Assembly: GCF_030409685.1 (NCBI RefSeq)
Contig: NZ_JAUFQJ010000024.1
Location: 496,001 to 560,000, forward strand
Length of the DNA stretch: 64,000 nucleotides
Reading direction: 5' to 3'
Source of the DNA: Ferruginibacter paludis
GTDB taxonomy: Bacteria > Bacteroidota > Bacteroidia > Chitinophagales > Chitinophagaceae
In this document: one piece after another, positions 1 through 64,000 of the stretch
Position numbering within the stretch: position 1 is the first letter of the stretch
Layout of the letters: each line of letters starts with the position of its first letter
Position numbers and translations under genes: made by a program
The notes under the pieces: generated by a model
What the model saw: the letters and a program-made list of their open reading frames with translations, nothing else
Database searches by the model: none
Told to the model about the DNA's origin: nothing

Positions 1-1104
1 CCAGTCGATACTATATCTGTTGGCGCACAAGTATCGGGAGTAGTAAAAAAAGTATTGGTTGATTTTAATGATTTGGTAAAAAAAGGGCAGTTGCTGGCAC
101 AGGTTGACCCTTCCATTCTGGCCGCACAGCAAGATCAGACACAGGCAAATCTTACCAGCGCAAAAAGTAACCTGGTATTTCAAAAAAGTACGTTTGAACG
201 GCAGGACCAATTGTTTAAACTGGGCGCCATCAGTAAGGCTGATTATCAAATGGCATTGAACCAGTTTAATAGTGCTAAAGCGGCTGTTGACAATGCAGCT
301 GCACAATTGAGGATGATACAAAAAACACTTTCTTATACCAACATATTTTCCCCGGTTACTGGAGTGGTACTTAACAGAAACGTAAGTGCGGGACAAACCA
401 TCGCTTCTAGTTTTAATGCCCCGGTTTTGTTTGTAATTGCGAAAGATCTTACCAAAATGCAGGTAAACGCCGCTGTAGACGAAGCCGATATTGGAGGTGT
501 AAAGACCGGGCAGAATGCCAGTTTTACAGTAGATGCATTTCCAGATGATATTTTTGAAGGAACTGTACAGGAGGTGTTACTGCACCCCCGTGTATCGGCC
601 AATGTAGTTACTTATACTACACTTATTAATGTTGATAATGCTGCGATGAAATTAAAGCCAGGTATGACGGCCAGCATCAATATTTATATAGAAGAAGACA
701 GCAATGCATTACTTATTCCTTCGCGGGCCTTAACCTTTAAGCCGGATTCTGTATTACGAAACCGATATACGATTATAAGGGCGGAAAGAGATACTGCTGC
801 ATTAAAAAGAAGTAAACAAGCCCGGCCTGGCCGCCGGGATGCTGCCCGAGAACTGGCAGGTGAAAATGCAGCAATCAGAAAATCTTACGTTTGGATAAAG
901 ACAGGTGATACACTTATGGAAAGGGCAGTTATTTCTGGTTTGAATGATGATAGTTATGTAAAAATAATCAACGGGTTGTTGCCGGAGGAGGAGGTAATTA
1001 CCAACACTGTAAAAGGATCTGCCAAAACGAATGCTGATAACACGCAACGAAGTCCTTTTATGCCGCAAATGCAACGGAGGCCCGCATCCATTTCAAGAAA
1101 TTAA
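1..1104 (+). CDS. HlyD/MacA-type efflux periplasmic adaptor (5' end outside window)
   Basis: This is a membrane fusion protein that would link an inner-membrane ABC exporter to an outer-membrane TolC-like channel in the periplasm. The reading frame is open from base 1 (first residues PVDTISVGAQVSG), so the start, signal sequence and first lipoyl half are missing; the TTG at 55 is internal. Visible parts are the lipoyl segment (VLVDFNDLVKKGQLLAQVD), a coiled-coil hairpin rich in Gln and Ala, the second lipoyl half (SPVTGVVLNRNVSAGQ) and a beta-barrel region ending near LKPGMTASINIYI. A basic insert (KRSKQARPGRRDAAR) lies before the membrane-proximal domain. The gene ends 5 bp before the next ATPase gene, so it is the first visible gene of an export operon. 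The substrate is unknown. Confidence 0.9.
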   Translation, partial: PVDTISVGAQVSGVVKKVLVDFNDLVKKGQLLAQVDPSILAAQQDQTQANLTSAKSNLVFQKSTFERQDQLFKLGAISKADYQMALNQFNSAKAAVDNAAAQLRMIQKTLSYTNIFSPVTGVVLNRNVSAGQTIASSFNAPVLFVIAKDLTKMQVNAAVDEADIGGVKTGQNASFTVDAFPDDIFEGTVQEVLLHPRVSANVVTYTTLINVDNAAMKLKPGMTASINIYIEEDSNALLIPSRALTFKPDSVLRNRYTIIRAERDTAALKRSKQARPGRRDAARELAGENAAIRKSYVWIKTGDTLMERAVISGLNDDSYVKIINGLLPEEEVITNTVKGSAKTNADNTQRSPFMPQMQRRPASISRN

Positions 1105-1109
1105 ATTCA

Positions 1110-1883
1110 ATGATTGATATGAGTTCTGTAATTGTTGATATTAAAAACCTGCAACGGGAATTTAAAGTGGGGAATGAGGTTGTCCGGGCGCTGGATGATG
1201 TCAGTTTTTCAATCAATGCAGGTGAATTTATAACGATCATGGGAAGCAGCGGATCGGGTAAGACAACGTTGTTAAACATACTTGGCTGTCTTGACAAGCC
1301 TACCGGCGGAGAATATTTGCTGGATGGCACACAGGTAAGCAAACTTTCCAAAACTGAACTGGCAAGATTGAGAAATCAAAAACTAGGATTTGTTTTTCAA
1401 TCCTATAACTTATTGGCCAGAACGTCTGCCATAGAAAATATTGAATTGCCATTATTGTACAATGCCAGATTTTCCGCAAGGGAAAGACGGGAAAAAGCTA
1501 TGGCTGCATTGGCTGCAGTTAAACTTACAGACCGGATGAATCATCTGCCCAATCAACTATCAGGTGGCCAGCAGCAAAGGGTAGCTATTGCAAGGGCTTT
1601 AGTCAATGATCCGGTGATGATACTGGCGGACGAAGCTACCGGTAATCTTGATTCAAGAACTTCATACGAAATAATGATGCTGATTCAGGAGTTGAATAAT
1701 GACCAGGGAAAAACAATCGTGTTTGTAACACATGAGCCGGATATTGCTGCATTCAGTAAACGAACCATCACATTAAGAGATGGAAGAATTTTAAAAGACC
1801 ATATCAATAGGGATGTACAAAATGCAAAAGACGTTTTAAAAAACCTGTCCCCAATTACAGCACCGTCAAATATTGCAACATGA
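1110..1883 (+). CDS. MacB/LolD-type ABC transporter ATP-binding protein
   Basis: This is the cytoplasmic ATPase of a MacB-type exporter. In its 257 residues the Walker A motif GSSGSGKTT, the Q-loop in FVFQSYNLLARTSAIEN, the signature LSGGQQQR, the Walker B motif VMILADEATGNLDS and the H-loop THEPD are all visible, and the LDS after Walker B is typical of the LolD/MacB subfamily. The start at 1110 leaves 5 bp to the adaptor; a second ATG at 1119 is also possible. Its stop overlaps the next gene's start (ATGA at 1880-1883), which suggests translational coupling to the permease. In canonical E. coli MacB the ATPase and permease are fused; here they are two genes, as is common in Bacteroidota. 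Confidence 0.93.
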   Translation: MIDMSSVIVDIKNLQREFKVGNEVVRALDDVSFSINAGEFITIMGSSGSGKTTLLNILGCLDKPTGGEYLLDGTQVSKLSKTELARLRNQKLGFVFQSYNLLARTSAIENIELPLLYNARFSARERREKAMAALAAVKLTDRMNHLPNQLSGGQQQRVAIARALVNDPVMILADEATGNLDSRTSYEIMMLIQELNNDQGKTIVFVTHEPDIAAFSKRTITLRDGRILKDHINRDVQNAKDVLKNLSPITAPSNIAT

Positions 1884-3100
1884 AAATGGCGAATCTTTTA
1901 CGTATAGCCTGGCGGGCAATTAACCGCAACAGGATGAGAACTTTTCTAACCATGCTGGGTATCATCATTGGTGTGGCTGCGGTTATTGCAATGACGGCAA
2001 TCGGTCAGGGTTCTAAGCAAAGTATCCAAAAACAGATCTCAGGGATGGGCAGCAATATGATAACAATAAGACCTAACAGTAACGTAACCGGTGGTGTAAG
2101 AATGGACAACACCAGCGTACAATCTCTTACGGAACAGGACATTACGGCGTTACAAAAACAACCGGAGTACATCGATGCCATCTCACCCTCTGTTACATCC
2201 CGTGGCCAGGTTATTAACGGACCGTATAACTGGGCCACCAGTATGCAGGGGGTATTTCCCGAATACCTCGCCATTCGTGGCTGGCCATTGCTGGATGGCG
2301 TATCATTTACAAGCCAGGATATAAAGTCGGCAGCTAAAGTTTGTCTTTTAGGACAGACCGTATTGAATAACCTTTTTCCGAATGGAGAAGATGCATTGGG
2401 CAAAATCATCCGGTTTAAAAATATCCCATTTAAAATAATAGGCGTATTAAGTAAAAAAGGTGAAAATACTTTCGGACAAGACCAGGATGATGTAATACTT
2501 GCTCCGGTAAATACCGTTCAGAAACGTGTACTGGCAACCACTTACTATCAAAATATTTTTGTCTCGGCCATTGACGAAAACGCAACAGACAAGGCCGCTG
2601 CCGAAATACAACAGGTACTTAGAACAAGTCACCGGTTGGCAAAAGGAACCGATAACGACTTTACGGTAAGGACGCAGGCTGAGCTGATAAATACTTTTTC
2701 GGCCACCAGCCAGATACTTACAATTTTACTCACAGTGATTGCCGGCATATCACTTTTAGTTGGAGGAATTGGAATCATGAATATTATGTACGTATCTGTC
2801 ACCGAAAGAACCAAAGAAATTGGGTTAAGAATGTCGATTGGTGCCAGGGGGATAGATATCTTACTGCAATTTTTGATTGAAGCGATTTTAATAAGTATTA
2901 CCGGAGGAGTACTTGGCGCAGGACTGGGCATAGTGGCTACCAGGCTGGTAACTTTTTTTATTCATTGGCCAACACTTGTAACCGAGTATTCGGTGATAAT
3001 TTCTTTTTTGGTGTGTTTTATTACTGGTGTATTTTTTGGCTATTATCCTGCATTAAAAGCTTCCAGGTTAGATCCGATTGAAGCCTTGCATTACGAGTAA
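1880..3100 (+). CDS. MacB/FtsX-family ABC transporter permease
   Basis: This is the inner-membrane permease of the MacB-type exporter (406 residues). The sequence has an N-terminal membrane segment (TFLTMLGIIIGVAAVIAMTA), a large periplasmic MacB core domain (about residues 45-240) and an FtsX domain with three C-terminal membrane segments (about 275-400). The conserved stretch VGGIGIMNIMYVSVTERTKE is diagnostic of MacB permeases. Such transporters work by mechanotransmission, using ATP hydrolysis in the cytoplasm to drive periplasmic movement rather than moving a substrate across the inner membrane. The gene overlaps the ATPase gene by 4 bp. No cargo can be read from the sequence. Confidence 0.93.
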   Translation: MKMANLLRIAWRAINRNRMRTFLTMLGIIIGVAAVIAMTAIGQGSKQSIQKQISGMGSNMITIRPNSNVTGGVRMDNTSVQSLTEQDITALQKQPEYIDAISPSVTSRGQVINGPYNWATSMQGVFPEYLAIRGWPLLDGVSFTSQDIKSAAKVCLLGQTVLNNLFPNGEDALGKIIRFKNIPFKIIGVLSKKGENTFGQDQDDVILAPVNTVQKRVLATTYYQNIFVSAIDENATDKAAAEIQQVLRTSHRLAKGTDNDFTVRTQAELINTFSATSQILTILLTVIAGISLLVGGIGIMNIMYVSVTERTKEIGLRMSIGARGIDILLQFLIEAILISITGGVLGAGLGIVATRLVTFFIHWPTLVTEYSVIISFLVCFITGVFFGYYPALKASRLDPIEALHYE

Positions 3101-3155
3101 ATATGGGCAATATAACATCTATTTTACCCAGGTTAAAAAATAAAAGCATTAAATA

Positions 3156-3956
3156 ATGGCAATTGTTGTGCAAACAGAACAACTCAGCAAACGATTCGGC
3201 GATTTTATTGCAGTAGATAGCCTGAATATAACAATAAATGAGGGGGAGATATATTCGTTGCTTGGTCCTAATGGAGCGGGGAAATCTACTGCAATCAAAA
3301 TGCTGACCACACTATTAAAACCCTCTTCAGGCGATGCCTGGATTGATGGTATAAGCATTGCAAAAAGTCCTTTTAAAGTGAGGAGCCTGATTGGCTATGT
3401 ACCCCAAATGCTTTCCGCTGAGGGCACACTGACGGGTTATGAAAATCTTTTACTTTTTGCAAAGCTTTATGATATTCCATCGAAAGAAGGCAAGCAAAGA
3501 ATAAACCAGGCATTGGCGTTTATGAGTCTGCAGGAAGCAGCTCATAAACCGGTTAAAACCTATTCCGGTGGAATGATCAGGCGGCTGGAAATTGCCCAGT
3601 CGATGCTACATCGTCCTAAGGTATTATTTTTGGATGAACCGACTACCGGCCTTGATCCCATTGGTGTGAAATCGGTGTGGGAACATATTCTGGAACTAAA
3701 AAAAGAGTTTGGTACTACCATATTACTAACCACGCACATAATGGAAGAAGCAGATAAACTATCTACGCATATTGCATTTCTGTCGCGGGGCAAATTGGTT
3801 GCTTCAGGAACACCTGCGGAATTGAAAAATTCATTAAATAAAGCAGGCGCCACAATGGAAGATGTATTTATTTATTACACCAAAGAATCGGTGGACAGTC
3901 AAAGAGACTTTCACGAAGTAGCCGCAGAACGTAAAACGACATCCCGTTTAGGATAA
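3156..3956 (+). CDS. DrrA-type ABC transporter ATP-binding protein
   Basis: This is the ATPase of a second exporter in the same operon (266 residues). Walker A GPNGAGKST, the signature YSGGMIRRLEIAQSM, Walker B VLFLDEPTTGLDPIG and the switch THIMEEA are present; the TTGLDP form and the short C-terminal tail fit the daunorubicin-resistance DrrA family that partners ABC-2 permeases. The ATG at 3156 shares one base with the stop of a 17-codon reading frame at 3103-3156 (TAATG), which could couple translation to the upstream gene. The permease gene follows 10 bp later. The transported compound (drug, lipid or polysaccharide) cannot be inferred. Confidence 0.93.
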   Translation: MAIVVQTEQLSKRFGDFIAVDSLNITINEGEIYSLLGPNGAGKSTAIKMLTTLLKPSSGDAWIDGISIAKSPFKVRSLIGYVPQMLSAEGTLTGYENLLLFAKLYDIPSKEGKQRINQALAFMSLQEAAHKPVKTYSGGMIRRLEIAQSMLHRPKVLFLDEPTTGLDPIGVKSVWEHILELKKEFGTTILLTTHIMEEADKLSTHIAFLSRGKLVASGTPAELKNSLNKAGATMEDVFIYYTKESVDSQRDFHEVAAERKTTSRLG

Positions 3957-3966
3957 AAACAAATAC

Positions 3967-4731
3967 ATGATACGGTTTATACTAAAAACATTTGTAATCA
4001 CAGAATTGGAAATCAGAAAAATATTTCATGACCCGACTGAGATTGTATTACGTACTGTCCAGCCTACTTTGTGGCTGTTGATATTTGGCCAGGTTTTTCA
4101 AAAAATGCATCCAATGAATGGGAGCATGCCTTATATAGATTTCATGACACCCGGTATATTAGCCCAAAGCGTTTTGTTTATATCCATCTTTTACGGCATT
4201 GCAGTTATCTGGGAAAGAGACCTTGGCCTTACGCAAAAATTTTTGGTAACACCAACGCCAAGAACTGCGCTGGTACTGGGTAAGGCGCTCTCTGCAGGCA
4301 TACGCTCTATACCGGTGATGACAATAATTTACATGTTGGCTTTTTTACTGAAAGTAAAACTAAACCTGGCTATAACAGAGATATTTACCGTGTTGCTGGC
4401 AGTAGTGATGGCATCTGTTTTGTTTTCAACATTTTCTTTGATTATTGCTTGCCTGGTAAAAACAAGAGAACGGTTTATGGGTATTGGGCAGGTACTAACT
4501 ATGCCTCTATTTTTTGCGAGTAATGCCATATATCCGATAGACATTATGCCGCGCTGGCTGCAAATACTTTCTCATGTTAATCCGTTAACCTACACGATCA
4601 ATGTGTTACGGTCATCCATGCTCCAAAATCAATCGCAGGCAAATGTGTTTCGGGATCTTGGTATTTTAATGATATTGTGTGTATTGCTAATTATTATCGG
4701 CGGCGCTTTATACAAAAGGGTAATTATTTAA
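3967..4731 (+). CDS. ABC-2 type (DrrB-like) transporter permease
   Basis: This is an integral inner-membrane permease of 254 residues with about six predicted membrane segments. The N-terminal cytoplasmic helix (ELEIRKIFHDPTEIVLRTVQP) and the motif NPLTYTINVLR near the C-terminus are typical of the ABC-2 permease family that pairs with DrrA ATPases. It closes the five-gene export operon. The next gene is convergent (ends at 4789) and the 57 bp between them show no clear hairpin terminator. Confidence 0.9.
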   Translation: MIRFILKTFVITELEIRKIFHDPTEIVLRTVQPTLWLLIFGQVFQKMHPMNGSMPYIDFMTPGILAQSVLFISIFYGIAVIWERDLGLTQKFLVTPTPRTALVLGKALSAGIRSIPVMTIIYMLAFLLKVKLNLAITEIFTVLLAVVMASVLFSTFSLIIACLVKTRERFMGIGQVLTMPLFFASNAIYPIDIMPRWLQILSHVNPLTYTINVLRSSMLQNQSQANVFRDLGILMILCVLLIIIGGALYKRVII

Positions 4732-4788
4732 ACCTGGTAAAAATTCAAGCGCATAGTCATGCCAATCTATTCCAAAATCAGCTACGGC

Positions 4789-6222
4789 CTAACTTATCAA
4801 AAGTTCTTTGATTGCCTTTCCCTTTCCATCCGGTGTTGTATAAAAAGGACGTTTTTCAATTTCATATTGCGTGTCTTCCGGAATGCCCAACGCATGATAA
4901 ATTGTCTGGTGCACCTGGTCTATCTTAACCGGATTTTCAATGGTTTTACAAGGCCGTTCATCCGCCGTTTTTCCATACACAAATCCTTTTTTAATGCCAC
5001 CTCCAAACATTAGCATTGAACAGCCATCTGTAAAGTGGCGGTGCATACCGTAAAACTTTATATCAGGTAAAATATCCGGCTGAGCTACCTGCTCCTGCAC
5101 TTTGGCATCCGGCCGGCCTTCCACCATCATATCCCTGCTGAATTCACTGGCCAGTATTACGAGTGTTCTGTCCAGCCGCCCGCTTTTATCCAGGTCTTTA
5201 ATTAGTTGGGATACGGGTCCGTCGATCATCTTTTTCATATTCACCATACGGGTATGGCCATTTTCGTGCGTATCGAAACCAACAAAAGGCTCATACTCGG
5301 TTGTAACGCTTATAAAACGGGCACCTTGTTCCGTGAGCCTTTTGGCCAGTAAACATCCCAGACCAAAGCGGCCGGTATTGTAAATATCATAGCTTGCCTT
5401 TGGTTCAAGGCTAAGGTTAAAAGCACTTGCTTCCGGTGAATTCAATAACATATAAGCCTGCTCCATAGAACGCTTCAATGATTCTTTTTGGTAATCGCTG
5501 CCAAACTCACCCGCCGGACTTTTACTGATAAGTTCATTGTACAATTGGTTGCGCCTTTCAAAACGTTTAGCGCCCATACCCACTGGCGGCCGCACACTTT
5601 CCAAACCCTGTGTAGGATCGGGTATCATAAAAGGACCAAATTCATTACCCAGGAAACCGGCGGTGTGAAAAGCTTTTAATTCTTCAGCTTCTCCCAAAGT
5701 AAAGCGCTGACCGATGTCGATGAAAGCAGGAATTACCGGGTTTTTAGGACCCAGTTCTTTTGCTATCCAGGCACCGAGGTGTGGCGCTGCAGCTGTTTGT
5801 GGCGGCTCATAACAGGTATGCCAGTGATACTGATGTCTTGAGTGAAGGATATGCCCCATATCGGCGGCCACATACGACCGGATAAGACTGCCTTTGTTCA
5901 TCACACTGCCAATGGATTGCAACCCCTCAGAAAAATGAATTCCATCCAATGCGGTTGGCAGGGATTGAAACGTGCTCAGCACCCTGTTACCTTCCATACC
6001 TTTTTCATAAGGTGTGAATCTTTTGGGGTCAAAGGTTTCAGTATGCGCCATGCCACCCGCCATCCATAAAAGGATGACTGTATCTGCGGTACCGTCATTC
6101 AGCTTTGATTTTTTGCCGCAACCACTTAACAAACTTGCCACAGGCGCTCCGGCTGCCAGCGCTGCCAATGTAGCGGTGCTGGCGGTTTTAAGAAAATCTC
6201 TTCTGTTCCAATAAGCATTCAT
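4789..6222 (-). CDS. DUF1501 family protein with a twin-arginine lipoprotein signal
   Basis: This protein (477 residues from the ATG at 6222; an upstream TTG at 6240 is less likely) belongs to DUF1501, a family with an alkaline-phosphatase/sulfatase-like fold. The N-terminus carries a twin-arginine signal (NRRDFLK, Arg7-Arg8) followed by a lipobox LSGC with Cys35, so it should be exported folded and lipid-anchored. Recognisable family parts are LLWMAGGMAHTETFDPK near the start, TEYEPFVGFDTHENGH in the middle and ILASEFSRD. It lies 44 bp after the DUF1549/DUF1553 gene on the same strand. The two families are habitual neighbours in Planctomycetes and many Bacteroidota. Their substrate has not been established to my knowledge. 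Confidence 0.88.
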   Translation of the reverse strand: MNAYWNRRDFLKTASTATLAALAAGAPVASLLSGCGKKSKLNDGTADTVILLWMAGGMAHTETFDPKRFTPYEKGMEGNRVLSTFQSLPTALDGIHFSEGLQSIGSVMNKGSLIRSYVAADMGHILHSRHQYHWHTCYEPPQTAAAPHLGAWIAKELGPKNPVIPAFIDIGQRFTLGEAEELKAFHTAGFLGNEFGPFMIPDPTQGLESVRPPVGMGAKRFERRNQLYNELISKSPAGEFGSDYQKESLKRSMEQAYMLLNSPEASAFNLSLEPKASYDIYNTGRFGLGCLLAKRLTEQGARFISVTTEYEPFVGFDTHENGHTRMVNMKKMIDGPVSQLIKDLDKSGRLDRTLVILASEFSRDMMVEGRPDAKVQEQVAQPDILPDIKFYGMHRHFTDGCSMLMFGGGIKKGFVYGKTADERPCKTIENPVKIDQVHQTIYHALGIPEDTQYEIEKRPFYTTPDGKGKAIKELLIS

Positions 6223-6266
6223 ACAGTTCAATTTATGCAATGAGCAAATATTGTATTTTTCAGCAA

Positions 6267-8744
6267 TTAATAAATCAATTGAAATTCAGGATGAAGGGCA
6301 ATGGCCCATAAAAAATCCTGTACCGCATCAATAGAAGGTGCACTGCCCAGCGCTGTTAATGCAACCTTTTCTTCTTCCTTCGATGGTAACCTGCCAATGG
6401 CCGCCCGGTAAACTTCCCTCGTCATGGTTAATGGATCTTTATACTTTTCTTTCCATTTTATAGCGGCTTTGTGTAAGGCCTGGTTAAATTGTGCGCCATT
6501 GGTTAATTCCAGTGCCTGCAATAAGCTGGCCTGTGAAGTTCTGCTGGTGGACACTGTCTCCCTGTTTGGGCGTCCCAAAGCCGTAAGAAAAGCATCATTT
6601 TTTACCAGGGATGCCCTTGCAAAAGGAATGTTCGGTTTTATGTTTTCCGGCATAAGGTTGAAAACAATCATACTGTCTGCATAAACAGGTGCCAGTACCT
6701 GTCCAACCGCATCGGTAAACTCTTCTGCGGTAAGCCTTCTTGTTACCATACCCTTAAACACGAAATCTTTGGTTGTAAGCAATCCCGGTTCCTTTACCGT
6801 TACCGAAGGCTGCTGATAAATTTGAGAAGTAAGGATGGTATACATCAGTTTTTTAATGTCATATCCTGAAGTTACAAAATCATATGCAAGCCAGTCGAGC
6901 AGGTCCTGGCTCCAGGGCTCATTGTCCATTACATCTACCGGTTCAACAATGCCCCGGCCCATTAGCTGGGCCCACATGCGGTTTACAAAAGTTCTGTACA
7001 GCCTGCCATTGCGGGGCTGCACCAGGCTGTCTGCCAATTGTTTTAATCTCTCCTTCCGGGGAGCATCCGGATTGATGTTGCCAAGCTCTTTAAATAATAT
7101 TCTTCTGCCGGCCATTTTGCCGGTTGGTTTATCACAACGGTTTATCTCCAGTGTACTGTCTGAAAAAACGTTGGCAAAAGCATAGGCATCATCCAGCTTC
7201 CAGTCGCTTACAAAACTGTTATGGCAGGAAGCGCATTTAAGATTAACGCCAAAGAAAACCTGCGATACATTCTGCGCCGCCTGCATTTCGGTACGCTGGC
7301 TGGAGTTGATGGTGCCGCGCCATTGAATGCCTTTTATAAAGCCATCAGATTGTTTATCGGGATTGATGAGTTCACTAACAAAACGATTGTACGGCTTGTT
7401 TTCTTTTAGTGATGTATACAACCATTTGGTTATGCCAAACCTGCCGCCGGTAATATAGCCGGTACCGGAATAATCGTTGCGCAATGCATCGTTCCAAAAG
7501 CTGAGCCATTGCTGTGTATAATCGTCATTGCGGTTCAACAGATGTTGCACCATCAGCGTTCTTTTATCGGGCCTGGTGTCTTTTACAAAAGCATCCATGC
7601 TGTCTGGCGGCGGTACCAGGCCGATGATATCCATATAAACACGGCGCAGGTAAATGCGATCTTCAACAGGCTTAACCCAGCTTATTTTATGTTGTTTAAA
7701 ATAGTTGTTGACAAACAAATCAACCGGTGAGGTAAGGTTGCCGGTAGCCGGTGGAACAGCAGGTAAACGGGGTGCCATGGCGGCTACCCGAAACAGGCTT
7801 CTTTCCGGTCCGTCAGGCCAGGGTGCGCCTTGTTTTATCCATAAAGTAAGGGTGGCTATTTCTGTTGCAGTAAGGCCTTTGCCTTTGGAAGGCATCGCTT
7901 CCTTATCCCTGCGGGAAAGGGATATGCGGCGGATGATCTCACTTTTATCAGGATGGCCCGGCGTAAGAATGCTACCGTTTTTTCCGCCTTTAAAAATGTA
8001 TTGTTTTGAATCCAGTCTCAGTTCACCTTTCACTTTTGTTTCGCCGTGACAGCTATAGCAATTATGCGCCAGTATCGTTCTAACCTGCAGGTTCAGTTCC
8101 TGCCTTTGTGAACTATCCAGTGGCCCTTTTATGCCAGCAAAAATAAAACTGCTGTCCGTTCCCGCCCCGGCGTCTTTACCAAATGGCAGCACGCTGCTGA
8201 GATAGTCTTCGCCATGTGTAAGTTCACTTCCATAATGACCAGCGACAGTAACACCCAATACAGTTGCAGTAAGCAGTATAATTGAAAATTTTCGTTGCTT
8301 TTTCAGATAGAGATAGTAAGTAGCGCAGGCCAGTATCATGGTAGCAATGCCCGACCATTGATGCACCTGTAATACATTGCTGCCGTAGGTTTCGGTGTTG
8401 GATAACAACAGGCCCAACACTACAGCTATCACTGATGAAATGGCACCGGTAGCAATTAATAAAGGCACACCGTTGCGGAGCTGAAGGGATGCACGCTTCC
8501 AGGAAATAAATTCGAAAAATAAAGCGATGTATAAAAGCCCCACGGGAAAATGTACAATCATAGGATGCAATCTTCCTAAAAACGACCAAAGCCAGAAGCC
8601 TTCACCGGCCACCGTTTCATGGCCTTCTGCCGATGCTGGATTGATAATACCTGACAGGAAAAATAGCAATACCCCGATGCTGCAACTGGTAATAGCAAGG
8701 CGTGATAGCCGCCTTTTTTTAATAAATTGTTTTAATATATTCAT
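6267..8744 (-). CDS. DUF2231-cytochrome c-DUF1549-DUF1553 multidomain membrane protein
   Basis: This 825-residue protein combines an N-terminal membrane region with about five helices, including the DUF2231-like stretch LGRLHPMIVHFPVGLLYIAL (about 56-75), a planctomycete-type cytochrome c domain with haem motif CYSCH at 229-233 and a possible axial Met at 284, a DUF1549 region (about 340-540) with a second CASCH motif at 504-508, and a C-terminal DUF1553 region (about 580-800). This architecture is well known from Planctomycetes, where the role is unclear but probably redox-linked. It is followed 44 bp later by the DUF1501 partner, so the two are probably co-transcribed. I infer a periplasmic haem protein anchored in the inner membrane. 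Confidence 0.88.
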   Translation of the reverse strand: MNILKQFIKKRRLSRLAITSCSIGVLLFFLSGIINPASAEGHETVAGEGFWLWSFLGRLHPMIVHFPVGLLYIALFFEFISWKRASLQLRNGVPLLIATGAISSVIAVVLGLLLSNTETYGSNVLQVHQWSGIATMILACATYYLYLKKQRKFSIILLTATVLGVTVAGHYGSELTHGEDYLSSVLPFGKDAGAGTDSSFIFAGIKGPLDSSQRQELNLQVRTILAHNCYSCHGETKVKGELRLDSKQYIFKGGKNGSILTPGHPDKSEIIRRISLSRRDKEAMPSKGKGLTATEIATLTLWIKQGAPWPDGPERSLFRVAAMAPRLPAVPPATGNLTSPVDLFVNNYFKQHKISWVKPVEDRIYLRRVYMDIIGLVPPPDSMDAFVKDTRPDKRTLMVQHLLNRNDDYTQQWLSFWNDALRNDYSGTGYITGGRFGITKWLYTSLKENKPYNRFVSELINPDKQSDGFIKGIQWRGTINSSQRTEMQAAQNVSQVFFGVNLKCASCHNSFVSDWKLDDAYAFANVFSDSTLEINRCDKPTGKMAGRRILFKELGNINPDAPRKERLKQLADSLVQPRNGRLYRTFVNRMWAQLMGRGIVEPVDVMDNEPWSQDLLDWLAYDFVTSGYDIKKLMYTILTSQIYQQPSVTVKEPGLLTTKDFVFKGMVTRRLTAEEFTDAVGQVLAPVYADSMIVFNLMPENIKPNIPFARASLVKNDAFLTALGRPNRETVSTSRTSQASLLQALELTNGAQFNQALHKAAIKWKEKYKDPLTMTREVYRAAIGRLPSKEEEKVALTALGSAPSIDAVQDFLWAIALHPEFQLIY

Positions 8745-8832
8745 CTGGTTTCCTGACAGGTTCTTTAAAGAAAAGTACGATGATTAATCCTAAATACCAT
8801 AAGCTATTTTAACTGCCAAAGCTAAACTTACA

Positions 8833-10026
8833 TTATTTCATAAAGACAGCTTTCACAGCATCAAGATACCCATAACCGTATACGTTATCGGGTTCGAGGT
8901 AACTCGTTTCCGTCCATTCGTTCCAGCTGTTGATGGTGATCAGCGGAGCCTGGCGGGGATGGGCATCGATATAGTCTTTAGCCATTTGTAATCCTTTGGC
9001 AAAATTTGCGGGCGTATTGTTTTTCATCACAGCGCTTTTGCCTAACCTTGGGCTGTTATCCCACCCGATGCTCACATGCGGATAATAGGTTAATTCAAAA
9101 GCCGTATCAATCCTTGCCCATTCTTTTTTTACTTTTTCCATGATATCCATGTAATCGTTATTGACGTCTAAAAAATGGACAAACTGGTAATGTGTAGCAC
9201 TGGTAAACCCAAGTTTTTTTACAAATTCATTTTCAGGCGCTTTGGTCTTACTTCCATCAAACCCACTATAGTTAAGGTTTTGCGACCACATGGTTAACTG
9301 CAGTTCCAGCCCCGGAAAACCTGCCCTCTTTGTTTCGTCCTTAAACCATTTGAGCGCTGCGGCTGTTTGTTCTATCCCGCCAAGGCCTGCAATCAGTTGT
9401 GGTACATCATAGATCATGAATACAGGGTTACCATCAATTTTATAATATTGCGGCAGCTTAAAATACTTTTCAATATTACGTTTACAGATTTTTTCAAATT
9501 CATCTCTGCTCACCTTTCCTGTCCAGATTACATTTCCATCCTCCACTTTATTCAGTCTTGTATCCCATGTATTTACAACATCATGATTGGCCCACATCAG
9601 GTAAAATTTCATCTTATCTGCATTGTCAGCTTTAAGAAAACCATTGTTCAATGTAGTTTCCATAAACGGGCGGCCATCATACCAGTACCAGTCAAAAATA
9701 AAAACATTTATCCCGTGTTTGGTAGCTTCGCTGATCTCCATATTCATAACCGCCGGATCGGCTTCATTTACTGTTCCCCAAACAGGTTTCCGGTTCCAGT
9801 AATGCCCGGGAAACCGTTGTTGCATATTGGTAACTGTTTCCCATTCACCAATGCCCGAAGGCCAGAATGGACGCAACCGGGGATCGTCGCTGGCGTAAGC
9901 GGGATAGAGAAATGCGGCAACATCATATTTCTTATCAACTACCTGCTTCCTGTTTTGAGCGACGGTATTTCCGGCAATCAACAACAGCATTCCAAATACT
10001 ACAAGCATTTTGATTTGATACATCAT
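8833..10026 (-). CDS. Secreted WbsX/GH99-like glycoside hydrolase candidate
   Basis: The 397-residue product has a clear signal peptide (residues 1-24, cleaved near NTVAQ) and then a domain of the WbsX family, related to GH99/GH71 alpha-mannan-acting enzymes. Diagnostic parts are AAFLYPAYASDDPRLRPFW near the start, NVFIFDWYWYDGRPFMET, and the C-terminal motif SWNEWTETSYLEPD with candidate acidic catalytic residues. WbsX proteins were first named as O-antigen glycosyltransferases; the signal peptide here argues for an extracytoplasmic hydrolase instead. The start could be 10026 or the next Met at 10023. Directly upstream on the same strand is a decayed susD remnant (10126-10376), so the enzyme was probably part of a polysaccharide utilization locus. 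The target glycan is unknown. Confidence 0.8.
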   Translation of the reverse strand: MMYQIKMLVVFGMLLLIAGNTVAQNRKQVVDKKYDVAAFLYPAYASDDPRLRPFWPSGIGEWETVTNMQQRFPGHYWNRKPVWGTVNEADPAVMNMEISEATKHGINVFIFDWYWYDGRPFMETTLNNGFLKADNADKMKFYLMWANHDVVNTWDTRLNKVEDGNVIWTGKVSRDEFEKICKRNIEKYFKLPQYYKIDGNPVFMIYDVPQLIAGLGGIEQTAAALKWFKDETKRAGFPGLELQLTMWSQNLNYSGFDGSKTKAPENEFVKKLGFTSATHYQFVHFLDVNNDYMDIMEKVKKEWARIDTAFELTYYPHVSIGWDNSPRLGKSAVMKNNTPANFAKGLQMAKDYIDAHPRQAPLITINSWNEWTETSYLEPDNVYGYGYLDAVKAVFMK

Positions 10027-10125
10027 ATTTCATTTTTGACAAGATAATTCTATAATTTTTGAATTAACAATACCAGGCTTCACTTCAGCTTACCGGGTAC
10101 TGCATGTGTATCATTAGTAAATTTA

Positions 10126-10376
10126 TCAGTAATCCGGATTTTGACCAATTAGGTTTACCACTGGTGTGTTGCATGTTGATAGGAAAATAATAATTTTCCT
10201 GCTGGAATTGAGAAACATTGGATACGCCGTCAACATTATTAAAACCATCAACTGATACCCGCTTGTTGTAACGTCAGCAATGTAATGTATGCCAGACAAA
10301 GGTCTTAATAACCCGGTAACAGCAGTCCGCCATCTTCTTACCTCCTGTTTGCAACCTATGATTTAAAAGTGAATTC
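10126..10376 (-). pseudogene. Eroded 3' end of a susD/ragB-type gene
   Basis: No intact frame exists, but translating the minus strand in shifting frames gives the C-terminus of a SusD protein in the correct order. The pieces are EFTFKS (10359-10376), VRRWRTAVTG (10312-10341), PLSGIHYIADV, then a long in-frame run from RYNKRV through NNVDGVSN, QENYYFPIN and PNWS (down to about 10143), and after a shift QNPDY followed by a stop (10126-10142). The intact SusD at 39004-40623 ends in LTQNPGY, which supports the match. At least three frameshifts and one in-frame stop are needed. It lies 100 bp upstream of the secreted WbsX/GH99-like gene on the same strand, so a susCD pair was probably lost here and only the enzyme kept. 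Confidence 0.75.
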
Positions 10377-10560
10377 ACTATCCTGTTCTATCCTGTCTGA
10401 GATGTAATGCATTAGATGATTGATCAACCATTAGAGGCAGAAAAAAGTAAATAGAGTATAGGCGATCGTTATTTGCAGCCACAGTTTAGCCGTTTATCAA
10501 AATTAGTTTACCTGTTGAAGTAGAATTAATGACTATTGAGAAATCGGCCTCTCTTGAAAA

Positions 10561-10595
10561 CAAAAAAGCCTTTTTGGGAGAATTTTGGTAAGGCT
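10561..10595 (-). terminator. Rho-independent terminator after tRNA-Arg
   Basis: Read on the minus strand, AGCCTT and AAGGCT form a stem around a 17-nt loop, followed directly by a run of six T. It lies 23 bp past the 3' end of the tRNA gene. Confidence 0.65.
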
Positions 10596-10617
10596 ATTAT
10601 TCTTAATTTTTAAGATG

Positions 10618-10689
10618 TGGTCCCGACAAGAATCGAACTTGTGTCTAAAGTTTAGGAAACTTCTATTCTATCCACTGAACTACGGGACC
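10618..10689 (-). tRNA. tRNA-Arg (anticodon CCT)
   Basis: The minus strand folds as a 72-nt cloverleaf: acceptor stem GGTCCCG/CGGGACC, D-arm GTTC/GAAT, anticodon arm GAAGT/ACTTT with loop TTCCTAA (anticodon CCT, reading AGG), a 4-nt variable loop and T-arm ACAAG/CTTGT with loop TTCGATT. The discriminator is A and CCA is not encoded. It stands alone, with its own promoter and terminator. Confidence 0.95.
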
Positions 10690-10728
10690 ATTCCAACAAC
10701 CAGTTGCTGCTGAGCTTATTTTGGAGTG

Positions 10729-10759
10729 CAAAAGTAACAAACAACCCGATAGCTTCCAA
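10729..10759 (-). promoter_or_regulatory. Promoter of tRNA-Arg
   Basis: On the minus strand, TTG (10757-10759), a 20-bp spacer and TACTTTTG (10729-10736) match the Bacteroidota TTG-N19-23-TAnnTTTG consensus. Transcription would start about 33 bp before the mature tRNA. Confidence 0.7.
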
Positions 10760-10835
10760 CATTGATTATTTGCAACCCTTTTACCGCATCAAACAATCCC
10801 GGCGGCTTCTTTAAGATTCGTAATTTTCTTAGCCT

Positions 10836-10843
10836 TATCTTTG
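10836..10843 (+). promoter_or_regulatory. Promoter -7 element of the 10865 gene
   Basis: TATCTTTG exactly matches the Bacteroidota TAnnTTTG element. It overlaps a possible TTG start at 10841, so that TTG cannot be the true start if this promoter is used; the ATG at 10865 is favoured. Confidence 0.6.
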
Positions 10844-10864
10844 CCATCCAAATTTTTTAAGTAT

Positions 10865-11536
10865 ATGAAGTGGTTAACCCTGTTGATTAAATACCGTTTA
10901 TGGTTGGGAGGAGTTTTATTGGCGCTGGCTATATTTACCAATGTACAGGCTGGTTTCTGGCCTGCATTTGTATTGTACCTGGCTGCGGTAATATTAATTG
11001 TGGGTCATTTTATTTTTGGCCCCATGCGCCTGATACAGGAATGCATGGAAAGTGGTGATATTGAAGGAGCTAAAAAAGTAATCGATTCTATCTGGTTTCC
11101 TTCTTTGCTGATCAAACCTATCCGTTCTGTTTATTATACCGTAAAAGGCAACCTGGATATGGCAGATCAGAATTATGAAGGCGCTGAAAAACATTTAAAA
11201 ATGAGCCAGTCGCTGATGGGTGGCGGTGGCATTTTAGGCGACCAGATGAAGCAGGCTGAAGGTGCCAATAAATTACAGCTGGGTATGCTCGCCATGCAAA
11301 AAGGTGATATGAAACAGGCAGAAAGCTATATCCGCGGCGCTATCCGTGCAGGTTTACCGGATAAAGAAAATGAAGCGGCGGCTTACCTGCAATTGTCATC
11401 CATCATGATCAATAAAAGAGAATTCAGGGCGGGAAAAGAATATTTTAGAAAAGCAAAAGGCCTTAAGCCAACCACACCCCAAATTGCCGACCAAATAAAG
11501 CAAATGGAAAAATATATTACCCGGATGCCGGGATAA
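10865..11536 (+). CDS. TPR-like membrane-anchored protein, function unknown
   Basis: The product has 223 residues from the ATG at 10865. Two N-terminal membrane helices (YRLWLGGVLLALAIFTNVQA and a following hydrophobic stretch ending at FIFGP) are followed by a helical region with tetratricopeptide-like repeats, such as GNLDMADQNYEGAEKHLKMS, MQKGDMKQAESYIRGAIRAG and REFRAGKEYFRKAKGLKP. TPR proteins of this kind serve as scaffolds for protein complexes facing the cytoplasm. The gene stands alone, with a promoter element just before it and a terminator hairpin after it, so it gives no operon clue. Confidence 0.75.
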   Translation: MKWLTLLIKYRLWLGGVLLALAIFTNVQAGFWPAFVLYLAAVILIVGHFIFGPMRLIQECMESGDIEGAKKVIDSIWFPSLLIKPIRSVYYTVKGNLDMADQNYEGAEKHLKMSQSLMGGGGILGDQMKQAEGANKLQLGMLAMQKGDMKQAESYIRGAIRAGLPDKENEAAAYLQLSSIMINKREFRAGKEYFRKAKGLKPTTPQIADQIKQMEKYITRMPG

Positions 11537-11563
11537 ATATTTTTGATGTAATTCTTATATTCA

Positions 11564-11601
11564 AAAGGCCACAAAAAGAATTATTTCCTTTGTGGCCTTT
11601 G
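11564..11601. terminator. Bidirectional terminator between convergent genes
   Basis: AAAGGCCACAAA (11564-11575) and TTTGTGGCCTTT (11589-11600) form a perfect 12-bp stem with a 13-nt loop. It sits between the 10865 gene (+) and the protease gene ending at 11634 (-) and has T/A-rich flanks usable in both directions. Confidence 0.8.
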
Positions 11602-11633
11602 TATTCTTAGCCCCGTTGTGTGAAATTAATCGC

Positions 11634-12434
11634 TCACTCTACCAGCCGGATCGTCCAAAAGTCATCGCAGAGATGCGTATTGGTAATGTAAGCATAAGGC
11701 ATCCAGAAATAACCTTTTATACCCCAGGCTGTACCCCAGCTGTTTCTTATCAATACCATTTGCTTTTTTTCATCATAGCCAACTGCAAGAATAGCATGGC
11801 CTCCCACTACTTTTTCTTTGCTGAAATCGGGCATTGGCATAATCCCTTTTTTGGCCATTGCCGCCGTCATAAAACTTTCATATACGGTAAAGCCAAAAGC
11901 GAATGGATAGCCTTCAGCCAGGCAGCCTTTTAATATGCTGATGTTGCCATTACTAAGCCGCTGGTAAGAAGTGATCTGATTTTGCTGTGCATGCGAATAG
12001 CAGGCGGCTGGTGGCTTTTTGGAGAACTTGGCACCAGCAGATGAATCATCATCATAGGTCCATTCGGTTTCTTTGCAAATGCCATCTTTGTTAAGCGATT
12101 TAATACCATCCCTCAAAAAAGCGCCACTGTCACTGTTTTCAGTATGGATAGCCACCCTTTCGTTATAATACAAAAAAAGTCGACTGGGCATAAAATCAGC
12201 CTTACGTTGTTTCTTTTTGCCAAATTGAAAAGCTCCGGACAGCGAGTTGGCGGTGCAGCTTCCCAATGCTCCCTGGTTATACACTGGTGGGCAAGTGGGC
12301 CGCAGGTCTACTTTTGCAGGCATTTTTTGCATTAATTTCAGCGGGGCTGCATACATATAATCCCTTGCATCGGGCAGGTCGGGCAACCACCCCATTTTAA
12401 ATACTGGTTTTGCATTGTTTGTTTTCTTTGCCAT
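11634..12434 (-). CDS. Papain-like (C1A) cysteine peptidase without signal peptide
   Basis: The 266-residue protein has the complete C1A catalytic set: oxyanion-hole Gln54 and nucleophile Cys60 in NQGALGSCTANS, His213 in VGGHAILAVGYD, and Asn231 in IRNSWGTAWG. The mature-domain start (KVDLRPTCPPVYNQ) comes only about 40 residues after the initiator. There is no signal peptide and no room for a classical inhibitory propeptide, so it is probably cytoplasmic or exported by another route. Residues 10-30 (VFKMGWLPDLPDARDYMY) form a short lead-in seen in bacterial members. No neighbour suggests a substrate. The catalytic assignment is secure and the physiological role is not. Confidence 0.88.
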   Translation of the reverse strand: MAKKTNNAKPVFKMGWLPDLPDARDYMYAAPLKLMQKMPAKVDLRPTCPPVYNQGALGSCTANSLSGAFQFGKKKQRKADFMPSRLFLYYNERVAIHTENSDSGAFLRDGIKSLNKDGICKETEWTYDDDSSAGAKFSKKPPAACYSHAQQNQITSYQRLSNGNISILKGCLAEGYPFAFGFTVYESFMTAAMAKKGIMPMPDFSKEKVVGGHAILAVGYDEKKQMVLIRNSWGTAWGIKGYFWMPYAYITNTHLCDDFWTIRLVE

Positions 12435-12826
12435 GGTGATCTGTTTTTAATATAAGAAATGCTTTTACTTTATTGATCTGGTACATTCATAGACAGCAAC
12501 TGCTGCGGATGCATGTTTAGTTATTGCCTTTCTGATTCGGAGTGGATTTAGTACAATGTGCAATTGCGTCATTGCCCCTGGATTGCAGCCTGGTAATTGA
12601 TATTTCCCGCTGTTAAAAATTAGTAGTTGTATTCCTGCAGGCTTCAATCAATTATCATACAAGATAGAAATCCTGGAAGGCAATGTCAATACCACAAACT
12701 GTTTATTTTTATTGCCTTAACCAGCGCTTATTGACCGGTTATTGGCAAAAAAATACCCGTTATAAAAATAACTGGCTATTAAAACTTTATGTGCTCACTC
12801 TTAAAATAAAATGCAGCCGATGTATG
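12435..12826. other. Intergenic region, nothing recognised
   Basis: These 392 bp between the divergent flank of the protease gene and the end of the SRPBCC gene hold only short frames without family resemblance. I see no hairpin terminator, RNA fold or promoter match. Confidence 0.5.
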
Positions 12827-13300
12827 CTACGCAACCATCTTTCCAAACATGGCTTCAACGGCGGTAAACCGGTAATCAAATATTCCTTTCAATTGCTTTT
12901 TTACAAACAGCGAATTCGCAATGTCTCCAAAAAACCAAAATGGCATTTTGTAATGCACTATATCCGTCATTTCCACACCGCCAGGTACGGCTTTAAAATG
13001 ATGCTGGTGATGCCATAGACTGTAGGGACCAAAACGCTGTTCATCCACAAAATATTTCTTGTCTTCTACATGTGTAATTTCCGTCATCCAGTATAAAGGT
13101 ATACCCAGTATAGGTTTTACTGTATATTCAATTACCTGTCCGGGATACATTTTATCGCCATGGTATTTGGAAATAATATTAAAGCCCATCTTATCCGGTG
13201 TAATTTTTTGCAGGTTGGCGGGACTGCTGAAAAAGTCCCACGCTTCATTAAGGGTTACGGGTAATTGCTGTACAGTTTTAAGAGAGTAGACTTTGCTCAT
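12827..13300 (-). CDS. SRPBCC (START-like) family protein
   Basis: This 157-residue soluble protein has the SRPBCC ligand-binding fold signature: it starts VYSLKTVQQLPVTLNEAWDF with the typical FFSSPANLQKITP segment, passes through TEITHVEDKKYFVDEQRFGP and WHHQHHF, and ends with a long C-terminal helix (LKGIFDYRFTAVEAMFGKM). Family members bind hydrophobic ligands; the closest general group is the cyclase/dehydrase-like coenzyme Q-binding type. No ligand can be assigned. It is a single gene, divergent from the helicase gene at 13520. Confidence 0.8.
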   Translation of the reverse strand: MSKVYSLKTVQQLPVTLNEAWDFFSSPANLQKITPDKMGFNIISKYHGDKMYPGQVIEYTVKPILGIPLYWMTEITHVEDKKYFVDEQRFGPYSLWHHQHHFKAVPGGVEMTDIVHYKMPFWFFGDIANSLFVKKQLKGIFDYRFTAVEAMFGKMVA

Positions 13301-13519
13301 TTTTGTATTTTACCCTACAACAATAATAAATGTATTTTGTTTTCAAATTGCGACCGCAGCCTGGCGTTTGAAGCTAAAAAAATAACTAGCTGATAAAAAA
13401 TGCGGGGGCACAAAACAGATGTTGCATCCATAAATATTTTAACGCTACCAGCAGGCTTGTTATCTTTAATCAATTTCCCCGGGGATTATTTTTACAGTTA
13501 AACCGTCCTGCAACAGAAC

Positions 13520-16500
13520 ATGCAAACATATCAACAACAGCTACAACAAAAATTCAACGACGAATATATAAAGCTCAACGAACAGCAGCGCATCGCCGTG
13601 GATACTATTGAAGGTCCAGTGATGGTGATCGCTGGTCCGGGTACAGGTAAAACACAAATCCTTGCTGCAAGAATTGGTAAAATTTTATTGGATACAGATG
13701 CTCTGCCTGAAAATATTTTATGCCTCACCTATACCGATGCCGGTGCCATAGCCATGCGGCGAAGGTTGCAGCAATTTATTGGTGCTGATGCTTACAAAGT
13801 AAATATTTACACCTTCCATGCTTTTTGCAATGATGTGATACAGGATAATTTGCCGCTGTTTGAAAAAAATTCGCTGGATGCTATTTCAGAACTGGAGGGC
13901 ATCCAATTATTTAAAGCACTGATAGATAATTTTAAAAAAGAGCATCCGCTGAAAAGATACCGCGGCGATGTATATTATGAAGTAAACAACCTGCGAAATT
14001 TATTCAGTAACATGAAAAGAGAAGGCTGGACACCTGCCTTTATCAATGAAAAAATAAATGATTTTATAAAAGATTTGCCGCTGAGAGATGAGTTTGTATA
14101 CAAAAGAAAATACAAGCAATTTAATGCCGGGGATATTAAGCAGGACAAGATCGATGAAGAAATTGACAAGGCTGAAAAATTGCGTGCCGCGGTAAATGAA
14201 TTTGAAAATTTTCAGCGATTAATGCGCCAGAAAAACCGCTACGATTTTGATGATATGATCAACTGGGTGATTGCTGTTTTTGAAAACAACCCGAATGTAT
14301 TATCCGAATACCAGGAGCGGTTCCGGTATATTTTGGTAGATGAATTCCAAGACACCAGCGGTACACAAAACAGGCTGGTGCAGCTGCTCATCAATTACTG
14401 GGATACACCGAATGTATTTGTAGTGGGGGATGATGACCAAAGTATTTACCGCTTCCAGGGTGCCAATGTGGAGAACATGCTGGGTTTTGCAGATCAGTAT
14501 GTATCGGTTTTAAAAACCGTGGTACTTACCAATAACTACCGCAGTACACAACCCATACTGGATATATCAAAAACGCTGATCAACAAAAATGAAGAGCGGC
14601 TGGTAAAACAAATTGAAGGCCTCAGCAAAGAATTGATTTCGTCAAGGGAAGAGCTGAAATCCCTGCTGCACCTGCCGCTTGTTACAGAGTACAATTCGGT
14701 ACGGGACGAATTGGCAGGCATCACCAACCAGATAGAGGCGTTACTCCAAGACGGAATAGCCCCCGGAAAAATCGCCGTTATCTATAAAGAAAATAAATAC
14801 GGCGAAGAACTGGCGGCTTACCTGCGCTTAAAAAAGATATCCATCTTCAGCAAGCGTTCGGTTAATATTCTGGAACATCCATTTGCAAAAAAGATCATCG
14901 AAATATTGCGGTATTTAAATGCCGAACATGATATCCCATATGGAGGTGATAAAATGCTGTTCGAAATATTGCACTATGATTTTTATACAATTCCACCTAT
15001 AGAAATTGCAAAAATTACGGTGGAAGTAAATAAGAAGCGGTATAACAATGAACAAACTTCTATTCGTAAACTATTGTACGATAAAGCAACAGCAAGGCCG
15101 AAAGATTTATTTGATACCGGAATCAATGAAAAACTAAAAACCTTTAGTGGAATCATTGAAAGACTGATTGCAGATGTATCAAATGTAACCCTGCAGCAGT
15201 TGTTTGAAAAGATCATTCATGATGGTGGTGTGCTCACTTACATTATGCAAAGTGATGAAAAGGTGATGCTGATGCAATTGCTTACCAAACTATTCGATTT
15301 TATAAAAGATGAAACCGCACGCAACCCATTTTTAAATTTAGATGATCTCGTAAAAACAATCGACCTTATGCAAAAAGAGGAATTGAAGTTACCCCTCACG
15401 CAGGTATCAGGAAGTGAAAAAGGCGTAAACTTATTAACGGCGCATGGCAGTAAAGGGCTTGAATTTGAATACGTATTTTTTGCGGGCATCAATGCCTCGA
15501 GCTGGGAAAAAAAGCGCAAGCCCGCAGGTGGTTATAAAATGCCGGATACGCTGTTTTCATCACAACCAAAATCAAGCGAGGAAGAGGAATTAAGGCGACT
15601 GTTTTATGTGGCCCTTACACGTGCGGAAAAGCACCTTCATATTTCGTACGCCAAGCATAAAAACGATGGCAAGGAAATGGAACCCTCCATGTTCCTGGCA
15701 GAAATTTTAGAACAGCATATTTTGCCGGTACAAAAAGTTACTTTAACAGATGAAGAAATGTTGGTGTTTCAGCAACTGCAGTTCACCGCACAGGCGCCGG
15801 AAATTGAAAAAAGCGAGGCCGATTTTATCAGTGGTTTACTGGATAAATTCGTGATGAACGTAACAGCATTGAGTGCCTACCTTGATTGTCCTTTAGGCTT
15901 CTATTATAAAAATCTGATCCGCATACCGGCAGGTAAAAGTGAAACGCTTGAATTTGGAAGTGCCATCCATTATGCACTGGAAAAATTGTTCACCAAAATG
16001 CTTGCCAGCGAAAGCAAAACCTTTCCGCCAAAAGAAGAAGTAGTGGCTGACTTTAGCCGTTACCTGCGCAAACACCGGGAAAATTTTACAGAAGAAGAAT
16101 TTCAGCGGAGAATGGAACAAGGCTCCATGGTATTGCCGGAATACTATGACACATACATCAACACCTGGAATAAGATTGTTACGGTTGAAAGAAATATCCA
16201 GGGCGTAGTTGTGAATGGGGTACCACTGAAGGGCAAGCTTGATAAGCTTGAATTTAACGGCAAAGAAATAAACGTGGTGGATTATAAAAGCGGTAATGTT
16301 GACAATGCGTTACCTAAAATGAAAGGCCCTAATGATAAAGACCCCAACGGTGGCGACTATTGGCGGCAGGCGGTTTTTTATAAAATACTGGTTGATAATT
16401 ATGGTCAGAAAGACTGGAAGGTAATCAGCACCGAATTTGATTTTGTTGAACCCGATAAAAAGAAGCAATACCGCAAAGAAAAAATCATCATCACCCCTGC

Positions 16501-16675
16501 TGATACCGAAACCGTAAAACAACAAATAAAAACGGTGTGGGCAAAAATACAGGCCAGGGAGTTTTATACCGGCTGCGGTAAACCCGAATGCCACTGGTGC
16601 AATTTTGTAAAAGACAATAAACTGGCCGTAGCACTGCACGATTTGATTGGGGAAGAAGAGGAAATAAACCCTTAA
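13520..16675 (+). CDS. UvrD-family helicase fused to an Fe-S PD-(D/E)XK nuclease
   Basis: This 1051-residue protein unites a superfamily 1A DNA helicase with a RecB-type nuclease. Helicase motifs are Walker A AGPGTGKT (38-45), Walker B VDEFQD (273-278), motif III GDDDQSIYRFQGA (303-315), NNYRST (338-343), motif V LLTAHGSKGLEFE (638-650) and motif VI LFYVALTRAEK (694-704). The C-terminal domain has His817, the catalytic GKLDKLE (Asp908) and VVDYKSG (Asp921, Lys923), and Gln950. Cys790 just before the nuclease plus Cys1019, Cys1024 and Cys1027 at the end match the four-cysteine 4Fe-4S arrangement known in AddB, AdnAB and Cas4-type nucleases. I infer an end-processing or recombination role. Partner AddB/RecC-like genes are not adjacent. 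Confidence 0.9.
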   Translation: MQTYQQQLQQKFNDEYIKLNEQQRIAVDTIEGPVMVIAGPGTGKTQILAARIGKILLDTDALPENILCLTYTDAGAIAMRRRLQQFIGADAYKVNIYTFHAFCNDVIQDNLPLFEKNSLDAISELEGIQLFKALIDNFKKEHPLKRYRGDVYYEVNNLRNLFSNMKREGWTPAFINEKINDFIKDLPLRDEFVYKRKYKQFNAGDIKQDKIDEEIDKAEKLRAAVNEFENFQRLMRQKNRYDFDDMINWVIAVFENNPNVLSEYQERFRYILVDEFQDTSGTQNRLVQLLINYWDTPNVFVVGDDDQSIYRFQGANVENMLGFADQYVSVLKTVVLTNNYRSTQPILDISKTLINKNEERLVKQIEGLSKELISSREELKSLLHLPLVTEYNSVRDELAGITNQIEALLQDGIAPGKIAVIYKENKYGEELAAYLRLKKISIFSKRSVNILEHPFAKKIIEILRYLNAEHDIPYGGDKMLFEILHYDFYTIPPIEIAKITVEVNKKRYNNEQTSIRKLLYDKATARPKDLFDTGINEKLKTFSGIIERLIADVSNVTLQQLFEKIIHDGGVLTYIMQSDEKVMLMQLLTKLFDFIKDETARNPFLNLDDLVKTIDLMQKEELKLPLTQVSGSEKGVNLLTAHGSKGLEFEYVFFAGINASSWEKKRKPAGGYKMPDTLFSSQPKSSEEEELRRLFYVALTRAEKHLHISYAKHKNDGKEMEPSMFLAEILEQHILPVQKVTLTDEEMLVFQQLQFTAQAPEIEKSEADFISGLLDKFVMNVTALSAYLDCPLGFYYKNLIRIPAGKSETLEFGSAIHYALEKLFTKMLASESKTFPPKEEVVADFSRYLRKHRENFTEEEFQRRMEQGSMVLPEYYDTYINTWNKIVTVERNIQGVVVNGVPLKGKLDKLEFNGKEINVVDYKSGNVDNALPKMKGPNDKDPNGGDYWRQAVFYKILVDNYGQKDWKVISTEFDFVEPDKKKQYRKEKIIITPADTETVKQQIKTVWAKIQAREFYTGCGKPECHWCNFVKDNKLAVALHDLIGEEEEINP

Positions 16676-16720
16676 GTCAATTTTATGATTCAGGGTTGCG
16701 GGCAAATAGCATAAAGGGTT

Positions 16721-16728
16721 TAAGTTTG
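16721..16728 (+). promoter_or_regulatory. Promoter of the 16746 lipoprotein gene
   Basis: TAAGTTTG (16721-16728) follows TTG at 16696-16698 with a 22-bp spacer, matching the Bacteroidota promoter consensus. The leader before the ATG at 16746 would be only about a dozen bases. Confidence 0.6.
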
Positions 16729-16745
16729 CAGTTCAACACCATTTG

Positions 16746-18143
16746 ATGAAGATTAAAAATGTTTTATACTCGGCTGCTGCTGTTTTTTTTATTTACTTTA
16801 TTACCGTTACCGGAAGCGGCTGTGCACAAATTGGTGCCCCAACAGGAGGCCCCAGGGATAGTATCCCTCCTGTTTTAGTTGCAGCCCTTCCTAAATTAAT
16901 GACCACCAATTTTACCGGCAATAAAATTACGCTGGTTTTTGATGAGTACATCAATGTGCTGGACGTTCAAAAAAATGTGATTGTATCGCCATTTCCAAAA
17001 ACCTTCCCCATCATTACCTATAAATTAAAAGAGGTTAGTATTAAGTTAAAAGATACCCTGTTGGATAAAACTACTTATGCCATCAATTTTGGAAACGCTA
17101 TTGTTGACAATAACGAAAGCAACCCGTTTAAGGAATTTACTTATGTATTTTCAACCGGCAACACCATTGATTCTTTAAAATTAAGCGGCAAAGTATTAAT
17201 GGCCGAAACGGGCAAGCCAGACAGTACACTGCAGGCGTTGCTATACCGTGATGCCCCTGATTCTGCTGTTGAAACAAGAAAGCCTAATTACATTGCCAGG
17301 ATAGATCGCAATGGCATTTTTACTTTTACCAACCTTTCTCCGGGTGAGTATAAAGTGTATGCATTAAAGGATGGCGATGGCGGTAAAACCTACAACTCAA
17401 AAATTGAAAGTTTTGCTTTTGCAGATGAACCGGTTCGGGTAAGTGGCAAAAACGATTCGGTAAGATTGTACGCATACGAAGAAGAAAAAGATATAAAAAA
17501 AGCAGCTGGCCTGCCAGCCAAATCTGCCGCTGATAAAAAGCTGAAACTAACTCCCAGCCTGGGTACCGGCGCGGCCCAGGACATACTTACCAATCTTGAA
17601 TTGCGCTTTAATAATAAATTAAAACTGTTCGACAGCACCAAAATGGTTTTGACCGACACCAACTTTGTTAAGGTGGAAGGAGCCACCATAACGATGGATA
17701 GCACCCGTAAAATTATCATTGTAAAAAACAAATGGCCGCTGGAGACCGCCTATCGTTTAGTGATTCCAAAAGAGGCCATCGCCGATACCGCCAACAATAC
17801 GCTGGCAAAATCAGATACGCTCAAATTTCAAACAAAAAAGGAAAGTGATTATGGTAGCATAACCCTGCGCTTTACCAAGCTGGATTCAGCGCGTCACCCG
17901 GTAATACAGTTTTTAAATGGTGCTGAAATTGTAAAATCTGTAAAAGTCACGGCTGCCTCCTGGACGGATAAATATTTTAACCCCGGCGAATTCGAATTGC
18001 GCATTTTGTACGACGCCAATAACAATGGCATATGGGACCCAGGCAATTACAAAAAGAAAATTCAACCCGAGCATGCGCTCACACTAGATAAAAAATTAAC
18101 TATCAAAGCCAATTGGGATAATGAGCGGGAAATAGAGCTTTAA
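16746..18143 (+). CDS. Lipoprotein with SbsA-like Ig domain (Big_5)
   Basis: The 465-residue product starts with a signal peptide ending in a lipobox-like TGSGC. The mature protein begins with a stretch typical of Bacteroidota Ig-like proteins (IGAPTGGPRDSIPPVLVAALP), then an Ig-like domain (NKITLVFDEYINVLDVQKNV through ATYVF-type strands), a central carboxypeptidase-regulatory-like segment (NLSPGEYKVYALKDGDGGKTY) and a second Ig-like part. These proteins are outer-membrane or surface lipoproteins of unknown role. The TTG at 16743 was rejected in favour of the adjacent ATG. The 162 bp up to recR carry inverted copies of an AATTGATAATGGATAAT-type sequence. Confidence 0.8.
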   Translation: MKIKNVLYSAAAVFFIYFITVTGSGCAQIGAPTGGPRDSIPPVLVAALPKLMTTNFTGNKITLVFDEYINVLDVQKNVIVSPFPKTFPIITYKLKEVSIKLKDTLLDKTTYAINFGNAIVDNNESNPFKEFTYVFSTGNTIDSLKLSGKVLMAETGKPDSTLQALLYRDAPDSAVETRKPNYIARIDRNGIFTFTNLSPGEYKVYALKDGDGGKTYNSKIESFAFADEPVRVSGKNDSVRLYAYEEEKDIKKAAGLPAKSAADKKLKLTPSLGTGAAQDILTNLELRFNNKLKLFDSTKMVLTDTNFVKVEGATITMDSTRKIIIVKNKWPLETAYRLVIPKEAIADTANNTLAKSDTLKFQTKKESDYGSITLRFTKLDSARHPVIQFLNGAEIVKSVKVTAASWTDKYFNPGEFELRILYDANNNGIWDPGNYKKKIQPEHALTLDKKLTIKANWDNEREIEL

Positions 18144-18156
18144 AGGATAATTTTTT

Positions 18157-18285
18157 AATTGATAATGGATAATGCCTGCTGATTGCAAGGCTATTGTTTT
18201 CGCAAAGAAAGCGTTTCGCCTGAATTGCAGAAAGTACCAGCCACAAAAAATTATCCATTACCCCATTGTCAATTATCCATTAAAA
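18157..18285. repeat. Inverted degenerate TTGATAATGGATAA repeats between genes
   Basis: AATTGATAATGGATAAT at about 18157-18173 is mirrored by two related segments, ATTATCCATTA (18250-18261) and CAATTATCCATTAA (18270-18283). They could form a long hairpin downstream of the lipoprotein gene. A similar pair (ATAATGGATA/TATCCATTAT) lies at 29942-29984. Confidence 0.45.
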
Positions 18286-18293
18286 TAACCATT

Positions 18294-18301
18294 TATCTTT
18301 G
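18294..18301 (+). promoter_or_regulatory. recR promoter -7 element
   Basis: TATCTTTG matches TAnnTTTG exactly and ends only 4 bp before the recR ATG at 18306. With the usual distance from this element to the start point, the transcript would begin at or next to the ATG and be leaderless. A TTG at 18266-18268 is 25 bp upstream, slightly far. Confidence 0.6.
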
Positions 18302-18305
18302 CGCC

Positions 18306-18929
18306 ATGATTTTTTCTTCTTCTCTTTTAGAAAATGCGGTGAATGAATTTGCTCGCCTGCCGGGCATCGGAAAAAAAACAGCGCTCAGGCTGGTACTGCA
18401 TCTTATCAAACAGGATGTGACAGATGTAACACGTTTCAGCGAAGCCATTTCATTGATGCGGGAAGAAATAAAATTTTGTTCCCGCTGCCACAATATTTCA
18501 GATGCGGCGCTTTGTAATATCTGCAGCAACCACAGCCGCAAGCAGGATCTGTTGTGCGTGGTAGAAAATATCCGCGATGTAATCGCTATAGAAAGCACCC
18601 AGCAATTCAACGGCATTTATCATGTATTGGGCGGCATTATTTCGCCACTAGATGGCATAGGTCCCGACCAGTTGAATATTGATTCCCTTGTTAAAAGAAT
18701 GGAAACAGAACCTATTACAGAAATCATCTTTGCCCTCAACGCCAACATCCAGGGCGACACAACCATTTACTATATCGGAAAAAAATTAAAAGCATATCCC
18801 GTAAAAATTACCACCATTGCCCGCGGTATTGCCTTTGGCGGCGAACTGGAATATGCTGATGAAATGACGCTGGCAAAAAGTATCAGCAACCGTATACCGG
18901 TTGAAAACTACATTAACGCTGGTAATTAG
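18306..18929 (+). CDS. recR: Recombination mediator protein RecR
   Basis: RecR acts with RecO (and RecF) to load RecA on gapped DNA. From the ATG at 18306 the protein has 207 residues, the usual length; an upstream TTG at 18183 would add a non-homologous extension and would precede the promoter element at 18294. The helix-hairpin-helix RLPGIGKKTALRLVLHL, the four-cysteine zinc finger CSRCHNISDAALCNIC and the Toprim region (LLCVVENIRDVIAIE, GGIISPLDGIGP) are all intact. It stands alone between an Ig-like lipoprotein and the methionine synthase genes. Confidence 0.97.
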   Translation: MIFSSSLLENAVNEFARLPGIGKKTALRLVLHLIKQDVTDVTRFSEAISLMREEIKFCSRCHNISDAALCNICSNHSRKQDLLCVVENIRDVIAIESTQQFNGIYHVLGGIISPLDGIGPDQLNIDSLVKRMETEPITEIIFALNANIQGDTTIYYIGKKLKAYPVKITTIARGIAFGGELEYADEMTLAKSISNRIPVENYINAGN

Positions 18930-19212
18930 CCTTCCTTATTCGATAAACTTCTGTACTGGCCGCATTTTGCTATAACGTAAACTTGTCCTAATTTTACAGG
19001 GTTACAGGTGGATTTGTTTATTGTTCAGCCTGTATTCAACAGCCTTCAAAGGCCAAGTGAACTAATAAACGAAAGCAACTCCCAACATCTTCTCCCGGAT
19101 TTGATTCTCGTTTAATAGTTTACAATTTTTTAGTGAGCCGTTACAGCTATGTTCAGCATCGTTGTGTCACTCACTTCAACCATTAGTTAATAATTTAACT
19201 TTTATTAAAGCG

Positions 19213-20229
19213 ATGAAAAAAACATTAAAAGATTGCCTTAAAGAACGGATACTGATCATTGACGGCGCCATGGGCACCATGATACAACGGCATAAATTAA
19301 AGGAAGCCGATTACCGCGGCGAACGTTTTAAAGACTGGCATACGGATGTACAGGGCAACAATGATTTGCTAAGCATTACCCAACCCGATATTATCACCGG
19401 CATTCATAAAGAATACCTGGAAGCGGGTGCTGATATTATTGAAACCAATACCTTCAGCAGTACGGTTATTGCGCAGGCTGATTATGATATGCAATCGCTG
19501 GCCTATGAATTAAATGTGGCTTCTGCAAAATGTGCCAGAGCAGCCGCAGAAGAATACACTGCAAAAAATCCGGATAAGCCCCGTTTTGTTGCCGGCGCTA
19601 TTGGTCCGCTTAATAAAACATTGTCGCTGTCACCTGATGTAAACAATCCGGGGTTTCGTGCAGTAACTTTTGACGAAGTAGCCGCGGCCTACACTGAGCA
19701 AATAAAAGGCCTTGTAGATGGCGGCGTGGATATATTACTGATTGAAACAATCTTTGACACACTGAATGCTAAGGCCGCTGTGTATGCAGCTAAAAATTAT
19801 TTCAGGATCAATGGCATTGCTGAATTGCCGATCATGATTTCGGGCACTATTACAGATGCCAGTGGCCGAACTTTAAGTGGTCAAACGCTGGAAGCTTTTT
19901 ATATTTCACTGCAGCACGCCAACCCAATCAGCATCGGACTTAACTGTGCGTTGGGTGCACAGGAAATGCGGCCGCATATTGAGGAGTTATCTTCCATTGC
20001 CAGTTGTTATACATCTGCTTATCCTAATGCGGGCTTGCCCAATGCCTTTGGTGAGTACGATGAACAACCGCATGAAACAGCGCATATCATTGAAGAATGG
20101 GCGGCAAATGGCTGGTTAAATATTGTTGGCGGATGTTGCGGTACCACACCGGATCACATCAAACATATTGCAGATGAAGTTGCTAAATATAAACCAAGGG
20201 AATTGCCTGTGCTGGAAGAAGCTTTATAA
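19213..20229 (+). CDS. metH: Methionine synthase, homocysteine-binding subunit (split MetH N-part)
   Basis: This 338-residue protein is the homocysteine methyltransferase domain of cobalamin-dependent methionine synthase. It carries the opening motif [13 protein letters not shown], the substrate region [15 protein letters not shown], and the zinc ligands Cys in IGLNCALGA and the Cys pair in [12 protein letters not shown]. The ATG at 19213 was chosen over a GTG at 19162 because [13 protein letters not shown] is the normal family start. E. coli MetH is one chain; here the remaining domains are encoded separately 280 bp downstream, an arrangement known in Bacteroidota. The 283-bp upstream region showed no recognisable cobalamin or SAM riboswitch core. 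Confidence 0.95.
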
Positions 20230-20234
20230 AATCT

Positions 20235-20261
20235 AATTTCCGGGACAGTGTCCCGGAAATT
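20235..20261. terminator. Perfect 12-bp palindromic hairpin between the two metH genes
   Basis: AATTTCCGGGAC (20235-20246) and GTCCCGGAAATT (20250-20261) pair perfectly around a 3-nt loop. No T-tract follows, so it may slow transcription, protect the upstream message or be a repeat element rather than a strict terminator. Confidence 0.55.
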
Positions 20262-20508
20262 GATTCAGATTAAAATAATTGAGTAAAATAACCACCCTAC
20301 AATTAACGTCAGCAGAGTAGATTCTTTGTTATAACGATTTGTGATATCAAAAATTACAGGACGTGAAGTTGCAAGTAAACTTCCATGTGCATTTACAAAG
20401 CATGGTTTGACCAACTGTAGCAGCGTATTAGGTTATGAAACTGTAAAATAGGTCGTCAAAAAAATATTAAATATCAGCAAGCCAAAGCGGCAATTGAAGT
20501 ATAAAATT

Positions 20509-23229
20509 ATGAGCGAAAATATTCACATCAAACCTTACCTGCGTTTAAGCGGATTAGAGCCACTGGTTGTCAGGCCCGAAACAAATTTTGTAAACGTTGG
20601 TGAACGAACCAATGTAACCGGCAGTAAAAAATTTGCCCGTCTTATTAAAGACAGCAAGTATGAAGAAGCCTTAAGTGTGGCCCGCCAGCAGGTTGAAAGC
20701 GGTGCACAGGTGATTGACATCAATATGGACGATGCCATGCTGGAAGGTGTGGAAGCCATGACCACCTTCTTAAACCTGGTACAGGCAGAGCCTGATATTG
20801 CGAAGATTCCCATCATGATTGATTCTTCCAAATTCGCCATCATTGAAGCAGGGTTAAAATGTGTGCAGGGTAAATGCATTGTGAATTCTATCTCAATGAA
20901 AGAAGGCGAAGAAAAATTTATTGAGCAGGCGTTTATTTGTAAAAGCTATGGCGCTTCCGTTATTGTTATGGCATTTGATGAAGTGGGCCAGGCCGATACC
21001 AAACAACGTAAAATAGAAATCTGTCACCGGGCATATAAAATTTTGACTGAACAGGTTGGTTACGACCCGCAGGATATAATCTTTGACCCCAACATATTCG
21101 CCATTGCCACTGGTATTGAGGAACATAATAATTACGCGGTTGATTTTATAGAAGCTACTAAAGAAATAAAAAGGCTGATGCCTTTGACCAAGGTAAGTGG
21201 TGGTGTAAGCAACGTATCGTTTTCTTTCCGTGGCAATGATCATGTGCGGGAAGCCATTCACAGCGTGTTCCTGTTCTATGCCATTAAAGCAGGGATGGAT
21301 ATGGGCATCGTAAATGCGGGGCAGCTGGTTGTGTATGATGAAATAGACCCGATCTTACGCGACCTATGCGAAGACGTAATTTTAAACCGAAACAATGATA
21401 ATAATGAGGCTACAGAAAAATTAATCATCCATGCTGAAACAGTAAAAGCAAAAGGCAAGGTAGAGGTGAAAGATGAAAAATGGAGAAATGAACCGGTAGA
21501 AAAAAGGCTTGCCCACTCATTGGTAAACGGCATTACAGATTATATTGATGCAGATACAGAAGAAGCCCGTCAAAAATATCCCAAGCCATTGGATGTTATT
21601 GAAGGCCCGTTAATGGATGGAATGAACATCGTGGGTGACTTGTTTGGCGCCGGCAAAATGTTTTTACCGCAGGTAGTAAAAAGTGCCCGTGTAATGAAGA
21701 AAGCTGTGGCGGTTTTAACGCCTTTTATAGAGCAGGAAAAGGAAGACAGGAAACAGGCGCATCTTGCGGCAGGCACTACCAATGAAGAAGCCGCCGGTGC
21801 CGCAAAAATTTTATTGGCTACCGTAAAAGGAGACGTACATGATATCGGTAAAAATATTGTAGGCGTTGTATTAGGTTGCAACGGGTATGATATTATTGAT
21901 CTGGGTGTAATGGTAGCAACAGATAAAATTCTGGATGCGGCCATTAAAAACGATGTGGACATTATTGGCCTCAGCGGGCTCATCACACCCTCGTTGGATG
22001 AGATGGTGCATGTGGCGCACGAAATGAAAAGAAGAGGAATGACGCAGCCGCTTTTGATTGGCGGCGCTACTACCAGCCGCATGCATACGGCAGTAAAAAT
22101 CGCACAGGAGTATGATAACGGCGTGATACACGTACTGGATGCAAGCCGTAGTGTAACCGTTGCCGGTAGCTTATTAAACAAAGAAACAAAGCCCGAATTT
22201 TTAACCGGTATCAAAACCGAGTACCATAAATTAAAAGAAGATTTTGCCAACCGTAAAACAGTAAAAAATTATTTACCTTTTGCAGAAGCCCAACAAAACG
22301 GTGCTGCAGTGGACTGGGACAATTTTACACCGGTGGCACCAACATTTACCGGAACAAAAGTTTTCAATAATTACGACCTGGCTGAAATAGCTGAATACAT
22401 TGACTGGCAGCCCTTCTTCATTGCATGGGAAATGCACGGTAAATTTCCTGCGTTGCTTACGGATACAGTGATTGGTGTTGAAGCAACCAAATTATACAAT
22501 GATGCCAAAAAATTACTGCAGCAAATTATTGCTGAAAAATGGTTAACGGCAAGAGGCGTTATTGGTTTTTGGCCTGCTACTAAAACGGCACCAGATACGG
22601 TTGAAGTAAAAGATGAAGCGACCACTTTAAAGCTTGAATTTTTACGCCAGCAAATAAAAAAAGCGGCCGGTCAGCCCAACCTTTCTTTAAGTGATTTTAT
22701 TGCACCGGAGGCCACTGGTCTCAAGGATTTTATAGGCGCCTTTTCAGTAACTATTGAAGGCATCGAGCCCCATATCAAAAAATTTGAGGAAGCTCATGAT
22801 GATTATAATAAGATCATTTTACAGGCTTTAGCCGACCGTTTTGCAGAAGCATTTGCAGAACTGCTGCATAAGAAAACCCGTATTGAATACTGGGGTTATG
22901 TATCAGACGAACATTTAACCAATGAGCAATTGATAGGCGAAGCCTACCAGGGAATCAGGCCAGCACCAGGCTATCCTGCATGCCCTGACCATACAGAAAA
23001 ATACAAACTGTTTACTTTATTAGGTGGTGAAGCTACCACCGGCATTCACCTCACAGAATCATTGGCCATGTATCCTGCGGCATCGGTATGTGGCTGGTAT
23101 TTTGCTAACCCGGCAAGTAAATATTTTGGTGTGGGCAAAATAAATGATGATCAACTGAAAGATTATACAGAGAGAAAAGCAATGCCACCGGATGAAGTAA
23201 AAAGGTGGCTGCGCCCCATTCTGGAATAA
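20509..23229 (+). CDS. metH: Methionine synthase, folate/B12/activation subunit (split MetH C-part)
   Basis: This 906-residue protein holds the remaining MetH domains: a pterin-binding domain ([35 protein letters not shown]), a cobalamin cap, the B12-binding domain with the DxHxxG motif [10 protein letters not shown] plus SGLITPS and GGATTS, and the reactivation domain with [12 protein letters not shown] near the C-terminus. It transfers methyl from methyltetrahydrofolate through cobalamin to homocysteine bound on the partner protein. The ATG at 20509 ([15 protein letters not shown]) was preferred to a TTG at 20494. No metF is adjacent. Confidence 0.96.
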
Positions 23230-23318
23230 CAATATTTTAAACGACGGTTAACTACCAGCAAACAAAGTACGGTTGATTTTTAATTAATTTTGACAAAGAA
23301 TTTATAAATGCATATTCA

Positions 23319-24134
23319 ATGAATTACAAACGTCCAGTTCAATCCGCCACTCTTTTGCTTTTGTTTATATTTCTTGCAATTCCAGCATTAGCTCAAACAC
23401 AAAAAAAAGAAAGAAAAAAAGAATTCTATTTTTCATGGGGTTACAATAAAGAATGGTACACCAACAGCAAAGTAAAAATTGATCAGCCATCTCTTGGTAA
23501 TCATTACAGCTTTGTAAACATTCGCGGCAATGATCATCCGGGATGGAACGAAGGCTTATTTACAAAAGCCATTTCAATACCACAATATAACTACCGTATC
23601 GGCCTTTTTGTAAATAAAAAAAGAGGCATCGCTTTTGAAATAAATTTTGATCATACCAAGTTTATTTTTGCAGATCAGCAGGCAAGAGTTAAAGGTACAC
23701 TTAACAAAAGAACAGTAGATACAGTTGTAAGTTTCCGCCAGCCAGATTTTTATTATTACCTGAATAATGGAGCCAATTTTTTACTGTTTAATATTGTTAA
23801 GCGTTCGCAATGGTACAGTAGCAACAATGAAAAAGTAAAGATTGATTTTTTAGCCAAAGCAGGTATAGGTCCGGTTATTCCGCATGTTGATAATAAATTT
23901 TTTGGCCAGGCAAATGATGCACATTTTCAACTCGGCGGCTGGAACATGGGTGTTGAAGGAGCCATCAGAGCGACGTTTTGCAAGTATGTTTACCTGGAGT
24001 ATTGTAACAAAATTGATTATGCCCGCTACTCAAATCTAAAAATTTATAAGGGCACAGCTAAACATGCATTCGGTACTTATGAAATGATTTTGAACCTCGG
24101 AATTACTTTCCCGGCCGGGGGAAAAGTAAAATAA
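23319..24134 (+). CDS. Outer-membrane beta-barrel-like protein, function unknown
   Basis: The 271-residue product has a signal peptide (LLLLFIFLAIPALAQ) followed by alternating aromatic strands (FYFSWGYNKEWY, YNYRIGLFV, GIAFEINFDHTKF, YEMILNLGITF) that suggest a small beta barrel in the outer membrane. The final strand ends close to the C-terminus, as expected for a barrel. I do not recognise a specific family. It lies 42 bp upstream of xthA on the same strand, and that pairing does not suggest a function. Confidence 0.65.
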   Translation: MNYKRPVQSATLLLLFIFLAIPALAQTQKKERKKEFYFSWGYNKEWYTNSKVKIDQPSLGNHYSFVNIRGNDHPGWNEGLFTKAISIPQYNYRIGLFVNKKRGIAFEINFDHTKFIFADQQARVKGTLNKRTVDTVVSFRQPDFYYYLNNGANFLLFNIVKRSQWYSSNNEKVKIDFLAKAGIGPVIPHVDNKFFGQANDAHFQLGGWNMGVEGAIRATFCKYVYLEYCNKIDYARYSNLKIYKGTAKHAFGTYEMILNLGITFPAGGKVK

Positions 24135-24176
24135 TAACTGCTATAATGAATTTGTAAACTTCAAGTAATTTTTCTC

Positions 24177-24944
24177 ATGCGCATCATTTCCTATAATGTC
24201 AACGGCATTCGTGCTGCTTTTAAAAAAGGTTTTATCGACTGGCTTAAAACCAACCCGGCCGACATCATCTGCCTGCAGGAAACCAAAGCTACCAAAGATG
24301 ATGTGGATTTTAAACAACTGGATGAACTGGGTTTTCATCACCATTGGTTTAGTGCGCAAAAAAAAGGGTACAGTGGCGTTGCTATTTTTTCAAAAATTAA
24401 ACCGGATAATGTGGTGATTGGCTGTGGCCTTCCATCCAGTGATAATGAGGGACGCATAATACGGGCTGATTTTGGAGATATCCGTTTAATCAATGCCTAC
24501 TTTCCATCAGGTACTTCAGGTGAAGAAAGGCAGGCTTTTAAATATGTTTGGCTGGATGAATTTCATGCATGGGTGAACGATTTAAAAAAGCAATACCCCA
24601 AATTAATTTTAACCGGCGATTATAATATTGCCCACCGGGAAATAGACATCCACGATCCAAAGGGTAACAAAAATTCTTCTGGTTTTTTACCACAGGAAAG
24701 GGAATGGATGACTCAATTTTTAGCCAGTGGCTGGATAGATACTTTCAGGGAATTTCATCCCGAACCACACCGTTACAGCTGGTGGAGTCAGCGTTTTCCA
24801 ACAGTGCGTTTAAACAACAAGGGCTGGCGCATTGATTATATCACTGTTACCGAAGCGCTTAAAAATCAGCTGGTAAGCGCAGACATTTATCCTGATGTAA
24901 AGCACAGTGATCATTGCCCGATTTACCTGGAGATAGATAATTAA
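24177..24944 (+). CDS. xthA: Exodeoxyribonuclease III (AP endonuclease)
   Basis: The 255-residue enzyme cleaves DNA 5' to abasic sites and has 3' exonuclease activity in base-excision repair. The family motifs are present in order: RIISYNVNGIRAAFKKGF, IICLQETKA (metal-binding Glu), TGDYNIAHREIDIHDP, KGWRIDYITV and HSDHCPIYLEI with the catalytic Asp-His pair. The first ATG lies in a context giving the standard N-terminus MRIISYN, so the start is secure. Confidence 0.97.
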   Translation: MRIISYNVNGIRAAFKKGFIDWLKTNPADIICLQETKATKDDVDFKQLDELGFHHHWFSAQKKGYSGVAIFSKIKPDNVVIGCGLPSSDNEGRIIRADFGDIRLINAYFPSGTSGEERQAFKYVWLDEFHAWVNDLKKQYPKLILTGDYNIAHREIDIHDPKGNKNSSGFLPQEREWMTQFLASGWIDTFREFHPEPHRYSWWSQRFPTVRLNNKGWRIDYITVTEALKNQLVSADIYPDVKHSDHCPIYLEIDN

Positions 24945-25187
24945 ATACTGCTGCCAGGTTAGCTGTTTTGTTTGATATCAGCAATTAAATCAGCTTTACA
25001 TTAATCACACAAAGTGCCTCAATGCGTAGGCATTGTTCAACACTGGTGTTGGTGGTTGAATACATTCATTGATCATCTAATTTCATACAATTCCATCGTT
25101 AACCCGCAGTCTTCCGCACCTGCCTTAAAAAAATTTACATAATTGATAATTGCTTCGCTACCTTAGCCTTTACCCAATTTATGCCGT

Positions 25188-27638
25188 ATGGAATTTTTGT
25201 CTATCCTCTTGCTGATTATTTTTGTAATAATCGTACTCAATCAAAATAGTAAAATAAGCAGTCAACTTGAAAAGTTTGAAGGCGAGCTCAGGCTGCTAAG
25301 AAACCAGCTTATAAAATTCACGCCCGAAAAGATTACTCCACCCGAACCTTCCACCATCAAAGAAGCAGATGTACCCGTTGAAGTAAAACCGCCGCTAAAA
25401 GATGTAAATACGTATACCAGCCTGTTTACAATAGCAGATGATCCGGAGCCGATTATAATATCGGCCCTGACTACAAATGAACCTCAGCATACTGAACAAC
25501 CAGCCACATTCAACGCAGGTGAACAGGAAGAAATTTTGACCGAAAAAACAGAACCAGCAAAACCGTTGATCAATTCTCTGCCTGCAAAAGATTTTCCCAA
25601 ACCAGCGCCCGGCTTTTTTGAGCGCCATCCGGATATGGAAAAATTTATTGGCGAAAATCTTGTCAATAAAATTGGCATTGCCATATTGGTACTGGCCATT
25701 GGCTTCTTTGTAAAATATGCTATTGACCAGGATTGGGTAGGCCCGGTTGGACGGGTATCTATTGGTGTATTTTGTGGCGGCATACTGGTGGCGTTGGCGC
25801 ATCGCATGCGTAACAGCTACAAAAGTTTTAGCTCCGTTTTAGCAGGAGGTGGTTTGGCTGTTTTTTACTTTACTATCACGCTGGCCTATCACCAGTTTCA
25901 TCTTTTTAGCCAAACAACTGCTTTTATAATCATGATAGTGATCACCCTGTTTGCAGTAATACTTTCATTGCTGTATAATAAACAGGAGTTAATTATTATC
26001 GCACTGGTCGGCGGTTTTGCTGCGCCGTTTTTAGTGAGCGATGGCAGTAACAATTACAAAGCATTGTTCATTTATCTTATTGTTTTAAATACCGGTCTTT
26101 TGGTAATTGCTTTTAACAAGGCCTGGCGCCTGTTAAATTTGCTGAGTTTTATTTTTACCGTTATCCTGTTTGGTAGCTGGCTTATAACGCTGGGTAATGA
26201 TGAACCAGCTTCCACTTACCAGAATGGTTTTGCATTTTCTACTATTTTTTACCTGATGTATTTTATAATAAACATTGCCCACAATATCAGGGAGAAAAAA
26301 AAGTTTATTGCTTCTGATTTCGGTATTCTGCTTGCAGGCACTTCGCTTTATTTTGCCGCTGGCATTTACTGTATAGACAAAATGAATGCGACGGAATTCA
26401 AAGGTTTATTCAGTGCTTCGATGGGCATCTTTAACTTAGCGGCTTCTTATTTTTTATTCCGTAAACAAAAAGCAGATCCCAATATTTTATACCTGCTGAT
26501 TGGCATTACGCTCACCTTTATTTCTATCACCGCACCCATACAATTACATGGTAATTACATCACGTTGTTTTGGGCTAGTGAAGCGGTGTTGTTGTACTGG
26601 TTTTTTACAAAAGCAAGAATTGCCATCATTCAATATGCATCTATTCTTGTCTGGTTATTGATGCTGATCAGCCTTTTCATGGACTGGTCTCAATTGTACA
26701 TTCTTCAAAATAATGCCGTTAAAATCATCGTCAATAAGGGTTTCATTACTTCCGTTTTTGCAGCGGCGACTACTTACCTGTTATTCATGCTGCGCAGCAG
26801 AGACAATGAAACAAGTTTGGCAACAGGCACCAAAATCATTCCCCATCCAATGGCTTTTCGCCTGGCTTCAATTGTATTACTGTTCCTGGCCGGAGCACTT
26901 GAAATTAATTTTCAATTCAATTTTTATTATCCTGACAGTAATTTCAATATGCTTTACCTGTTGTTGTACACAACAATATTTTTAAACATAGTAACCTACG
27001 TTAGTCCGAAAATCAAGTGGGCAAACCTGCATTGGCAAACCATTGCGTTGCTGCTGTCGGTTTCTGTGCTGTTATATCTATTGTTTGAAACACAGGTATT
27101 TTTTATACAACAAAACATGCTCATTCATAACAGCAACGGAATACATATGCTGGCACACTGGGCAACAGCGCTTCTTGCAGCAATTGCGCTTTACAGATTA
27201 ATGCTGTTGTTTAAAAGCAATAGCGATTCGATGAAAGACCTTTTTAATTTTTCAGCATGGATAATGTGCATTGTTGCAGTCATTTACCTCAGCTCAGAAA
27301 TTGCTTTAATTGTGAACAATATATTTTACAGTGCAACCAACCCACTCGAAAATATTCAGCGCATTTATATAAAAACAGGGTTGCCCATTTTATGTGGTAT
27401 ATGTTCGTTTGGTTTTATGTGGCTGGGCATGCATTATAAATACCGTCCTTTAAGGATTATTTCACTCAGCTTGTTTACCTTAACCCTGGCTAAATTATTT
27501 ATATTCGATATCAGGAACATCCCCGCAGGCGGAAAGATTGCTGCTTTCTTTTGTCTTGGTATATTGCTGCTGATTGTATCATTTATGTACCAGCGTTTGA
27601 AAAAAATAATTATAGATAATGAAGCCAAAGTGGATTAA
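25188..27638 (+). CDS. DUF2339 polytopic membrane protein
   Basis: This 816-residue protein has a short N-terminal membrane anchor, a proline- and acid-rich linker (about residues 40-140) and then the conserved entry motif PDMEKFIGENLVNKIGIAILVLAIGF-like region leading into some twenty or more hydrophobic helices, which defines DUF2339. Members are large inner-membrane proteins of unknown function. Its end overlaps the next gene by 20 bp. The DUF3999 protein that follows is its usual partner, so the two probably act together in the membrane. Confidence 0.88.
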   Translation: MEFLSILLLIIFVIIVLNQNSKISSQLEKFEGELRLLRNQLIKFTPEKITPPEPSTIKEADVPVEVKPPLKDVNTYTSLFTIADDPEPIIISALTTNEPQHTEQPATFNAGEQEEILTEKTEPAKPLINSLPAKDFPKPAPGFFERHPDMEKFIGENLVNKIGIAILVLAIGFFVKYAIDQDWVGPVGRVSIGVFCGGILVALAHRMRNSYKSFSSVLAGGGLAVFYFTITLAYHQFHLFSQTTAFIIMIVITLFAVILSLLYNKQELIIIALVGGFAAPFLVSDGSNNYKALFIYLIVLNTGLLVIAFNKAWRLLNLLSFIFTVILFGSWLITLGNDEPASTYQNGFAFSTIFYLMYFIINIAHNIREKKKFIASDFGILLAGTSLYFAAGIYCIDKMNATEFKGLFSASMGIFNLAASYFLFRKQKADPNILYLLIGITLTFISITAPIQLHGNYITLFWASEAVLLYWFFTKARIAIIQYASILVWLLMLISLFMDWSQLYILQNNAVKIIVNKGFITSVFAAATTYLLFMLRSRDNETSLATGTKIIPHPMAFRLASIVLLFLAGALEINFQFNFYYPDSNFNMLYLLLYTTIFLNIVTYVSPKIKWANLHWQTIALLLSVSVLLYLLFETQVFFIQQNMLIHNSNGIHMLAHWATALLAAIALYRLMLLFKSNSDSMKDLFNFSAWIMCIVAVIYLSSEIALIVNNIFYSATNPLENIQRIYIKTGLPILCGICSFGFMWLGMHYKYRPLRIISLSLFTLTLAKLFIFDIRNIPAGGKIAAFFCLGILLLIVSFMYQRLKKIIIDNEAKVD

Positions 27639-28872
27639 TGTTTTTTTGTTTAACCTGTTATACCTTTGCTGCAATGCGCAAACAGCGGGGTATAAATACT
27701 TTAGTTTGCTGGATACCATTAAACAATCCAGCTTTTATAATATTGTTTTAACGCCGGAAATAAGCGCAAGTGTAAAAACAGATTACAGCGATATCCGCAT
27801 TGTAAATAAAGAGGGTAAATGGGTACCTCACCTTTTGGTATTGTCCCAAAACATAATTCAACGGGATCTCGCCCCGGTTAATTTATCATACGAAATAATA
27901 GCAAATTCAAAAGTCAACACCATTGTTACCATTAAATCACCGGGAGGGCTGACTTCCAATATAGGCCTTACAATAAAAAACACCGCAGCCAAAAGATTTT
28001 GTACATTAAGCGGCAGTGATGATAAAAAGAATTGGTTTGTCATTAACGATAGCATCTTGCTGAACCCATCCGCTGAGCGGGATTCTGCAGTCAATACCAT
28101 CCGCATTGATTTCCCTCCAAGCAGTTATCAGTATTTCAGAATTATTATTTTCAATGACAACAAGGATCCCTTTAATATCCGGGATATAGTTCAGGAAAGC
28201 CATCCCGGTTCACCAAAAATGCAGGTTAATAAAATATTGCAAAACCCCGCACCAGCGATTGTTCAAAAAGACAGTGGCAAAATTTCTTATGTTAAAATCA
28301 TCCAGCAAAAAGCATATCATTTCAATAACATTAGTTTTAAACTGAGTGGACCTAAATACTTTTACAGGCAGGCCAGTTTATATGTGCCGACCGATGACAG
28401 CGGTTCCTTTTCCAAACCTGGCAAATTAATTCAGCCTTTTACGGTTTCAAACAACAGTACATTACAATTTAAACTACCGCTTATTAATCCCGGTGTTTTT
28501 TATTTGCTAATAAACAACGATGATAACTTACCCTTAATAGTAAATAATGTAAGCACTGCATCAGACTATAAATACCTGGCAGCTTACATGGAAAAGGGAG
28601 ACGGATATAAACTGATAATGGATAACCCGGAAGCGACAAAACCAGCGTATGATTTAAGCCATCTGAATAGTGCCATTTCATCTGACAGCAACCAGATTTT
28701 ATCAACCGGAGAAATAATTGCAGCCAATGAAAAAATTATTCCCGCAGTTATCAAAAAAAATAACAAGTGGCTGCTTTGGACGGCCATTGCAGTCATACTA
28801 CTTTTGTTATTATTCTTTACAAAAAAAATGATCACAGAAGTTGATAAAAACAAACACAATGATAATTTATAA
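27619..28872 (+). CDS. DUF3999-like membrane-anchored periplasmic protein
   Basis: The 417-residue product has a signal sequence (VFLFNLLYLCCNAQ), a long beta-rich extracytoplasmic part (SSFYNIVLTPEISASVKTDY, SDIRIVNKEGKWVPHLL, YQYFRIIIFNDNKDPFNIRD) and a single C-terminal membrane helix (WLLWTAIAVILLLLLFF) with a short basic tail. This layout and the neighbouring DUF2339 gene, which it overlaps by 20 bp, point to the DUF3999 family. Its 3' end overlaps the following DUF4286 gene by 14 bp, so the three genes are translationally linked. Function unknown. Confidence 0.78.
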   Translation: MKPKWINVFLFNLLYLCCNAQTAGYKYFSLLDTIKQSSFYNIVLTPEISASVKTDYSDIRIVNKEGKWVPHLLVLSQNIIQRDLAPVNLSYEIIANSKVNTIVTIKSPGGLTSNIGLTIKNTAAKRFCTLSGSDDKKNWFVINDSILLNPSAERDSAVNTIRIDFPPSSYQYFRIIIFNDNKDPFNIRDIVQESHPGSPKMQVNKILQNPAPAIVQKDSGKISYVKIIQQKAYHFNNISFKLSGPKYFYRQASLYVPTDDSGSFSKPGKLIQPFTVSNNSTLQFKLPLINPGVFYLLINNDDNLPLIVNNVSTASDYKYLAAYMEKGDGYKLIMDNPEATKPAYDLSHLNSAISSDSNQILSTGEIIAANEKIIPAVIKKNNKWLLWTAIAVILLLLLFFTKKMITEVDKNKHNDNL

Positions 28873-29164
28873 CGTGACCACAAAAATAGATGCATCCATA
28901 AAAAACGACTGGGTTGAGTGGGCTAAAAATGAACATATACCAGAGATAGTAGGAACCGGCTGTTTTAGCAATGCAACGCTTGCCCAATTGCTGGAAACAG
29001 ACGATACCGAAGGCCCGACCTATACCATTCAATACCATGCAGAAAGCAAGGCCTTGTACAATGCCTACATTGAAAAATTTGCACCATTAATGCGACAAAA
29101 AGCATTTGATAAATGGGGCAATAAATTCATTGCTTTTCGATCACTTATGCAAGTTGTGCACTAA
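28859..29164 (+). CDS. DUF4286 family protein
   Basis: The ATG at 28859 gives a 101-residue protein beginning MIIYNVTTKIDASIKNDWVE, with the family features EWAKNEHIPEIVGTGCFSNA and TYTIQYHAESKALYNAYIEK. DUF4286 is a small ferredoxin-fold-like family common in Bacteroidota and has no known role. The TTG at 28841 was rejected because the ATG gives the standard N-terminus. It overlaps the DUF3999 gene by 14 bp. Confidence 0.88.
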   Translation: MIIYNVTTKIDASIKNDWVEWAKNEHIPEIVGTGCFSNATLAQLLETDDTEGPTYTIQYHAESKALYNAYIEKFAPLMRQKAFDKWGNKFIAFRSLMQVVH

Positions 29165-29221
29165 TTGTGCAAAATAAAAATAGCGGGTTTATTTAATTAA
29201 AATCGTTTGTATATTAACAGC

Positions 29222-29359
29222 AAAACCGCACGGGTATTGATTTTTAGAATTACATCCTCTGAAACTCTTTACCAATAAGGATTTGGGAGCTTCGCTGAAT
29301 TTTAACAATGCAATTGTTTGATTGCAGGAATGCGTAAATCCCTTATTCCTTGCGGTTTT
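29222..29359. repeat. Nested inverted repeats upstream of the HU gene
   Basis: Three concentric arms are visible: AAAACCGCA (29222-29230) with TGCGGTTTT (29351-29359); AATAAGGATTT (29274-29284) with AAATCCCTTATT (29336-29347, one bulge); and TGCAAT (29309-29314) with ATTGCA (29321-29326). The whole 138 bp could fold as one long structured RNA on either strand or be a small mobile-element relic. It ends 38 bp before the HU promoter. Confidence 0.55.
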
Positions 29360-29396
29360 CAGCGATTTAATACAATAAAGTTTTACAGAAAATAAT

Positions 29397-29426
29397 TTTG
29401 TTGCAATCAAAAAGCTTCTATATTTG
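29397..29426 (+). promoter_or_regulatory. HU gene promoter
   Basis: TTTG (29397-29400), an 18-bp spacer and TATATTTG (29419-29426) match the Bacteroidota vegetative promoter consensus. The ATG lies 32 bp downstream in an A-rich leader. Confidence 0.7.
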
Positions 29427-29457
29427 TTGCTGTTAAATAAATTTCAAAAATATAATT

Positions 29458-29727
29458 ATGAACAAAGCAGAATTAATTGCAAAAATTGCTGATGATGCAG
29501 GCATTACAAAAACACAAGCCAATGCAACTTTAGACTCTTTTGTAGAAGCAGTTACAAAAACATTAAAAGGAAACGGTAAAGTAACTTTAGTTGGTTTCGG
29601 TACTTTTTCAGTATCTAAGAGAGCTGCCCGTAATGGCCGCAATCCTCAAACAGGCGCTGTTATTAAAATCAAAGCTAAAAAAGTAGCTAAGTTTAAAGCA
29701 GGTAAAGAACTGTCTGGTAAATTGTAA
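29458..29727 (+). CDS. HU family DNA-binding protein
   Basis: The 89-residue protein is a standard-length HU homologue: MNKAELIAKIADDAGITKTQ at the start, the dimerisation helix, VTLVGFGTFSVSKRAARNGR and the DNA-binding arm NPQTGAVIKIKAKKVAKFKAG. HU bends and compacts DNA without sequence specificity. It has its own promoter at 29397-29426 and a strong terminator at 29746-29778, so it is monocistronic, although the THX gene beyond may be reached by read-through. Confidence 0.97.
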   Translation: MNKAELIAKIADDAGITKTQANATLDSFVEAVTKTLKGNGKVTLVGFGTFSVSKRAARNGRNPQTGAVIKIKAKKVAKFKAGKELSGKL

Positions 29728-29745
29728 TGTTTGCCCAAACACATT

Positions 29746-29778
29746 AAAAAGCAAGACGTATAACGGTCTTGCTTTTTT
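29746..29778 (+). terminator. Rho-independent terminator of the HU gene
   Basis: AAAAAGCAAGAC (29746-29757) pairs with GTCTTGCTTTTT (from 29766) over 12 bp with an 8-nt loop, ending in a run of six T. Confidence 0.85.
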
Positions 29779-29810
29779 AATCTAATTTCAAAACTAAAAA
29801 TAAATAGTAT

Positions 29811-29927
29811 ATGGGACGCGGAGATATCAAAACAAAAAAAGGCAAGATCACCAAAGGATCTTTCGGCAAGTCAAGGCCATCAAAACCTGCAAAAAAAACT
29901 GCAGCACCTAAGACTAAAGAAGCCTGA
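29811..29927 (+). CDS. 30S ribosomal protein THX
   Basis: This very short gene encodes 38 residues starting MGRGDIKTKKGKITKGSFGK, then a Pro/Lys/Ala tail (SRPSKPAKKTAAPKTKEA). The N-terminal half matches the Thx family, a tiny basic peptide that binds the head of the 30S subunit and is found in Thermus and the Bacteroidota. It lies 32 bp after the HU terminator with no recognisable promoter of its own in that gap, so expression may depend on read-through or on a non-consensus promoter. A hairpin with a following T-tract at 29942-29990 would end the transcript. Confidence 0.88.
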   Translation: MGRGDIKTKKGKITKGSFGKSRPSKPAKKTAAPKTKEA

Positions 29928-29941
29928 TAAAAATGATTTTC

Positions 29942-29990
29942 ATAATGGATACTTGTTGCTTTTCCAGCTACGATTATCCATTATTTTTTT
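29942..29990 (+). terminator. Candidate terminator after the THX gene
   Basis: ATAATGGATA (29942-29951) pairs with TATCCATTAT (29975-29984) over 10 bp with a 23-nt loop, followed by TTTTTT. It also overlaps the 3' end of pdxH, which is convergent. Confidence 0.5.
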
Positions 29991-30630
29991 ATGGGGCAAG
30001 CCGTTCAATTTTCCAATTATAATCGCTTTGCAAAGTGTATTGCAGGCGATCGTGAAGCCGGCTTTCTCTTCCCTGCCAAAACTCTATTAATTGCGGTTTT
30101 AAGCGATACCCACCCCAATGAGCCGGCCGTTGCAAAGGCTGCGCTTCAAACTGCCGGCTGTATTTTAAAACGTTGGCTTCAATCACTTCTCTTCCTTCAA
30201 TGATACTACTTTGGGGCGATGCCCATGCCCCTACCTGGCTGCCTTGCGGCCTTGAAAAAAAATAAGCATCGCTTTCTTCATTGCTTACTTTTTCAACCCT
30301 GCCTTCCACCCTTACCTGCCGCTCCAGTTCTTTCCAAAAAAATACCAGGCAGGCGTTTGGATTAGCGGCGAGATCTTTGCCTTTATTACTTTCGTAATTT
30401 GTAAAAAAAACAAACCCATCGTCATCGTACCCCTTTAGTAAAACTATGCGGGCAGATGGTATACCATTTGGTGTTGCCGTGGCCAACGTCATAGCATTCA
30501 CCTCTTCTATTTTACTGGCAGTCGCTTCCTCCCACCATTTATCAAACTGTCGTATAGCATTGGTTTCAGCTCCTTTTTCATCTAACGTTTCCAATATGTA
30601 CTCCTTTCTTATATCAGCTATCGTACTCAT
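29989..30630 (-). CDS. pdxH: Pyridoxamine 5'-phosphate oxidase
   Basis: The 213-residue FMN enzyme converts pyridoxine or pyridoxamine phosphate to pyridoxal phosphate. Visible family parts are the N-terminal IADIRKEYILETL, AMTLATATPNGIPSARIVLLKG, FFTNYESNKGKDLAANP, SRPQGSQVGAWASPQS and the C-terminal signature region IEFWQGRESRLHDR. The ATG at 30630 (MSTIADIRKEY) was preferred; the longer frame to 30669 adds a non-family stretch. The gene is convergent with THX and has no close operon partner. Confidence 0.96.
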   Translation of the reverse strand: MSTIADIRKEYILETLDEKGAETNAIRQFDKWWEEATASKIEEVNAMTLATATPNGIPSARIVLLKGYDDDGFVFFTNYESNKGKDLAANPNACLVFFWKELERQVRVEGRVEKVSNEESDAYFFSRPQGSQVGAWASPQSSIIEGREVIEANVLKYSRQFEAQPLQRPAHWGGYRLKPQLIEFWQGRESRLHDRLQYTLQSDYNWKIERLAP

Positions 30631-30716
30631 ATTTTTTATTTGCAAAATTCTGCTAATTAACGCAAACAAAAAAAGCCCCTTTATGCAAAAGATACTTTTT
30701 AATAGGTAAAAATTTA

Positions 30717-31313
30717 TCAGTTGGCGGCATTATTAAGCGCATTTAAATTTGTCCGCATCACCATTCCCAATACTACTCCTACCAATGCGTATAAAATTAT
30801 CATTACAACTATGGTAACTACCAGATAAATTACCTTTTTATCCTCTGGTGTTTTTTTCAATAGCCCCAAACCCAGGTACATCAGGTAAAAGCCATATAAA
30901 CCAAACACCCCTCCCAACCATGCCAGGCTTGGAATAATGGAAAGCAGTGTGCCCGCAAAAGCCGGGGTACAACTATAAGCAACCAACTGCGCAGACTTAT
31001 CTATATTTTTTTCAGAAGAAAACGAAGGTGCAAGCGCATCCAGTATGTAGGTAGTTAAAATTACAACTATTAAGGCTGAAATGAATCGCAGCAATGCCAT
31101 CTTGATACCCCACTCCATACCCCGCATTCTAAAAAAACCATAGTCCATGCCTATAAAACTATAACCTATAAATATAGCAACTGCACCAGCCAATGCGAGG
31201 GGGAGCACATAAGTTGATAGAACTGAAGGTAGTGTTTCTGGTTCCGTGTTGATGGTTTGCCATTCCGTTTTTGGAGTAGCGATCATGTTTTTAATTCGTT
31301 CAATAAGCTTCAT
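30717..31313 (-). CDS. Yip1 family membrane protein
   Basis: The 198-residue protein begins with the family lead-in KLIERIKNMIATPKTEWQTI and has five predicted membrane helices, including ALAGAVAIFIGYSFIG and AFAGTLLSIIPSLAWLGGVF. The pattern matches bacterial Yip1-domain proteins (PF04893), whose role is unknown. It stands alone, 64 bp from the coiled-coil gene upstream on the same strand. Confidence 0.8.
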   Translation of the reverse strand: MKLIERIKNMIATPKTEWQTINTEPETLPSVLSTYVLPLALAGAVAIFIGYSFIGMDYGFFRMRGMEWGIKMALLRFISALIVVILTTYILDALAPSFSSEKNIDKSAQLVAYSCTPAFAGTLLSIIPSLAWLGGVFGLYGFYLMYLGLGLLKKTPEDKKVIYLVVTIVVMIILYALVGVVLGMVMRTNLNALNNAAN

Positions 31314-31377
31314 ACCTGGACAATTTAGCGGGTAAATAGTGAACTTATTTTAAAAATATACAACTGTTTAAGCATTC

Positions 31378-31860
31378 TTATTTCCGGAGATTATAAAGTG
31401 CTTTCCATTCATCCCGTTCCTGTTCGGCATCAGCCAGCAGACTTTCCAGTTCTGCCACACGGGACGATTGCTGTTGCAGTGCTAGATTGCGGTTGCTTAA
31501 ATCCTGTACCTGCATTTGCAGGTCGCTTAATTTTGACTGCAACTGTACAAATTGCCGCTTCTGTTCCTCCAGCTGATATTTTAAATCATCTTTACCTGAC
31601 TTTGATTGCAGCCTGCTTCCGGAATCATCCATTACTATTTCGCTGATTAAATTTTTTATTGTTGCAGTCGCAGTAAGTTCTTCATCCAGCCTGCTCTTTA
31701 CTTCGCTATTTTCACTCAGCTGCAGTTTCTGTTCAAGGATAGTTTTTTGGCGTGCGGCTGCAATCAGTTCGCACTCAGCTAACCTTTCCTTCAGGCTTTC
31801 ATGTTCTGCCGCGAGGTGTTTTATTTTGTTTATTAAACTATAGTTATCTATTCCTTTCAC
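31378..31860 (-). CDS. Coiled-coil protein, function unknown
   Basis: This 160-residue soluble protein is almost wholly helical with heptad spacing, for example HLAAEHESLKERLAECE, YQLEEQKRQFVQLQSKL and RVAELESLLADAEQERDEW. A GTG at 31858-31860 is the only reasonable start, because a TAA in the same frame lies three codons upstream and the next Met is deep inside. No catalytic motif or membrane segment is seen. I do not recognise a family. Confidence 0.6.
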   Translation of the reverse strand: MKGIDNYSLINKIKHLAAEHESLKERLAECELIAAARQKTILEQKLQLSENSEVKSRLDEELTATATIKNLISEIVMDDSGSRLQSKSGKDDLKYQLEEQKRQFVQLQSKLSDLQMQVQDLSNRNLALQQQSSRVAELESLLADAEQERDEWKALYNLRK

Positions 31861-32018
31861 CGGGTGTTACCAAAGTTTTCAATAGTTAATTATTAATTTC
31901 TATCCTGTTAAGTTAACCATATTCTGCAAACGTATTGGTAATACTGTCCTGATTTTTGAACCGTTATACCAATAGTTGGCTGGTAGTTTTAACAATGTCA
32001 ATATGCGTAAAATACAAA

Positions 32019-32043
32019 AGCTTCCGGCATTGCTGCGGAAGCT
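32019..32043 (-). terminator. Terminator after pyrH
   Basis: On the minus strand AGCTTCCG and CGGAAGCT form an 8-bp stem with a 9-nt loop, followed by TTTTGTATTTT. It lies 20 bp past the pyrH stop codon. Confidence 0.7.
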
Positions 32044-32063
32044 CTTATAACAATTAAATATTT

Positions 32064-32777
32064 TTACCCTTTCACCAGTGTACCTACCCTTTCTCCACTC
32101 ACCACTCTCAGCAGGTTGCCTTCTTTATTCATATCAAAAACTATAATAGGCAATTGGTTTTCCATGCACAATGTAAAAGCCGTCATGTCCATCACCTTTA
32201 AATTTTTACTGATGCACTCATTAAAAGTAATGTTCTGAAACTTAGTAGCTGTTGCGTCCTTTTCCGGATCTGCGGTATAGATACCGTCAACCCGTGTACC
32301 TTTTAAAATAACCTCTGCCTTAATTTCAATGGCCCTTAATGAACCGGCTGTATCTGTGGTAAAATAAGGATTGCCTGTACCTGCGCCGAAAATTACCACC
32401 CGGCCCTTTTCAAGGTGTCGCATCGCCCTGCGGCGGATATAAGGTTCGGCTACCTGCTCCATTTTAATAGCACTTTGCAAACGCGTATATACGCCCGCCT
32501 TTTCAAGGCCGCTTTGTAAGGCCATACCATTAATCATGGTAGCCAGCATGCCCATATAATCGCCCTGTGCCCTTTCTATGCCTGTTTCAGCCTCGTTCAT
32601 GCCGCGATAGATGTTACCGCCTCCAATAACAATGGCCACTTGTACACCTAACTCTACAATACTTTTAATGTCCCTTGCATACCTGGCGATCACATCGCTG
32701 TCAAGGCCAAAATTTTTATCGCCCATCAAAGATTCACCGGACAATTTTAGTAGAATTCGTTTGTACTTTGGAAGCAT
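32064..32777 (-). CDS. pyrH: UMP kinase
   Basis: The 237-residue enzyme phosphorylates UMP to UDP and belongs to the amino-acid kinase fold. Motifs are [26 protein letters not shown], the nucleotide-binding [16 protein letters not shown] and [12 protein letters not shown]. It lies downstream of tsf on the same strand, a common bacterial order (rpsB-tsf-pyrH), but here a strong terminator at 32849-32880 separates it from tsf. A near-consensus TATCTTCG at 32798-32805 (minus) may be its own promoter. Confidence 0.97.
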
Positions 32778-32848
32778 AAAGCGTTTTTTTTGCGCTGCGA
32801 AGATAACTGTTTTATGGGCTCGTGATAAAATTTAAAGATGATGAGCAT

Positions 32849-32880
32849 AAAAAAAGCGAAACTTTCGCTTCGCTTTTTTA
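32849..32880 (-). terminator. Terminator after tsf
   Basis: AAAAAAGCGAA and TTCGCTTTTTT form an 11-bp stem with an 8-nt loop between tsf and pyrH. The stem ends in runs of A and T on both sides, so it can act in both directions; on the minus strand it ends the ribosomal operon. Confidence 0.85.
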
Positions 32881-32897
32881 AAAAATATGCCGGATAA

Positions 32898-33719
32898 TTA
32901 TCCTAATGCTACTCTCTTAAATTCAGTAATTTTTAAGTCAGCATTTACGCCTTTCAGGTAATCAGCAACAGATTTACTGTTGTCTTTTACAAATGCCTGG
33001 GCTAATAAAGTATTGTCTTTAAAAAATTTATTTACTTTTCCTACGGCAATTTTTTCAGCCATTTCTGCAGGCTTGCCTTCGGCTTTAATTTGCTCAATCG
33101 CAATTTCTCTTTCTCTTGCAATTGTTTCCGGTGCAATAGAGGTTTCATCAATCGCCAGTGGATTCATTGCAGCAATTTGCATTGCCACATCTTTTCCGGC
33201 TTCAGCAGCTTCTTTATTAAAACCTACCAGCACACCCATTCGATTAGCACCATGAATGTAAGATGCAACATAAGCCGCATCTACCCTTTCAAATTTGATA
33301 GCAATTTTTTCCCCGATGGCGGCTAGTTTATCATTGATCAGTTCAGAAACTTTTGTACCGTTGATGGCCACTTCATTTAATTCTTCTACACTCTTTACAT
33401 TGCTGGCAATTGCAGCATCCATAATGCTTTGAGCAAAGGCTACAAATTCAGCATTTTTGCTTACAAAATCAGTTTCGCAACTGATGCAAACAATGATACC
33501 TGTTGCATTATCAGCACTTGTTTTTGCCAATACCACACCTTCTTTAGCTTCCCTGTCGCTGCGTTTTGCAGCAACTTTTTGTCCCTGTTTGCGTAACCAG
33601 TCAATGGCAGCTTCAAAATCACCATTGCTTTCGGTTAATGCTTTACGGCAATCCAGCATGCCGGCTCCTGTTGTCTGGCGCAGCTTATTGATTTCTGCTG
33701 CGGTAATTGTTGCACTCAT
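32898..33719 (-). CDS. tsf: Elongation factor Ts
   Basis: The 273-residue protein exchanges GDP for GTP on EF-Tu. It has the UBA-like N-terminus with the signature KLRQTTGAGMLDCRKALTE, the conserved SCETDFVSKNAEF and the segment YIHGANRMGVLVGFN. It follows rpsB on the same strand and precedes a strong terminator, so it is the last gene of the rplM-rpsI-rpsB-tsf cluster. Confidence 0.97.
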   Translation of the reverse strand: MSATITAAEINKLRQTTGAGMLDCRKALTESNGDFEAAIDWLRKQGQKVAAKRSDREAKEGVVLAKTSADNATGIIVCISCETDFVSKNAEFVAFAQSIMDAAIASNVKSVEELNEVAINGTKVSELINDKLAAIGEKIAIKFERVDAAYVASYIHGANRMGVLVGFNKEAAEAGKDVAMQIAAMNPLAIDETSIAPETIAREREIAIEQIKAEGKPAEMAEKIAVGKVNKFFKDNTLLAQAFVKDNSKSVADYLKGVNADLKITEFKRVALG

Positions 33720-33864
33720 AATAGTATTTTTAACTACAAAAATTCACCTGCTTTTACACAAATGAATTTTTGCAGGATTGTAAGATTTTTATTTAAAGAA
33801 CTAAGATCTCAATTGATTAATTTCAGAGTACCATTGCTGTTACACAAACACTCTGTCATAAATC

Positions 33865-34752
33865 TTATCTAGGTCCGCTTCCACCAGCTGCTGGTCTTCT
33901 GCCGCCTGCTCCAGGTCCGGGTACACGACGTTTAGTTGGTGCAGCACCTCTTGCTCTTTTATTTCTTTCGTCAGCGCTGTCTACTTTTTGTTCAAAACGG
34001 GCCGCTTTAGCTTCTGCAGTTTCGTCGCTGTCGTTGCTGTTGTCGTCGTCATCTTTTTCAGCCAAACGCTCTGCCAAACCTTCTGCAATTGCCGCTGTAA
34101 TGTAGTTAACAATAATAGCGATTGATTTGGTTGCATCGTCATTTGCAGGAATAGCAAATTCAACTTTATTAGGATCACAGTTGGTATCAACCATACCAAA
34201 AGTGGTAATGTTTAAACGTCTTGCTTCTGCAAGGGCGATGTGTTCATGGCCTATATCTACCAGGAATAAAGCGGCTGGTACCCGGCTGATTTGTGCAATT
34301 CCACCCAATACTTTTTCCATCTTATCCTTATCACGCGTAAGTGTTAAACGCTCTTTTTTGGTAAGATTGTCAATGCTTCCGTCGTTCAACATTTTTTCGA
34401 TGCTCTGCATTTTCTTTACGCTCTTACGAACCGTATTGAAATTGGTAAGCATACCACCCAACCAGCGTTCTGTTACATAAGGCATGTTGATGCGTTTTGC
34501 GCAATCAGAAACGATTTCTTTTGCCTGCTTTTTGGTAGCGACAAACATGATCTTTTTACCACTCTTTGCAATTGACTTTAAGGCAGCAGCAGTTTCCTGT
34601 AATCCTTCTACTGTTTTGTTAAGGTCAATAATGTGGATACCTTTTTTTTCAGCAAAAATGTAAGGCAACATTTTAGGATTCCACTTCTTTTTTAAGTGAC
34701 CAAAGTGAACACCTGCTTCGAGAAGTTGCTGTTGTAAGGAAGTATTTTCCAT
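33865..34752 (-). CDS. rpsB: 30S ribosomal protein S2
   Basis: S2 is recognised by LLEAGVHFGHLKKKWNPKM at the N-terminus, IDLNKTVEGLQ, RWLGGMLTNFNTVRKS and FGMVDTNCDP. From the ATG at 34752 the protein has 295 residues; the last 65 or so are a low-complexity tail, first acidic (DDDDNSNDSDET) and then Gly/Pro/Arg-rich, well beyond the usual S2 end. An upstream frame to 34803 runs through an 8-bp tandem repeat and is not coding. The gene follows rpsI by 75 bp. Confidence 0.97.
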   Translation of the reverse strand: MENTSLQQQLLEAGVHFGHLKKKWNPKMLPYIFAEKKGIHIIDLNKTVEGLQETAAALKSIAKSGKKIMFVATKKQAKEIVSDCAKRINMPYVTERWLGGMLTNFNTVRKSVKKMQSIEKMLNDGSIDNLTKKERLTLTRDKDKMEKVLGGIAQISRVPAALFLVDIGHEHIALAEARRLNITTFGMVDTNCDPNKVEFAIPANDDATKSIAIIVNYITAAIAEGLAERLAEKDDDDNSNDSDETAEAKAARFEQKVDSADERNKRARGAAPTKRRVPGPGAGGRRPAAGGSGPR

Positions 34753-34760
34753 CTTAATAT

Positions 34761-34792
34761 TTTGAAAATTTGAAAATTTGAAAATTTGAAAC
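34761..34792. repeat. Four tandem copies of TTTGAAAA in the rpsB leader
   Basis: Three exact 8-bp units TTTGAAAA and a fourth with one change lie 9 bp before the rpsB start codon. On the mRNA this is an A/U-rich, unstructured run immediately upstream of the initiation codon, where it could influence ribosome loading or vary by slippage. Confidence 0.7.
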
Positions 34793-34827
34793 CGTGAAAC
34801 CATTTTTCCCTTGCAGGAGATAAAGGT

Positions 34828-35217
34828 TTAACGCTTGCTGAACTGGAAGCTCTTTCTTGCCTTTTTGCGACCTGGTTTTTTACGTTCAACAGAACGTGGG
34901 TCACGTTTAAGCATACCAGCTGCTTTCAATACCGGGCGATAGTCTAAACTAACTTCCAGCAATGCACGTGCGATACCCAATTTAGCTGCTTCGGCCTGGC
35001 CCTTGATGCCACCACCCTGTGCGTTGATAACGATGTCAAATTTATCAACTGATTCAACAGCTTTCAGCGGAGACTCAACCTGATTTTGCAGGTAAACCAA
35101 AGAAAAATAGTTTTTATAATCTTTACCGTTGATTGTTATTTTACCATCTCCCTTGCTTAAGAAAACACGGGTTACAGCTTCTTTACGACGGCCAACTGCG
35201 TTTTTTTGCTTTTCCAT
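34828..35217 (-). CDS. rpsI: 30S ribosomal protein S9
   Basis: The 129-residue protein shows the S9 features NAVGRRKEAVTRVFLSKGDG, GGGIKGQAEAAKLGIARAL and the C-terminal tail KKPGRKKARKSFQFSKR that reaches the ribosomal P site. It lies 45 bp after rplM on the same strand, the usual L13-S9 pair. Confidence 0.98.
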   Translation of the reverse strand: MEKQKNAVGRRKEAVTRVFLSKGDGKITINGKDYKNYFSLVYLQNQVESPLKAVESVDKFDIVINAQGGGIKGQAEAAKLGIARALLEVSLDYRPVLKAAGMLKRDPRSVERKKPGRKKARKSFQFSKR

Positions 35218-35262
35218 TTATTTTTATCTTTTAGCCGGCAATTTTGCCAGCTTGTTGGTGAT

Positions 35263-35706
35263 TTAGAATTTTAATTCGGCTGGTTTCTGAGCTGCGTGCT
35301 GGTGTTCTGCACCTGCGTATACAAATAATTTTTTGTACATCTTGCGACCCAAACGATTTTTAGGCAACATCCCTTTGATTGCTCTTTCGATGATCACTTC
35401 TGGTCTGCGCTTCAATAGATCTTTAGCTATTTCTTCCTTACGGCCACCTGGGTAACCACTAAAGTTGTCATATACTTTTTCATCCATTTTATTGCCGGTC
35501 AGTTTAACCTTTTCGCAATTAATTACAATTACATAATCTCCGCAATCAACGTGTGGAGTGTAATAAGCTTTGTTCTTACCACGAAGAACCGCTGCAATTT
35601 TAGAACACATGCGGCCAACGGTTTGATTAGTACCATCTATTACATACCAGTTGTGTGTAACGGTAGCCTCGTTCGCATGTTTGGTGGTGAAATGTAGTTT
35701 ACTCAT
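35263..35706 (-). CDS. rplM: 50S ribosomal protein L13
   Basis: The 147-residue protein carries the L13 pattern NWYVIDGTNQTVGRMCSKIA, YYTPHVDCGDYVIVINCEKV and GMLPKNRLGRKMYKKLFVYAG. It is the first gene of the rplM-rpsI-rpsB-tsf cluster. The leader between a TACCTTCG promoter-like element (35767-35774, minus) and the ATG contains a small hairpin at 35730-35747. Confidence 0.98.
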   Translation of the reverse strand: MSKLHFTTKHANEATVTHNWYVIDGTNQTVGRMCSKIAAVLRGKNKAYYTPHVDCGDYVIVINCEKVKLTGNKMDEKVYDNFSGYPGGRKEEIAKDLLKRRPEVIIERAIKGMLPKNRLGRKMYKKLFVYAGAEHQHAAQKPAELKF

Positions 35707-35729
35707 TTGTATTTATTTTTTAAGTGATG

Positions 35730-35774
35730 CCTTCGCTATCCCGAAGGGCTTTTTTTTAATGGACGGCGAAGGTA
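35730..35774 (-). promoter_or_regulatory. rplM promoter candidate and leader hairpin
   Basis: On the minus strand TACCTTCG (35767-35774) resembles the TAnnTTTG element with one change. Downstream, CCTTCG and CGAAGG (35742-35747 and 35730-35735) can form a 6-bp stem in the untranslated leader. Ribosomal-protein leaders often bind their own product, but no match to a known class could be tested. Confidence 0.35.
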
Positions 35775-36244
35775 GGATGCAATATTTTAATTTCCTACTA
35801 ATTGAGGATGTATTTTTTATCGAAGCTTTATAACTAACTGATTTACAATAAATATTTTGACCAATTATTTTAACATGATAAAGAATGTGGCTAACTACTG
35901 CTGAATTTTGGTAACAGGTATGATCCTGCAACCTCAGGAAGACATTTTTGACCGGCATCTTACAGGTTAGATGTAATCAAAATGTGTAGGCATATTTTAT
36001 ATAGCTTATAACCCGTAACGGTTTACTTTCAAAATCAAATGAAAGGTATTTAACCATTGCAAGCGTTGACCGTTAATGCATTTTTTATTTCAGTTACAGG
36101 AGGAACTGGTAACCGCTTCCGGCCTTTTGCGGGCGATAAAAAAAGTTGTTATCAATAAAAAAGTATTGCTGTCCGATTTGAAAATTTCATACAACACTTT
36201 AAAAAAGCTTATTCATAAAATATGCATCTCAATAAAATTATAAA
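35775..36244. other. Intergenic region with one possible small frame
   Basis: This stretch between rplM and the SusF-like gene holds no recognised gene. A 55-codon frame runs from an ATG at 36076 to 36243 on the plus strand, with a helix-turn-helix-like end (LSDLKISYNTLKKLI), but it lacks a promoter match and could be chance. Confidence 0.3.
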
Positions 36245-36268
36245 AGCCAGCTCAAAATTGAGCTGGCT
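36245..36268 (-). terminator. Terminator of the sus-like operon
   Basis: AGCCAGCTCA (36245-36254) and TGAGCTGGCT (36259-36268) form a perfect 10-bp stem with a 4-nt loop. On the minus strand it is followed by TTTTATAATTTT, 22 bp after the stop of the SusF-like gene. Confidence 0.85.
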
Positions 36269-36290
36269 ATAAAATTGTAATCTCTTTAAA

Positions 36291-38093
36291 TTATTGTTTG
36301 GTTACAGTGTACGTATTCCGGATAAAGTTTACAACGATTTTGTAATTACCAGCAACTGTTGGCCCTGGTGTGTTAGATCCGGGAACTGCATTATCTGACA
36401 GTAAAGCACCTCCGGTACCCGAAGTCCCGCCAAACTTGTGGTCCCAGTTACCATTTAATGGCAAGAACAGGTAAGCGCCGCTACCGGTTAAAGGTACTGT
36501 AAGTTCAAAGGTTGCATTATCTGTTTGTGTAAATTGCTGTGATGGAGTAGGAACCGGATTAGACCAGGCACCGGCGGTGGCATCTCCCACTATATATAAA
36601 TTGTCGGGAACTGGTACGCCGGTATAAGGTGTAACAGTATAGGTGTTTGTTTGAAAGTTCACAATTATCTTGTAAAGTCCGGTTGTTGCAGGTGCCGGCG
36701 TATTGCTACCGGGAACTGCATTATCTGCAAGTAAAGTACCGCCTGTTCCGCTTGTACCACCGAATTTATGATCCCAGTTTCCGGCAACAGGAACAAATAC
36801 ATATCCGTTACCGGCAGTAAGATTAACTATAATGCCATATGAAACAGCATCCAGCCGGGTAAATTGCTGCTTAGGTGCTAAGCCAGGAGTATTATTCCAG
36901 GCTAATGCGGTAGCATCGCCGACAATATACAAATTAGCAGGAATTGCACCAGCATAAGGTGTAACTGTGTAAGTACCTGTCTGGAAGTTTACCACTATTT
37001 GATAAGTACCGCTGGTAGCCGGTGATGGAGTGTTTGAACCCGGAACTGCGTTATCAGCCAGTAAGGTACCGCCGGTAGCGCTAGTGCCACCAAATTTATG
37101 ATCCCAGTTTCCGGCAACCGGTACAAATACATATCCTTTGCCAGCAGTAAGGTTAACTATAATACCATAAGAAACAGCATCCAGCCTTGTAAATTGTTGT
37201 GTTGGTGATAACCCTGCGTCATTGTTCCAGCCGAGTGCTGTGGCATCGCCGACAATATAAAAATTTTCAGGAATGGGAGTAAATGTGGTAATATTGATTA
37301 CGACAGGATCTGAATAAACCAATGGGTTATCGTAGTTGGTACCCAAATAGCTAACCACCCTGAATTCAACATTTTTAGTAGACCCTCCAATTGCACCTGC
37401 AGCAATTGCTGCCGAATTCAAATCAGTTACTGTAAAGTCTGAAGTTAATGAACTGCCGTATTTTATGAGTTGTGGACTGGTAAAGTTACCGCCCACTGTA
37501 TCCAGCTGAATCGCATAGTTAATAATATCAGCTCCATATGGACTTGATTTCCAGTTAAACGAAACCGCTTTACTGGTAGCATTGCTAACCAGCAACACCA
37601 ACGGACTGGCTGAGGATGGAGTTAATTTTAAAGGAACCAGGTACGAGGTAATAGTTACTTTAATTACGTTTGACTTAAGCTGCTCATTGTTATTGCCATA
37701 AGAAGAAGTAACCCTTATATCAAAACTGAACGCCTTGCCTGCAGCAAATCCAAAATTTGCCAAAATATTATTGAGCTGCTGACCAGTAAAAGAAATACCA
37801 GGTTGGCCACTTACAATACTGACTGTTTCTTTAGCAAAATTGCGGCCTGCAGAATCTATTTCAAGAATAAATTTTTGGGTAGCTGAATCAGTTGCATATT
37901 TCGGATTCGTCCAGGAAAAAGTGACAACAACCTTACTTGAATCGTTGGCCGTAGGAGCAATGGTTGTGGAAGAGCTGGTAAGTACCGGTGCCGCGCCATT
38001 GGCATAAAAAGGCAATGGGTCTACCTTCTTGCAGGATGAATACATCATCAACATACCCGTTGCAAGCAGCAGAAGTTTAAAAATATTTTTCAT
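36291..38093 (-). CDS. SusE/SusF-like outer-membrane glycan-binding lipoprotein with three tandem repeats
   Basis: The 600-residue lipoprotein has a lipobox at YSSC (Cys21), two SusE-type N-terminal domains (about 35-150 and 155-270) and three tandem binding-module repeats of about 110 residues (274-383, 384-493, 496-600). Each repeat starts with NLYIVGDATA or similar and contains GNWDHKFGGTS and NAVPGSNTP. Repeats 1 and 2 are nearly identical over long stretches (FTRLDAVSYGIIVNLTAG in both), so the duplication is recent. SusE and SusF bind starch at the cell surface through such modules. It is the last gene of the susCDE-type operon, 45 bp after the SusE-like gene. Confidence 0.88.
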   Translation of the reverse strand: MKNIFKLLLLATGMLMMYSSCKKVDPLPFYANGAAPVLTSSSTTIAPTANDSSKVVVTFSWTNPKYATDSATQKFILEIDSAGRNFAKETVSIVSGQPGISFTGQQLNNILANFGFAAGKAFSFDIRVTSSYGNNNEQLKSNVIKVTITSYLVPLKLTPSSASPLVLLVSNATSKAVSFNWKSSPYGADIINYAIQLDTVGGNFTSPQLIKYGSSLTSDFTVTDLNSAAIAAGAIGGSTKNVEFRVVSYLGTNYDNPLVYSDPVVINITTFTPIPENFYIVGDATALGWNNDAGLSPTQQFTRLDAVSYGIIVNLTAGKGYVFVPVAGNWDHKFGGTSATGGTLLADNAVPGSNTPSPATSGTYQIVVNFQTGTYTVTPYAGAIPANLYIVGDATALAWNNTPGLAPKQQFTRLDAVSYGIIVNLTAGNGYVFVPVAGNWDHKFGGTSGTGGTLLADNAVPGSNTPAPATTGLYKIIVNFQTNTYTVTPYTGVPVPDNLYIVGDATAGAWSNPVPTPSQQFTQTDNATFELTVPLTGSGAYLFLPLNGNWDHKFGGTSGTGGALLSDNAVPGSNTPGPTVAGNYKIVVNFIRNTYTVTKQ

Positions 38094-38138
38094 AATAAAA
38101 TTATTTTAGAAATTATAGGCCTTGTTGGCTGGTTAGTT

Positions 38139-38978
38139 TTACAATTTGGTAACAGCATATTTTCCCCGCTGAAAATCAACAGCAATTTTATAGCTGCCTG
38201 CTGCCGCTGGTCCTGCAAATCCGGGGTCTGAATCCTTCTTTTCAAAATCGCCGGCATCCCAGGTCCCACCTGTTTTCATGTGATATTGCGTATCCCATTT
38301 ACCTTGTTCCTGTATCAGTTTATAAGCGCCCCCACCTTTCATGGTTACAGTAAGTTCATATAGTGTAGCTGAAACCATCTTAAATTTCTGGCTCGCATCA
38401 TAAGGTGCAAGCAAAGGATTTGCATACCCTGAAGCAGTTGCATCACCGGTAAGCCATAATGTGCCATTTGTTGGAGGCTCCACTACAGGCGGGATAGCAT
38501 AAGGCGTAACCTTGTATTTTAAAACATTGGAGTATAACCCTGCGGAGTTGTTGCCCAAAAAAGATTTTACCCTTAATTCTATGTTGTGTGAAACTCCCGG
38601 AGTCAGTACCAGCTGGTTCAACAGGTATCCGTTAAATTCTGATACTAAAAATGATTTACTTAAATCTTTACTTACCGACACTGTTTGTTTTGAAGTGCTG
38701 GTGAAGTTGGCACCAGTAGTGTCTATTTCAACCTGGTAGCTTACATCCTGCGAACTAACGCCGGTGTTAAACATATAATTCGGATTTGTCCAGCTTAAAT
38801 TCAGCGCTGCATTATCCTTGTTTGCAAAAGAAAGCGGAAGTGTACTTGCAGTAACCGAACTGCTTAATACAGGACTTGTACCGCCTTCAAAATAAACTTT
38901 ATTTTCATCTTTTTTGCAGGCAGTAAACACTACACCCAGCATAGAAAAGAGAAAGAATGATTTTACTATTTTTTTCAT
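38139..38978 (-). CDS. SusE-like outer-membrane glycan-binding lipoprotein
   Basis: The 279-residue product has a lipoprotein signal with lipobox VFTAC followed by KKDENKVYFEGG, an N-terminal SusE domain (ALNLSWTNPNYMFNTG, YQVEIDTTGANFTS) and one C-terminal module (TLWLTGDATASGYANPLLAP ... YKIAVDFQRGKYAVTKL). The tail sequence resembles that of the neighbouring three-repeat protein, so the two are paralogues. The ATG at 38978 was chosen because it begins the signal peptide (MKKIVKSFFLFSM); the longer frame to 39110 reads into the SusD gene. It lies 25 bp after susD. Confidence 0.9.
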   Translation of the reverse strand: MKKIVKSFFLFSMLGVVFTACKKDENKVYFEGGTSPVLSSSVTASTLPLSFANKDNAALNLSWTNPNYMFNTGVSSQDVSYQVEIDTTGANFTSTSKQTVSVSKDLSKSFLVSEFNGYLLNQLVLTPGVSHNIELRVKSFLGNNSAGLYSNVLKYKVTPYAIPPVVEPPTNGTLWLTGDATASGYANPLLAPYDASQKFKMVSATLYELTVTMKGGGAYKLIQEQGKWDTQYHMKTGGTWDAGDFEKKDSDPGFAGPAAAGSYKIAVDFQRGKYAVTKL

Positions 38979-39003
38979 TTTTTTTGATTTTAGCAGTGAG
39001 TGA

Positions 39004-40623
39004 TTAATACCCCGGATTTTGGGTGAGGTTAGAATTAGCTGATAAGACAGTAGCAGGTATTGGGAACAAATTATATTTTGCATCCACCGCGGTACCGGAA
39101 GCAACGCCACCTTTCCATGGCCATAAATAAGTACCGGATGTCAGTAACCCGAACCTGATTAAATCTGTACGGCGATGACCTTCCCAATACAATTCACGTC
39201 CCCGCTCATCCAATATTAGCTGGGTGGTTAAATCACTTAAGGTTAACTGTCCGGTTGCTGTTCCTCCGTAAGCCCTAACCCTCAATAAATTCAGATAAGT
39301 CAATGCGGCTGTTTTATCGCCACCTGCACCGCCGCGAAGGGTTGCTTCTGCGTAGATCAGGTACATTTCAGGTAAGCGGAAAACAGGAAAATCGATGTCT
39401 GCAAAATAACCTGTAGGGTCATTCACTTTGGCACCATCTGATCTTTTATTTACAAACTTAACAACATGTGGTCCCTGGTCAAAATTGCTGATATCAGCTA
39501 TAGCCAGCTGGGCTGAACCGGTGCCATATTTTGAAGTAGTAAACATGGCCCTTGTATCAGAAGCACCTGTTTTATCAGCAAACAAATTTACCAGGCCGGA
39601 CGTAGCTCTGTAGCCATACCATCCACCACCTGTAACTCCATAATCAGAAGTAGCTTCATCACCTGATGCGGCGTGTGCTATAAAGGTTGTGTTACCATAA
39701 CCCTGTGTATGTAAACCATCAATAGGCACCGCAAAAATGAATTCATTTTTTTGCTTATCATTATCAGCCATAAATAATTTTGCATAGCTGGATTGTAATG
39801 CATATCCGCCGCCAATTACTTTGGATGCATAAAAAATTGCACTGTCATAATGGGGCGTACCAGTATACACTTCTGCATTTAAGTAAACACGGGCAAGTAA
39901 AGCCCATGCAGCACCCTGGTCAACTCTGCCGTATTCAATGGTTTTAACAGGAGCCAGGTCAGCATCAATTGCTTTTAATTCACCTGTAATATATTTGAAC
40001 AAATCAGCTCTTTTTATTTCCGCTGGCAATGGTCCGCCAACAACATCTGCTTCTGTTACAAAAGTAGAGTTGCCAAACAAGTCCATCATCAGCCAGTAAT
40101 TAAACGCTCTTAAAAATCTAACTTCCGCCCTGGTGCTTTTAATGCTGGTAGCGTCTGCGCCGGTAATGCCATTGGCAGCCACCGCTTCATCGGTGGAGTA
40201 ACGCAGGTATTCATTTGCCAAAGTAATATTGTACATCGGCCTGGCGTACATTCCTTTTAAAAACGGGTCAGCGCTGGTGAATGATAAATTGTGATAATCG
40301 TGTATGGTCTGGTCATTCCAGGCTACTACGGCTTCATCAGTTGGTAGTTCCTCGCAGTTGAAATATGGACGTATAAAAGCGATTTGTGAACCTTCATCCA
40401 GGTTGCCGCTGATATCCGGCTGACCGGCAGGTCCCTGGTTTCCACCGGAAGCAAGTCCTCCATAAATTTTAGCCAGTACACTTTTGTATCCTGCTGGTGT
40501 GGAATAAACTTTATCCGGTGTAAGATCATTCGTTGGATTTAAGTCCAACTTTTTTGCGCAGGATGTTACAGCCGCAACCGCAACAAACGCAACAACTATT
40601 TTTTTAAATGTTTTACTTATCAT
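39004..40623 (-). CDS. SusD/RagB family nutrient-binding lipoprotein
   Basis: The 539-residue protein is the surface lid of a SusCD transporter. It has a lipobox VTSC, the SusD opening KKLDLNPTNDLTPDKVYST, TPR-like helices (EVRFLRAFNYWLMMDLFGN, AAWALLARVYLNAEVY) and the closing region LILDERGRELYWEGHRRTDLIRFG with terminal LTQNPGY. It follows susC by 19 bp. The TTG at 40653 was rejected in favour of the ATG at 40623, which begins the signal peptide. Confidence 0.96.
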   Translation of the reverse strand: MISKTFKKIVVAFVAVAAVTSCAKKLDLNPTNDLTPDKVYSTPAGYKSVLAKIYGGLASGGNQGPAGQPDISGNLDEGSQIAFIRPYFNCEELPTDEAVVAWNDQTIHDYHNLSFTSADPFLKGMYARPMYNITLANEYLRYSTDEAVAANGITGADATSIKSTRAEVRFLRAFNYWLMMDLFGNSTFVTEADVVGGPLPAEIKRADLFKYITGELKAIDADLAPVKTIEYGRVDQGAAWALLARVYLNAEVYTGTPHYDSAIFYASKVIGGGYALQSSYAKLFMADNDKQKNEFIFAVPIDGLHTQGYGNTTFIAHAASGDEATSDYGVTGGGWYGYRATSGLVNLFADKTGASDTRAMFTTSKYGTGSAQLAIADISNFDQGPHVVKFVNKRSDGAKVNDPTGYFADIDFPVFRLPEMYLIYAEATLRGGAGGDKTAALTYLNLLRVRAYGGTATGQLTLSDLTTQLILDERGRELYWEGHRRTDLIRFGLLTSGTYLWPWKGGVASGTAVDAKYNLFPIPATVLSANSNLTQNPGY

Positions 40624-40642
40624 AAAAAATATTTTTATCAAA

Positions 40643-43636
40643 TTAGAAATCAAGATTGCAACCCAATGAGAAAATACGTGGGCGTGGATAGATATTATTA
40701 TCTACTCCATGAGGATCAGAATTTTCCGGATCAAGTCCTGAATACTTTGTAATTACAAACACGTTCTGAACGCTGGCGTTTACCCTTAAAGAAACTTTGT
40801 TGCCGAATACCTTACCTGCATTAAAACCAATATTGATATTATCCAACCGTAAATACGAAGCATTCTCAATATAATAATCAGTCAGGTACTGGTTATTTAC
40901 AAAACCTGTTGACAGGTAATTTGTTCCTGCATTGCCTATGAAGTTGATAGGATTTTTTATAGAACGCAACACCCCGCTGTTGGAGCTGAAGTTGTTATAC
41001 AGGTAGTTGCCGAAAGCGCCGTGTGCGGCCAGGCCAAGTACCCATTTGTTGTACATTAATTGTGTGCTAAGCCCTAACAAGACATCTGGTGCCGGCTTTT
41101 TATAATAATACTGATCTTTTGCATCTACAGCACCATCCCTGTTTCTGTCCTCATATAATCCTTCAATCAATTTACTGGTTTTGCTATCGTACACCTGTTG
41201 GTAAACATTAAAGGTAAAAGGTGCATATCCTACGTCAAATATGCCAATCTGGTTACCGGTACCACCACTGATACCACTCTGGGGTATTGCTTTTGACGGA
41301 CCCAGGTTGGTAATTTTATCTTCGTTGTAAGCCACATTAAATCCAAAATCCCAGGTAACGTTTTTTGTTTTTACAGGTGTAGTATTTAATACAAACTCAA
41401 CACCTTTACTTTCCAGGTTACCAATATTGGTTACGATAGAAATATCAAAATTGCGGCCTGCAGCCTGTGGCACCGCACCTAATAAATCTTTTGTTTTCTT
41501 TTGATAAACTTCCACTGAACCTGAAATACGGTTGTTTAAAAATCCGAAATCAAGACCGAGGTTGGAAGTAGTTGTTGTTTCCCATTTAATATTGGGATCG
41601 TATGCACCCGGACGGAGGTAGCTGATAAATGCATTTCCAAATTGGTATTGTGCAGAAGAATTACTTACTGAATAAACTGGCAGGTATGGATACAATGGAT
41701 TAAAGCTGCCACCTGTTCCGCTGATATCCTGCTGGCCGGTTACACCCCAGCTTCCACGCAATTTTAATTCACTTAATAAACGGGTGTTTTTAAAGAAATC
41801 TTCTTTCAGTTTCCAGGCAGCTGATACAGCAGGGAAATAACCTACACGGGTTGCAGGTGAAAATTTTGAACTTGCATCCCTGCGGACTGAAGCTGTTAAA
41901 TAGTACTTATTGTCATAGGCATAATTCATGCGGCCCAAATAAGATTCCAGCCTGTACTCTGGTTTGTCAGTAGCAAACGTTGGAACACTGTTGGCAATTA
42001 CTACTCCATTTTGTCCATAGCTGGCATAATTAGATACATTGGTCAAAAAATCCTGGTAACCATGCAATGCCAGCACGTCTATTTTGCTTTTAATGCTTTT
42101 GATATCTTTTGTATAAAACAGGGAAACTTCGGCCAGTTTATTTTGCTTGCCTTGTTTGTAGTAAGCATACCGGCCGGCTGTTTTATAGTCGGTCGCCATG
42201 ATAGAATCCCGGTTGTCGTGTCCGCTGCCATTGGCATTATCCAAACCCAAGTTGGCCTGCAAATGCAGATCAGGAAAGAAATGTAATTTATAATCAAGCT
42301 GCACATTACCAATAATTCTGTTGGCAGTAGACGTGTTATGTCTTAACTCCAGCAAAGCAAGCGGGTTACGTGTTGACAAATCAATTGGTAATGTTGTACC
42401 TGGCTGCAACCACTCATAATAGCCACCCCATTTGCCATTGTGTGTAGCATCGTGAACTGGTTGAGTAGGATCAAATGCTGCCGCAGAACCTACAGCTCCC
42501 TGGTCTGCAAAACGGTTACTGGTAGAAGAGTATTTAACATTCAGGTTGATAGAAAGATGATCATCCAAAAATTTAGGTGATAAATTTAAAGCAGTAGAAT
42601 AACGGTTAAAATGATCTGTTTTTAAAATTCCGTCCTGGTTCAAATAACCTCCCGAAATGCGGAAAGGGATATTACCAATTGCTCCACTTGCACTCAGGTT
42701 ATTATCATTTCCGATTGCTGTTTGAAAAATCTGATCCTGCCAGTCAGTATTGGCGCTGCCTAATAAACTTTTATAGGTATTATTTCCGGAAGTCATTGCA
42801 TCCGTGTTGATAATGGTCCTGATTTGATCAGCAGTTAATACACTTACTTTTTTAGCTACTGCACCTGCAGACAATTGCGTATTAAAATTGAATTTGATTT
42901 TTCCTTTTAAGCCTTTCTTAGTAGTAATAAGAATCACACCATTTGATGCCCTTGAACCGTACAATGAAGTTGCAGATGCATCTTTCAAAACACTCATTGA
43001 TTCAATGTCATTCGGGTTAATAGTATTAAGTAAATTAGCTGAACCAGGTAAGTTATTGTTATCCACCGGTACCCCATCAATTACAATCAAAGGATCATTG
43101 CTTGCACTGATAGAAGATCCGCCGCGGATGCGGATAGTACTTCCACCACCGGCAGCACCACCTCCTGTTGTAATTTGCAAACCGGCTACTTTTCCCTGCA
43201 ACAATTGTTCGGAGGAAGCAATAGCACCTTTTTGAAAATCTTTGGAAGAAATAGAAGTGATTGCACTTGTCAAATCACTTTTTTTACGTGTGCCGTAAGC
43301 TACCACAACAAGGTCACTTAACTGCTGACTTGAAGTAACGAGGCTTACATTCATTGTTGCGCCATTTACCGCTATTTCCTGGCGGCCAAAACCAACTGAG
43401 GTAAAAACCAGCGTTGAACCGTCGGCCACGGTTAATTTGTAAGTACCATCAGCGGCGGTTTGTGTGGAACGCTGTGTGCCCTTCACTGTTACGGTTGCGC
43501 CGGCAACAGGGCTGCCGTCTTTTGAATCAGTAATTTTTCCAGTAACAACACTTTGTGCCATAGCCGCTGCGGAAAGCAGCAATACGGCAAGCGTCATTGA
43601 AAAAAACCTGAAGCATCTTTTCATGCTCTTTTTCAT
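40643..43636 (-). CDS. SusC/RagA family TonB-dependent outer-membrane transporter
   Basis: The 997-residue protein has a signal peptide (TLAVLLLSAAAMAQ), a carboxypeptidase-D-like N-terminal domain (VVTGKITDSKDGSPVAGATV), the SusC plug with VVVAYGTRKKSDLTSAI, LLQGKVAGLQI, IRIRGGSSISASNDPLIVID and SVLKDASATSLYGSRASNGV, and a beta barrel ending in IFSLGCNLDF. It would import oligosaccharides with energy from TonB. The start may be 43642 (MHMKK) or 43636 (MKKSMKR). The 230-bp region upstream carries three regularly spaced palindromes and a TAGATTTG promoter element. Confidence 0.97.
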   Translation of the reverse strand: MKKSMKRCFRFFSMTLAVLLLSAAAMAQSVVTGKITDSKDGSPVAGATVTVKGTQRSTQTAADGTYKLTVADGSTLVFTSVGFGRQEIAVNGATMNVSLVTSSQQLSDLVVVAYGTRKKSDLTSAITSISSKDFQKGAIASSEQLLQGKVAGLQITTGGGAAGGGSTIRIRGGSSISASNDPLIVIDGVPVDNNNLPGSANLLNTINPNDIESMSVLKDASATSLYGSRASNGVILITTKKGLKGKIKFNFNTQLSAGAVAKKVSVLTADQIRTIINTDAMTSGNNTYKSLLGSANTDWQDQIFQTAIGNDNNLSASGAIGNIPFRISGGYLNQDGILKTDHFNRYSTALNLSPKFLDDHLSINLNVKYSSTSNRFADQGAVGSAAAFDPTQPVHDATHNGKWGGYYEWLQPGTTLPIDLSTRNPLALLELRHNTSTANRIIGNVQLDYKLHFFPDLHLQANLGLDNANGSGHDNRDSIMATDYKTAGRYAYYKQGKQNKLAEVSLFYTKDIKSIKSKIDVLALHGYQDFLTNVSNYASYGQNGVVIANSVPTFATDKPEYRLESYLGRMNYAYDNKYYLTASVRRDASSKFSPATRVGYFPAVSAAWKLKEDFFKNTRLLSELKLRGSWGVTGQQDISGTGGSFNPLYPYLPVYSVSNSSAQYQFGNAFISYLRPGAYDPNIKWETTTTSNLGLDFGFLNNRISGSVEVYQKKTKDLLGAVPQAAGRNFDISIVTNIGNLESKGVEFVLNTTPVKTKNVTWDFGFNVAYNEDKITNLGPSKAIPQSGISGGTGNQIGIFDVGYAPFTFNVYQQVYDSKTSKLIEGLYEDRNRDGAVDAKDQYYYKKPAPDVLLGLSTQLMYNKWVLGLAAHGAFGNYLYNNFSSNSGVLRSIKNPINFIGNAGTNYLSTGFVNNQYLTDYYIENASYLRLDNINIGFNAGKVFGNKVSLRVNASVQNVFVITKYSGLDPENSDPHGVDNNIYPRPRIFSLGCNLDF

Positions 43637-43800
43637 ATGCATAATTTTTCTTTTTGATGGCAGAAGAAATGCAGGCAAAATGTTGTGGAGGGGAAGATGA
43701 ACTCATCCAGGGATGGGTGAACAGATTTTCTCAGTAGCAAACAATTTGGTGGTATTTCATAAAGCAGCCATTCGTTAATAAAGCTGGTTAAATTTTTGTA

Positions 43801-43817
43801 TGTGTATTTTTTACACA
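43801..43817. promoter_or_regulatory. Operator 1 upstream of susC (perfect palindrome)
   Basis: TGTGTA-TTTTT-TACACA is a perfect 6-5-6 palindrome, 165 bp before the susC start. It is the first of three sites with a 24-bp period. Confidence 0.7.
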
Positions 43818-43824
43818 ATAGTAA

Positions 43825-43841
43825 TGTGTATTTTTTACATT
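43825..43841. promoter_or_regulatory. Operator 2 upstream of susC
   Basis: TGTGTA-TTTTT-TACATT repeats the left arm and spacer of operator 1 exactly, with two changes in the right arm. Its start is exactly 24 bp from operator 1. Confidence 0.65.
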
Positions 43842-43848
43842 ATTACAA

Positions 43849-43865
43849 TGTGTATATATTACGCA
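43849..43865. promoter_or_regulatory. Operator 3 upstream of susC
   Basis: TGTGTA-TATAT-TACGCA keeps the arms with one change and starts exactly 24 bp from operator 2. It abuts the promoter element at 43864-43871, so a bound protein would cover the expected transcription start. Confidence 0.65.
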
Positions 43866-43871
43866 AATCTA
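43864..43871 (-). promoter_or_regulatory. susC promoter -7 element
   Basis: TAGATTTG on the minus strand matches TAnnTTTG. No good TTG lies 19-23 bp further upstream, which fits a promoter needing an activator or one kept weak. The three operators lie immediately downstream. Confidence 0.5.
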
Positions 43872-43968
43872 GACCGTTTTGTGTGAATTAACGCTGCTTT
43901 TAGAAAAAAAATTATTACAGAGTTGGTGCTGATAGTAAACCTGAGAGGAAATTACGTGGGCGCCCGGG

Positions 43969-44709
43969 CTAAAAGTCTATACCCACCCACTTTTTCTGTT
44001 TCTTTTCGTATTTCTCAAAATTAAATTTATACAACTTTCCCGGACGGTGTGGTGCATCTTGTTCCATTTCATTCAGATCAATCAGCAAGTCCATAGTAAA
44101 AAATTTCTTTCTGAAATTCCTTCTGTCCATTTTTACATCCAGTATCGCTTCATATAAATTTTGCAGGTCTCTCAGCGAAAACTTTTTGGGTAATAAGTTA
44201 AAACCCAACGGGTGTTCCTGTACCCTTTTTTGCAACTGTTTTAAACAGGTATCAAATATTTGCTGGTGATCAAAAGCGAGGTCTTTCACCGTTTGTACAT
44301 CGTGCCAGTGCAGTTCATTATCTAAAATATTTATTTTATGATGCTGCACATTAATTAAAGAGCAGTAAGTAACTGTAACTACCCGGCCTGCCGGATGCCT
44401 GTCAACAGCTCCAAAAGTATGCACCTGCTCCAGGTATACATCACTTAAACCGGTACGTTGTTTTAATATTCTGTAAGCTGCATCATCCAAATCTTCTTTT
44501 GGAAATACAAGGTCGCCTAGTAATGACCATTTACCCGAATACTTTTTTAAATCACTTCTTATCAGCAATACTTTGAGTTTGTTTTCATCAAAGCCAAAAA
44601 TTACACAGTCAACAGACAGGGCGATGCGATTGGTATTTTCCAGTTCTGATTGAATAGCATGTATTGATTTACTCTTTTTTTCCAGTGCTTTTTTTTCTGC
44701 GGCCGACAT
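43969..44709 (-). CDS. Nudix-family transcriptional regulator (NrtR/AraR-like)
   Basis: The 246-residue protein has a Nudix domain (about 28-150) followed by a winged-helix C-terminal domain (FSLRDLQNLYEAILDVKMDR, about 177-245). In the Nudix box (residues 65-88) the catalytic pattern REUxEE is replaced by R80-I-L-K-Q84-R85, so hydrolysis is unlikely and the domain probably senses a metabolite. Proteins of this design include NrtR of NAD metabolism and the Bacteroides arabinose regulator AraR. The gene lies 35 bp after the amylase gene on the same strand and just upstream of the sus-like operon. I infer that it controls both through the TGTGTA-N5-TACACA sites. Confidence 0.87.
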   Translation of the reverse strand: MSAAEKKALEKKSKSIHAIQSELENTNRIALSVDCVIFGFDENKLKVLLIRSDLKKYSGKWSLLGDLVFPKEDLDDAAYRILKQRTGLSDVYLEQVHTFGAVDRHPAGRVVTVTYCSLINVQHHKINILDNELHWHDVQTVKDLAFDHQQIFDTCLKQLQKRVQEHPLGFNLLPKKFSLRDLQNLYEAILDVKMDRRNFRKKFFTMDLLIDLNEMEQDAPHRPGKLYKFNFEKYEKKQKKWVGIDF

Positions 44710-44744
44710 TCGTTCTTTTTTAAAATCTGCTGATGGTAGTTTGT

Positions 44745-47700
44745 TTATTTTTTAATAAAGTGAATATAATGGCTTTTCCCATTTTGTTCAAGCTGTATAA
44801 AATAATTTCCGGAATTTATCCCCTTTAACTGGTATGGCAAAATTAATTGATACTGTCCCTGGTTTTGTGTACCGCTGAACAGGCGTTGTATTCGCTGCCC
44901 GAGCGACGTAATCAATGAAAGGGTGACCTTGCCGCTGCCTGGTACAAGGTAATCAATCACCACCTCGCCTGCTGCAGGATCAGGTGAAATTTTAAGGCCG
45001 AATCCATCTTTTAGATTGGTAATGGTATTATTCCTCGAGGCGGTAGTAAACTGTGCATTGCTAAAATTACCGGCACCAATACCGGTACAATTGGCACTAA
45101 CTCTCCAGTCGTACGTTGTGGCTGGTGATAAATTTTCAATAGCAATACTACCTGCGGTGCTGTTCGATAAAACGTTTATCCAGCTGCTGCTGATGATGGC
45201 TTTATAATCTACCGAATAAAAAATGCCTGGTAAAGCTGCCCAGCTGAGATGAGCTGCTGTAAGTGTTACATCTGAAACCGCCAACGCTGTTGGAGGTGCT
45301 GGTGTTGCTTTTACAGTTACAGTAATTTCCGCCCGGCCACTTTCGCCGCAGTTGTTTCGCTCACTCACATAATAAGTAGTGTTACCAGCAACCTCTGTAG
45401 AAGGAACAATTGCAACAGAACTGCCAACGCCACCTGTAGCAACAGTATACCATAACAAATCAGTACCTGTTGCTGATAAAACAGCGGCGTTTTCATGCTG
45501 ACAATAAGCGACAGCTTCAACAACTACCGGCGTAGCAGGAAGTGCTGTTGTATTTACTGTGATAGATGCTCTCGGGCTTTCACACCCATTGTTAGTCTGA
45601 CTTACATAATAACTAACCGTCCCTGCAGCTGCAGTGGATGGTACCGGAGCAGTTGCAATACCACTGCCACCTGTCGCAGCGGTATACCACAATAAACTGG
45701 TGCCGGTGGCTGACAAACCACTGGCAGTTGCGTTTTGACAATAAGTGACCGATGAAGTAACCAATGGTATTGCAGGTGTCGCTTTTACAGTTGCAGTAAT
45801 AGTGGCCCGCTCGCTTTCGCAGCCGTTAACAGCCTGGGTAACATAATAAACTGCATTGCCTGTAATAGCAGTTCCCGGAACGGGTGCTGCTGTATTGCCC
45901 GTACCGCCGGTGGGTGCAGCATACCATAATAAACTGGTACCAGTGGCTGTTAAGGCCACCGCCGTAGTATTCTGGCAAAACATAACCGGGGTTGCAACAA
46001 CTGGCGCAGCTGGAACGGGAGAAATGTTTACTGTTATTGCAGCCCTTGAACTCTCCCCACAGCTCAGGGTTTGTGTAACATAAAAAATTGTTGTGCCAGC
46101 CGCAACGGTTGATGGAACGGGTGCTGTTGCAGAACCGGTGCCGCCTGTTGCCGTAGTGTACCACAGCAAGCCTGTGCCGGTTGCTGTAAGTGCAACAGGT
46201 GTAACTCCCTTGCAATAGTTAACAGGTGTAGTAATAACAGGTACTGGTGTTGTTGCTGATATATTAACAGTAACAGGCAGGCGTGAGCTTTCACAGCCGT
46301 TTGTTTGAGTTACATAATAATTAGTACTGCCAGTGGTTGATGTAACTGGTATCGGAGCGTTGGCAGTTCCTGTACCACCGGTGGCAGTAGTGTACCATAA
46401 CAAATTTGTGCCGGTAGCAGTAAGTGATGCAGCAACTGCATTCTGGCAATAATTTACCGGGCTTGTTGCAGTAGGCGCAACCGTTGCGCAAGTGGGAACG
46501 CTTACATACACATGGTATTCACCGGGCTGCAATGTGATTGATTGTGTTGCGGCTGTAAGATTAAAAGCATTGCCAGTGATACCATTCAGTCCCGTGCCTG
46601 TTCCGTTGCTTAAATAATTATTCCAGTCGCCGGCAGATTGAAAAGAGATGGTCCTGGTTTGCGGTAATACATCCAGGTTGGCTATTACGGTAACCTTAAT
46701 ACCTGCAGCCAAAGGATCTGCAATCTGTAATTTTCTGAACAAGCCGTTGTTATCATTAAAATCATATGTAAAACTGGGGTTATTAAAAACAGCAGGATTA
46801 TTCAATCTTAATTTTATCAGTTGCGCATAGGCATTCCATAATTTCAGCCTGTCCGCATCAGCCATATATTCCCAATGTGGCGGTTTATTGGCTACGTTGG
46901 AACCGCCAAAACCCAATGAAATGTCATACCCTCTTTCGCCAAACTGCCAAAACATTTTTGGCCCCGGCACAGTGAAGAAAACAGCCGCTGCTGCTGCCTG
47001 CCTGTCTAAAGCCGTGGCAACAGTTTTTACATTATAACCGCCTGCAATATTACCATATTGCTCATTTTTATACATCAGCCTTTCTTCATCATGGCTTTCC
47101 ATATATCCCATTTCAGATGGTGTGGTAAAGGCTCCCTGCGTACTGTTATATACAATTTTAGAAAAATCAGCATTGCTGGCATAGCCCATCGTATTCTGGT
47201 TATAGGTGGCATTATTGTTTCCCCACAGGATAAATCCTTTGGTGGCATATTCCTGTTCTTCCTGCCTTTGCTGCCCTAAAAATTCCAGTATCATGTACGT
47301 CCCGGGAAATTTCGGCACTATATAATCATAGTACCGGTTTAAATTGGCAACCCTCGTAGCATCATAATTTTCAACAGTGGTTGTACTGCTTTGTGTTTGA
47401 GTAAATCCTTTTGCCAGGTCAAGCCTAAAGCCGTCTACTTTATATTCTTTCAGCCAATATTCCATAGATCTTTCAACAAGATATTGTGTGGCGGTGGTAG
47501 TGTGGTTGAGGTCGTTAAATACGCTATATGGGTGCGGCGCATTCTGGTTAAACCAGGGACTGTTTGCAGCGGGTATTCCAGCGGTTGCATCCCAATATAA
47601 CCGGCCCTGCGGATTACTGTATGCGTCCATATGATTATATACCGCATCCAGGATTATAGCAATACCATTTTGGTGACACAGATCAATAAATTCCTTAAAC

Positions 47701-49112
47701 TTATTTTTTGTGCCATAAGCTTTATCAAGCGCACAATAAAAAGTTGGGTTATATCCCCAGCTTTCGTTTCCGGTGAACTCGTTTACCGGCATCAATTCGA
47801 TGGCATTTATTCCCAGCCGTTTAAAATAACCGACGGTATCAATCAGCATCTGGTAATTGCGGGCATCACCAAAATCACGTACCAATAATTCGTAGGTGAT
47901 CAGGTTTCGCTTATCCGGCTTTGTGAAGTTGGTTACCTGCCAGTTGTAGGCAGGCGCACATGTTTGCAGCACACTTACTATTCCATTTTTTCCTGCTGAA
48001 ACGTTGACATTCACCGGGTATGGCTTTAACGCTGGGTAAGTTGCTGCCGGAATATATTGGTCGTTGGCAGGATCCAGTATTTTTTCACTATACGGATCAG
48101 CAACATAAATTGCATTGTCGACAACATATTCAAAAGCATATTCCTGGCCGGAAGCAAGACCATTAATAGTGAGCCAGTAATAGTTACCGTCCGGTGTTTT
48201 ATTCATTTGAAAGGCAGCCTGCGGCATCCAGTTACTACCGGCAAAATCACCAATTACCATGGCATCGCTTTTATTCGGCGCATACAAAACAAGCGTTACT
48301 GAGGTGCAGTTAGAGGCATAATTAATTCCTTCCACAGCCCCTGAAGGTAATGGCGCTACTACGGTAACAGGGGCTATATAAAAATTGACCGTATCGTAAT
48401 AACTGACACCGCTTAAAACAAGTTCTGATATAAGTTGCTGGTTACCTGTTGCGGTTACCAATGCATTGCCGGTAATGGTGGCAACCCCGCTCAAAGGGCC
48501 CGTAATTTTTGTTCCGTTATAGTATAAATTTAAAATGCCTGTAGTAGTAGAAGCTGTGGCCGCAACAGCAACAGTTTGGTTTATAGTTGCTGTAATTGGT
48601 TCGTGAGAAATTGTGTTGGTCGGTACAATCAGCGGTGTAGTAAATTGGATATGATTGCTGCCGGCTGCATAAATGGGCACGTACATATCCGAACCATCCG
48701 CATTTTTTTGCACCAGGTTTCCCGCTGCATCCCTGAAAAGTAACGCTATTTTTAAAATAGTTTCCCCCGCGGGAACGCCGCCAGCACCTGAATTAAAATA
48801 TGCCCTAGGGTTGGTGATTATAAACGACCACTTATTACTACCAAGTGAAGTTGCTACCGGCGCCGTTGTGGATGCCCAGGTTGTGGGTACATATTTCCAG
48901 TCGCCCGGCGTTGTGCTAAGGTTAGTGATTACGCCCAAATGCATGTAGACAGTACCGGTATAGCCTTTCAATGCCTGGTTGCCTTTTGTTGCGTCAACAG
49001 TGATTGTTATGGTAGAATTATCGCCTGGAAATTGAGGAGACCAGGAAAGTAACTGTGCATGGGAAGTAAAAGCAAAAAAAAGAATAATAAGCAGCTGCAG
49101 AGTTTTTTTCAT
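44745..49112 (-). CDS. T9SS-exported GH13 alpha-amylase with five Ig-like repeats
   Basis: This 1455-residue enzyme has a signal peptide (MKKTLQLLIILFFAFTSHAQ), N-terminal beta domains including a CBM48-like segment (YAPNKSDAMVIGDFAGSNW), a GH13 barrel (about 400-770) and a beta domain. All four GH13 regions are intact: LDAVYNH, GFRLDLAKG (nucleophile Asp), ILEFLG (acid Glu) and MESHDEE. Five Ig-like repeats of about 80 residues follow (roughly 882-1267), each with a YC and a GCES or CGES cysteine pair and LLWYTTATGG-like core. An FN3-like domain and a Por secretion C-terminal sorting domain (LKISPDPAAGEVVIDYL to the end) complete it. It should act on starch or pullulan at the cell surface. 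An ATG at 49121 is the alternative start. Confidence 0.93.
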   Translation of the reverse strand: MKKTLQLLIILFFAFTSHAQLLSWSPQFPGDNSTITITVDATKGNQALKGYTGTVYMHLGVITNLSTTPGDWKYVPTTWASTTAPVATSLGSNKWSFIITNPRAYFNSGAGGVPAGETILKIALLFRDAAGNLVQKNADGSDMYVPIYAAGSNHIQFTTPLIVPTNTISHEPITATINQTVAVAATASTTTGILNLYYNGTKITGPLSGVATITGNALVTATGNQQLISELVLSGVSYYDTVNFYIAPVTVVAPLPSGAVEGINYASNCTSVTLVLYAPNKSDAMVIGDFAGSNWMPQAAFQMNKTPDGNYYWLTINGLASGQEYAFEYVVDNAIYVADPYSEKILDPANDQYIPAATYPALKPYPVNVNVSAGKNGIVSVLQTCAPAYNWQVTNFTKPDKRNLITYELLVRDFGDARNYQMLIDTVGYFKRLGINAIELMPVNEFTGNESWGYNPTFYCALDKAYGTKNKFKEFIDLCHQNGIAIILDAVYNHMDAYSNPQGRLYWDATAGIPAANSPWFNQNAPHPYSVFNDLNHTTTATQYLVERSMEYWLKEYKVDGFRLDLAKGFTQTQSSTTTVENYDATRVANLNRYYDYIVPKFPGTYMILEFLGQQRQEEQEYATKGFILWGNNNATYNQNTMGYASNADFSKIVYNSTQGAFTTPSEMGYMESHDEERLMYKNEQYGNIAGGYNVKTVATALDRQAAAAAVFFTVPGPKMFWQFGERGYDISLGFGGSNVANKPPHWEYMADADRLKLWNAYAQLIKLRLNNPAVFNNPSFTYDFNDNNGLFRKLQIADPLAAGIKVTVIANLDVLPQTRTISFQSAGDWNNYLSNGTGTGLNGITGNAFNLTAATQSITLQPGEYHVYVSVPTCATVAPTATSPVNYCQNAVAASLTATGTNLLWYTTATGGTGTANAPIPVTSTTGSTNYYVTQTNGCESSRLPVTVNISATTPVPVITTPVNYCKGVTPVALTATGTGLLWYTTATGGTGSATAPVPSTVAAGTTIFYVTQTLSCGESSRAAITVNISPVPAAPVVATPVMFCQNTTAVALTATGTSLLWYAAPTGGTGNTAAPVPGTAITGNAVYYVTQAVNGCESERATITATVKATPAIPLVTSSVTYCQNATASGLSATGTSLLWYTAATGGSGIATAPVPSTAAAGTVSYYVSQTNNGCESPRASITVNTTALPATPVVVEAVAYCQHENAAVLSATGTDLLWYTVATGGVGSSVAIVPSTEVAGNTTYYVSERNNCGESGRAEITVTVKATPAPPTALAVSDVTLTAAHLSWAALPGIFYSVDYKAIISSSWINVLSNSTAGSIAIENLSPATTYDWRVSANCTGIGAGNFSNAQFTTASRNNTITNLKDGFGLKISPDPAAGEVVIDYLVPGSGKVTLSLITSLGQRIQRLFSGTQNQGQYQLILPYQLKGINSGNYFIQLEQNGKSHYIHFIKK
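45312..46469 (-). repeat. Five tandem Ig-like repeat units inside the amylase gene
   Basis: The DNA encodes five consecutive homologous units of about 230-250 bp, each beginning near a YCQN or YCKG codon run and containing a LLWYTTATGG-type core. The fourth and fifth units are more divergent than the first three. Confidence 0.85.
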
Positions 49113-49123
49113 GTGGCGCATTT

Positions 49124-49144
49124 AATGTGTAAATTAAACACATT
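49124..49144. promoter_or_regulatory. Operator upstream of the amylase gene
   Basis: AATGTGT-AAATTAA-ACACATT is a perfect 7-7-7 palindrome ending 12 bp before the amylase ATG at 49112. Its core TGTGTA-AATTA-AACACA differs by one base from the perfect susC operator. On the minus strand TATTTTG lies a short distance upstream, so the site would sit just after the transcription start. Confidence 0.65.
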
Positions 49145-49313
49145 ATCGACAGTGACAAAATAAAAATGCGGCTTCTGTTTTATTTATTTTATTTTTTAAA
49201 AAGAGATTTGCCCTGTTGTGCATATAATTCCGGATGGATAAAAAAGCGACCGTATTAATTTATGTGTAATTATTAGTAATTGAATTCTATAATTTTACAG
49301 CAGCAACAGTTAT

Positions 49314-51416
49314 ATGTACGACAACAGCCAAACGAAAAAATTACAGTCCAAAACCAGTGATTGGTTATTGGCTGCCAGGGAAAAGAGCGACCCGGTTACC
49401 ACGGGCAAGGTTGACAGCCTCCGGGAAATACTTCGCTTTCATGAATACCGGTACTATGTACAAAACGATCCGCTTATCAGCGATGAAGAGTATGATATTT
49501 TATACAAACTGCTGGAAAAATTTGAAAAGGTCCATCCCGAACTGGTCACTCAGGACTCTCCTACACAAAGAGTAGGCAAAGGGCTGGTAAGCAGTTTCCC
49601 AAAAGTGCAACACCTGGTGCCAATGCTATCTTTAGAAAATTCATACAATGCCGATGATTTGCTTGACTGGGACAGGAAAGCGAAAGAACTCTCAGGCCTT
49701 TCCGAAATTGAATATTGTGTAGAACCTAAATTTGATGGCGCCAGTATTTCACTGATATACGACAATGACCAGCTGTATCGTTCTGCTACCCGGGGCGATG
49801 GTGTGGTCGGTGATGAAATTACCATCAATACGCGGCAAATAAAATCTCTGCCGCTCAGCGCCAAATTCAGCAGTTATGGTATTGAGCAAATTGAGATACG
49901 GGGTGAAGTACTGATCAATAAAAATAATTTTAAAAAATTCAACGATAAATTAATTGAAGAAGGGATTCCGCCATTTGCCAATCCCCGCAACTCTGCCGCC
50001 GGGTCGTTGCGTATAAAAGATACCGCGGAAGTTGGGCGGAGAAACCTGGAAGCTTTTTTATACCATGTAAGCTATATAACTGCTACGGACACGCGCCAGC
50101 CAACTACTCACTCCGGCATGCTTGAAATGCTTTGGAACCTGGGATTCAGAAGTCCTAAAAAAGAAATGTTGGTGGTAAAGGGAATAGACAAGGTGATTCA
50201 GCATGTAGAAGATTTTGAAAACAAACGCGACACGTTGCCTTATGAAATTGATGGAATGGTGGTGAAAGTGAATGATCTGCAATTACAGGAGCGGCTGGGG
50301 ATGACATCCCATCATCCACGCTGGGCAATTGCTTTTAAGTTTAAGGCGCGCCAGGCAACCAGCAAATTACTAGGCGTTAACTTCCAGGTGGGCCGGACCG
50401 GGGCAGTTACCCCTGTTGCAAGAATTGCCGCAGCAGCAGTTGGCGGTGTTACCGTAACAAGTATCTCCATCCACAATGAAGAATACATTAAGGAAAAGCA
50501 GCTGATGCTGGGCGATACTATTCTCATAGAACGCAGCGGCGATGTAATACCACAAATTGTAAAATCATTTACCGAGCTCCGAACTGGTTCAGAAGAAGCC
50601 ATACAATTTCCAACAAGCTGCCCCGTTTGCAGTCACCAGTTATTTAAGCCGGAAGGTGAAGCCGTTTGGCGCTGCATTAATATCAATTGTCCCGCACAGG
50701 TGGTGGAAAGAATTATTCATTTTGTAAGTAAAGATGCAATGGATATTAAAAGTTTTGGAGAGGCCAATGTGCGCAAATTCTTTGAGCTTGGTTTATTAAA
50801 AGATGTTCCGGGTATATATGAACTGGATTACGAAGTCATTGGTCAGTTACCAGGCTTTGGAAAAAAATCGCTCGACAATTTGCAGGCAGCAATCACGAGC
50901 TCCAAATCGCAGCCCTTACATCGGTTAATATATGGTTTGGGTATCCGTTATGTTGGTGAAACCACGGCTAAAACACTGGCTAATTTGGTAAATGATTTGA
51001 TGGAGTTTACAGATTACACAGAAGAACAATTGCAGCAGGCCGAAGACATCGGAGTTAAAGTAGCGGGAAGCATTTACCGCTTTTTTCACGATGCGGAAAA
51101 TCTGCACATGCTTCGAAAGCTGGAACAATTGGGCATTTCACTAAAAAATCAAAAGAAACAGGTAATTGTAACCGATACGCCGCTGGCCGGACAAACCTTC
51201 TTGTTTACTGGTACGCTTAACAGGCTTAAAAGAAGCGACGCGGAAGAAAAGGTGGAAGAAAACGGCGGAAAATTAGTCAGTGGTGTCAGCAGCAAATTAA
51301 ATTATTTGGTTGTGGGGGATGATGCTGGCAGCAAACTGGAAAAAGCAAAAAAAATTCAAACCATTAAAATAATTAGTGAAGAAGAATTTATAAAAATGCT
51401 GCCCCAGGAAAAATAA
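49314..51416 (+). CDS. ligA: NAD-dependent DNA ligase
   Basis: The 700-residue enzyme seals nicks using NAD. In order it has the Ia domain (ILRFHEYRYYVQNDPLISDEEYD), the adenylation motif EPKFDGASISL with the nucleophilic Lys, TRGDGVVGDEIT, the OB fold, a four-cysteine zinc finger (CPVCSHQLF ... CININCPAQV), helix-hairpin-helix repeats (LPGFGKKSLDNLQAAI) and a C-terminal BRCT domain (GQTFLFTGTLNRLKR). The length is normal. It is the only essential-type gene between the amylase operon and the HNH-like gene. Confidence 0.98.
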   Translation: MYDNSQTKKLQSKTSDWLLAAREKSDPVTTGKVDSLREILRFHEYRYYVQNDPLISDEEYDILYKLLEKFEKVHPELVTQDSPTQRVGKGLVSSFPKVQHLVPMLSLENSYNADDLLDWDRKAKELSGLSEIEYCVEPKFDGASISLIYDNDQLYRSATRGDGVVGDEITINTRQIKSLPLSAKFSSYGIEQIEIRGEVLINKNNFKKFNDKLIEEGIPPFANPRNSAAGSLRIKDTAEVGRRNLEAFLYHVSYITATDTRQPTTHSGMLEMLWNLGFRSPKKEMLVVKGIDKVIQHVEDFENKRDTLPYEIDGMVVKVNDLQLQERLGMTSHHPRWAIAFKFKARQATSKLLGVNFQVGRTGAVTPVARIAAAAVGGVTVTSISIHNEEYIKEKQLMLGDTILIERSGDVIPQIVKSFTELRTGSEEAIQFPTSCPVCSHQLFKPEGEAVWRCININCPAQVVERIIHFVSKDAMDIKSFGEANVRKFFELGLLKDVPGIYELDYEVIGQLPGFGKKSLDNLQAAITSSKSQPLHRLIYGLGIRYVGETTAKTLANLVNDLMEFTDYTEEQLQQAEDIGVKVAGSIYRFFHDAENLHMLRKLEQLGISLKNQKKQVIVTDTPLAGQTFLFTGTLNRLKRSDAEEKVEENGGKLVSGVSSKLNYLVVGDDAGSKLEKAKKIQTIKIISEEEFIKMLPQEK

Positions 51417-51506
51417 TTTTTTATTTTTATAGCAGCTTGTTTTTGCATAACAATTCAGCAGTATTTGTTTTTACAACCCAGTAAAAAAGAACTAAAAATT
51501 TGCTGT

Positions 51507-52070
51507 ATGATAAAAAAACTCCCCGGTGAAAAATGGAACGTTTTACAGTTTAACGGTTATAAGGCATTGCGAAAAAAATATGCTGTTTCTTCTCATGGCC
51601 GTGCAGCAAGTTATAGCGCGGACATACATACTGATGGTCAACTGCTGAATGGTTCGCTCACTTCAGGCTACCCCACGTTAAACTTTCACCTGCCCGATGG
51701 CAGCGGCACTCTCTATCTCCACCGGGAAATTGCCAGGCTGTTTTGTAAAATGCCTTCTTCAAAACACAGTTACGTTATTCATCTTAACCATAATAAAAAA
51801 GATAACCACTACACCAACCTGCAATGGGTAACGGCTGATGAGGTAGGTAGGCATCAGCAAAACAGCCCGCAAAAAATTGCCTATAAAAAAAGACAGGCTG
51901 GCAAAACCGAAGGACTTAAACTAAACGTTTCAAAAGTAAAGCTGATAAAAGAAGCCATCAGCAACCCAAAAAGAAAACTGACTTATAAAATGATAGCTGC
52001 CAAATATAACGTCAGTGAAATGACATTGTACAGAATTAAAAGTGGCGAAAACTGGGCAGGTGTAAAATAA
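51507..52070 (+). CDS. NUMOD4/HNH-like protein with C-terminal helix-turn-helix
   Basis: The 187-residue protein begins with a NUMOD4-like segment (GEKWNVLQFNGYKALRKKYA followed by VSSHGRAASY), continues with an HNH_3-type core (IHLNHNKKDNHYTNLQWVTA, about 91-110) and ends in a helix-turn-helix (LTYKMIAAKYNVSEMTLYRI). In active HNH_3 enzymes the core usually reads DH-I-D/N-G-N; here the first acidic residue is Ile91, while His92, Asn94 and later Asn residues remain. It may therefore bind DNA without cutting efficiently. The ATG at 51507 was preferred over a TTG at 51465. There is no intron or self-splicing element nearby, so it is not an obvious homing gene. Confidence 0.75.
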   Translation: MIKKLPGEKWNVLQFNGYKALRKKYAVSSHGRAASYSADIHTDGQLLNGSLTSGYPTLNFHLPDGSGTLYLHREIARLFCKMPSSKHSYVIHLNHNKKDNHYTNLQWVTADEVGRHQQNSPQKIAYKKRQAGKTEGLKLNVSKVKLIKEAISNPKRKLTYKMIAAKYNVSEMTLYRIKSGENWAGVK

Positions 52071-52125
52071 TCTTTCGTTCCAAAAAACAAGATAAACACA
52101 ACTCCTTCTTACTTATTTATTGCCC

Positions 52126-52133
52126 TACATTTG
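52126..52133 (+). promoter_or_regulatory. Promoter element of the DUF2461 gene
   Basis: TACATTTG matches TAnnTTTG and overlaps a possible GTG start at 52133, which supports the ATG at 52151. No well-placed upstream TTG is seen. Confidence 0.5.
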
Positions 52134-52150
52134 TGACAAAAAAAATAACA

Positions 52151-52813
52151 ATGCTGCAATCCGCAACCATCCGTTTTTTAAAAGACCTACAGGACAATAA
52201 CAACAAGCCCTGGTTTGATGCCCACCGGCAGGTATACGAAAATGCAAAAGCCGATCTGCAGAAATTGGTTGGCCAGTTAATTCCTGCTATCGCAGGTTTT
52301 GATGAACCCATTGGCACCCTCCAGGTAAAAGATTGTACGTTTCGCATCAACCGCGATGTTCGCTTTAGTAAAAACAAAAGCCCTTATAAAAATAATATGG
52401 CCGCTTACTTTAGCCGTGGTGGTAAAAAGGCGAGTGTGGCCGGCTATTATTTTCACTGCGAGCCAGGCAAGAGTTACGCTGCCGGTGGCTTTTATTCGCC
52501 CATGCCTACGGAGCTTGCTAAAATACGCCAGGAAATTGATTACAATTTTAATGAATGGAAAAAGATCATTGACAACAAAACATTTAAAAAATATTTCCCC
52601 AATGGGGTGGATGGTATTGAATCCTTGCAAAGACCTCCAAAGGGATATGATGAAACAAACCCGGCCATTCACTATCTTAAGATGAAACACTTCATTGTGA
52701 GTAAGCCCTTTACAGATGCAGAACTGCAAAGCAAAACGCTGGTAAAAGATGTGGCCAAAGTTTTTGAAACTATGAAACCAATGCTCGATTTCTTAAACCT
52801 TGCCGTGGAATAA
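52151..52813 (+). CDS. DUF2461 family protein
   Basis: The 220-residue protein matches the DUF2461/TIGR02453 family: FLKDLQDNNNKPWFDAHRQV near the start, the central CTFRINRDVRFSKNKSPYKN and the YYFHCEPGKSYAAGGFYSP strand. The family is widespread and has no known biochemical role. The ATG at 52151 gives the standard N-terminus MLQSATIRFLKDLQ. It is convergent with the PorG-like gene. Confidence 0.9.
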   Translation: MLQSATIRFLKDLQDNNNKPWFDAHRQVYENAKADLQKLVGQLIPAIAGFDEPIGTLQVKDCTFRINRDVRFSKNKSPYKNNMAAYFSRGGKKASVAGYYFHCEPGKSYAAGGFYSPMPTELAKIRQEIDYNFNEWKKIIDNKTFKKYFPNGVDGIESLQRPPKGYDETNPAIHYLKMKHFIVSKPFTDAELQSKTLVKDVAKVFETMKPMLDFLNLAVE

Positions 52814-52857
52814 TTTAACTGCCGCATCACCGGTTTACCTTTATAAATGCCGGTTTC

Positions 52858-53613
52858 TTATCGCTTTATCACAGGGCAAGGCAACCCTTTGTTTTTATTA
52901 AATTTAAAAACTATCCCAATGGTATGCGATTGGTAAAAATCTTTTTTATCAGGGTTTGCCACCTGGCTAAAACCATCCAGGTAATCAGTAAAAGTGTACC
53001 TGAAATTTGTTTCTGCAGTTAAGGATATATTGGATGTTAAAAAATATTCTACTCCAATACCAGCTGGTACAACCAAAATAGTCCGTGGAGGTGTTCTGTT
53101 CATGTCCACGGCAAGGCCAGTCGTTACCTGTGGTTCATTTACAAAAAAAGATTTGTTTAAATTACTGCTGCGGTCAATATTCAAAAAGCTTATCCCAACG
53201 CCCCCCAAAATATAAGGCGAGAAACGGTTGCCAATTTCATTGCCGTTATTGCCAAACATATTCCAAACCATTAGTTCAGAAATTTCTGTAACAGGTGAAG
53301 TAAAGCGCAGGTTGCGTTGCTGGCGGTATGCGGGGCTGCTGTATCTGGCATCGGAACCCAGCAAACGCCCGGTAGCAATATTCGTCCGTAAAAGGAAGGA
53401 TGGATTTAAAATGCGGGAAATATAAAAACCCAAAGCTGGTTTCAGCGTTTTGTACGATCCAAAAGTTTCAGGTGTAAGGTCGCCCTGGTAAACAAATGTA
53501 CCTGCGTTAACACCCACCTGCCAGTTGCTTAAATTCAACTGCGCCTGACAAATGGAAATGTTTCCCATCAATACGGCAATAGTAAAAAAACCTGCTTTGT
53601 TTGGTTTACTCAT
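52858..53613 (-). CDS. PorG/DUF6089-like outer-membrane protein
   Basis: The 251-residue protein has a signal peptide (residues 1-25, ending ICQAQ) and a predicted beta barrel. The order WQVGVNAGTFVYQGDLTPE, GFYISRILNPSFLLRTNI, GRLLGSDARY, RNLRFTSPVTEISELMVWN and SPYILGGVGISF resembles the DUF6089 family, whose member PorG is part of the type IX secretion machinery. Family members often have lineage-specific copies with other roles, so a T9SS function is only possible. The amylase in this window does carry a T9SS sorting signal. Confidence 0.7.
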   Translation of the reverse strand: MSKPNKAGFFTIAVLMGNISICQAQLNLSNWQVGVNAGTFVYQGDLTPETFGSYKTLKPALGFYISRILNPSFLLRTNIATGRLLGSDARYSSPAYRQQRNLRFTSPVTEISELMVWNMFGNNGNEIGNRFSPYILGGVGISFLNIDRSSNLNKSFFVNEPQVTTGLAVDMNRTPPRTILVVPAGIGVEYFLTSNISLTAETNFRYTFTDYLDGFSQVANPDKKDFYQSHTIGIVFKFNKNKGLPCPVIKR

Positions 53614-54729
53614 GGCAATAATTTTTTAGATTGAATAAAAAATTCCCATGCAGTTAGAAAAATCTGGTAAAATAAATGTGCAGGTAAAAATTAATCCATG
53701 AGAACAGTAACAGCGCTTTTAAAAGTATTGAGGCAGAGATAATAATGCGCTAAGCTAGGGAATATTGTGCACCAAAATCACAAAGAAATCATAAAGTAAA
53801 ATAATGACAGTTCCATAATCAGGCATGTATATTCATAACATTTATTTCCTGGTATTGAATTGTTTATTTCTCCGCAGGGATAAGGATAAGACCTTTCTGT
53901 TGGGGCAATAACACATGAACCTTATATACCAGTTGTTGTAGACGAACCGATTGCATTGTTTTAATTGATTTTGTTATGAAGTACTGAAGGGAATGGCGTT
54001 GATAAAGCCTGGATAAGGCTGGCATCACGCTACATTTTTACTGATGCAGGAAAATAAAAATGCGTTGGGCGAAAGGAATTTGAAACCGGTAAAAGAGACC
54101 TATGTGCCGGTAAAAGAACAGAAATCTTAAAAATGGATTGTAAAATAAAATGAAGAATTAAAGAACGGATACATCTAAAAAAATAGTGGCCAGTGATAAA
54201 AATCACCGGCCTTGCTTACCTCTGAAACCACAAGAAAAATCTTTAGTCAATTATTTATAAGGATATATTTTTTGAATTCTTTTTAAACAGCACACCAAGG
54301 TAAAAAATGCCTTTGTGGATGGGTTTTCATTAAGATAGGAGGAAATGGAAATGTGCAAGCAGGTTGTAAAAATAATATATTTTCTGGATAAATATAATTT
54401 TTTTTATTTAGATATATTGATCGTTGCTATTTATTTATTTGTATGCGCATTTAACGCTCATTTACCAACTGGACTGTATTTGCAGGTTATATCAGCAGAC
54501 ATATTTTATGTTATATTTTTTATTTGAATGAGAGATAATACCTGCTGTATTGTCTTTCTGTTTATAAAAAACAAAAAAATTACCTGCTGGCTGCCTTAGG
54601 AAGTTAGATGTGCAGTAATTATTATAGTTAGTTTTGTACCAGCTCCCATGGCATTAAACAATCCCAGGAACGCTACGCGAAATCTGAAACTACTTTAAAT
54701 TAATTCCACTCGACTTAAAATTATACAGT
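53614..54729. other. Long intergenic region, possible coding relic and one hairpin
   Basis: No intact gene is recognised in these 1.1 kb. On the plus strand about 53987-54129 two frames give protein-like runs (GNGVDKAWIRLASRYIFTDAG, then NALGERNLKPVKETYVPV and a stop) that would join after a small shift, which may be a decayed gene end. A hairpin GGCCAGTGAT/ATCACCGGCC lies at 54188-54211. A 60-codon frame at 54345-54527 is A/T-rich with one hydrophobic stretch and is not convincing. Confidence 0.4.
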
Positions 54730-55161
54730 ATGAATCCTGATAAAAACGGCATCGCAGAAAAAGCAGTTGCACATATTTTACAGCATGATCTGTTTAGCCA
54801 ATGGCTCGGCATTGAGGTGTTGCAAACCAAAGAAGGTTTCAGTAAAATAAAAATGGTGGTTCGCAAAGAGATGATCAATGGCCTTGGCATTGTACATGGC
54901 GGCATTGCCTTTTCACTAGCCGATACTTGTTTTGCCCTGGCCTGCAACAGCCGCAATACATTATCAGTAGCGTTGGATACAGCTATTAATTTTATAAAGC
55001 CTGTACATGTTGCCGATGTGCTGACAGCCGAAGCAACCGAAATTCACAATGGAAAAAATACCGGACTTTACCAGGTAACTGTTACCAACCAGCAACAGCA
55101 TGTTGTTGCGCTTTTTAAAGGAACCTGCTTTCGTACCAATAAACAGTTAACTCAACTGTGA
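54730..55161 (+). CDS. PaaI-type hotdog thioesterase
   Basis: The 143-residue protein has the hotdog-fold pattern of PaaI: FSQWLGIEVLQTKEGFSKIK, then MINGLGIVHGGIAFSLADTC with the active-site region, and ALDTAINFIKPVHVADVLTA. PaaI hydrolyses phenylacetyl-CoA-type thioesters; no paa pathway genes are nearby, so the natural substrate is open. The obgE gene follows 71 bp later on the same strand. Confidence 0.9.
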   Translation: MNPDKNGIAEKAVAHILQHDLFSQWLGIEVLQTKEGFSKIKMVVRKEMINGLGIVHGGIAFSLADTCFALACNSRNTLSVALDTAINFIKPVHVADVLTAEATEIHNGKNTGLYQVTVTNQQQHVVALFKGTCFRTNKQLTQL

Positions 55162-55232
55162 GTTTATAAAAAGGCGACGCACAATCATTAAGTACTTAAC
55201 CCTCCGCAAAAAAACCGACCTTTGCAACAATA

Positions 55233-56237
55233 ATGGAAAAGTCAAATTTTATAGATTATATCAGAATTTTTTGCCGCAGTGGCCATGGAGGACCTGGTAG
55301 CAGGCATTTTATGCGTACCAAATACAACGCCATGGCTGGTCCGGATGGTGGAGATGGCGGCAGGGGCGCACATATTATTTTAAGGGGAAGCTCCCAATTG
55401 TGGACATTGCTTCACCTGCGTTATTACAAAAATGTGCTGGCAGAAGATGGAGAAAGTGGCAGCAAAAACAACAGTACCGGTCGTTTTGGTAAAGACATTA
55501 TTATTGAAGTGCCATTAGGCACCATTGCCCGTGATGAAGCAACAGGCCAGAAAGAAGTAGAAATATTGGAAGATGGCCAGGAGGTAATTTGGGTAAAAGG
55601 GGGTCGTGGCGGATTGGGAAATGCCAATTTTAAAACTGCCACCAACCAGGCGCCTGAATATGCGCAGCCGGGTGAAGAAGGAACCGAAGGATGGAAATTA
55701 CTGGAATTAAAAGTATTGGCTGATGTTGGCTTGGTGGGTTTTCCCAATGCTGGCAAATCAACACTGTTATCTGTAATTACCGCTGCAAAACCAAAAATAG
55801 CTGATTATGCTTTTACCACTTTGGTACCACAATTGGGCATGGTAGAATACCGCGATGGCAAAAGTTTTTGTATTGCCGATTTACCGGGCATCATCGAAGG
55901 TGCTGCAGAAGGAAAAGGCCTGGGGCATCGGTTTCTGCGTCATATAGAACGAAATTCCATCCTGCTGTTTTTAATACCGGCTGATTGTGCTGATCATAAA
56001 AAAGAATTTGAAATACTGGTAAACGAACTGGAACAATACAATCCTGAAATGCTGCAGAAAGATTTTGTAATTGCCATCAGTAAAAGTGATATGCTGGATG
56101 CAGAATTGAAGGCTGACATTGCAAAAGAACTTCCTCAAAAGATCCCGCATATTTTTATTTCATCCGTAACAGGCCAGGGACTACCAGAATTAAAAGATCT
56201 GCTTTGGTCAGTCATGAATCAACAGGTACAAAAATAA
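55233..56237 (+). CDS. obgE: GTPase ObgE/CgtA
   Basis: The 334-residue GTPase takes part in 50S subunit assembly and growth control. It has the glycine-rich Obg fold ([31 protein letters not shown]), G1 GFPNAGKST, the switch [11 protein letters not shown]3 [11 protein letters not shown], and G4 in the region ISKSD. No C-terminal OCT domain is present, as is usual in this group. Its stop at 56235 is followed in the same frame by the start of the CPBP protein. GACCTTTG at about 55217-55224 resembles a -7 element. Confidence 0.97.
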
Positions 56238-56321
56238 AAAGCACTGAACAGCGTACTAAAATACCTGAAAGATTTTTACACCAAAGAATTTAACTGGAGG
56301 TATTTTTTTCTGATAGCATTA

Positions 56322-57191
56322 ATGCTGGGATGCCTTATTTATCTTAACTACTGGCACAACCTGGAAAAAAAATATGCTGCTGCACCCACCAGCCGGCTAG
56401 GCAGATTTACAGGATACTACCTGCTGTATTTCATTCCTTTTGCAGGCGCCTTTTTTTTACAACTGTTATTTTTTAAAGATTGCAGTTACTATAAAGATGC
56501 CTGGTTCTGGATCATTCTTTTTTTAGCTCCTGCGTTATTTGCCTTCCGGGTAAATTTTAACTGGCACCAGCAATGGATTATAAACACCTGGTCAGGCCCT
56601 ATCCGCTTATTTTACCTGCATTGCCTTAACTGGGTTGTACGCGTTTTTGTTTTACTGATACCGGTATTTTTTATATGGTTCATAAAGGATAAAAATATAC
56701 AACCTTTTTATGGCACCAAAGCGCTTGACAGCCTGCGCCCTTATCTGCTGATGTTACTGGTAATGATTCCTTTGCTGGTACTGGCAGGTACACAAAAAGA
56801 TTTTTTACAGGTTTATCCCAAGGCAAAACTGATTGATACAATACCGGTGCAAAACTGGATGGACAAGGTCCGGTATGTTGTATTTGAATTGTGTTATGGT
56901 TTTGATTTTGTAAGCATAGAATTTTTCTTTCGCGGATTTTTAATACTTGCCCTGATGCGTATTTGCGGTATGCATTGCATCATTCCCGTGGCCTGTTTTT
57001 ACTGCGCCATCCATTTAGGTAAACCCATGGGCGAAGCCATTAGCAGCTTTTTTGGTGGTAGTTTATTAGGAATTGTGGTGTATAATACCGGCAGTATATG
57101 GGGCGGCTTAATTGTGCATTTAGGTATCGCCTGGGTGATGGAAGCCGTTGGTTGGATTGGGGTAATTCTTGGCAAAGTGAAACAAATATAA
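56322..57191 (+). CDS. CPBP family (CAAX-type) intramembrane protease
   Basis: The 289-residue protein (from the ATG) has about eight membrane helices. The CPBP motifs are visible: SIEFFFRGFLILALMR (the glutamate of the EExxxR-type site appears as a single Glu followed by Phe-Phe-Phe-Arg-Gly), AIHLGKPMGEAISSFFGG and GSIWGGLIVHLGIAW with the catalytic histidines. The same frame stays open from just after the obgE stop (56238) and codes a plausible N-terminus, LNSVLKYLKDFYTKEF, so the true start may be a CTG at 56244. Substrate unknown. Confidence 0.82.
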   Translation: MLGCLIYLNYWHNLEKKYAAAPTSRLGRFTGYYLLYFIPFAGAFFLQLLFFKDCSYYKDAWFWIILFLAPALFAFRVNFNWHQQWIINTWSGPIRLFYLHCLNWVVRVFVLLIPVFFIWFIKDKNIQPFYGTKALDSLRPYLLMLLVMIPLLVLAGTQKDFLQVYPKAKLIDTIPVQNWMDKVRYVVFELCYGFDFVSIEFFFRGFLILALMRICGMHCIIPVACFYCAIHLGKPMGEAISSFFGGSLLGIVVYNTGSIWGGLIVHLGIAWVMEAVGWIGVILGKVKQI

Positions 57192-57466
57192 CCCCGCACA
57201 TTTAGCTGCATCCACAATTCAGAGGCACAATTATTACAAACTTTTTGCGTTGATTTATTTTGATTCAGTGTTTATACTTTGCCCGGGAAGCCAATGTAGA
57301 ATTAAAAAATACAGTATAAGAGTGCGACGCAACGATGTGCCACAGGGCTTTTCAGGCAGGTCAACAATTTTTTTTTGTATTTCGTCGCTAAATTTTGTTA
57401 TTCTATCGTAAAAAGTATAGTCAATTTATTTTTTACAAATAATAACATTAATTTTAAAAACCTGCG

Positions 57467-58009
57467 ATGAGAAAATTTATACCTCTTTTTTTACTACCAC
57501 TGGTTTGCATTGTTTTATGGGGTTGCCCGTACGATTCACCTTACGGTATTGATGCCGCTGCTCAGGAAAATATTGATGAAAGTTTATTAGGCAGCTGGGC
57601 TGCGTTTGTTGCGAAGCCTGCATATGATCAGCAGCATGTCGAAGACCCCGTAAAAATCATTTTTTCCAAAAACACCGACCAGGAATATAACATTGCCATC
57701 ACCGGGTATATTGATGAATTAAAGCCTTATCATGTTATAACCAATGATACCATTAGGGGAACCGCATTTATTTCCATCGTTTCCAGCAGGCAGTTTTTAA
57801 ACTGCTTTATAAAAGGCAGAATGTATTTAGCGGAGATAAAACGGCGTGACGATAATTTGTCCATCCTTTGTCTTGCTGAAAAATTCACCGTACGCTATTT
57901 AAAAAACAGCAAAGACCTGCGGCGGGAAATTGAGTTTCACTCCAAATTTGACGCCTCACCTACTTATGATGATTTTTTTGTTGCCAAAAATTTAAAAAAA
58001 GTAAACTGA
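57467..58009 (+). CDS. Lipoprotein, function unknown
   Basis: The 180-residue product has a signal sequence and a lipobox at VLWGC (Cys20) followed by PYDSPYGID. The mature part begins LLGSWAAFVAKPAYD and has strands (YNIAITGYIDELKPYHVI, RMYLAEIKRRDDNLSILCLA) suggesting a small lipocalin-like or beta-sandwich fold. I do not recognise a family. A 275-bp upstream region without any recognised gene separates it from the CPBP gene. Confidence 0.65.
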   Translation: MRKFIPLFLLPLVCIVLWGCPYDSPYGIDAAAQENIDESLLGSWAAFVAKPAYDQQHVEDPVKIIFSKNTDQEYNIAITGYIDELKPYHVITNDTIRGTAFISIVSSRQFLNCFIKGRMYLAEIKRRDDNLSILCLAEKFTVRYLKNSKDLRREIEFHSKFDASPTYDDFFVAKNLKKVN

Positions 58010-58117
58010 CACCAGCCACATTTACTTATTTACCGCTCCATTAACAATTGCTATTTTCCACAACTACCGCAAATTATCGGCAATGATGTAATTTGCTTAT
58101 TCATTTAACCATTGCTC

Positions 58118-59167
58118 ATGCCAACCAGTAAAATTGCAGGAATAGGAATGTATGTTCCTCAAAACAAAGTAACCAACGAAGATCTGAAACAATTTATGGA
58201 TACTTCGGATGAGTGGATCCAGGAACGCACCGGCATTAGGGAGCGCAGGTACGCCCACCGCACCAACGAAACCACCACTACCATGGCAGTAGAAGCTGCG
58301 ACAATTGCGATTGACCGGGCGGGCATCACACCAACTGACATTGACTTTATTATTTTTGCCACTTTAAGCCCCGACTACTATTTTCCGGGTTGTGGTGTGC
58401 TGGTACAACGTGCCATGCAAATGAGAGAAATAGGCGCATTGGATATCCGCAACCAATGCAGCGGTTTCGTGTATGCGTTGTCGGTAGCAGACCAGTTTAT
58501 TAAAACCGGTATGTATAAAAATATACTGGTAATCGGCAGTGAAAAGCATTCATTTGGTTTGGATTTCAGCACCCGTGGCAGAAATGTATCCGTGATATTT
58601 GGTGATGGTGCAGGCGCTGTGGTGTTGCAGGCAACGGAAAAACCAGGTCAGGGAATTTTAAGTACCCACCTGCACAGCGATGGCCAGAGTGCAGAGCTGC
58701 TGGCCATGTACAACCCTGGCACGCATGCCAACCATTGGGTAACCAATGCTGTTGCCACTTACGATGATGCGCCTGCAGGTGGAATGTTTATGAGTAAAGA
58801 AATGATTGACAAAGCTGAAAATTTTCCGTTCATGGACGGACCGGCTGTGTTTAAAAAGGCCATTGTAAAATTTCCGGAAGTAATACAGGAAGCACTTGCA
58901 AAAAACAATTTAGCCGCCACCGATATTGATTTACTGATACCGCACCAGGCTAACCTGCGCATCAGCCAGTTTGTTCAGCAAAAGCTGGGGCTGAGGGATG
59001 ACCAGGTGTTTAATAATATTCAGCAGTACGGTAATACAACGGCAGCCTCCATTCCTATAGCTTTATGCGAGGCCTGGGAAAAAGGCAAAGTAAACGAAGG
59101 CGATCTTGTTTGCCTGGCTGCATTTGGTAGTGGCTTTACCTGGGCCAGTGCTTTGATGCGCTGGTAG
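58118..59167 (+). CDS. fabH: 3-oxoacyl-[ACP] synthase III
   Basis: The 349-residue enzyme starts fatty-acid elongation by condensing acetyl-CoA with malonyl-ACP. The active-site set is complete: Cys in IRNQCSGFVYAL, His in LLIPHQANLRI and Asn in QYGNTTAASIPIAL. Opening residues GIGMYVPQNKVTNEDL and TSDEWIQERTGIRERRY fit the family. The ATG at 58118 was preferred to a TTG at 58112. No plsX, rpmF or acpP is adjacent. KASIII-like enzymes of secondary metabolism are an alternative, though nothing nearby suggests one. Confidence 0.93.
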   Translation: MPTSKIAGIGMYVPQNKVTNEDLKQFMDTSDEWIQERTGIRERRYAHRTNETTTTMAVEAATIAIDRAGITPTDIDFIIFATLSPDYYFPGCGVLVQRAMQMREIGALDIRNQCSGFVYALSVADQFIKTGMYKNILVIGSEKHSFGLDFSTRGRNVSVIFGDGAGAVVLQATEKPGQGILSTHLHSDGQSAELLAMYNPGTHANHWVTNAVATYDDAPAGGMFMSKEMIDKAENFPFMDGPAVFKKAIVKFPEVIQEALAKNNLAATDIDLLIPHQANLRISQFVQQKLGLRDDQVFNNIQQYGNTTAASIPIALCEAWEKGKVNEGDLVCLAAFGSGFTWASALMRW

Positions 59168-59313
59168 ACAATTATAATCTGAAATAATTTTTGACTAAAC
59201 AATTTCAAGAAGTAAAATCAAGCGCCGTTGTTAATAATGTTGCATGCTATTTTATTACCCGCAACTGTTGGGCCTTTACGTTAATTTTAATGTTTTACTA
59301 AATTCAATCATTG

Positions 59314-60219
59314 ATGCCGCGGAAAATCATATATTTTATCAACCCTATTTCTGGAACAAAAGACAAGGCGCCTGTTTTAAAAATAATTGAAGAAAGAACA
59401 AAGCAACAAAATATACCGTATGAAATTTTACATACCAACGCCCAGGGTAATTACCATTTTTTAAAAGAAAAAATTGAGCAGGAAGGCGTTACTGATATTG
59501 TTGTTTGCGGCGGAGATGGTACAGTTAGCCAGGTAGCCGCCACCTTAATGGAGGAGGATGTAAATATTGGCATCATCCCCATGGGATCGGGCAACGGCCT
59601 GGCATTGGCGGCAAAAATTCCAAAGGAAATCAATAAAGCCCTTGATGTAATTTTCACCGGTAGAGCCCGTTATATTGATTCCTTTTTTATTAATGATACT
59701 TTTAGCTGCATGCTTTGCGGACTTGGGTTTGATGCCCAGGTAGCACACGATTTTGCCCGGCAGTCATCCCGTGGATTAGGTACCTATATTAAAAAAACGC
59801 TTGAAAATTTCATTACGGCCAAACCTTATTCCTTTGAAATTGTAAATAAGGGGAAGTCATTTGCTGCCGAAGCTTTTTTTATTAGTATAGCCAACAGCAA
59901 TCAATTTGGCAACCAGTTTACCATCGCACCAAAAGCCAGTTTAAATGACGGCCTGCTGGATATTGTGGTGGTAAAAAAAATGAGTAAACTACGTATGCTG
60001 CTGGCAATTGCAAGGCAGGTAACTGCGGGTAAAATAAACGAACATGATGATAAAACGTTTCATGAAAGAGACGTACTTTATTTTCAAACTCCGCAGTTAA
60101 TCATCCACAATCTTGATAAAGCACCGCTGCATGTAGACGGAGATCCGGCTTATACTGCCCAAAAACTGGTGATAAAAATAATACCTGATGCCTTTAAATT
60201 AATACAGCCTGCCGGCTAA
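59314..60219 (+). CDS. YegS/DagK-type lipid kinase
   Basis: The 301-residue protein belongs to the diacylglycerol kinase catalytic family: IIYFINPISGTKDKAPVLK at the start, the nucleotide loop VVCGGDGTVSQVAATLM, PMGSGNGLALAAKIP and the FGNQFTIAPKASLNDGLLDI region with HVDGDP near the end. It would phosphorylate diacylglycerol or a related lipid at the inner membrane. The ATG at 59314 was preferred to the adjacent TTG. Confidence 0.9.
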   Translation: MPRKIIYFINPISGTKDKAPVLKIIEERTKQQNIPYEILHTNAQGNYHFLKEKIEQEGVTDIVVCGGDGTVSQVAATLMEEDVNIGIIPMGSGNGLALAAKIPKEINKALDVIFTGRARYIDSFFINDTFSCMLCGLGFDAQVAHDFARQSSRGLGTYIKKTLENFITAKPYSFEIVNKGKSFAAEAFFISIANSNQFGNQFTIAPKASLNDGLLDIVVVKKMSKLRMLLAIARQVTAGKINEHDDKTFHERDVLYFQTPQLIIHNLDKAPLHVDGDPAYTAQKLVIKIIPDAFKLIQPAG

Positions 60220-60281
60220 TTAACTAAGGTAAAATAACGTAACTTCAATTACAGATTGTTAACAGCTTAAACCTAAAACCA

Positions 60282-60731
60282 ATGCGTACAGTTGCAAACA
60301 TATTAATGAGTAAGACGCCGGCATTTAATTTTGTAGATCCCGATGCAAAAGTGATTGAAGCTCTGCACATCATGAACTCAGTTAACCTTAGCTACCTGGT
60401 GGTATATAAGAATGATACATTCTATGGAATTTTTTCTGAAAGGGATTATAGCCGCAATGTAATTTTAAAAGGGTTACACAGCGACAGTTGTGCTGTTAAG
60501 GAAGTGATGAGTGTTTCGCTTCCGGTAATTGACATGCAGGATACTGCCGAGCATTGCATGGAATTATTGAATACACATAAAACACGCTACCTGATTGTGT
60601 TTGAGCATAATCAATTTAAAGGCGTTGTAACCATCAATGACGTTTTAAGAGAAGCGCTCAAAAGCAAGGAAATGGTGTTTGATGAATTAACACTTAACCA
60701 GGCAATGGAATGGCAGGATAAGATTTTTTAA
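60282..60731 (+). CDS. CBS-domain protein
   Basis: The 149-residue protein consists of two CBS motifs (about 5-60 and 70-130): FVDPDAKVIEALHIMNSVN with YLVVYKNDTFYGIFSERDYS, then SLPVIDMQDTAEHCMELLNT with YLIVFEHNQFKGVVTINDV. Such pairs form a module that binds adenosine nucleotides. With no attached effector domain, it may regulate a partner protein. It lies 62 bp after the lipid kinase gene on the same strand. Confidence 0.9.
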   Translation: MRTVANILMSKTPAFNFVDPDAKVIEALHIMNSVNLSYLVVYKNDTFYGIFSERDYSRNVILKGLHSDSCAVKEVMSVSLPVIDMQDTAEHCMELLNTHKTRYLIVFEHNQFKGVVTINDVLREALKSKEMVFDELTLNQAMEWQDKIF

Positions 60732-60783
60732 ACCCTGTTGTAATATTTTTGTCGAAGGAACCTGTTGCAACAAACAGGTTTTT

Positions 60784-63003
60784 TTATTTAAGCAATTGTA
60801 TTAATGCTTTCAATACCTGCTGGTTATTGGCTGCATTAAAAGATGCAATTACATCTACCTTTTCAGCTGCGGTTAAATGAAAATTCAGTGCTGCTCCCTG
60901 GTCTTCAATTTTAGGCGTATATATAAATTCCAGCCGGTGCAAATTTGTTCTGGTTTGTTCAGGTATAAAACTATAGGCCTGGTTTTGAAAATAATCCTGT
61001 AGATTAAACCAGTTATGCTGCAGCATGGTGGCAGGCTTTACCAATAAATCTGTTATAGTACCTGTTTCCAGCGGATGTTGCCAGTTATCTTTTTCCCTGT
61101 CACGTATTTGTACTATTAAAACACCACTGGTATTTTCAGCAAGCCAGTCTTTAAAATTATCGATAAAACGCCACGTGGATTCCTGGCCAAAATTATCCCG
61201 CAGGCCTGCATCCATCACATCAATTACGGGGTTACAGGGCAACCATACATTTGGTAAAACATAGGGAAACGTAGCGTTCATCCGCATGGCAGTAAGTAGC
61301 CGTAAGTTCATAGGGTCCTGTTGCCGGAACAAGGCGGCAAAATCAATGGCATCCGGACTAACGCTGCTATCATTGTCAAAGGCTGCCGGTTTCATCATAA
61401 AACTAAGCGGCTGTGTGCCAATCATCATTTTGCGCCCATCTGCGGTAACCACGGAGTTGAATATCATCATCGGAATGTTGGCTGCTTTTTCATCGGCCGC
61501 GTAATCTTTTAATTGCCGGTTTAATATTTTACCCGAATTTTCATTAAGCTTTTCTTCAAAGGCATATCCCCGGTCTTTAATATAACTATAAGGACCTACC
61601 CTAAATTTTTGCGCCGGAGAAAAAATATCCCTGCTGATCATGGAAGAAAAAACAGGATTTAGTAAATCCTGTGCGATATTATCCCGGTAAACTTGCTGGT
61701 GAAGATTTAGATTTTGGCCCTGTAATTTTTGCCTGTACAACTCCCGGTAATATGCTGCAGACAACATACCACCGCTGGCACCACTTATTAAAAAAGTGTG
61801 GCGCATTAGGCTGCCGCCTGTAATGCTGTCGAGTTGCTGCAGGGTATTCATCACAAATGTGGTACTGCGCAAGCCCCCGCCACTAACGTTTAAAAACAGG
61901 ATGGCCGGTTTATCCTGCTGTTGCTTTTTTTTCCAGTTATTCAATACCTGGATCATATTGTTTTTATCGGCTGTTATGTTGGCGGGCGAACAAATTTGCT
62001 GCAATGACTGACGGCTGTATTGCGGCCGTTGATCTTTATTGGTGTAATTTATACCGTAAGCCTTGTTGCGTGGATCGATGATTTCTTTCTCATATAAAAT
62101 ATTCAGTATGGCAACAAGGGCAATTACAAACAGCAGGCTCCAGCTTTGCAAAAAATAGGTCAATGCACCTATAACGGCCACCATCAGGGCAAAGAATACA
62201 ACGATGCTTGCAGCAGCAGGTGGCTGAAAAAATTTTACATCTAAAAAAAAACCGCACACAATCAGAAAAATAAAAGCGAGAATGATGCCCATCATCGCTG
62301 CAAAGTGATGGCGCTTAAAAATAGTGTCTAAAAAGTCCTGGTTGTAATGCGTTACAGGCCTGGCTTTGCGAAATTTAAACCGCCCACTAAGGAAATAACT
62401 CACCTTCATGCCAAAACCATCCGTGTGTGGTTTTTTCGACGGATCAAAATTGCTTCTGAAAAATTCAGGATTGGCTACTACCGGGGTAATAGTGCGTAAA
62501 ATAGTTCTGTCAACTCCAAAAAAGAATGCAAAAGAAAAAGCCACCAGGGCTATAAAACCCCCTAAAAACCCAAGTACAAGGGCCACCTCTTCACCCGTAC
62601 TTAGCAACTCTTTATAAGTATTAAACTGTATAGATTTCACCAGGTAAAAAGCAAGGAAAAATAAAGGCAACAGGCCATTGTTTATACAATATTTCAAAAA
62701 AGGCGTGGATGCAGTAGCCAAAAACTTGAACCGCCGGGTATGCAAAATAAAAGTGGTGATATTCCAGCTCATAAAAAATACACCCATTGCAATACCCACC
62801 GCCGCAGAGCTAAGTGCATTTACTTTACCAAGGTATTCGGGAACGAAAAACAAAGCATCTGCCCCAAAGTTTTTCATAAAGCCACTGTTGATAGTGCTGG
62901 CCATCAGGAACCAAAATATCAACAATACCTGGTACTTTCTAAAATGCAGGATCAGTAACTGTATAGGGAAAGAATAAAAGATATTCCGCAGCAAAAGCTT
63001 CAT
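60784..63003 (-). CDS. Patatin-like phospholipase with a multi-helix membrane region
   Basis: The 739-residue protein has about six or seven membrane helices in its first 305 residues and a patatin domain after that. The oxyanion motif GGGLRS is at 375-380, the nucleophile motif GASGG at 408-412 (Ser410) and the catalytic Asp in DAG at 598-600. These give a serine-aspartate dyad acting on phospholipids or acyl esters. The membrane half is not a standard patatin feature and may carry a transport or sensing role. It is convergent with the CBS gene and stands alone. Confidence 0.85.
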   Translation of the reverse strand: MKLLLRNIFYSFPIQLLILHFRKYQVLLIFWFLMASTINSGFMKNFGADALFFVPEYLGKVNALSSAAVGIAMGVFFMSWNITTFILHTRRFKFLATASTPFLKYCINNGLLPLFFLAFYLVKSIQFNTYKELLSTGEEVALVLGFLGGFIALVAFSFAFFFGVDRTILRTITPVVANPEFFRSNFDPSKKPHTDGFGMKVSYFLSGRFKFRKARPVTHYNQDFLDTIFKRHHFAAMMGIILAFIFLIVCGFFLDVKFFQPPAAASIVVFFALMVAVIGALTYFLQSWSLLFVIALVAILNILYEKEIIDPRNKAYGINYTNKDQRPQYSRQSLQQICSPANITADKNNMIQVLNNWKKKQQQDKPAILFLNVSGGGLRSTTFVMNTLQQLDSITGGSLMRHTFLISGASGGMLSAAYYRELYRQKLQGQNLNLHQQVYRDNIAQDLLNPVFSSMISRDIFSPAQKFRVGPYSYIKDRGYAFEEKLNENSGKILNRQLKDYAADEKAANIPMMIFNSVVTADGRKMMIGTQPLSFMMKPAAFDNDSSVSPDAIDFAALFRQQDPMNLRLLTAMRMNATFPYVLPNVWLPCNPVIDVMDAGLRDNFGQESTWRFIDNFKDWLAENTSGVLIVQIRDREKDNWQHPLETGTITDLLVKPATMLQHNWFNLQDYFQNQAYSFIPEQTRTNLHRLEFIYTPKIEDQGAALNFHLTAAEKVDVIASFNAANNQQVLKALIQLLK

Positions 63004-63086
63004 GTATATGGACTTTTTTTAAATGTACTACTTATTAAACACAAGTACATAACATCCGCAACGCCGAATTATTTTGCCAGAATATT

Positions 63087-64000
63087 TTATTTTCTTTTTA
63101 ACACAAATAGAATGGATATCACACATATCAGCAACGACATGGCTACAAACTGGTGCGACACGCCAAGCAATACCAGGCGGCTGGGATAAGTGGCATTTAA
63201 AACGGTGCAAATTCCCAGTACAACCTGAAGTATCACAAGCAGCAATACCCACGATCGTAATTTGGTAAATAGCAGATGGTTTTTTACCTCCGAAGCAGCA
63301 AAATACCAATAAGTAATCAGGGCAAAAAGCAGATAAGCCAGACCCCTGTGAATAAAATGAATGGTAATTTTATTATCCAGCAAATTTTTTGAAAAAGGAG
63401 ATAATTCATTTAAACCAGCAGGAATGATCTGGCCATTGATATCCGGCCAGGTGGGTGCAGTAACTGCAGCTCTCAAGCCCGCCATAAATGCACCATAAAT
63501 TAACTGGAAAAACAATACGGTTACAATTGCCAGCATTATACCATGTAGCCTGGCATTGATCACCTTTTTTGCCGGAGCTTCCAGCAATCCCAGTGCGAAC
63601 CATAAAGTATAACACAACAAACCCAATGCTGCTATAAAATGCGTAGCCAGCTCTATATGCCCCACAAAATATTTTTCCGGTACCAGCCCGCTTTTTACCA
63701 TAAACCAGCCGATAGCACCTTGCACAGCGCCCAATAAAAATAAAATCACCATGGGCAAAATCATTTTTTTATTGAATTTTTTGGTAGCCAGGAAATAGAT
63801 AAAGCCAATCAAAAAAACCATCCCCATCGTTCTTGCCCAGAGGCGGTGAAACCATTCCCAAAAAAATATGCCTTTAAAATCGCTGAGCGAAAAATTCTGG
63901 TGCACATATTTAAACTGATCAGTTACTTTATAGCGATCAAATTCCGCCTGCCAGGCTGCATCATTTAACGGAGGCAATGCACCAGTGATGGGTTTCCATT
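63087..64000 (-). CDS. ctaA: Haem A synthase COX15/CtaA (5' end outside window)
   Basis: The frame is open to the right edge, where it reads WKPITGALPPLNDAAWQAEF, the normal beginning of the first extracytoplasmic loop of COX15/CtaA. Several membrane helices follow, with the conserved histidines in EWFHRLWARTMGMVF, HIELATHFIAALG, FIHRGLAYLLF and GVSHQFVAMSLL. The enzyme oxidises the methyl group of haem O to give haem A for cytochrome oxidase. The remaining N-terminus lies beyond base 64000. Confidence 0.93.
   Translation of the reverse strand, partial: WKPITGALPPLNDAAWQAEFDRYKVTDQFKYVHQNFSLSDFKGIFFWEWFHRLWARTMGMVFLIGFIYFLATKKFNKKMILPMVILFLLGAVQGAIGWFMVKSGLVPEKYFVGHIELATHFIAALGLLCYTLWFALGLLEAPAKKVINARLHGIMLAIVTVLFFQLIYGAFMAGLRAAVTAPTWPDINGQIIPAGLNELSPFSKNLLDNKITIHFIHRGLAYLLFALITYWYFAASEVKNHLLFTKLRSWVLLLVILQVVLGICTVLNATYPSRLVLLGVSHQFVAMSLLICVISILFVLKRK

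Follow-up and report, generated by a model that had tools for sequence, protein, structure and literature searches.

The starch locus examined here belongs to the textbook sus system of Bacteroidota, for which most knowledge of regulation comes from Bacteroides of the gut, where control depends on SusR, and it raises the question of which protein controls such a locus in an environmental member of the Chitinophagaceae. The genes concerned lie in the window (the whole 64,000-nucleotide stretch of Ferruginibacter paludis DNA that was analysed), where those for an amylase, a regulator, SusC, SusD and two SusE/F-type proteins all run leftward:

44745..49121, minus strand: GH13 amylase of 1458 aa with CBM48, Ig_7 repeats and a type IX sorting tail; likely start 49112
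43969..44709, minus strand: regulator of 246 aa, Nudix plus NrtR winged-helix
40643..43678, minus strand: susC; likely start 43636 or 43642
39004..40653, minus strand: susD
38139..39110, minus strand: SusE-type outer-membrane protein gene
36291..38093, minus strand: SusE/SusF-type starch-binding protein gene

The amylase gene ends 35 bp before the regulator gene, so the two probably form one operon. The DNA ligase gene ligA (49314-51416) is divergent from this cluster, and it adjoins the regulator gene even in many loci that have neither susC nor the amylase. Palindromes stand in front of both susC and the amylase, and the comparisons described below make it very probable that they are the operators of the Nudix-winged-helix protein encoded between them, which would act as the repressor of a starch/maltodextrin regulon.

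The palindromes and their 24-bp register

The sites and the promoter element next to them are as follows:

43801..43817, no strand assigned: susC operator 1, TGTGTATTTTTTACACA, no mismatches to TGTGTA-N5-TACACA
43825..43841, no strand assigned: susC operator 2, two mismatches (ending in TACATT), 24 bp from operator 1
43849..43865, no strand assigned: susC operator 3, one mismatch (ending in TACGCA), 24 bp from operator 2
43864..43871, minus strand: -7-box-like element TAGATTTG of the susC promoter, two bases common with operator 3
49124..49144, no strand assigned: operator of the amylase-regulator operon, a perfect AATGTGT-N7-ACACATT

A sequence-only reading of this DNA had described three sites beginning at 43801, 43825 and 43849 with an exact 24-bp period, and a matching AATGTGT-N7-ACACATT at 49124-49144. 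Both features are present as claimed, the three susC sites carrying zero, two and one mismatches respectively, and the fourth site lying about 12 bp 5' of the amylase, a distance that follows from ATG 49112 being the orthologue-consistent amylase start. Because susC begins at about 43636/43642, the susC operators lie about 160-230 bp upstream of its start, behind a leader longer than those of most orthologues. Operator 1 is the sole perfect copy of the consensus among the four palindromes; the core of the amylase operator (49126-49142, TGTGTAAATTAAACACA) departs from TGTGTA-N5-TACACA by one mismatch, and operator 3 has a perfect copy in the near-identical relative G016 (locus L061).

The number of sites in the window is not in itself unusual, since six are found at two mismatches or fewer, where the mean over shuffled versions is 2.68 and 8 of 100 contain at least six. 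The arrangement of the sites was evaluated separately, using first-order Markov models: a 24-bp pair appeared in none of 500 versions of the window, and a triple with 24/24 spacing in none of 20,000 versions of the local stretch 43681-43968. Chance, or an artefact of AT-rich composition, is ruled out by these randomisations together with the reversed and permuted motif controls given below. The preference for a 24-bp spacing is genuine: neighbouring sites at 10-60 bp from each other (at most two mismatches in each) form 25 distinct pairs, tallied with pairs of identical sequence in two loci counted once and related species counted separately; of these pairs 12 stand at exactly 24 bp, and the whole set divides into 19 at 22-25 bp, three at 30-31 and three at 51-53.

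This register has a precedent in AraR of Bacteroides, whose tandem operators share it. In the available portion of the AraR study (PMC4666351), the AraR operator is GTGTA-N5-TACAC, a gap of 3 bp separates the tandem 21-bp sites in the majority of Bacteroides genomes, and a promoter fragment carries GTGTATTTGATACAC and GTGTTACTTTTACAC with starts 24 bp apart, on which AraR forms two discrete complexes, seen as separate shifted bands. The 24-bp period noted in the earlier reading is therefore a real feature but not a new one. That reading had also taken the fixed spacing as a sign of cooperative binding by an oligomer rather than of chance, and its two parts have fared differently: the spacing does exceed chance in the randomisations, whereas obligate cooperativity cannot be deduced from it, given the single operator at many orthologous susC promoters, the other spacings that occur, and the two separate bands of AraR (PMC4666351, in extract). 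The array thus suggests dimers that may sit side by side rather than a proven cooperative oligomer.

A regulator of the NrtR/AraR family

The protein encoded between the two sets of sites is an NrtR/AraR-type Nudix-winged-helix protein. Its Pfam scan gave NUDIX, NrtR_WHD and AraR_C alone above cut-off, placing a Nudix-like domain at the N terminus (PF00293) and an NrtR-type winged helix at the C terminus (PF21906 and PF19368). Of the proteins with a solved structure, AraR of Bacteroides thetaiotaomicron (BT0354; phmmer E 3.6e-53) is the best match to the regulator, whose predicted model (mean pLDDT 81.5) matches the fold of AraR (5bs6) first and that of NrtR (3gz6) next; the NCBIfam NtrR model, with a cut-off of 400 bits, scored 125. 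The Nudix signature is impaired, and catalysis is unlikely because, in the alignment, the Glu pair of the signature is replaced by Gln84-Arg85 and its Gly by Asp66. An identical regulator is encoded by Ferruginibacter sp. RYN_298 (L113).

The likeness to AraR (PDB 5bs6, 5dd4, 5ddg, 5deq) covers the fold, the domains and most of the residues that contact DNA. According to the accessible part of PMC4666351, AraR recognises GTGT through Lys179, Arg180, Asn181, Lys184, Lys204 and Arg205; the aligned residues of the regulator are Arg196, Arg197, Asn198, Lys201, His221 and Arg222, so that the differences are Lys179 to Arg and Lys204 to His. In an alignment of 22 sequences no variation occurs at Arg197, Asn198, Arg222 or the equivalent of AraR Arg183; position 196 is Arg or Lys, and Lys201 and His221 are present in nearly all. 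The GTGTA-N5-TACAC core of the operators and the AraR-type residues that read GTGT are therefore both present. The resemblance extends to the tandem 24-bp register and to the presence of a SusCD locus among the AraR targets (PMC4666351, in extract). The regulator differs from AraR in that its targets are starch/alpha-glucan genes, its pocket is altered, and it belongs to a separate clade: in a tree of 41 family members it joins other Chitinophagaceae proteins in a clade with support of 98/97, whereas BtAraR lies elsewhere, together with an araA-linked paralogue from the regulator's own genome, several branches of this tree being long and its deep joins unsure.

Four NrtR/AraR-type paralogues are encoded in the same genome:

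L063, 6932-7663: NrtR/AraR-type, beside a GH95 gene
L064, 6941-7672: NrtR/AraR-type, beside araA
L065, 6992-7789: NrtR/AraR-type, beside a GH3 gene
L066, 6944-7717: NrtR/AraR-type

Ownership of the operators by one of these paralogues is ruled out by recognition helices that differ from the regulator's and by site-free surroundings: no site with at most one mismatch occurs in the 14.6-14.7 kb around each of the four, and the three matches with two mismatches found there all lie inside ORFs.

Comparison with other systems places the regulator further. It shares the Nudix plus winged-helix architecture of Shewanella oneidensis NrtR (PDB 3gz5, 3gz6, 3gz8), an ADP-ribose sensor of NAD genes, from which it differs in having lost most of the compared ADP-ribose contacts. 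Like XylR (BT0791, of the Bacteroides NrtR family; PMC3878776 and PMC4666351, both in extract), it would be a sugar-responsive regulator of a catabolic locus, although XylR serves the xylose pathway and the likeness is drawn from the description of XylR rather than from its sequence. With SusR it shares a task, the control of the starch susCDEF locus; SusR, however, is described in the available part of PMC3878776 as a membrane activator that senses maltose in the periplasm, whereas the present regulator is a short Nudix-winged-helix protein of 246 aa, in whose Pfam scan membrane or periplasmic sensor domains of the SusR type are absent. Among the matches listed in the open literature there was no NrtR-type regulator of starch or maltose. 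The new element would be a starch branch of the NrtR/AraR family, the motif and the 24-bp register being already known from AraR.

Distribution of the sites beside the regulator and across the genus

Conservation of the sites beside orthologous regulators had been chosen beforehand as the point on which the proposal could fail. Twenty regions were fetched around relatives sharing 72-100% identity with the regulator; in one of these regions the sequence breaks off within the regulator gene. With the window included, 16 of 16 loci in which susC adjoins the regulator have one to three sites (at most two mismatches) between the two genes, a count from which L056 was left out because its contig ends and it gave no susC BLAST match, though a site is present; likewise, 16 of 17 amylase loci have a site with one mismatch just before the amylase, the seventeenth, L055, being cut by a contig end. 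In L043, L050 and L052 the regulator has neither susC nor the amylase as a neighbour, and no site was found there.

The survey was widened to 80 named loci, by title mostly from Chitinophagaceae and Saprospiraceae. In 33 of these susC or the amylase is nearby at a minimum of 40% identity, and 25 of the 33 have a site with at most one mismatch, in every case before susC/amylase or the regulator; the other eight have none at that threshold. Sites occur in 13 of the remaining 47 loci, and in seven of the 13 they precede a tested gene, the regulator or ligA. Terrimonas ginsenosidimutans and Flavihumibacter are examples of culturable relatives in which the arrangement of the window recurs.

The association can also be measured over whole genomes. 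The 59 genomes of the genus, a set in which the near-identical G016 was retained beside the own genome, contain 66 exact copies of the motif and three of the reversed motif, several of the 66 coming from near relatives or tandem pairs and hence not independent; a permuted-palindrome control gave 16 occurrences, and its reversal three. When each site is assigned to a gene whose start is turned towards it at a distance of up to about 420 bp, a rule that admits some sites between two genes and some over 250 bp away from the start, 52 of the 66 face alpha-glucan genes, namely 21 susC, 13 MFS transporter, six alpha-glucan phosphorylase, four GH97, four secreted GH13, one amylase of the window type, two further GH13 and one GH77. 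In the MFS, phosphorylase and GH97 classes a single member each was scanned with Pfam, and the rest were assigned by BLAST similarity. The site of L090, within the 5' part of a GH13 ORF, brings the alpha-glucan total to 53 of 66; 11 are at places that are unrelated or have no assignment, and those of L083 and L221 are ambiguous and were placed in neither class.

Two of the 11 are inside genes, and three are at genes for PEP carboxykinase (pckA) and/or an M24 aminopeptidase, either in front of them or in the interval that separates them (L205 4001, L108 658, L201 2604). The latter, in three sister genomes, hint at a possible link between this regulator and gluconeogenesis.

Orthologues of the regulator (at least 60% identity) are found in 31 of the 59 genomes, with G014 and G035 scored as positive on partial matches, and an exact site is present in 27 of these 31 compared with 5 of the 28 without an orthologue (Fisher 7e-8). 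No exact site was found in four orthologue-bearing genomes; many of the genomes in the genus are drafts, and an absence may in some cases reflect a gap in the assembly. Two of the five, G010 (77% complete) and G073 (93% complete), in which no orthologue was detected, have their exact sites at alpha-glucan genes, as they might if the operators were owned by another transcription factor and the Nudix gene were a bystander. This is nonetheless improbable, given the AraR-like operator core, the retained recognition residues, the co-occurrence of regulator and sites, and the paralogues of the own genome, which differ in their helices and have no sites around them. It is further opposed by G062, a genome in one contig with a single family member, which still has five exact sites, four of them at alpha-glucan genes (amylase, cyclomaltodextrinase, phosphorylase and GH77) and the fifth ambiguous.

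In the own genome, a second exact site precedes by about 25 bp the gene of an MFS sugar transporter, which is followed by a cyclomaltodextrinase gene, and a site with one mismatch stands about 50 bp before an alpha-glucan phosphorylase gene. Allowing two mismatches over 21 positions gives 11 places, five of them at the susC, amylase-regulator, MFS and phosphorylase operons. At three mismatches over 21 positions there is no enrichment (105 against 137 for the reversed motif), and for this reason the analysis was restricted to near-perfect sites. No site with two mismatches or fewer was found within 450 bp upstream of the GH97 relatives L261 and L262, the second phosphorylase L260 or the distant GH13 genes L267 and L268. 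The comparison strongly supports the earlier proposal that one Nudix-type regulator would act on both the susC operon and its own amylase-regulator operon, but the target set that was drawn from it proves too narrow, since the same genome has sites at the MFS-cyclomaltodextrinase and phosphorylase operons. Because sites also precede these operons and, in sister species, GH97, secreted GH13 and GH77 genes, the protein is expected to serve as the chief repressor for a starch/maltodextrin regulon.

Ligand pocket, promoter context and a model of repression

The ligand of the regulator can be approached by comparing its pocket with those of solved relatives. In the available portion of PMC4666351, AraR grips L-arabinose through Arg34, Arg86 and His131, with Phe36 and Phe49 among the residues that line the pocket, and AraR with R34N or F49Q stayed bound to DNA at 0.5 mM arabinose. 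The regulator retains Arg86 and His131 (as Arg104 and His148), while Arg34, Phe36, Gly48 and Phe49 have become Ser52, Leu54, Asp66 and Leu67. Since AraR Arg34 is Ser52 here, the inducer is probably not arabinose, and the pocket is probably roomier. That the regulator is AraR itself, an L-arabinose sensor to which starch genes have been recruited, would fit with AraR being its closest solved relative and having the same operator; the idea is scarcely credible in view of the replacement of Arg34, Phe36 and Phe49, two of which are the positions of the mutants that stayed bound to DNA (PMC4666351, in extract), and of a tree position apart from BtAraR, which pairs with the araA-linked L064. An AraR orthologue with arabinose targets is ruled out by the neighbouring genes (the amylase and susCDEF), the pocket residues and the tree.

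A different ligand is suggested by the NrtR relationship. The protein could be a repressor that responds to a nucleotide (ADP-ribose or ADP-glucose), as NrtR does, and so reports energy or NAD/glycogen state; it has the Nudix fold of the NrtR family, a nearly invariant Arg85 occupies the position of NrtR Lys76, and the MFS operon adjoins glgC and glgA (by sequence similarity and ORF reading). Arg85 is, however, the sole basic counterpart among the four phosphate contacts compared, the other three, Arg41, Asn43 and Arg98, having become Ser52, Leu54 and Ala107, and the regulon is one of alpha-glucan breakdown, so that a nucleotide ligand is unlikely, while the counterpart of Lys76 keeps a sugar phosphate or a nucleotide conceivable. 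The content of the regulon is the basis on which we infer an alpha-glucan product as the ligand.

The direction of control is indicated by where the operators lie. The -7 box of Bacteroidota has the consensus TAnnTTTG, and TAGATTTG, read on the minus strand from 43871 to 43864, resembles such a box. Operator 3 (43849-43865), the susC operator farthest from susC, overlaps it by two bases, a predicted position that agrees with the earlier suggestion of a site at or just after the transcription start. At orthologous susC genes the promoter-proximal operator begins inside a TA-rich element that ends in TTG and resembles a -7 box. In the susC promoters that were read, operators overlap the -7-like box or fall between it and the ATG, and in most other promoters read they are near the start codon. 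These positions tell against an activator of the SusR kind, as does AraR, which leaves DNA upon binding sugar (PMC4666351, in extract); the activator alternative draws on the control of starch genes by activation through SusR in Bacteroides (PMC3878776, in extract), and it is very improbable.

The preferred reading, repression by a sugar-responsive Nudix-winged-helix protein, can be put as a sequence of steps in which binding, repression and effector are extrapolated from the computed sites, conservation, family, recognition residues and regulon content. The ligand-free dimer would bind TGTGTA-N5-TACACA at two places, in the susCDEF promoter around its -7 element and start and within the short leader that precedes the amylase-regulator genes, where it would block RNA polymerase and so repress its own synthesis together with the uptake of starch and its digestion outside the cell. 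Starch breakdown would yield a small ligand derived from alpha-glucan (maltose, glucose or a sugar phosphate), the entry of which into the Nudix pocket would move the winged helices and release the DNA, as L-arabinose does with AraR. The tandem 24-bp copies would accommodate two or three dimers side by side, which may raise occupancy without being essential.

A broader form of this proposal is put forward tentatively, as one that could well prove wrong: the regulator would belong to a branch of the sugar-sensing Nudix proteins that is devoted to alpha-glucans and widespread among Chitinophagaceae, and in which a cytoplasmic repressor takes the role of SusR, a reshaped pocket senses maltose, glucose or glucose 1-phosphate, and one operator code extends from the extracellular amylase via outer- and inner-membrane uptake to the cytoplasmic phosphorylase. 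For environmental Chitinophagaceae the repressor model predicts that control follows another logic, in which both the operator and the set of genes are defined. If the model holds, a nucleotide-hydrolase fold that has been put to use for arabinose and for xylose would gain a third sugar specificity, and the regulator would provide a clear case of an operator code that stays fixed while ligand and regulon change.

Two features of the leaders may be recorded separately. A leader of the form AACGATTGC-(0-6 nt)-ATG adjoins the start codon of many regulon genes (for example L067 7014, minus strand), and in loci selected for their sites, of the 28 occurrences of AACGATTGC-ATG that precede ORFs of at least 100 aa, 23 have an operator no more than 250 bp upstream. 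In eight whole genomes the pattern occurs 83 times against 20 for its reversal, and among 30 such loci from these genomes an operator (at most one mismatch) lies just upstream in L234, L248 and L251 alone; its candidacy as a regulon-specific element was dropped, and it is treated here as a general start context, which also precedes unrelated ORFs. The stretch of about 160 bp from the susC operators to the susC start (43643-43800) contains an ATG that opens a 9-codon ORF, and the context of this ATG resembles the susC starts of other species.
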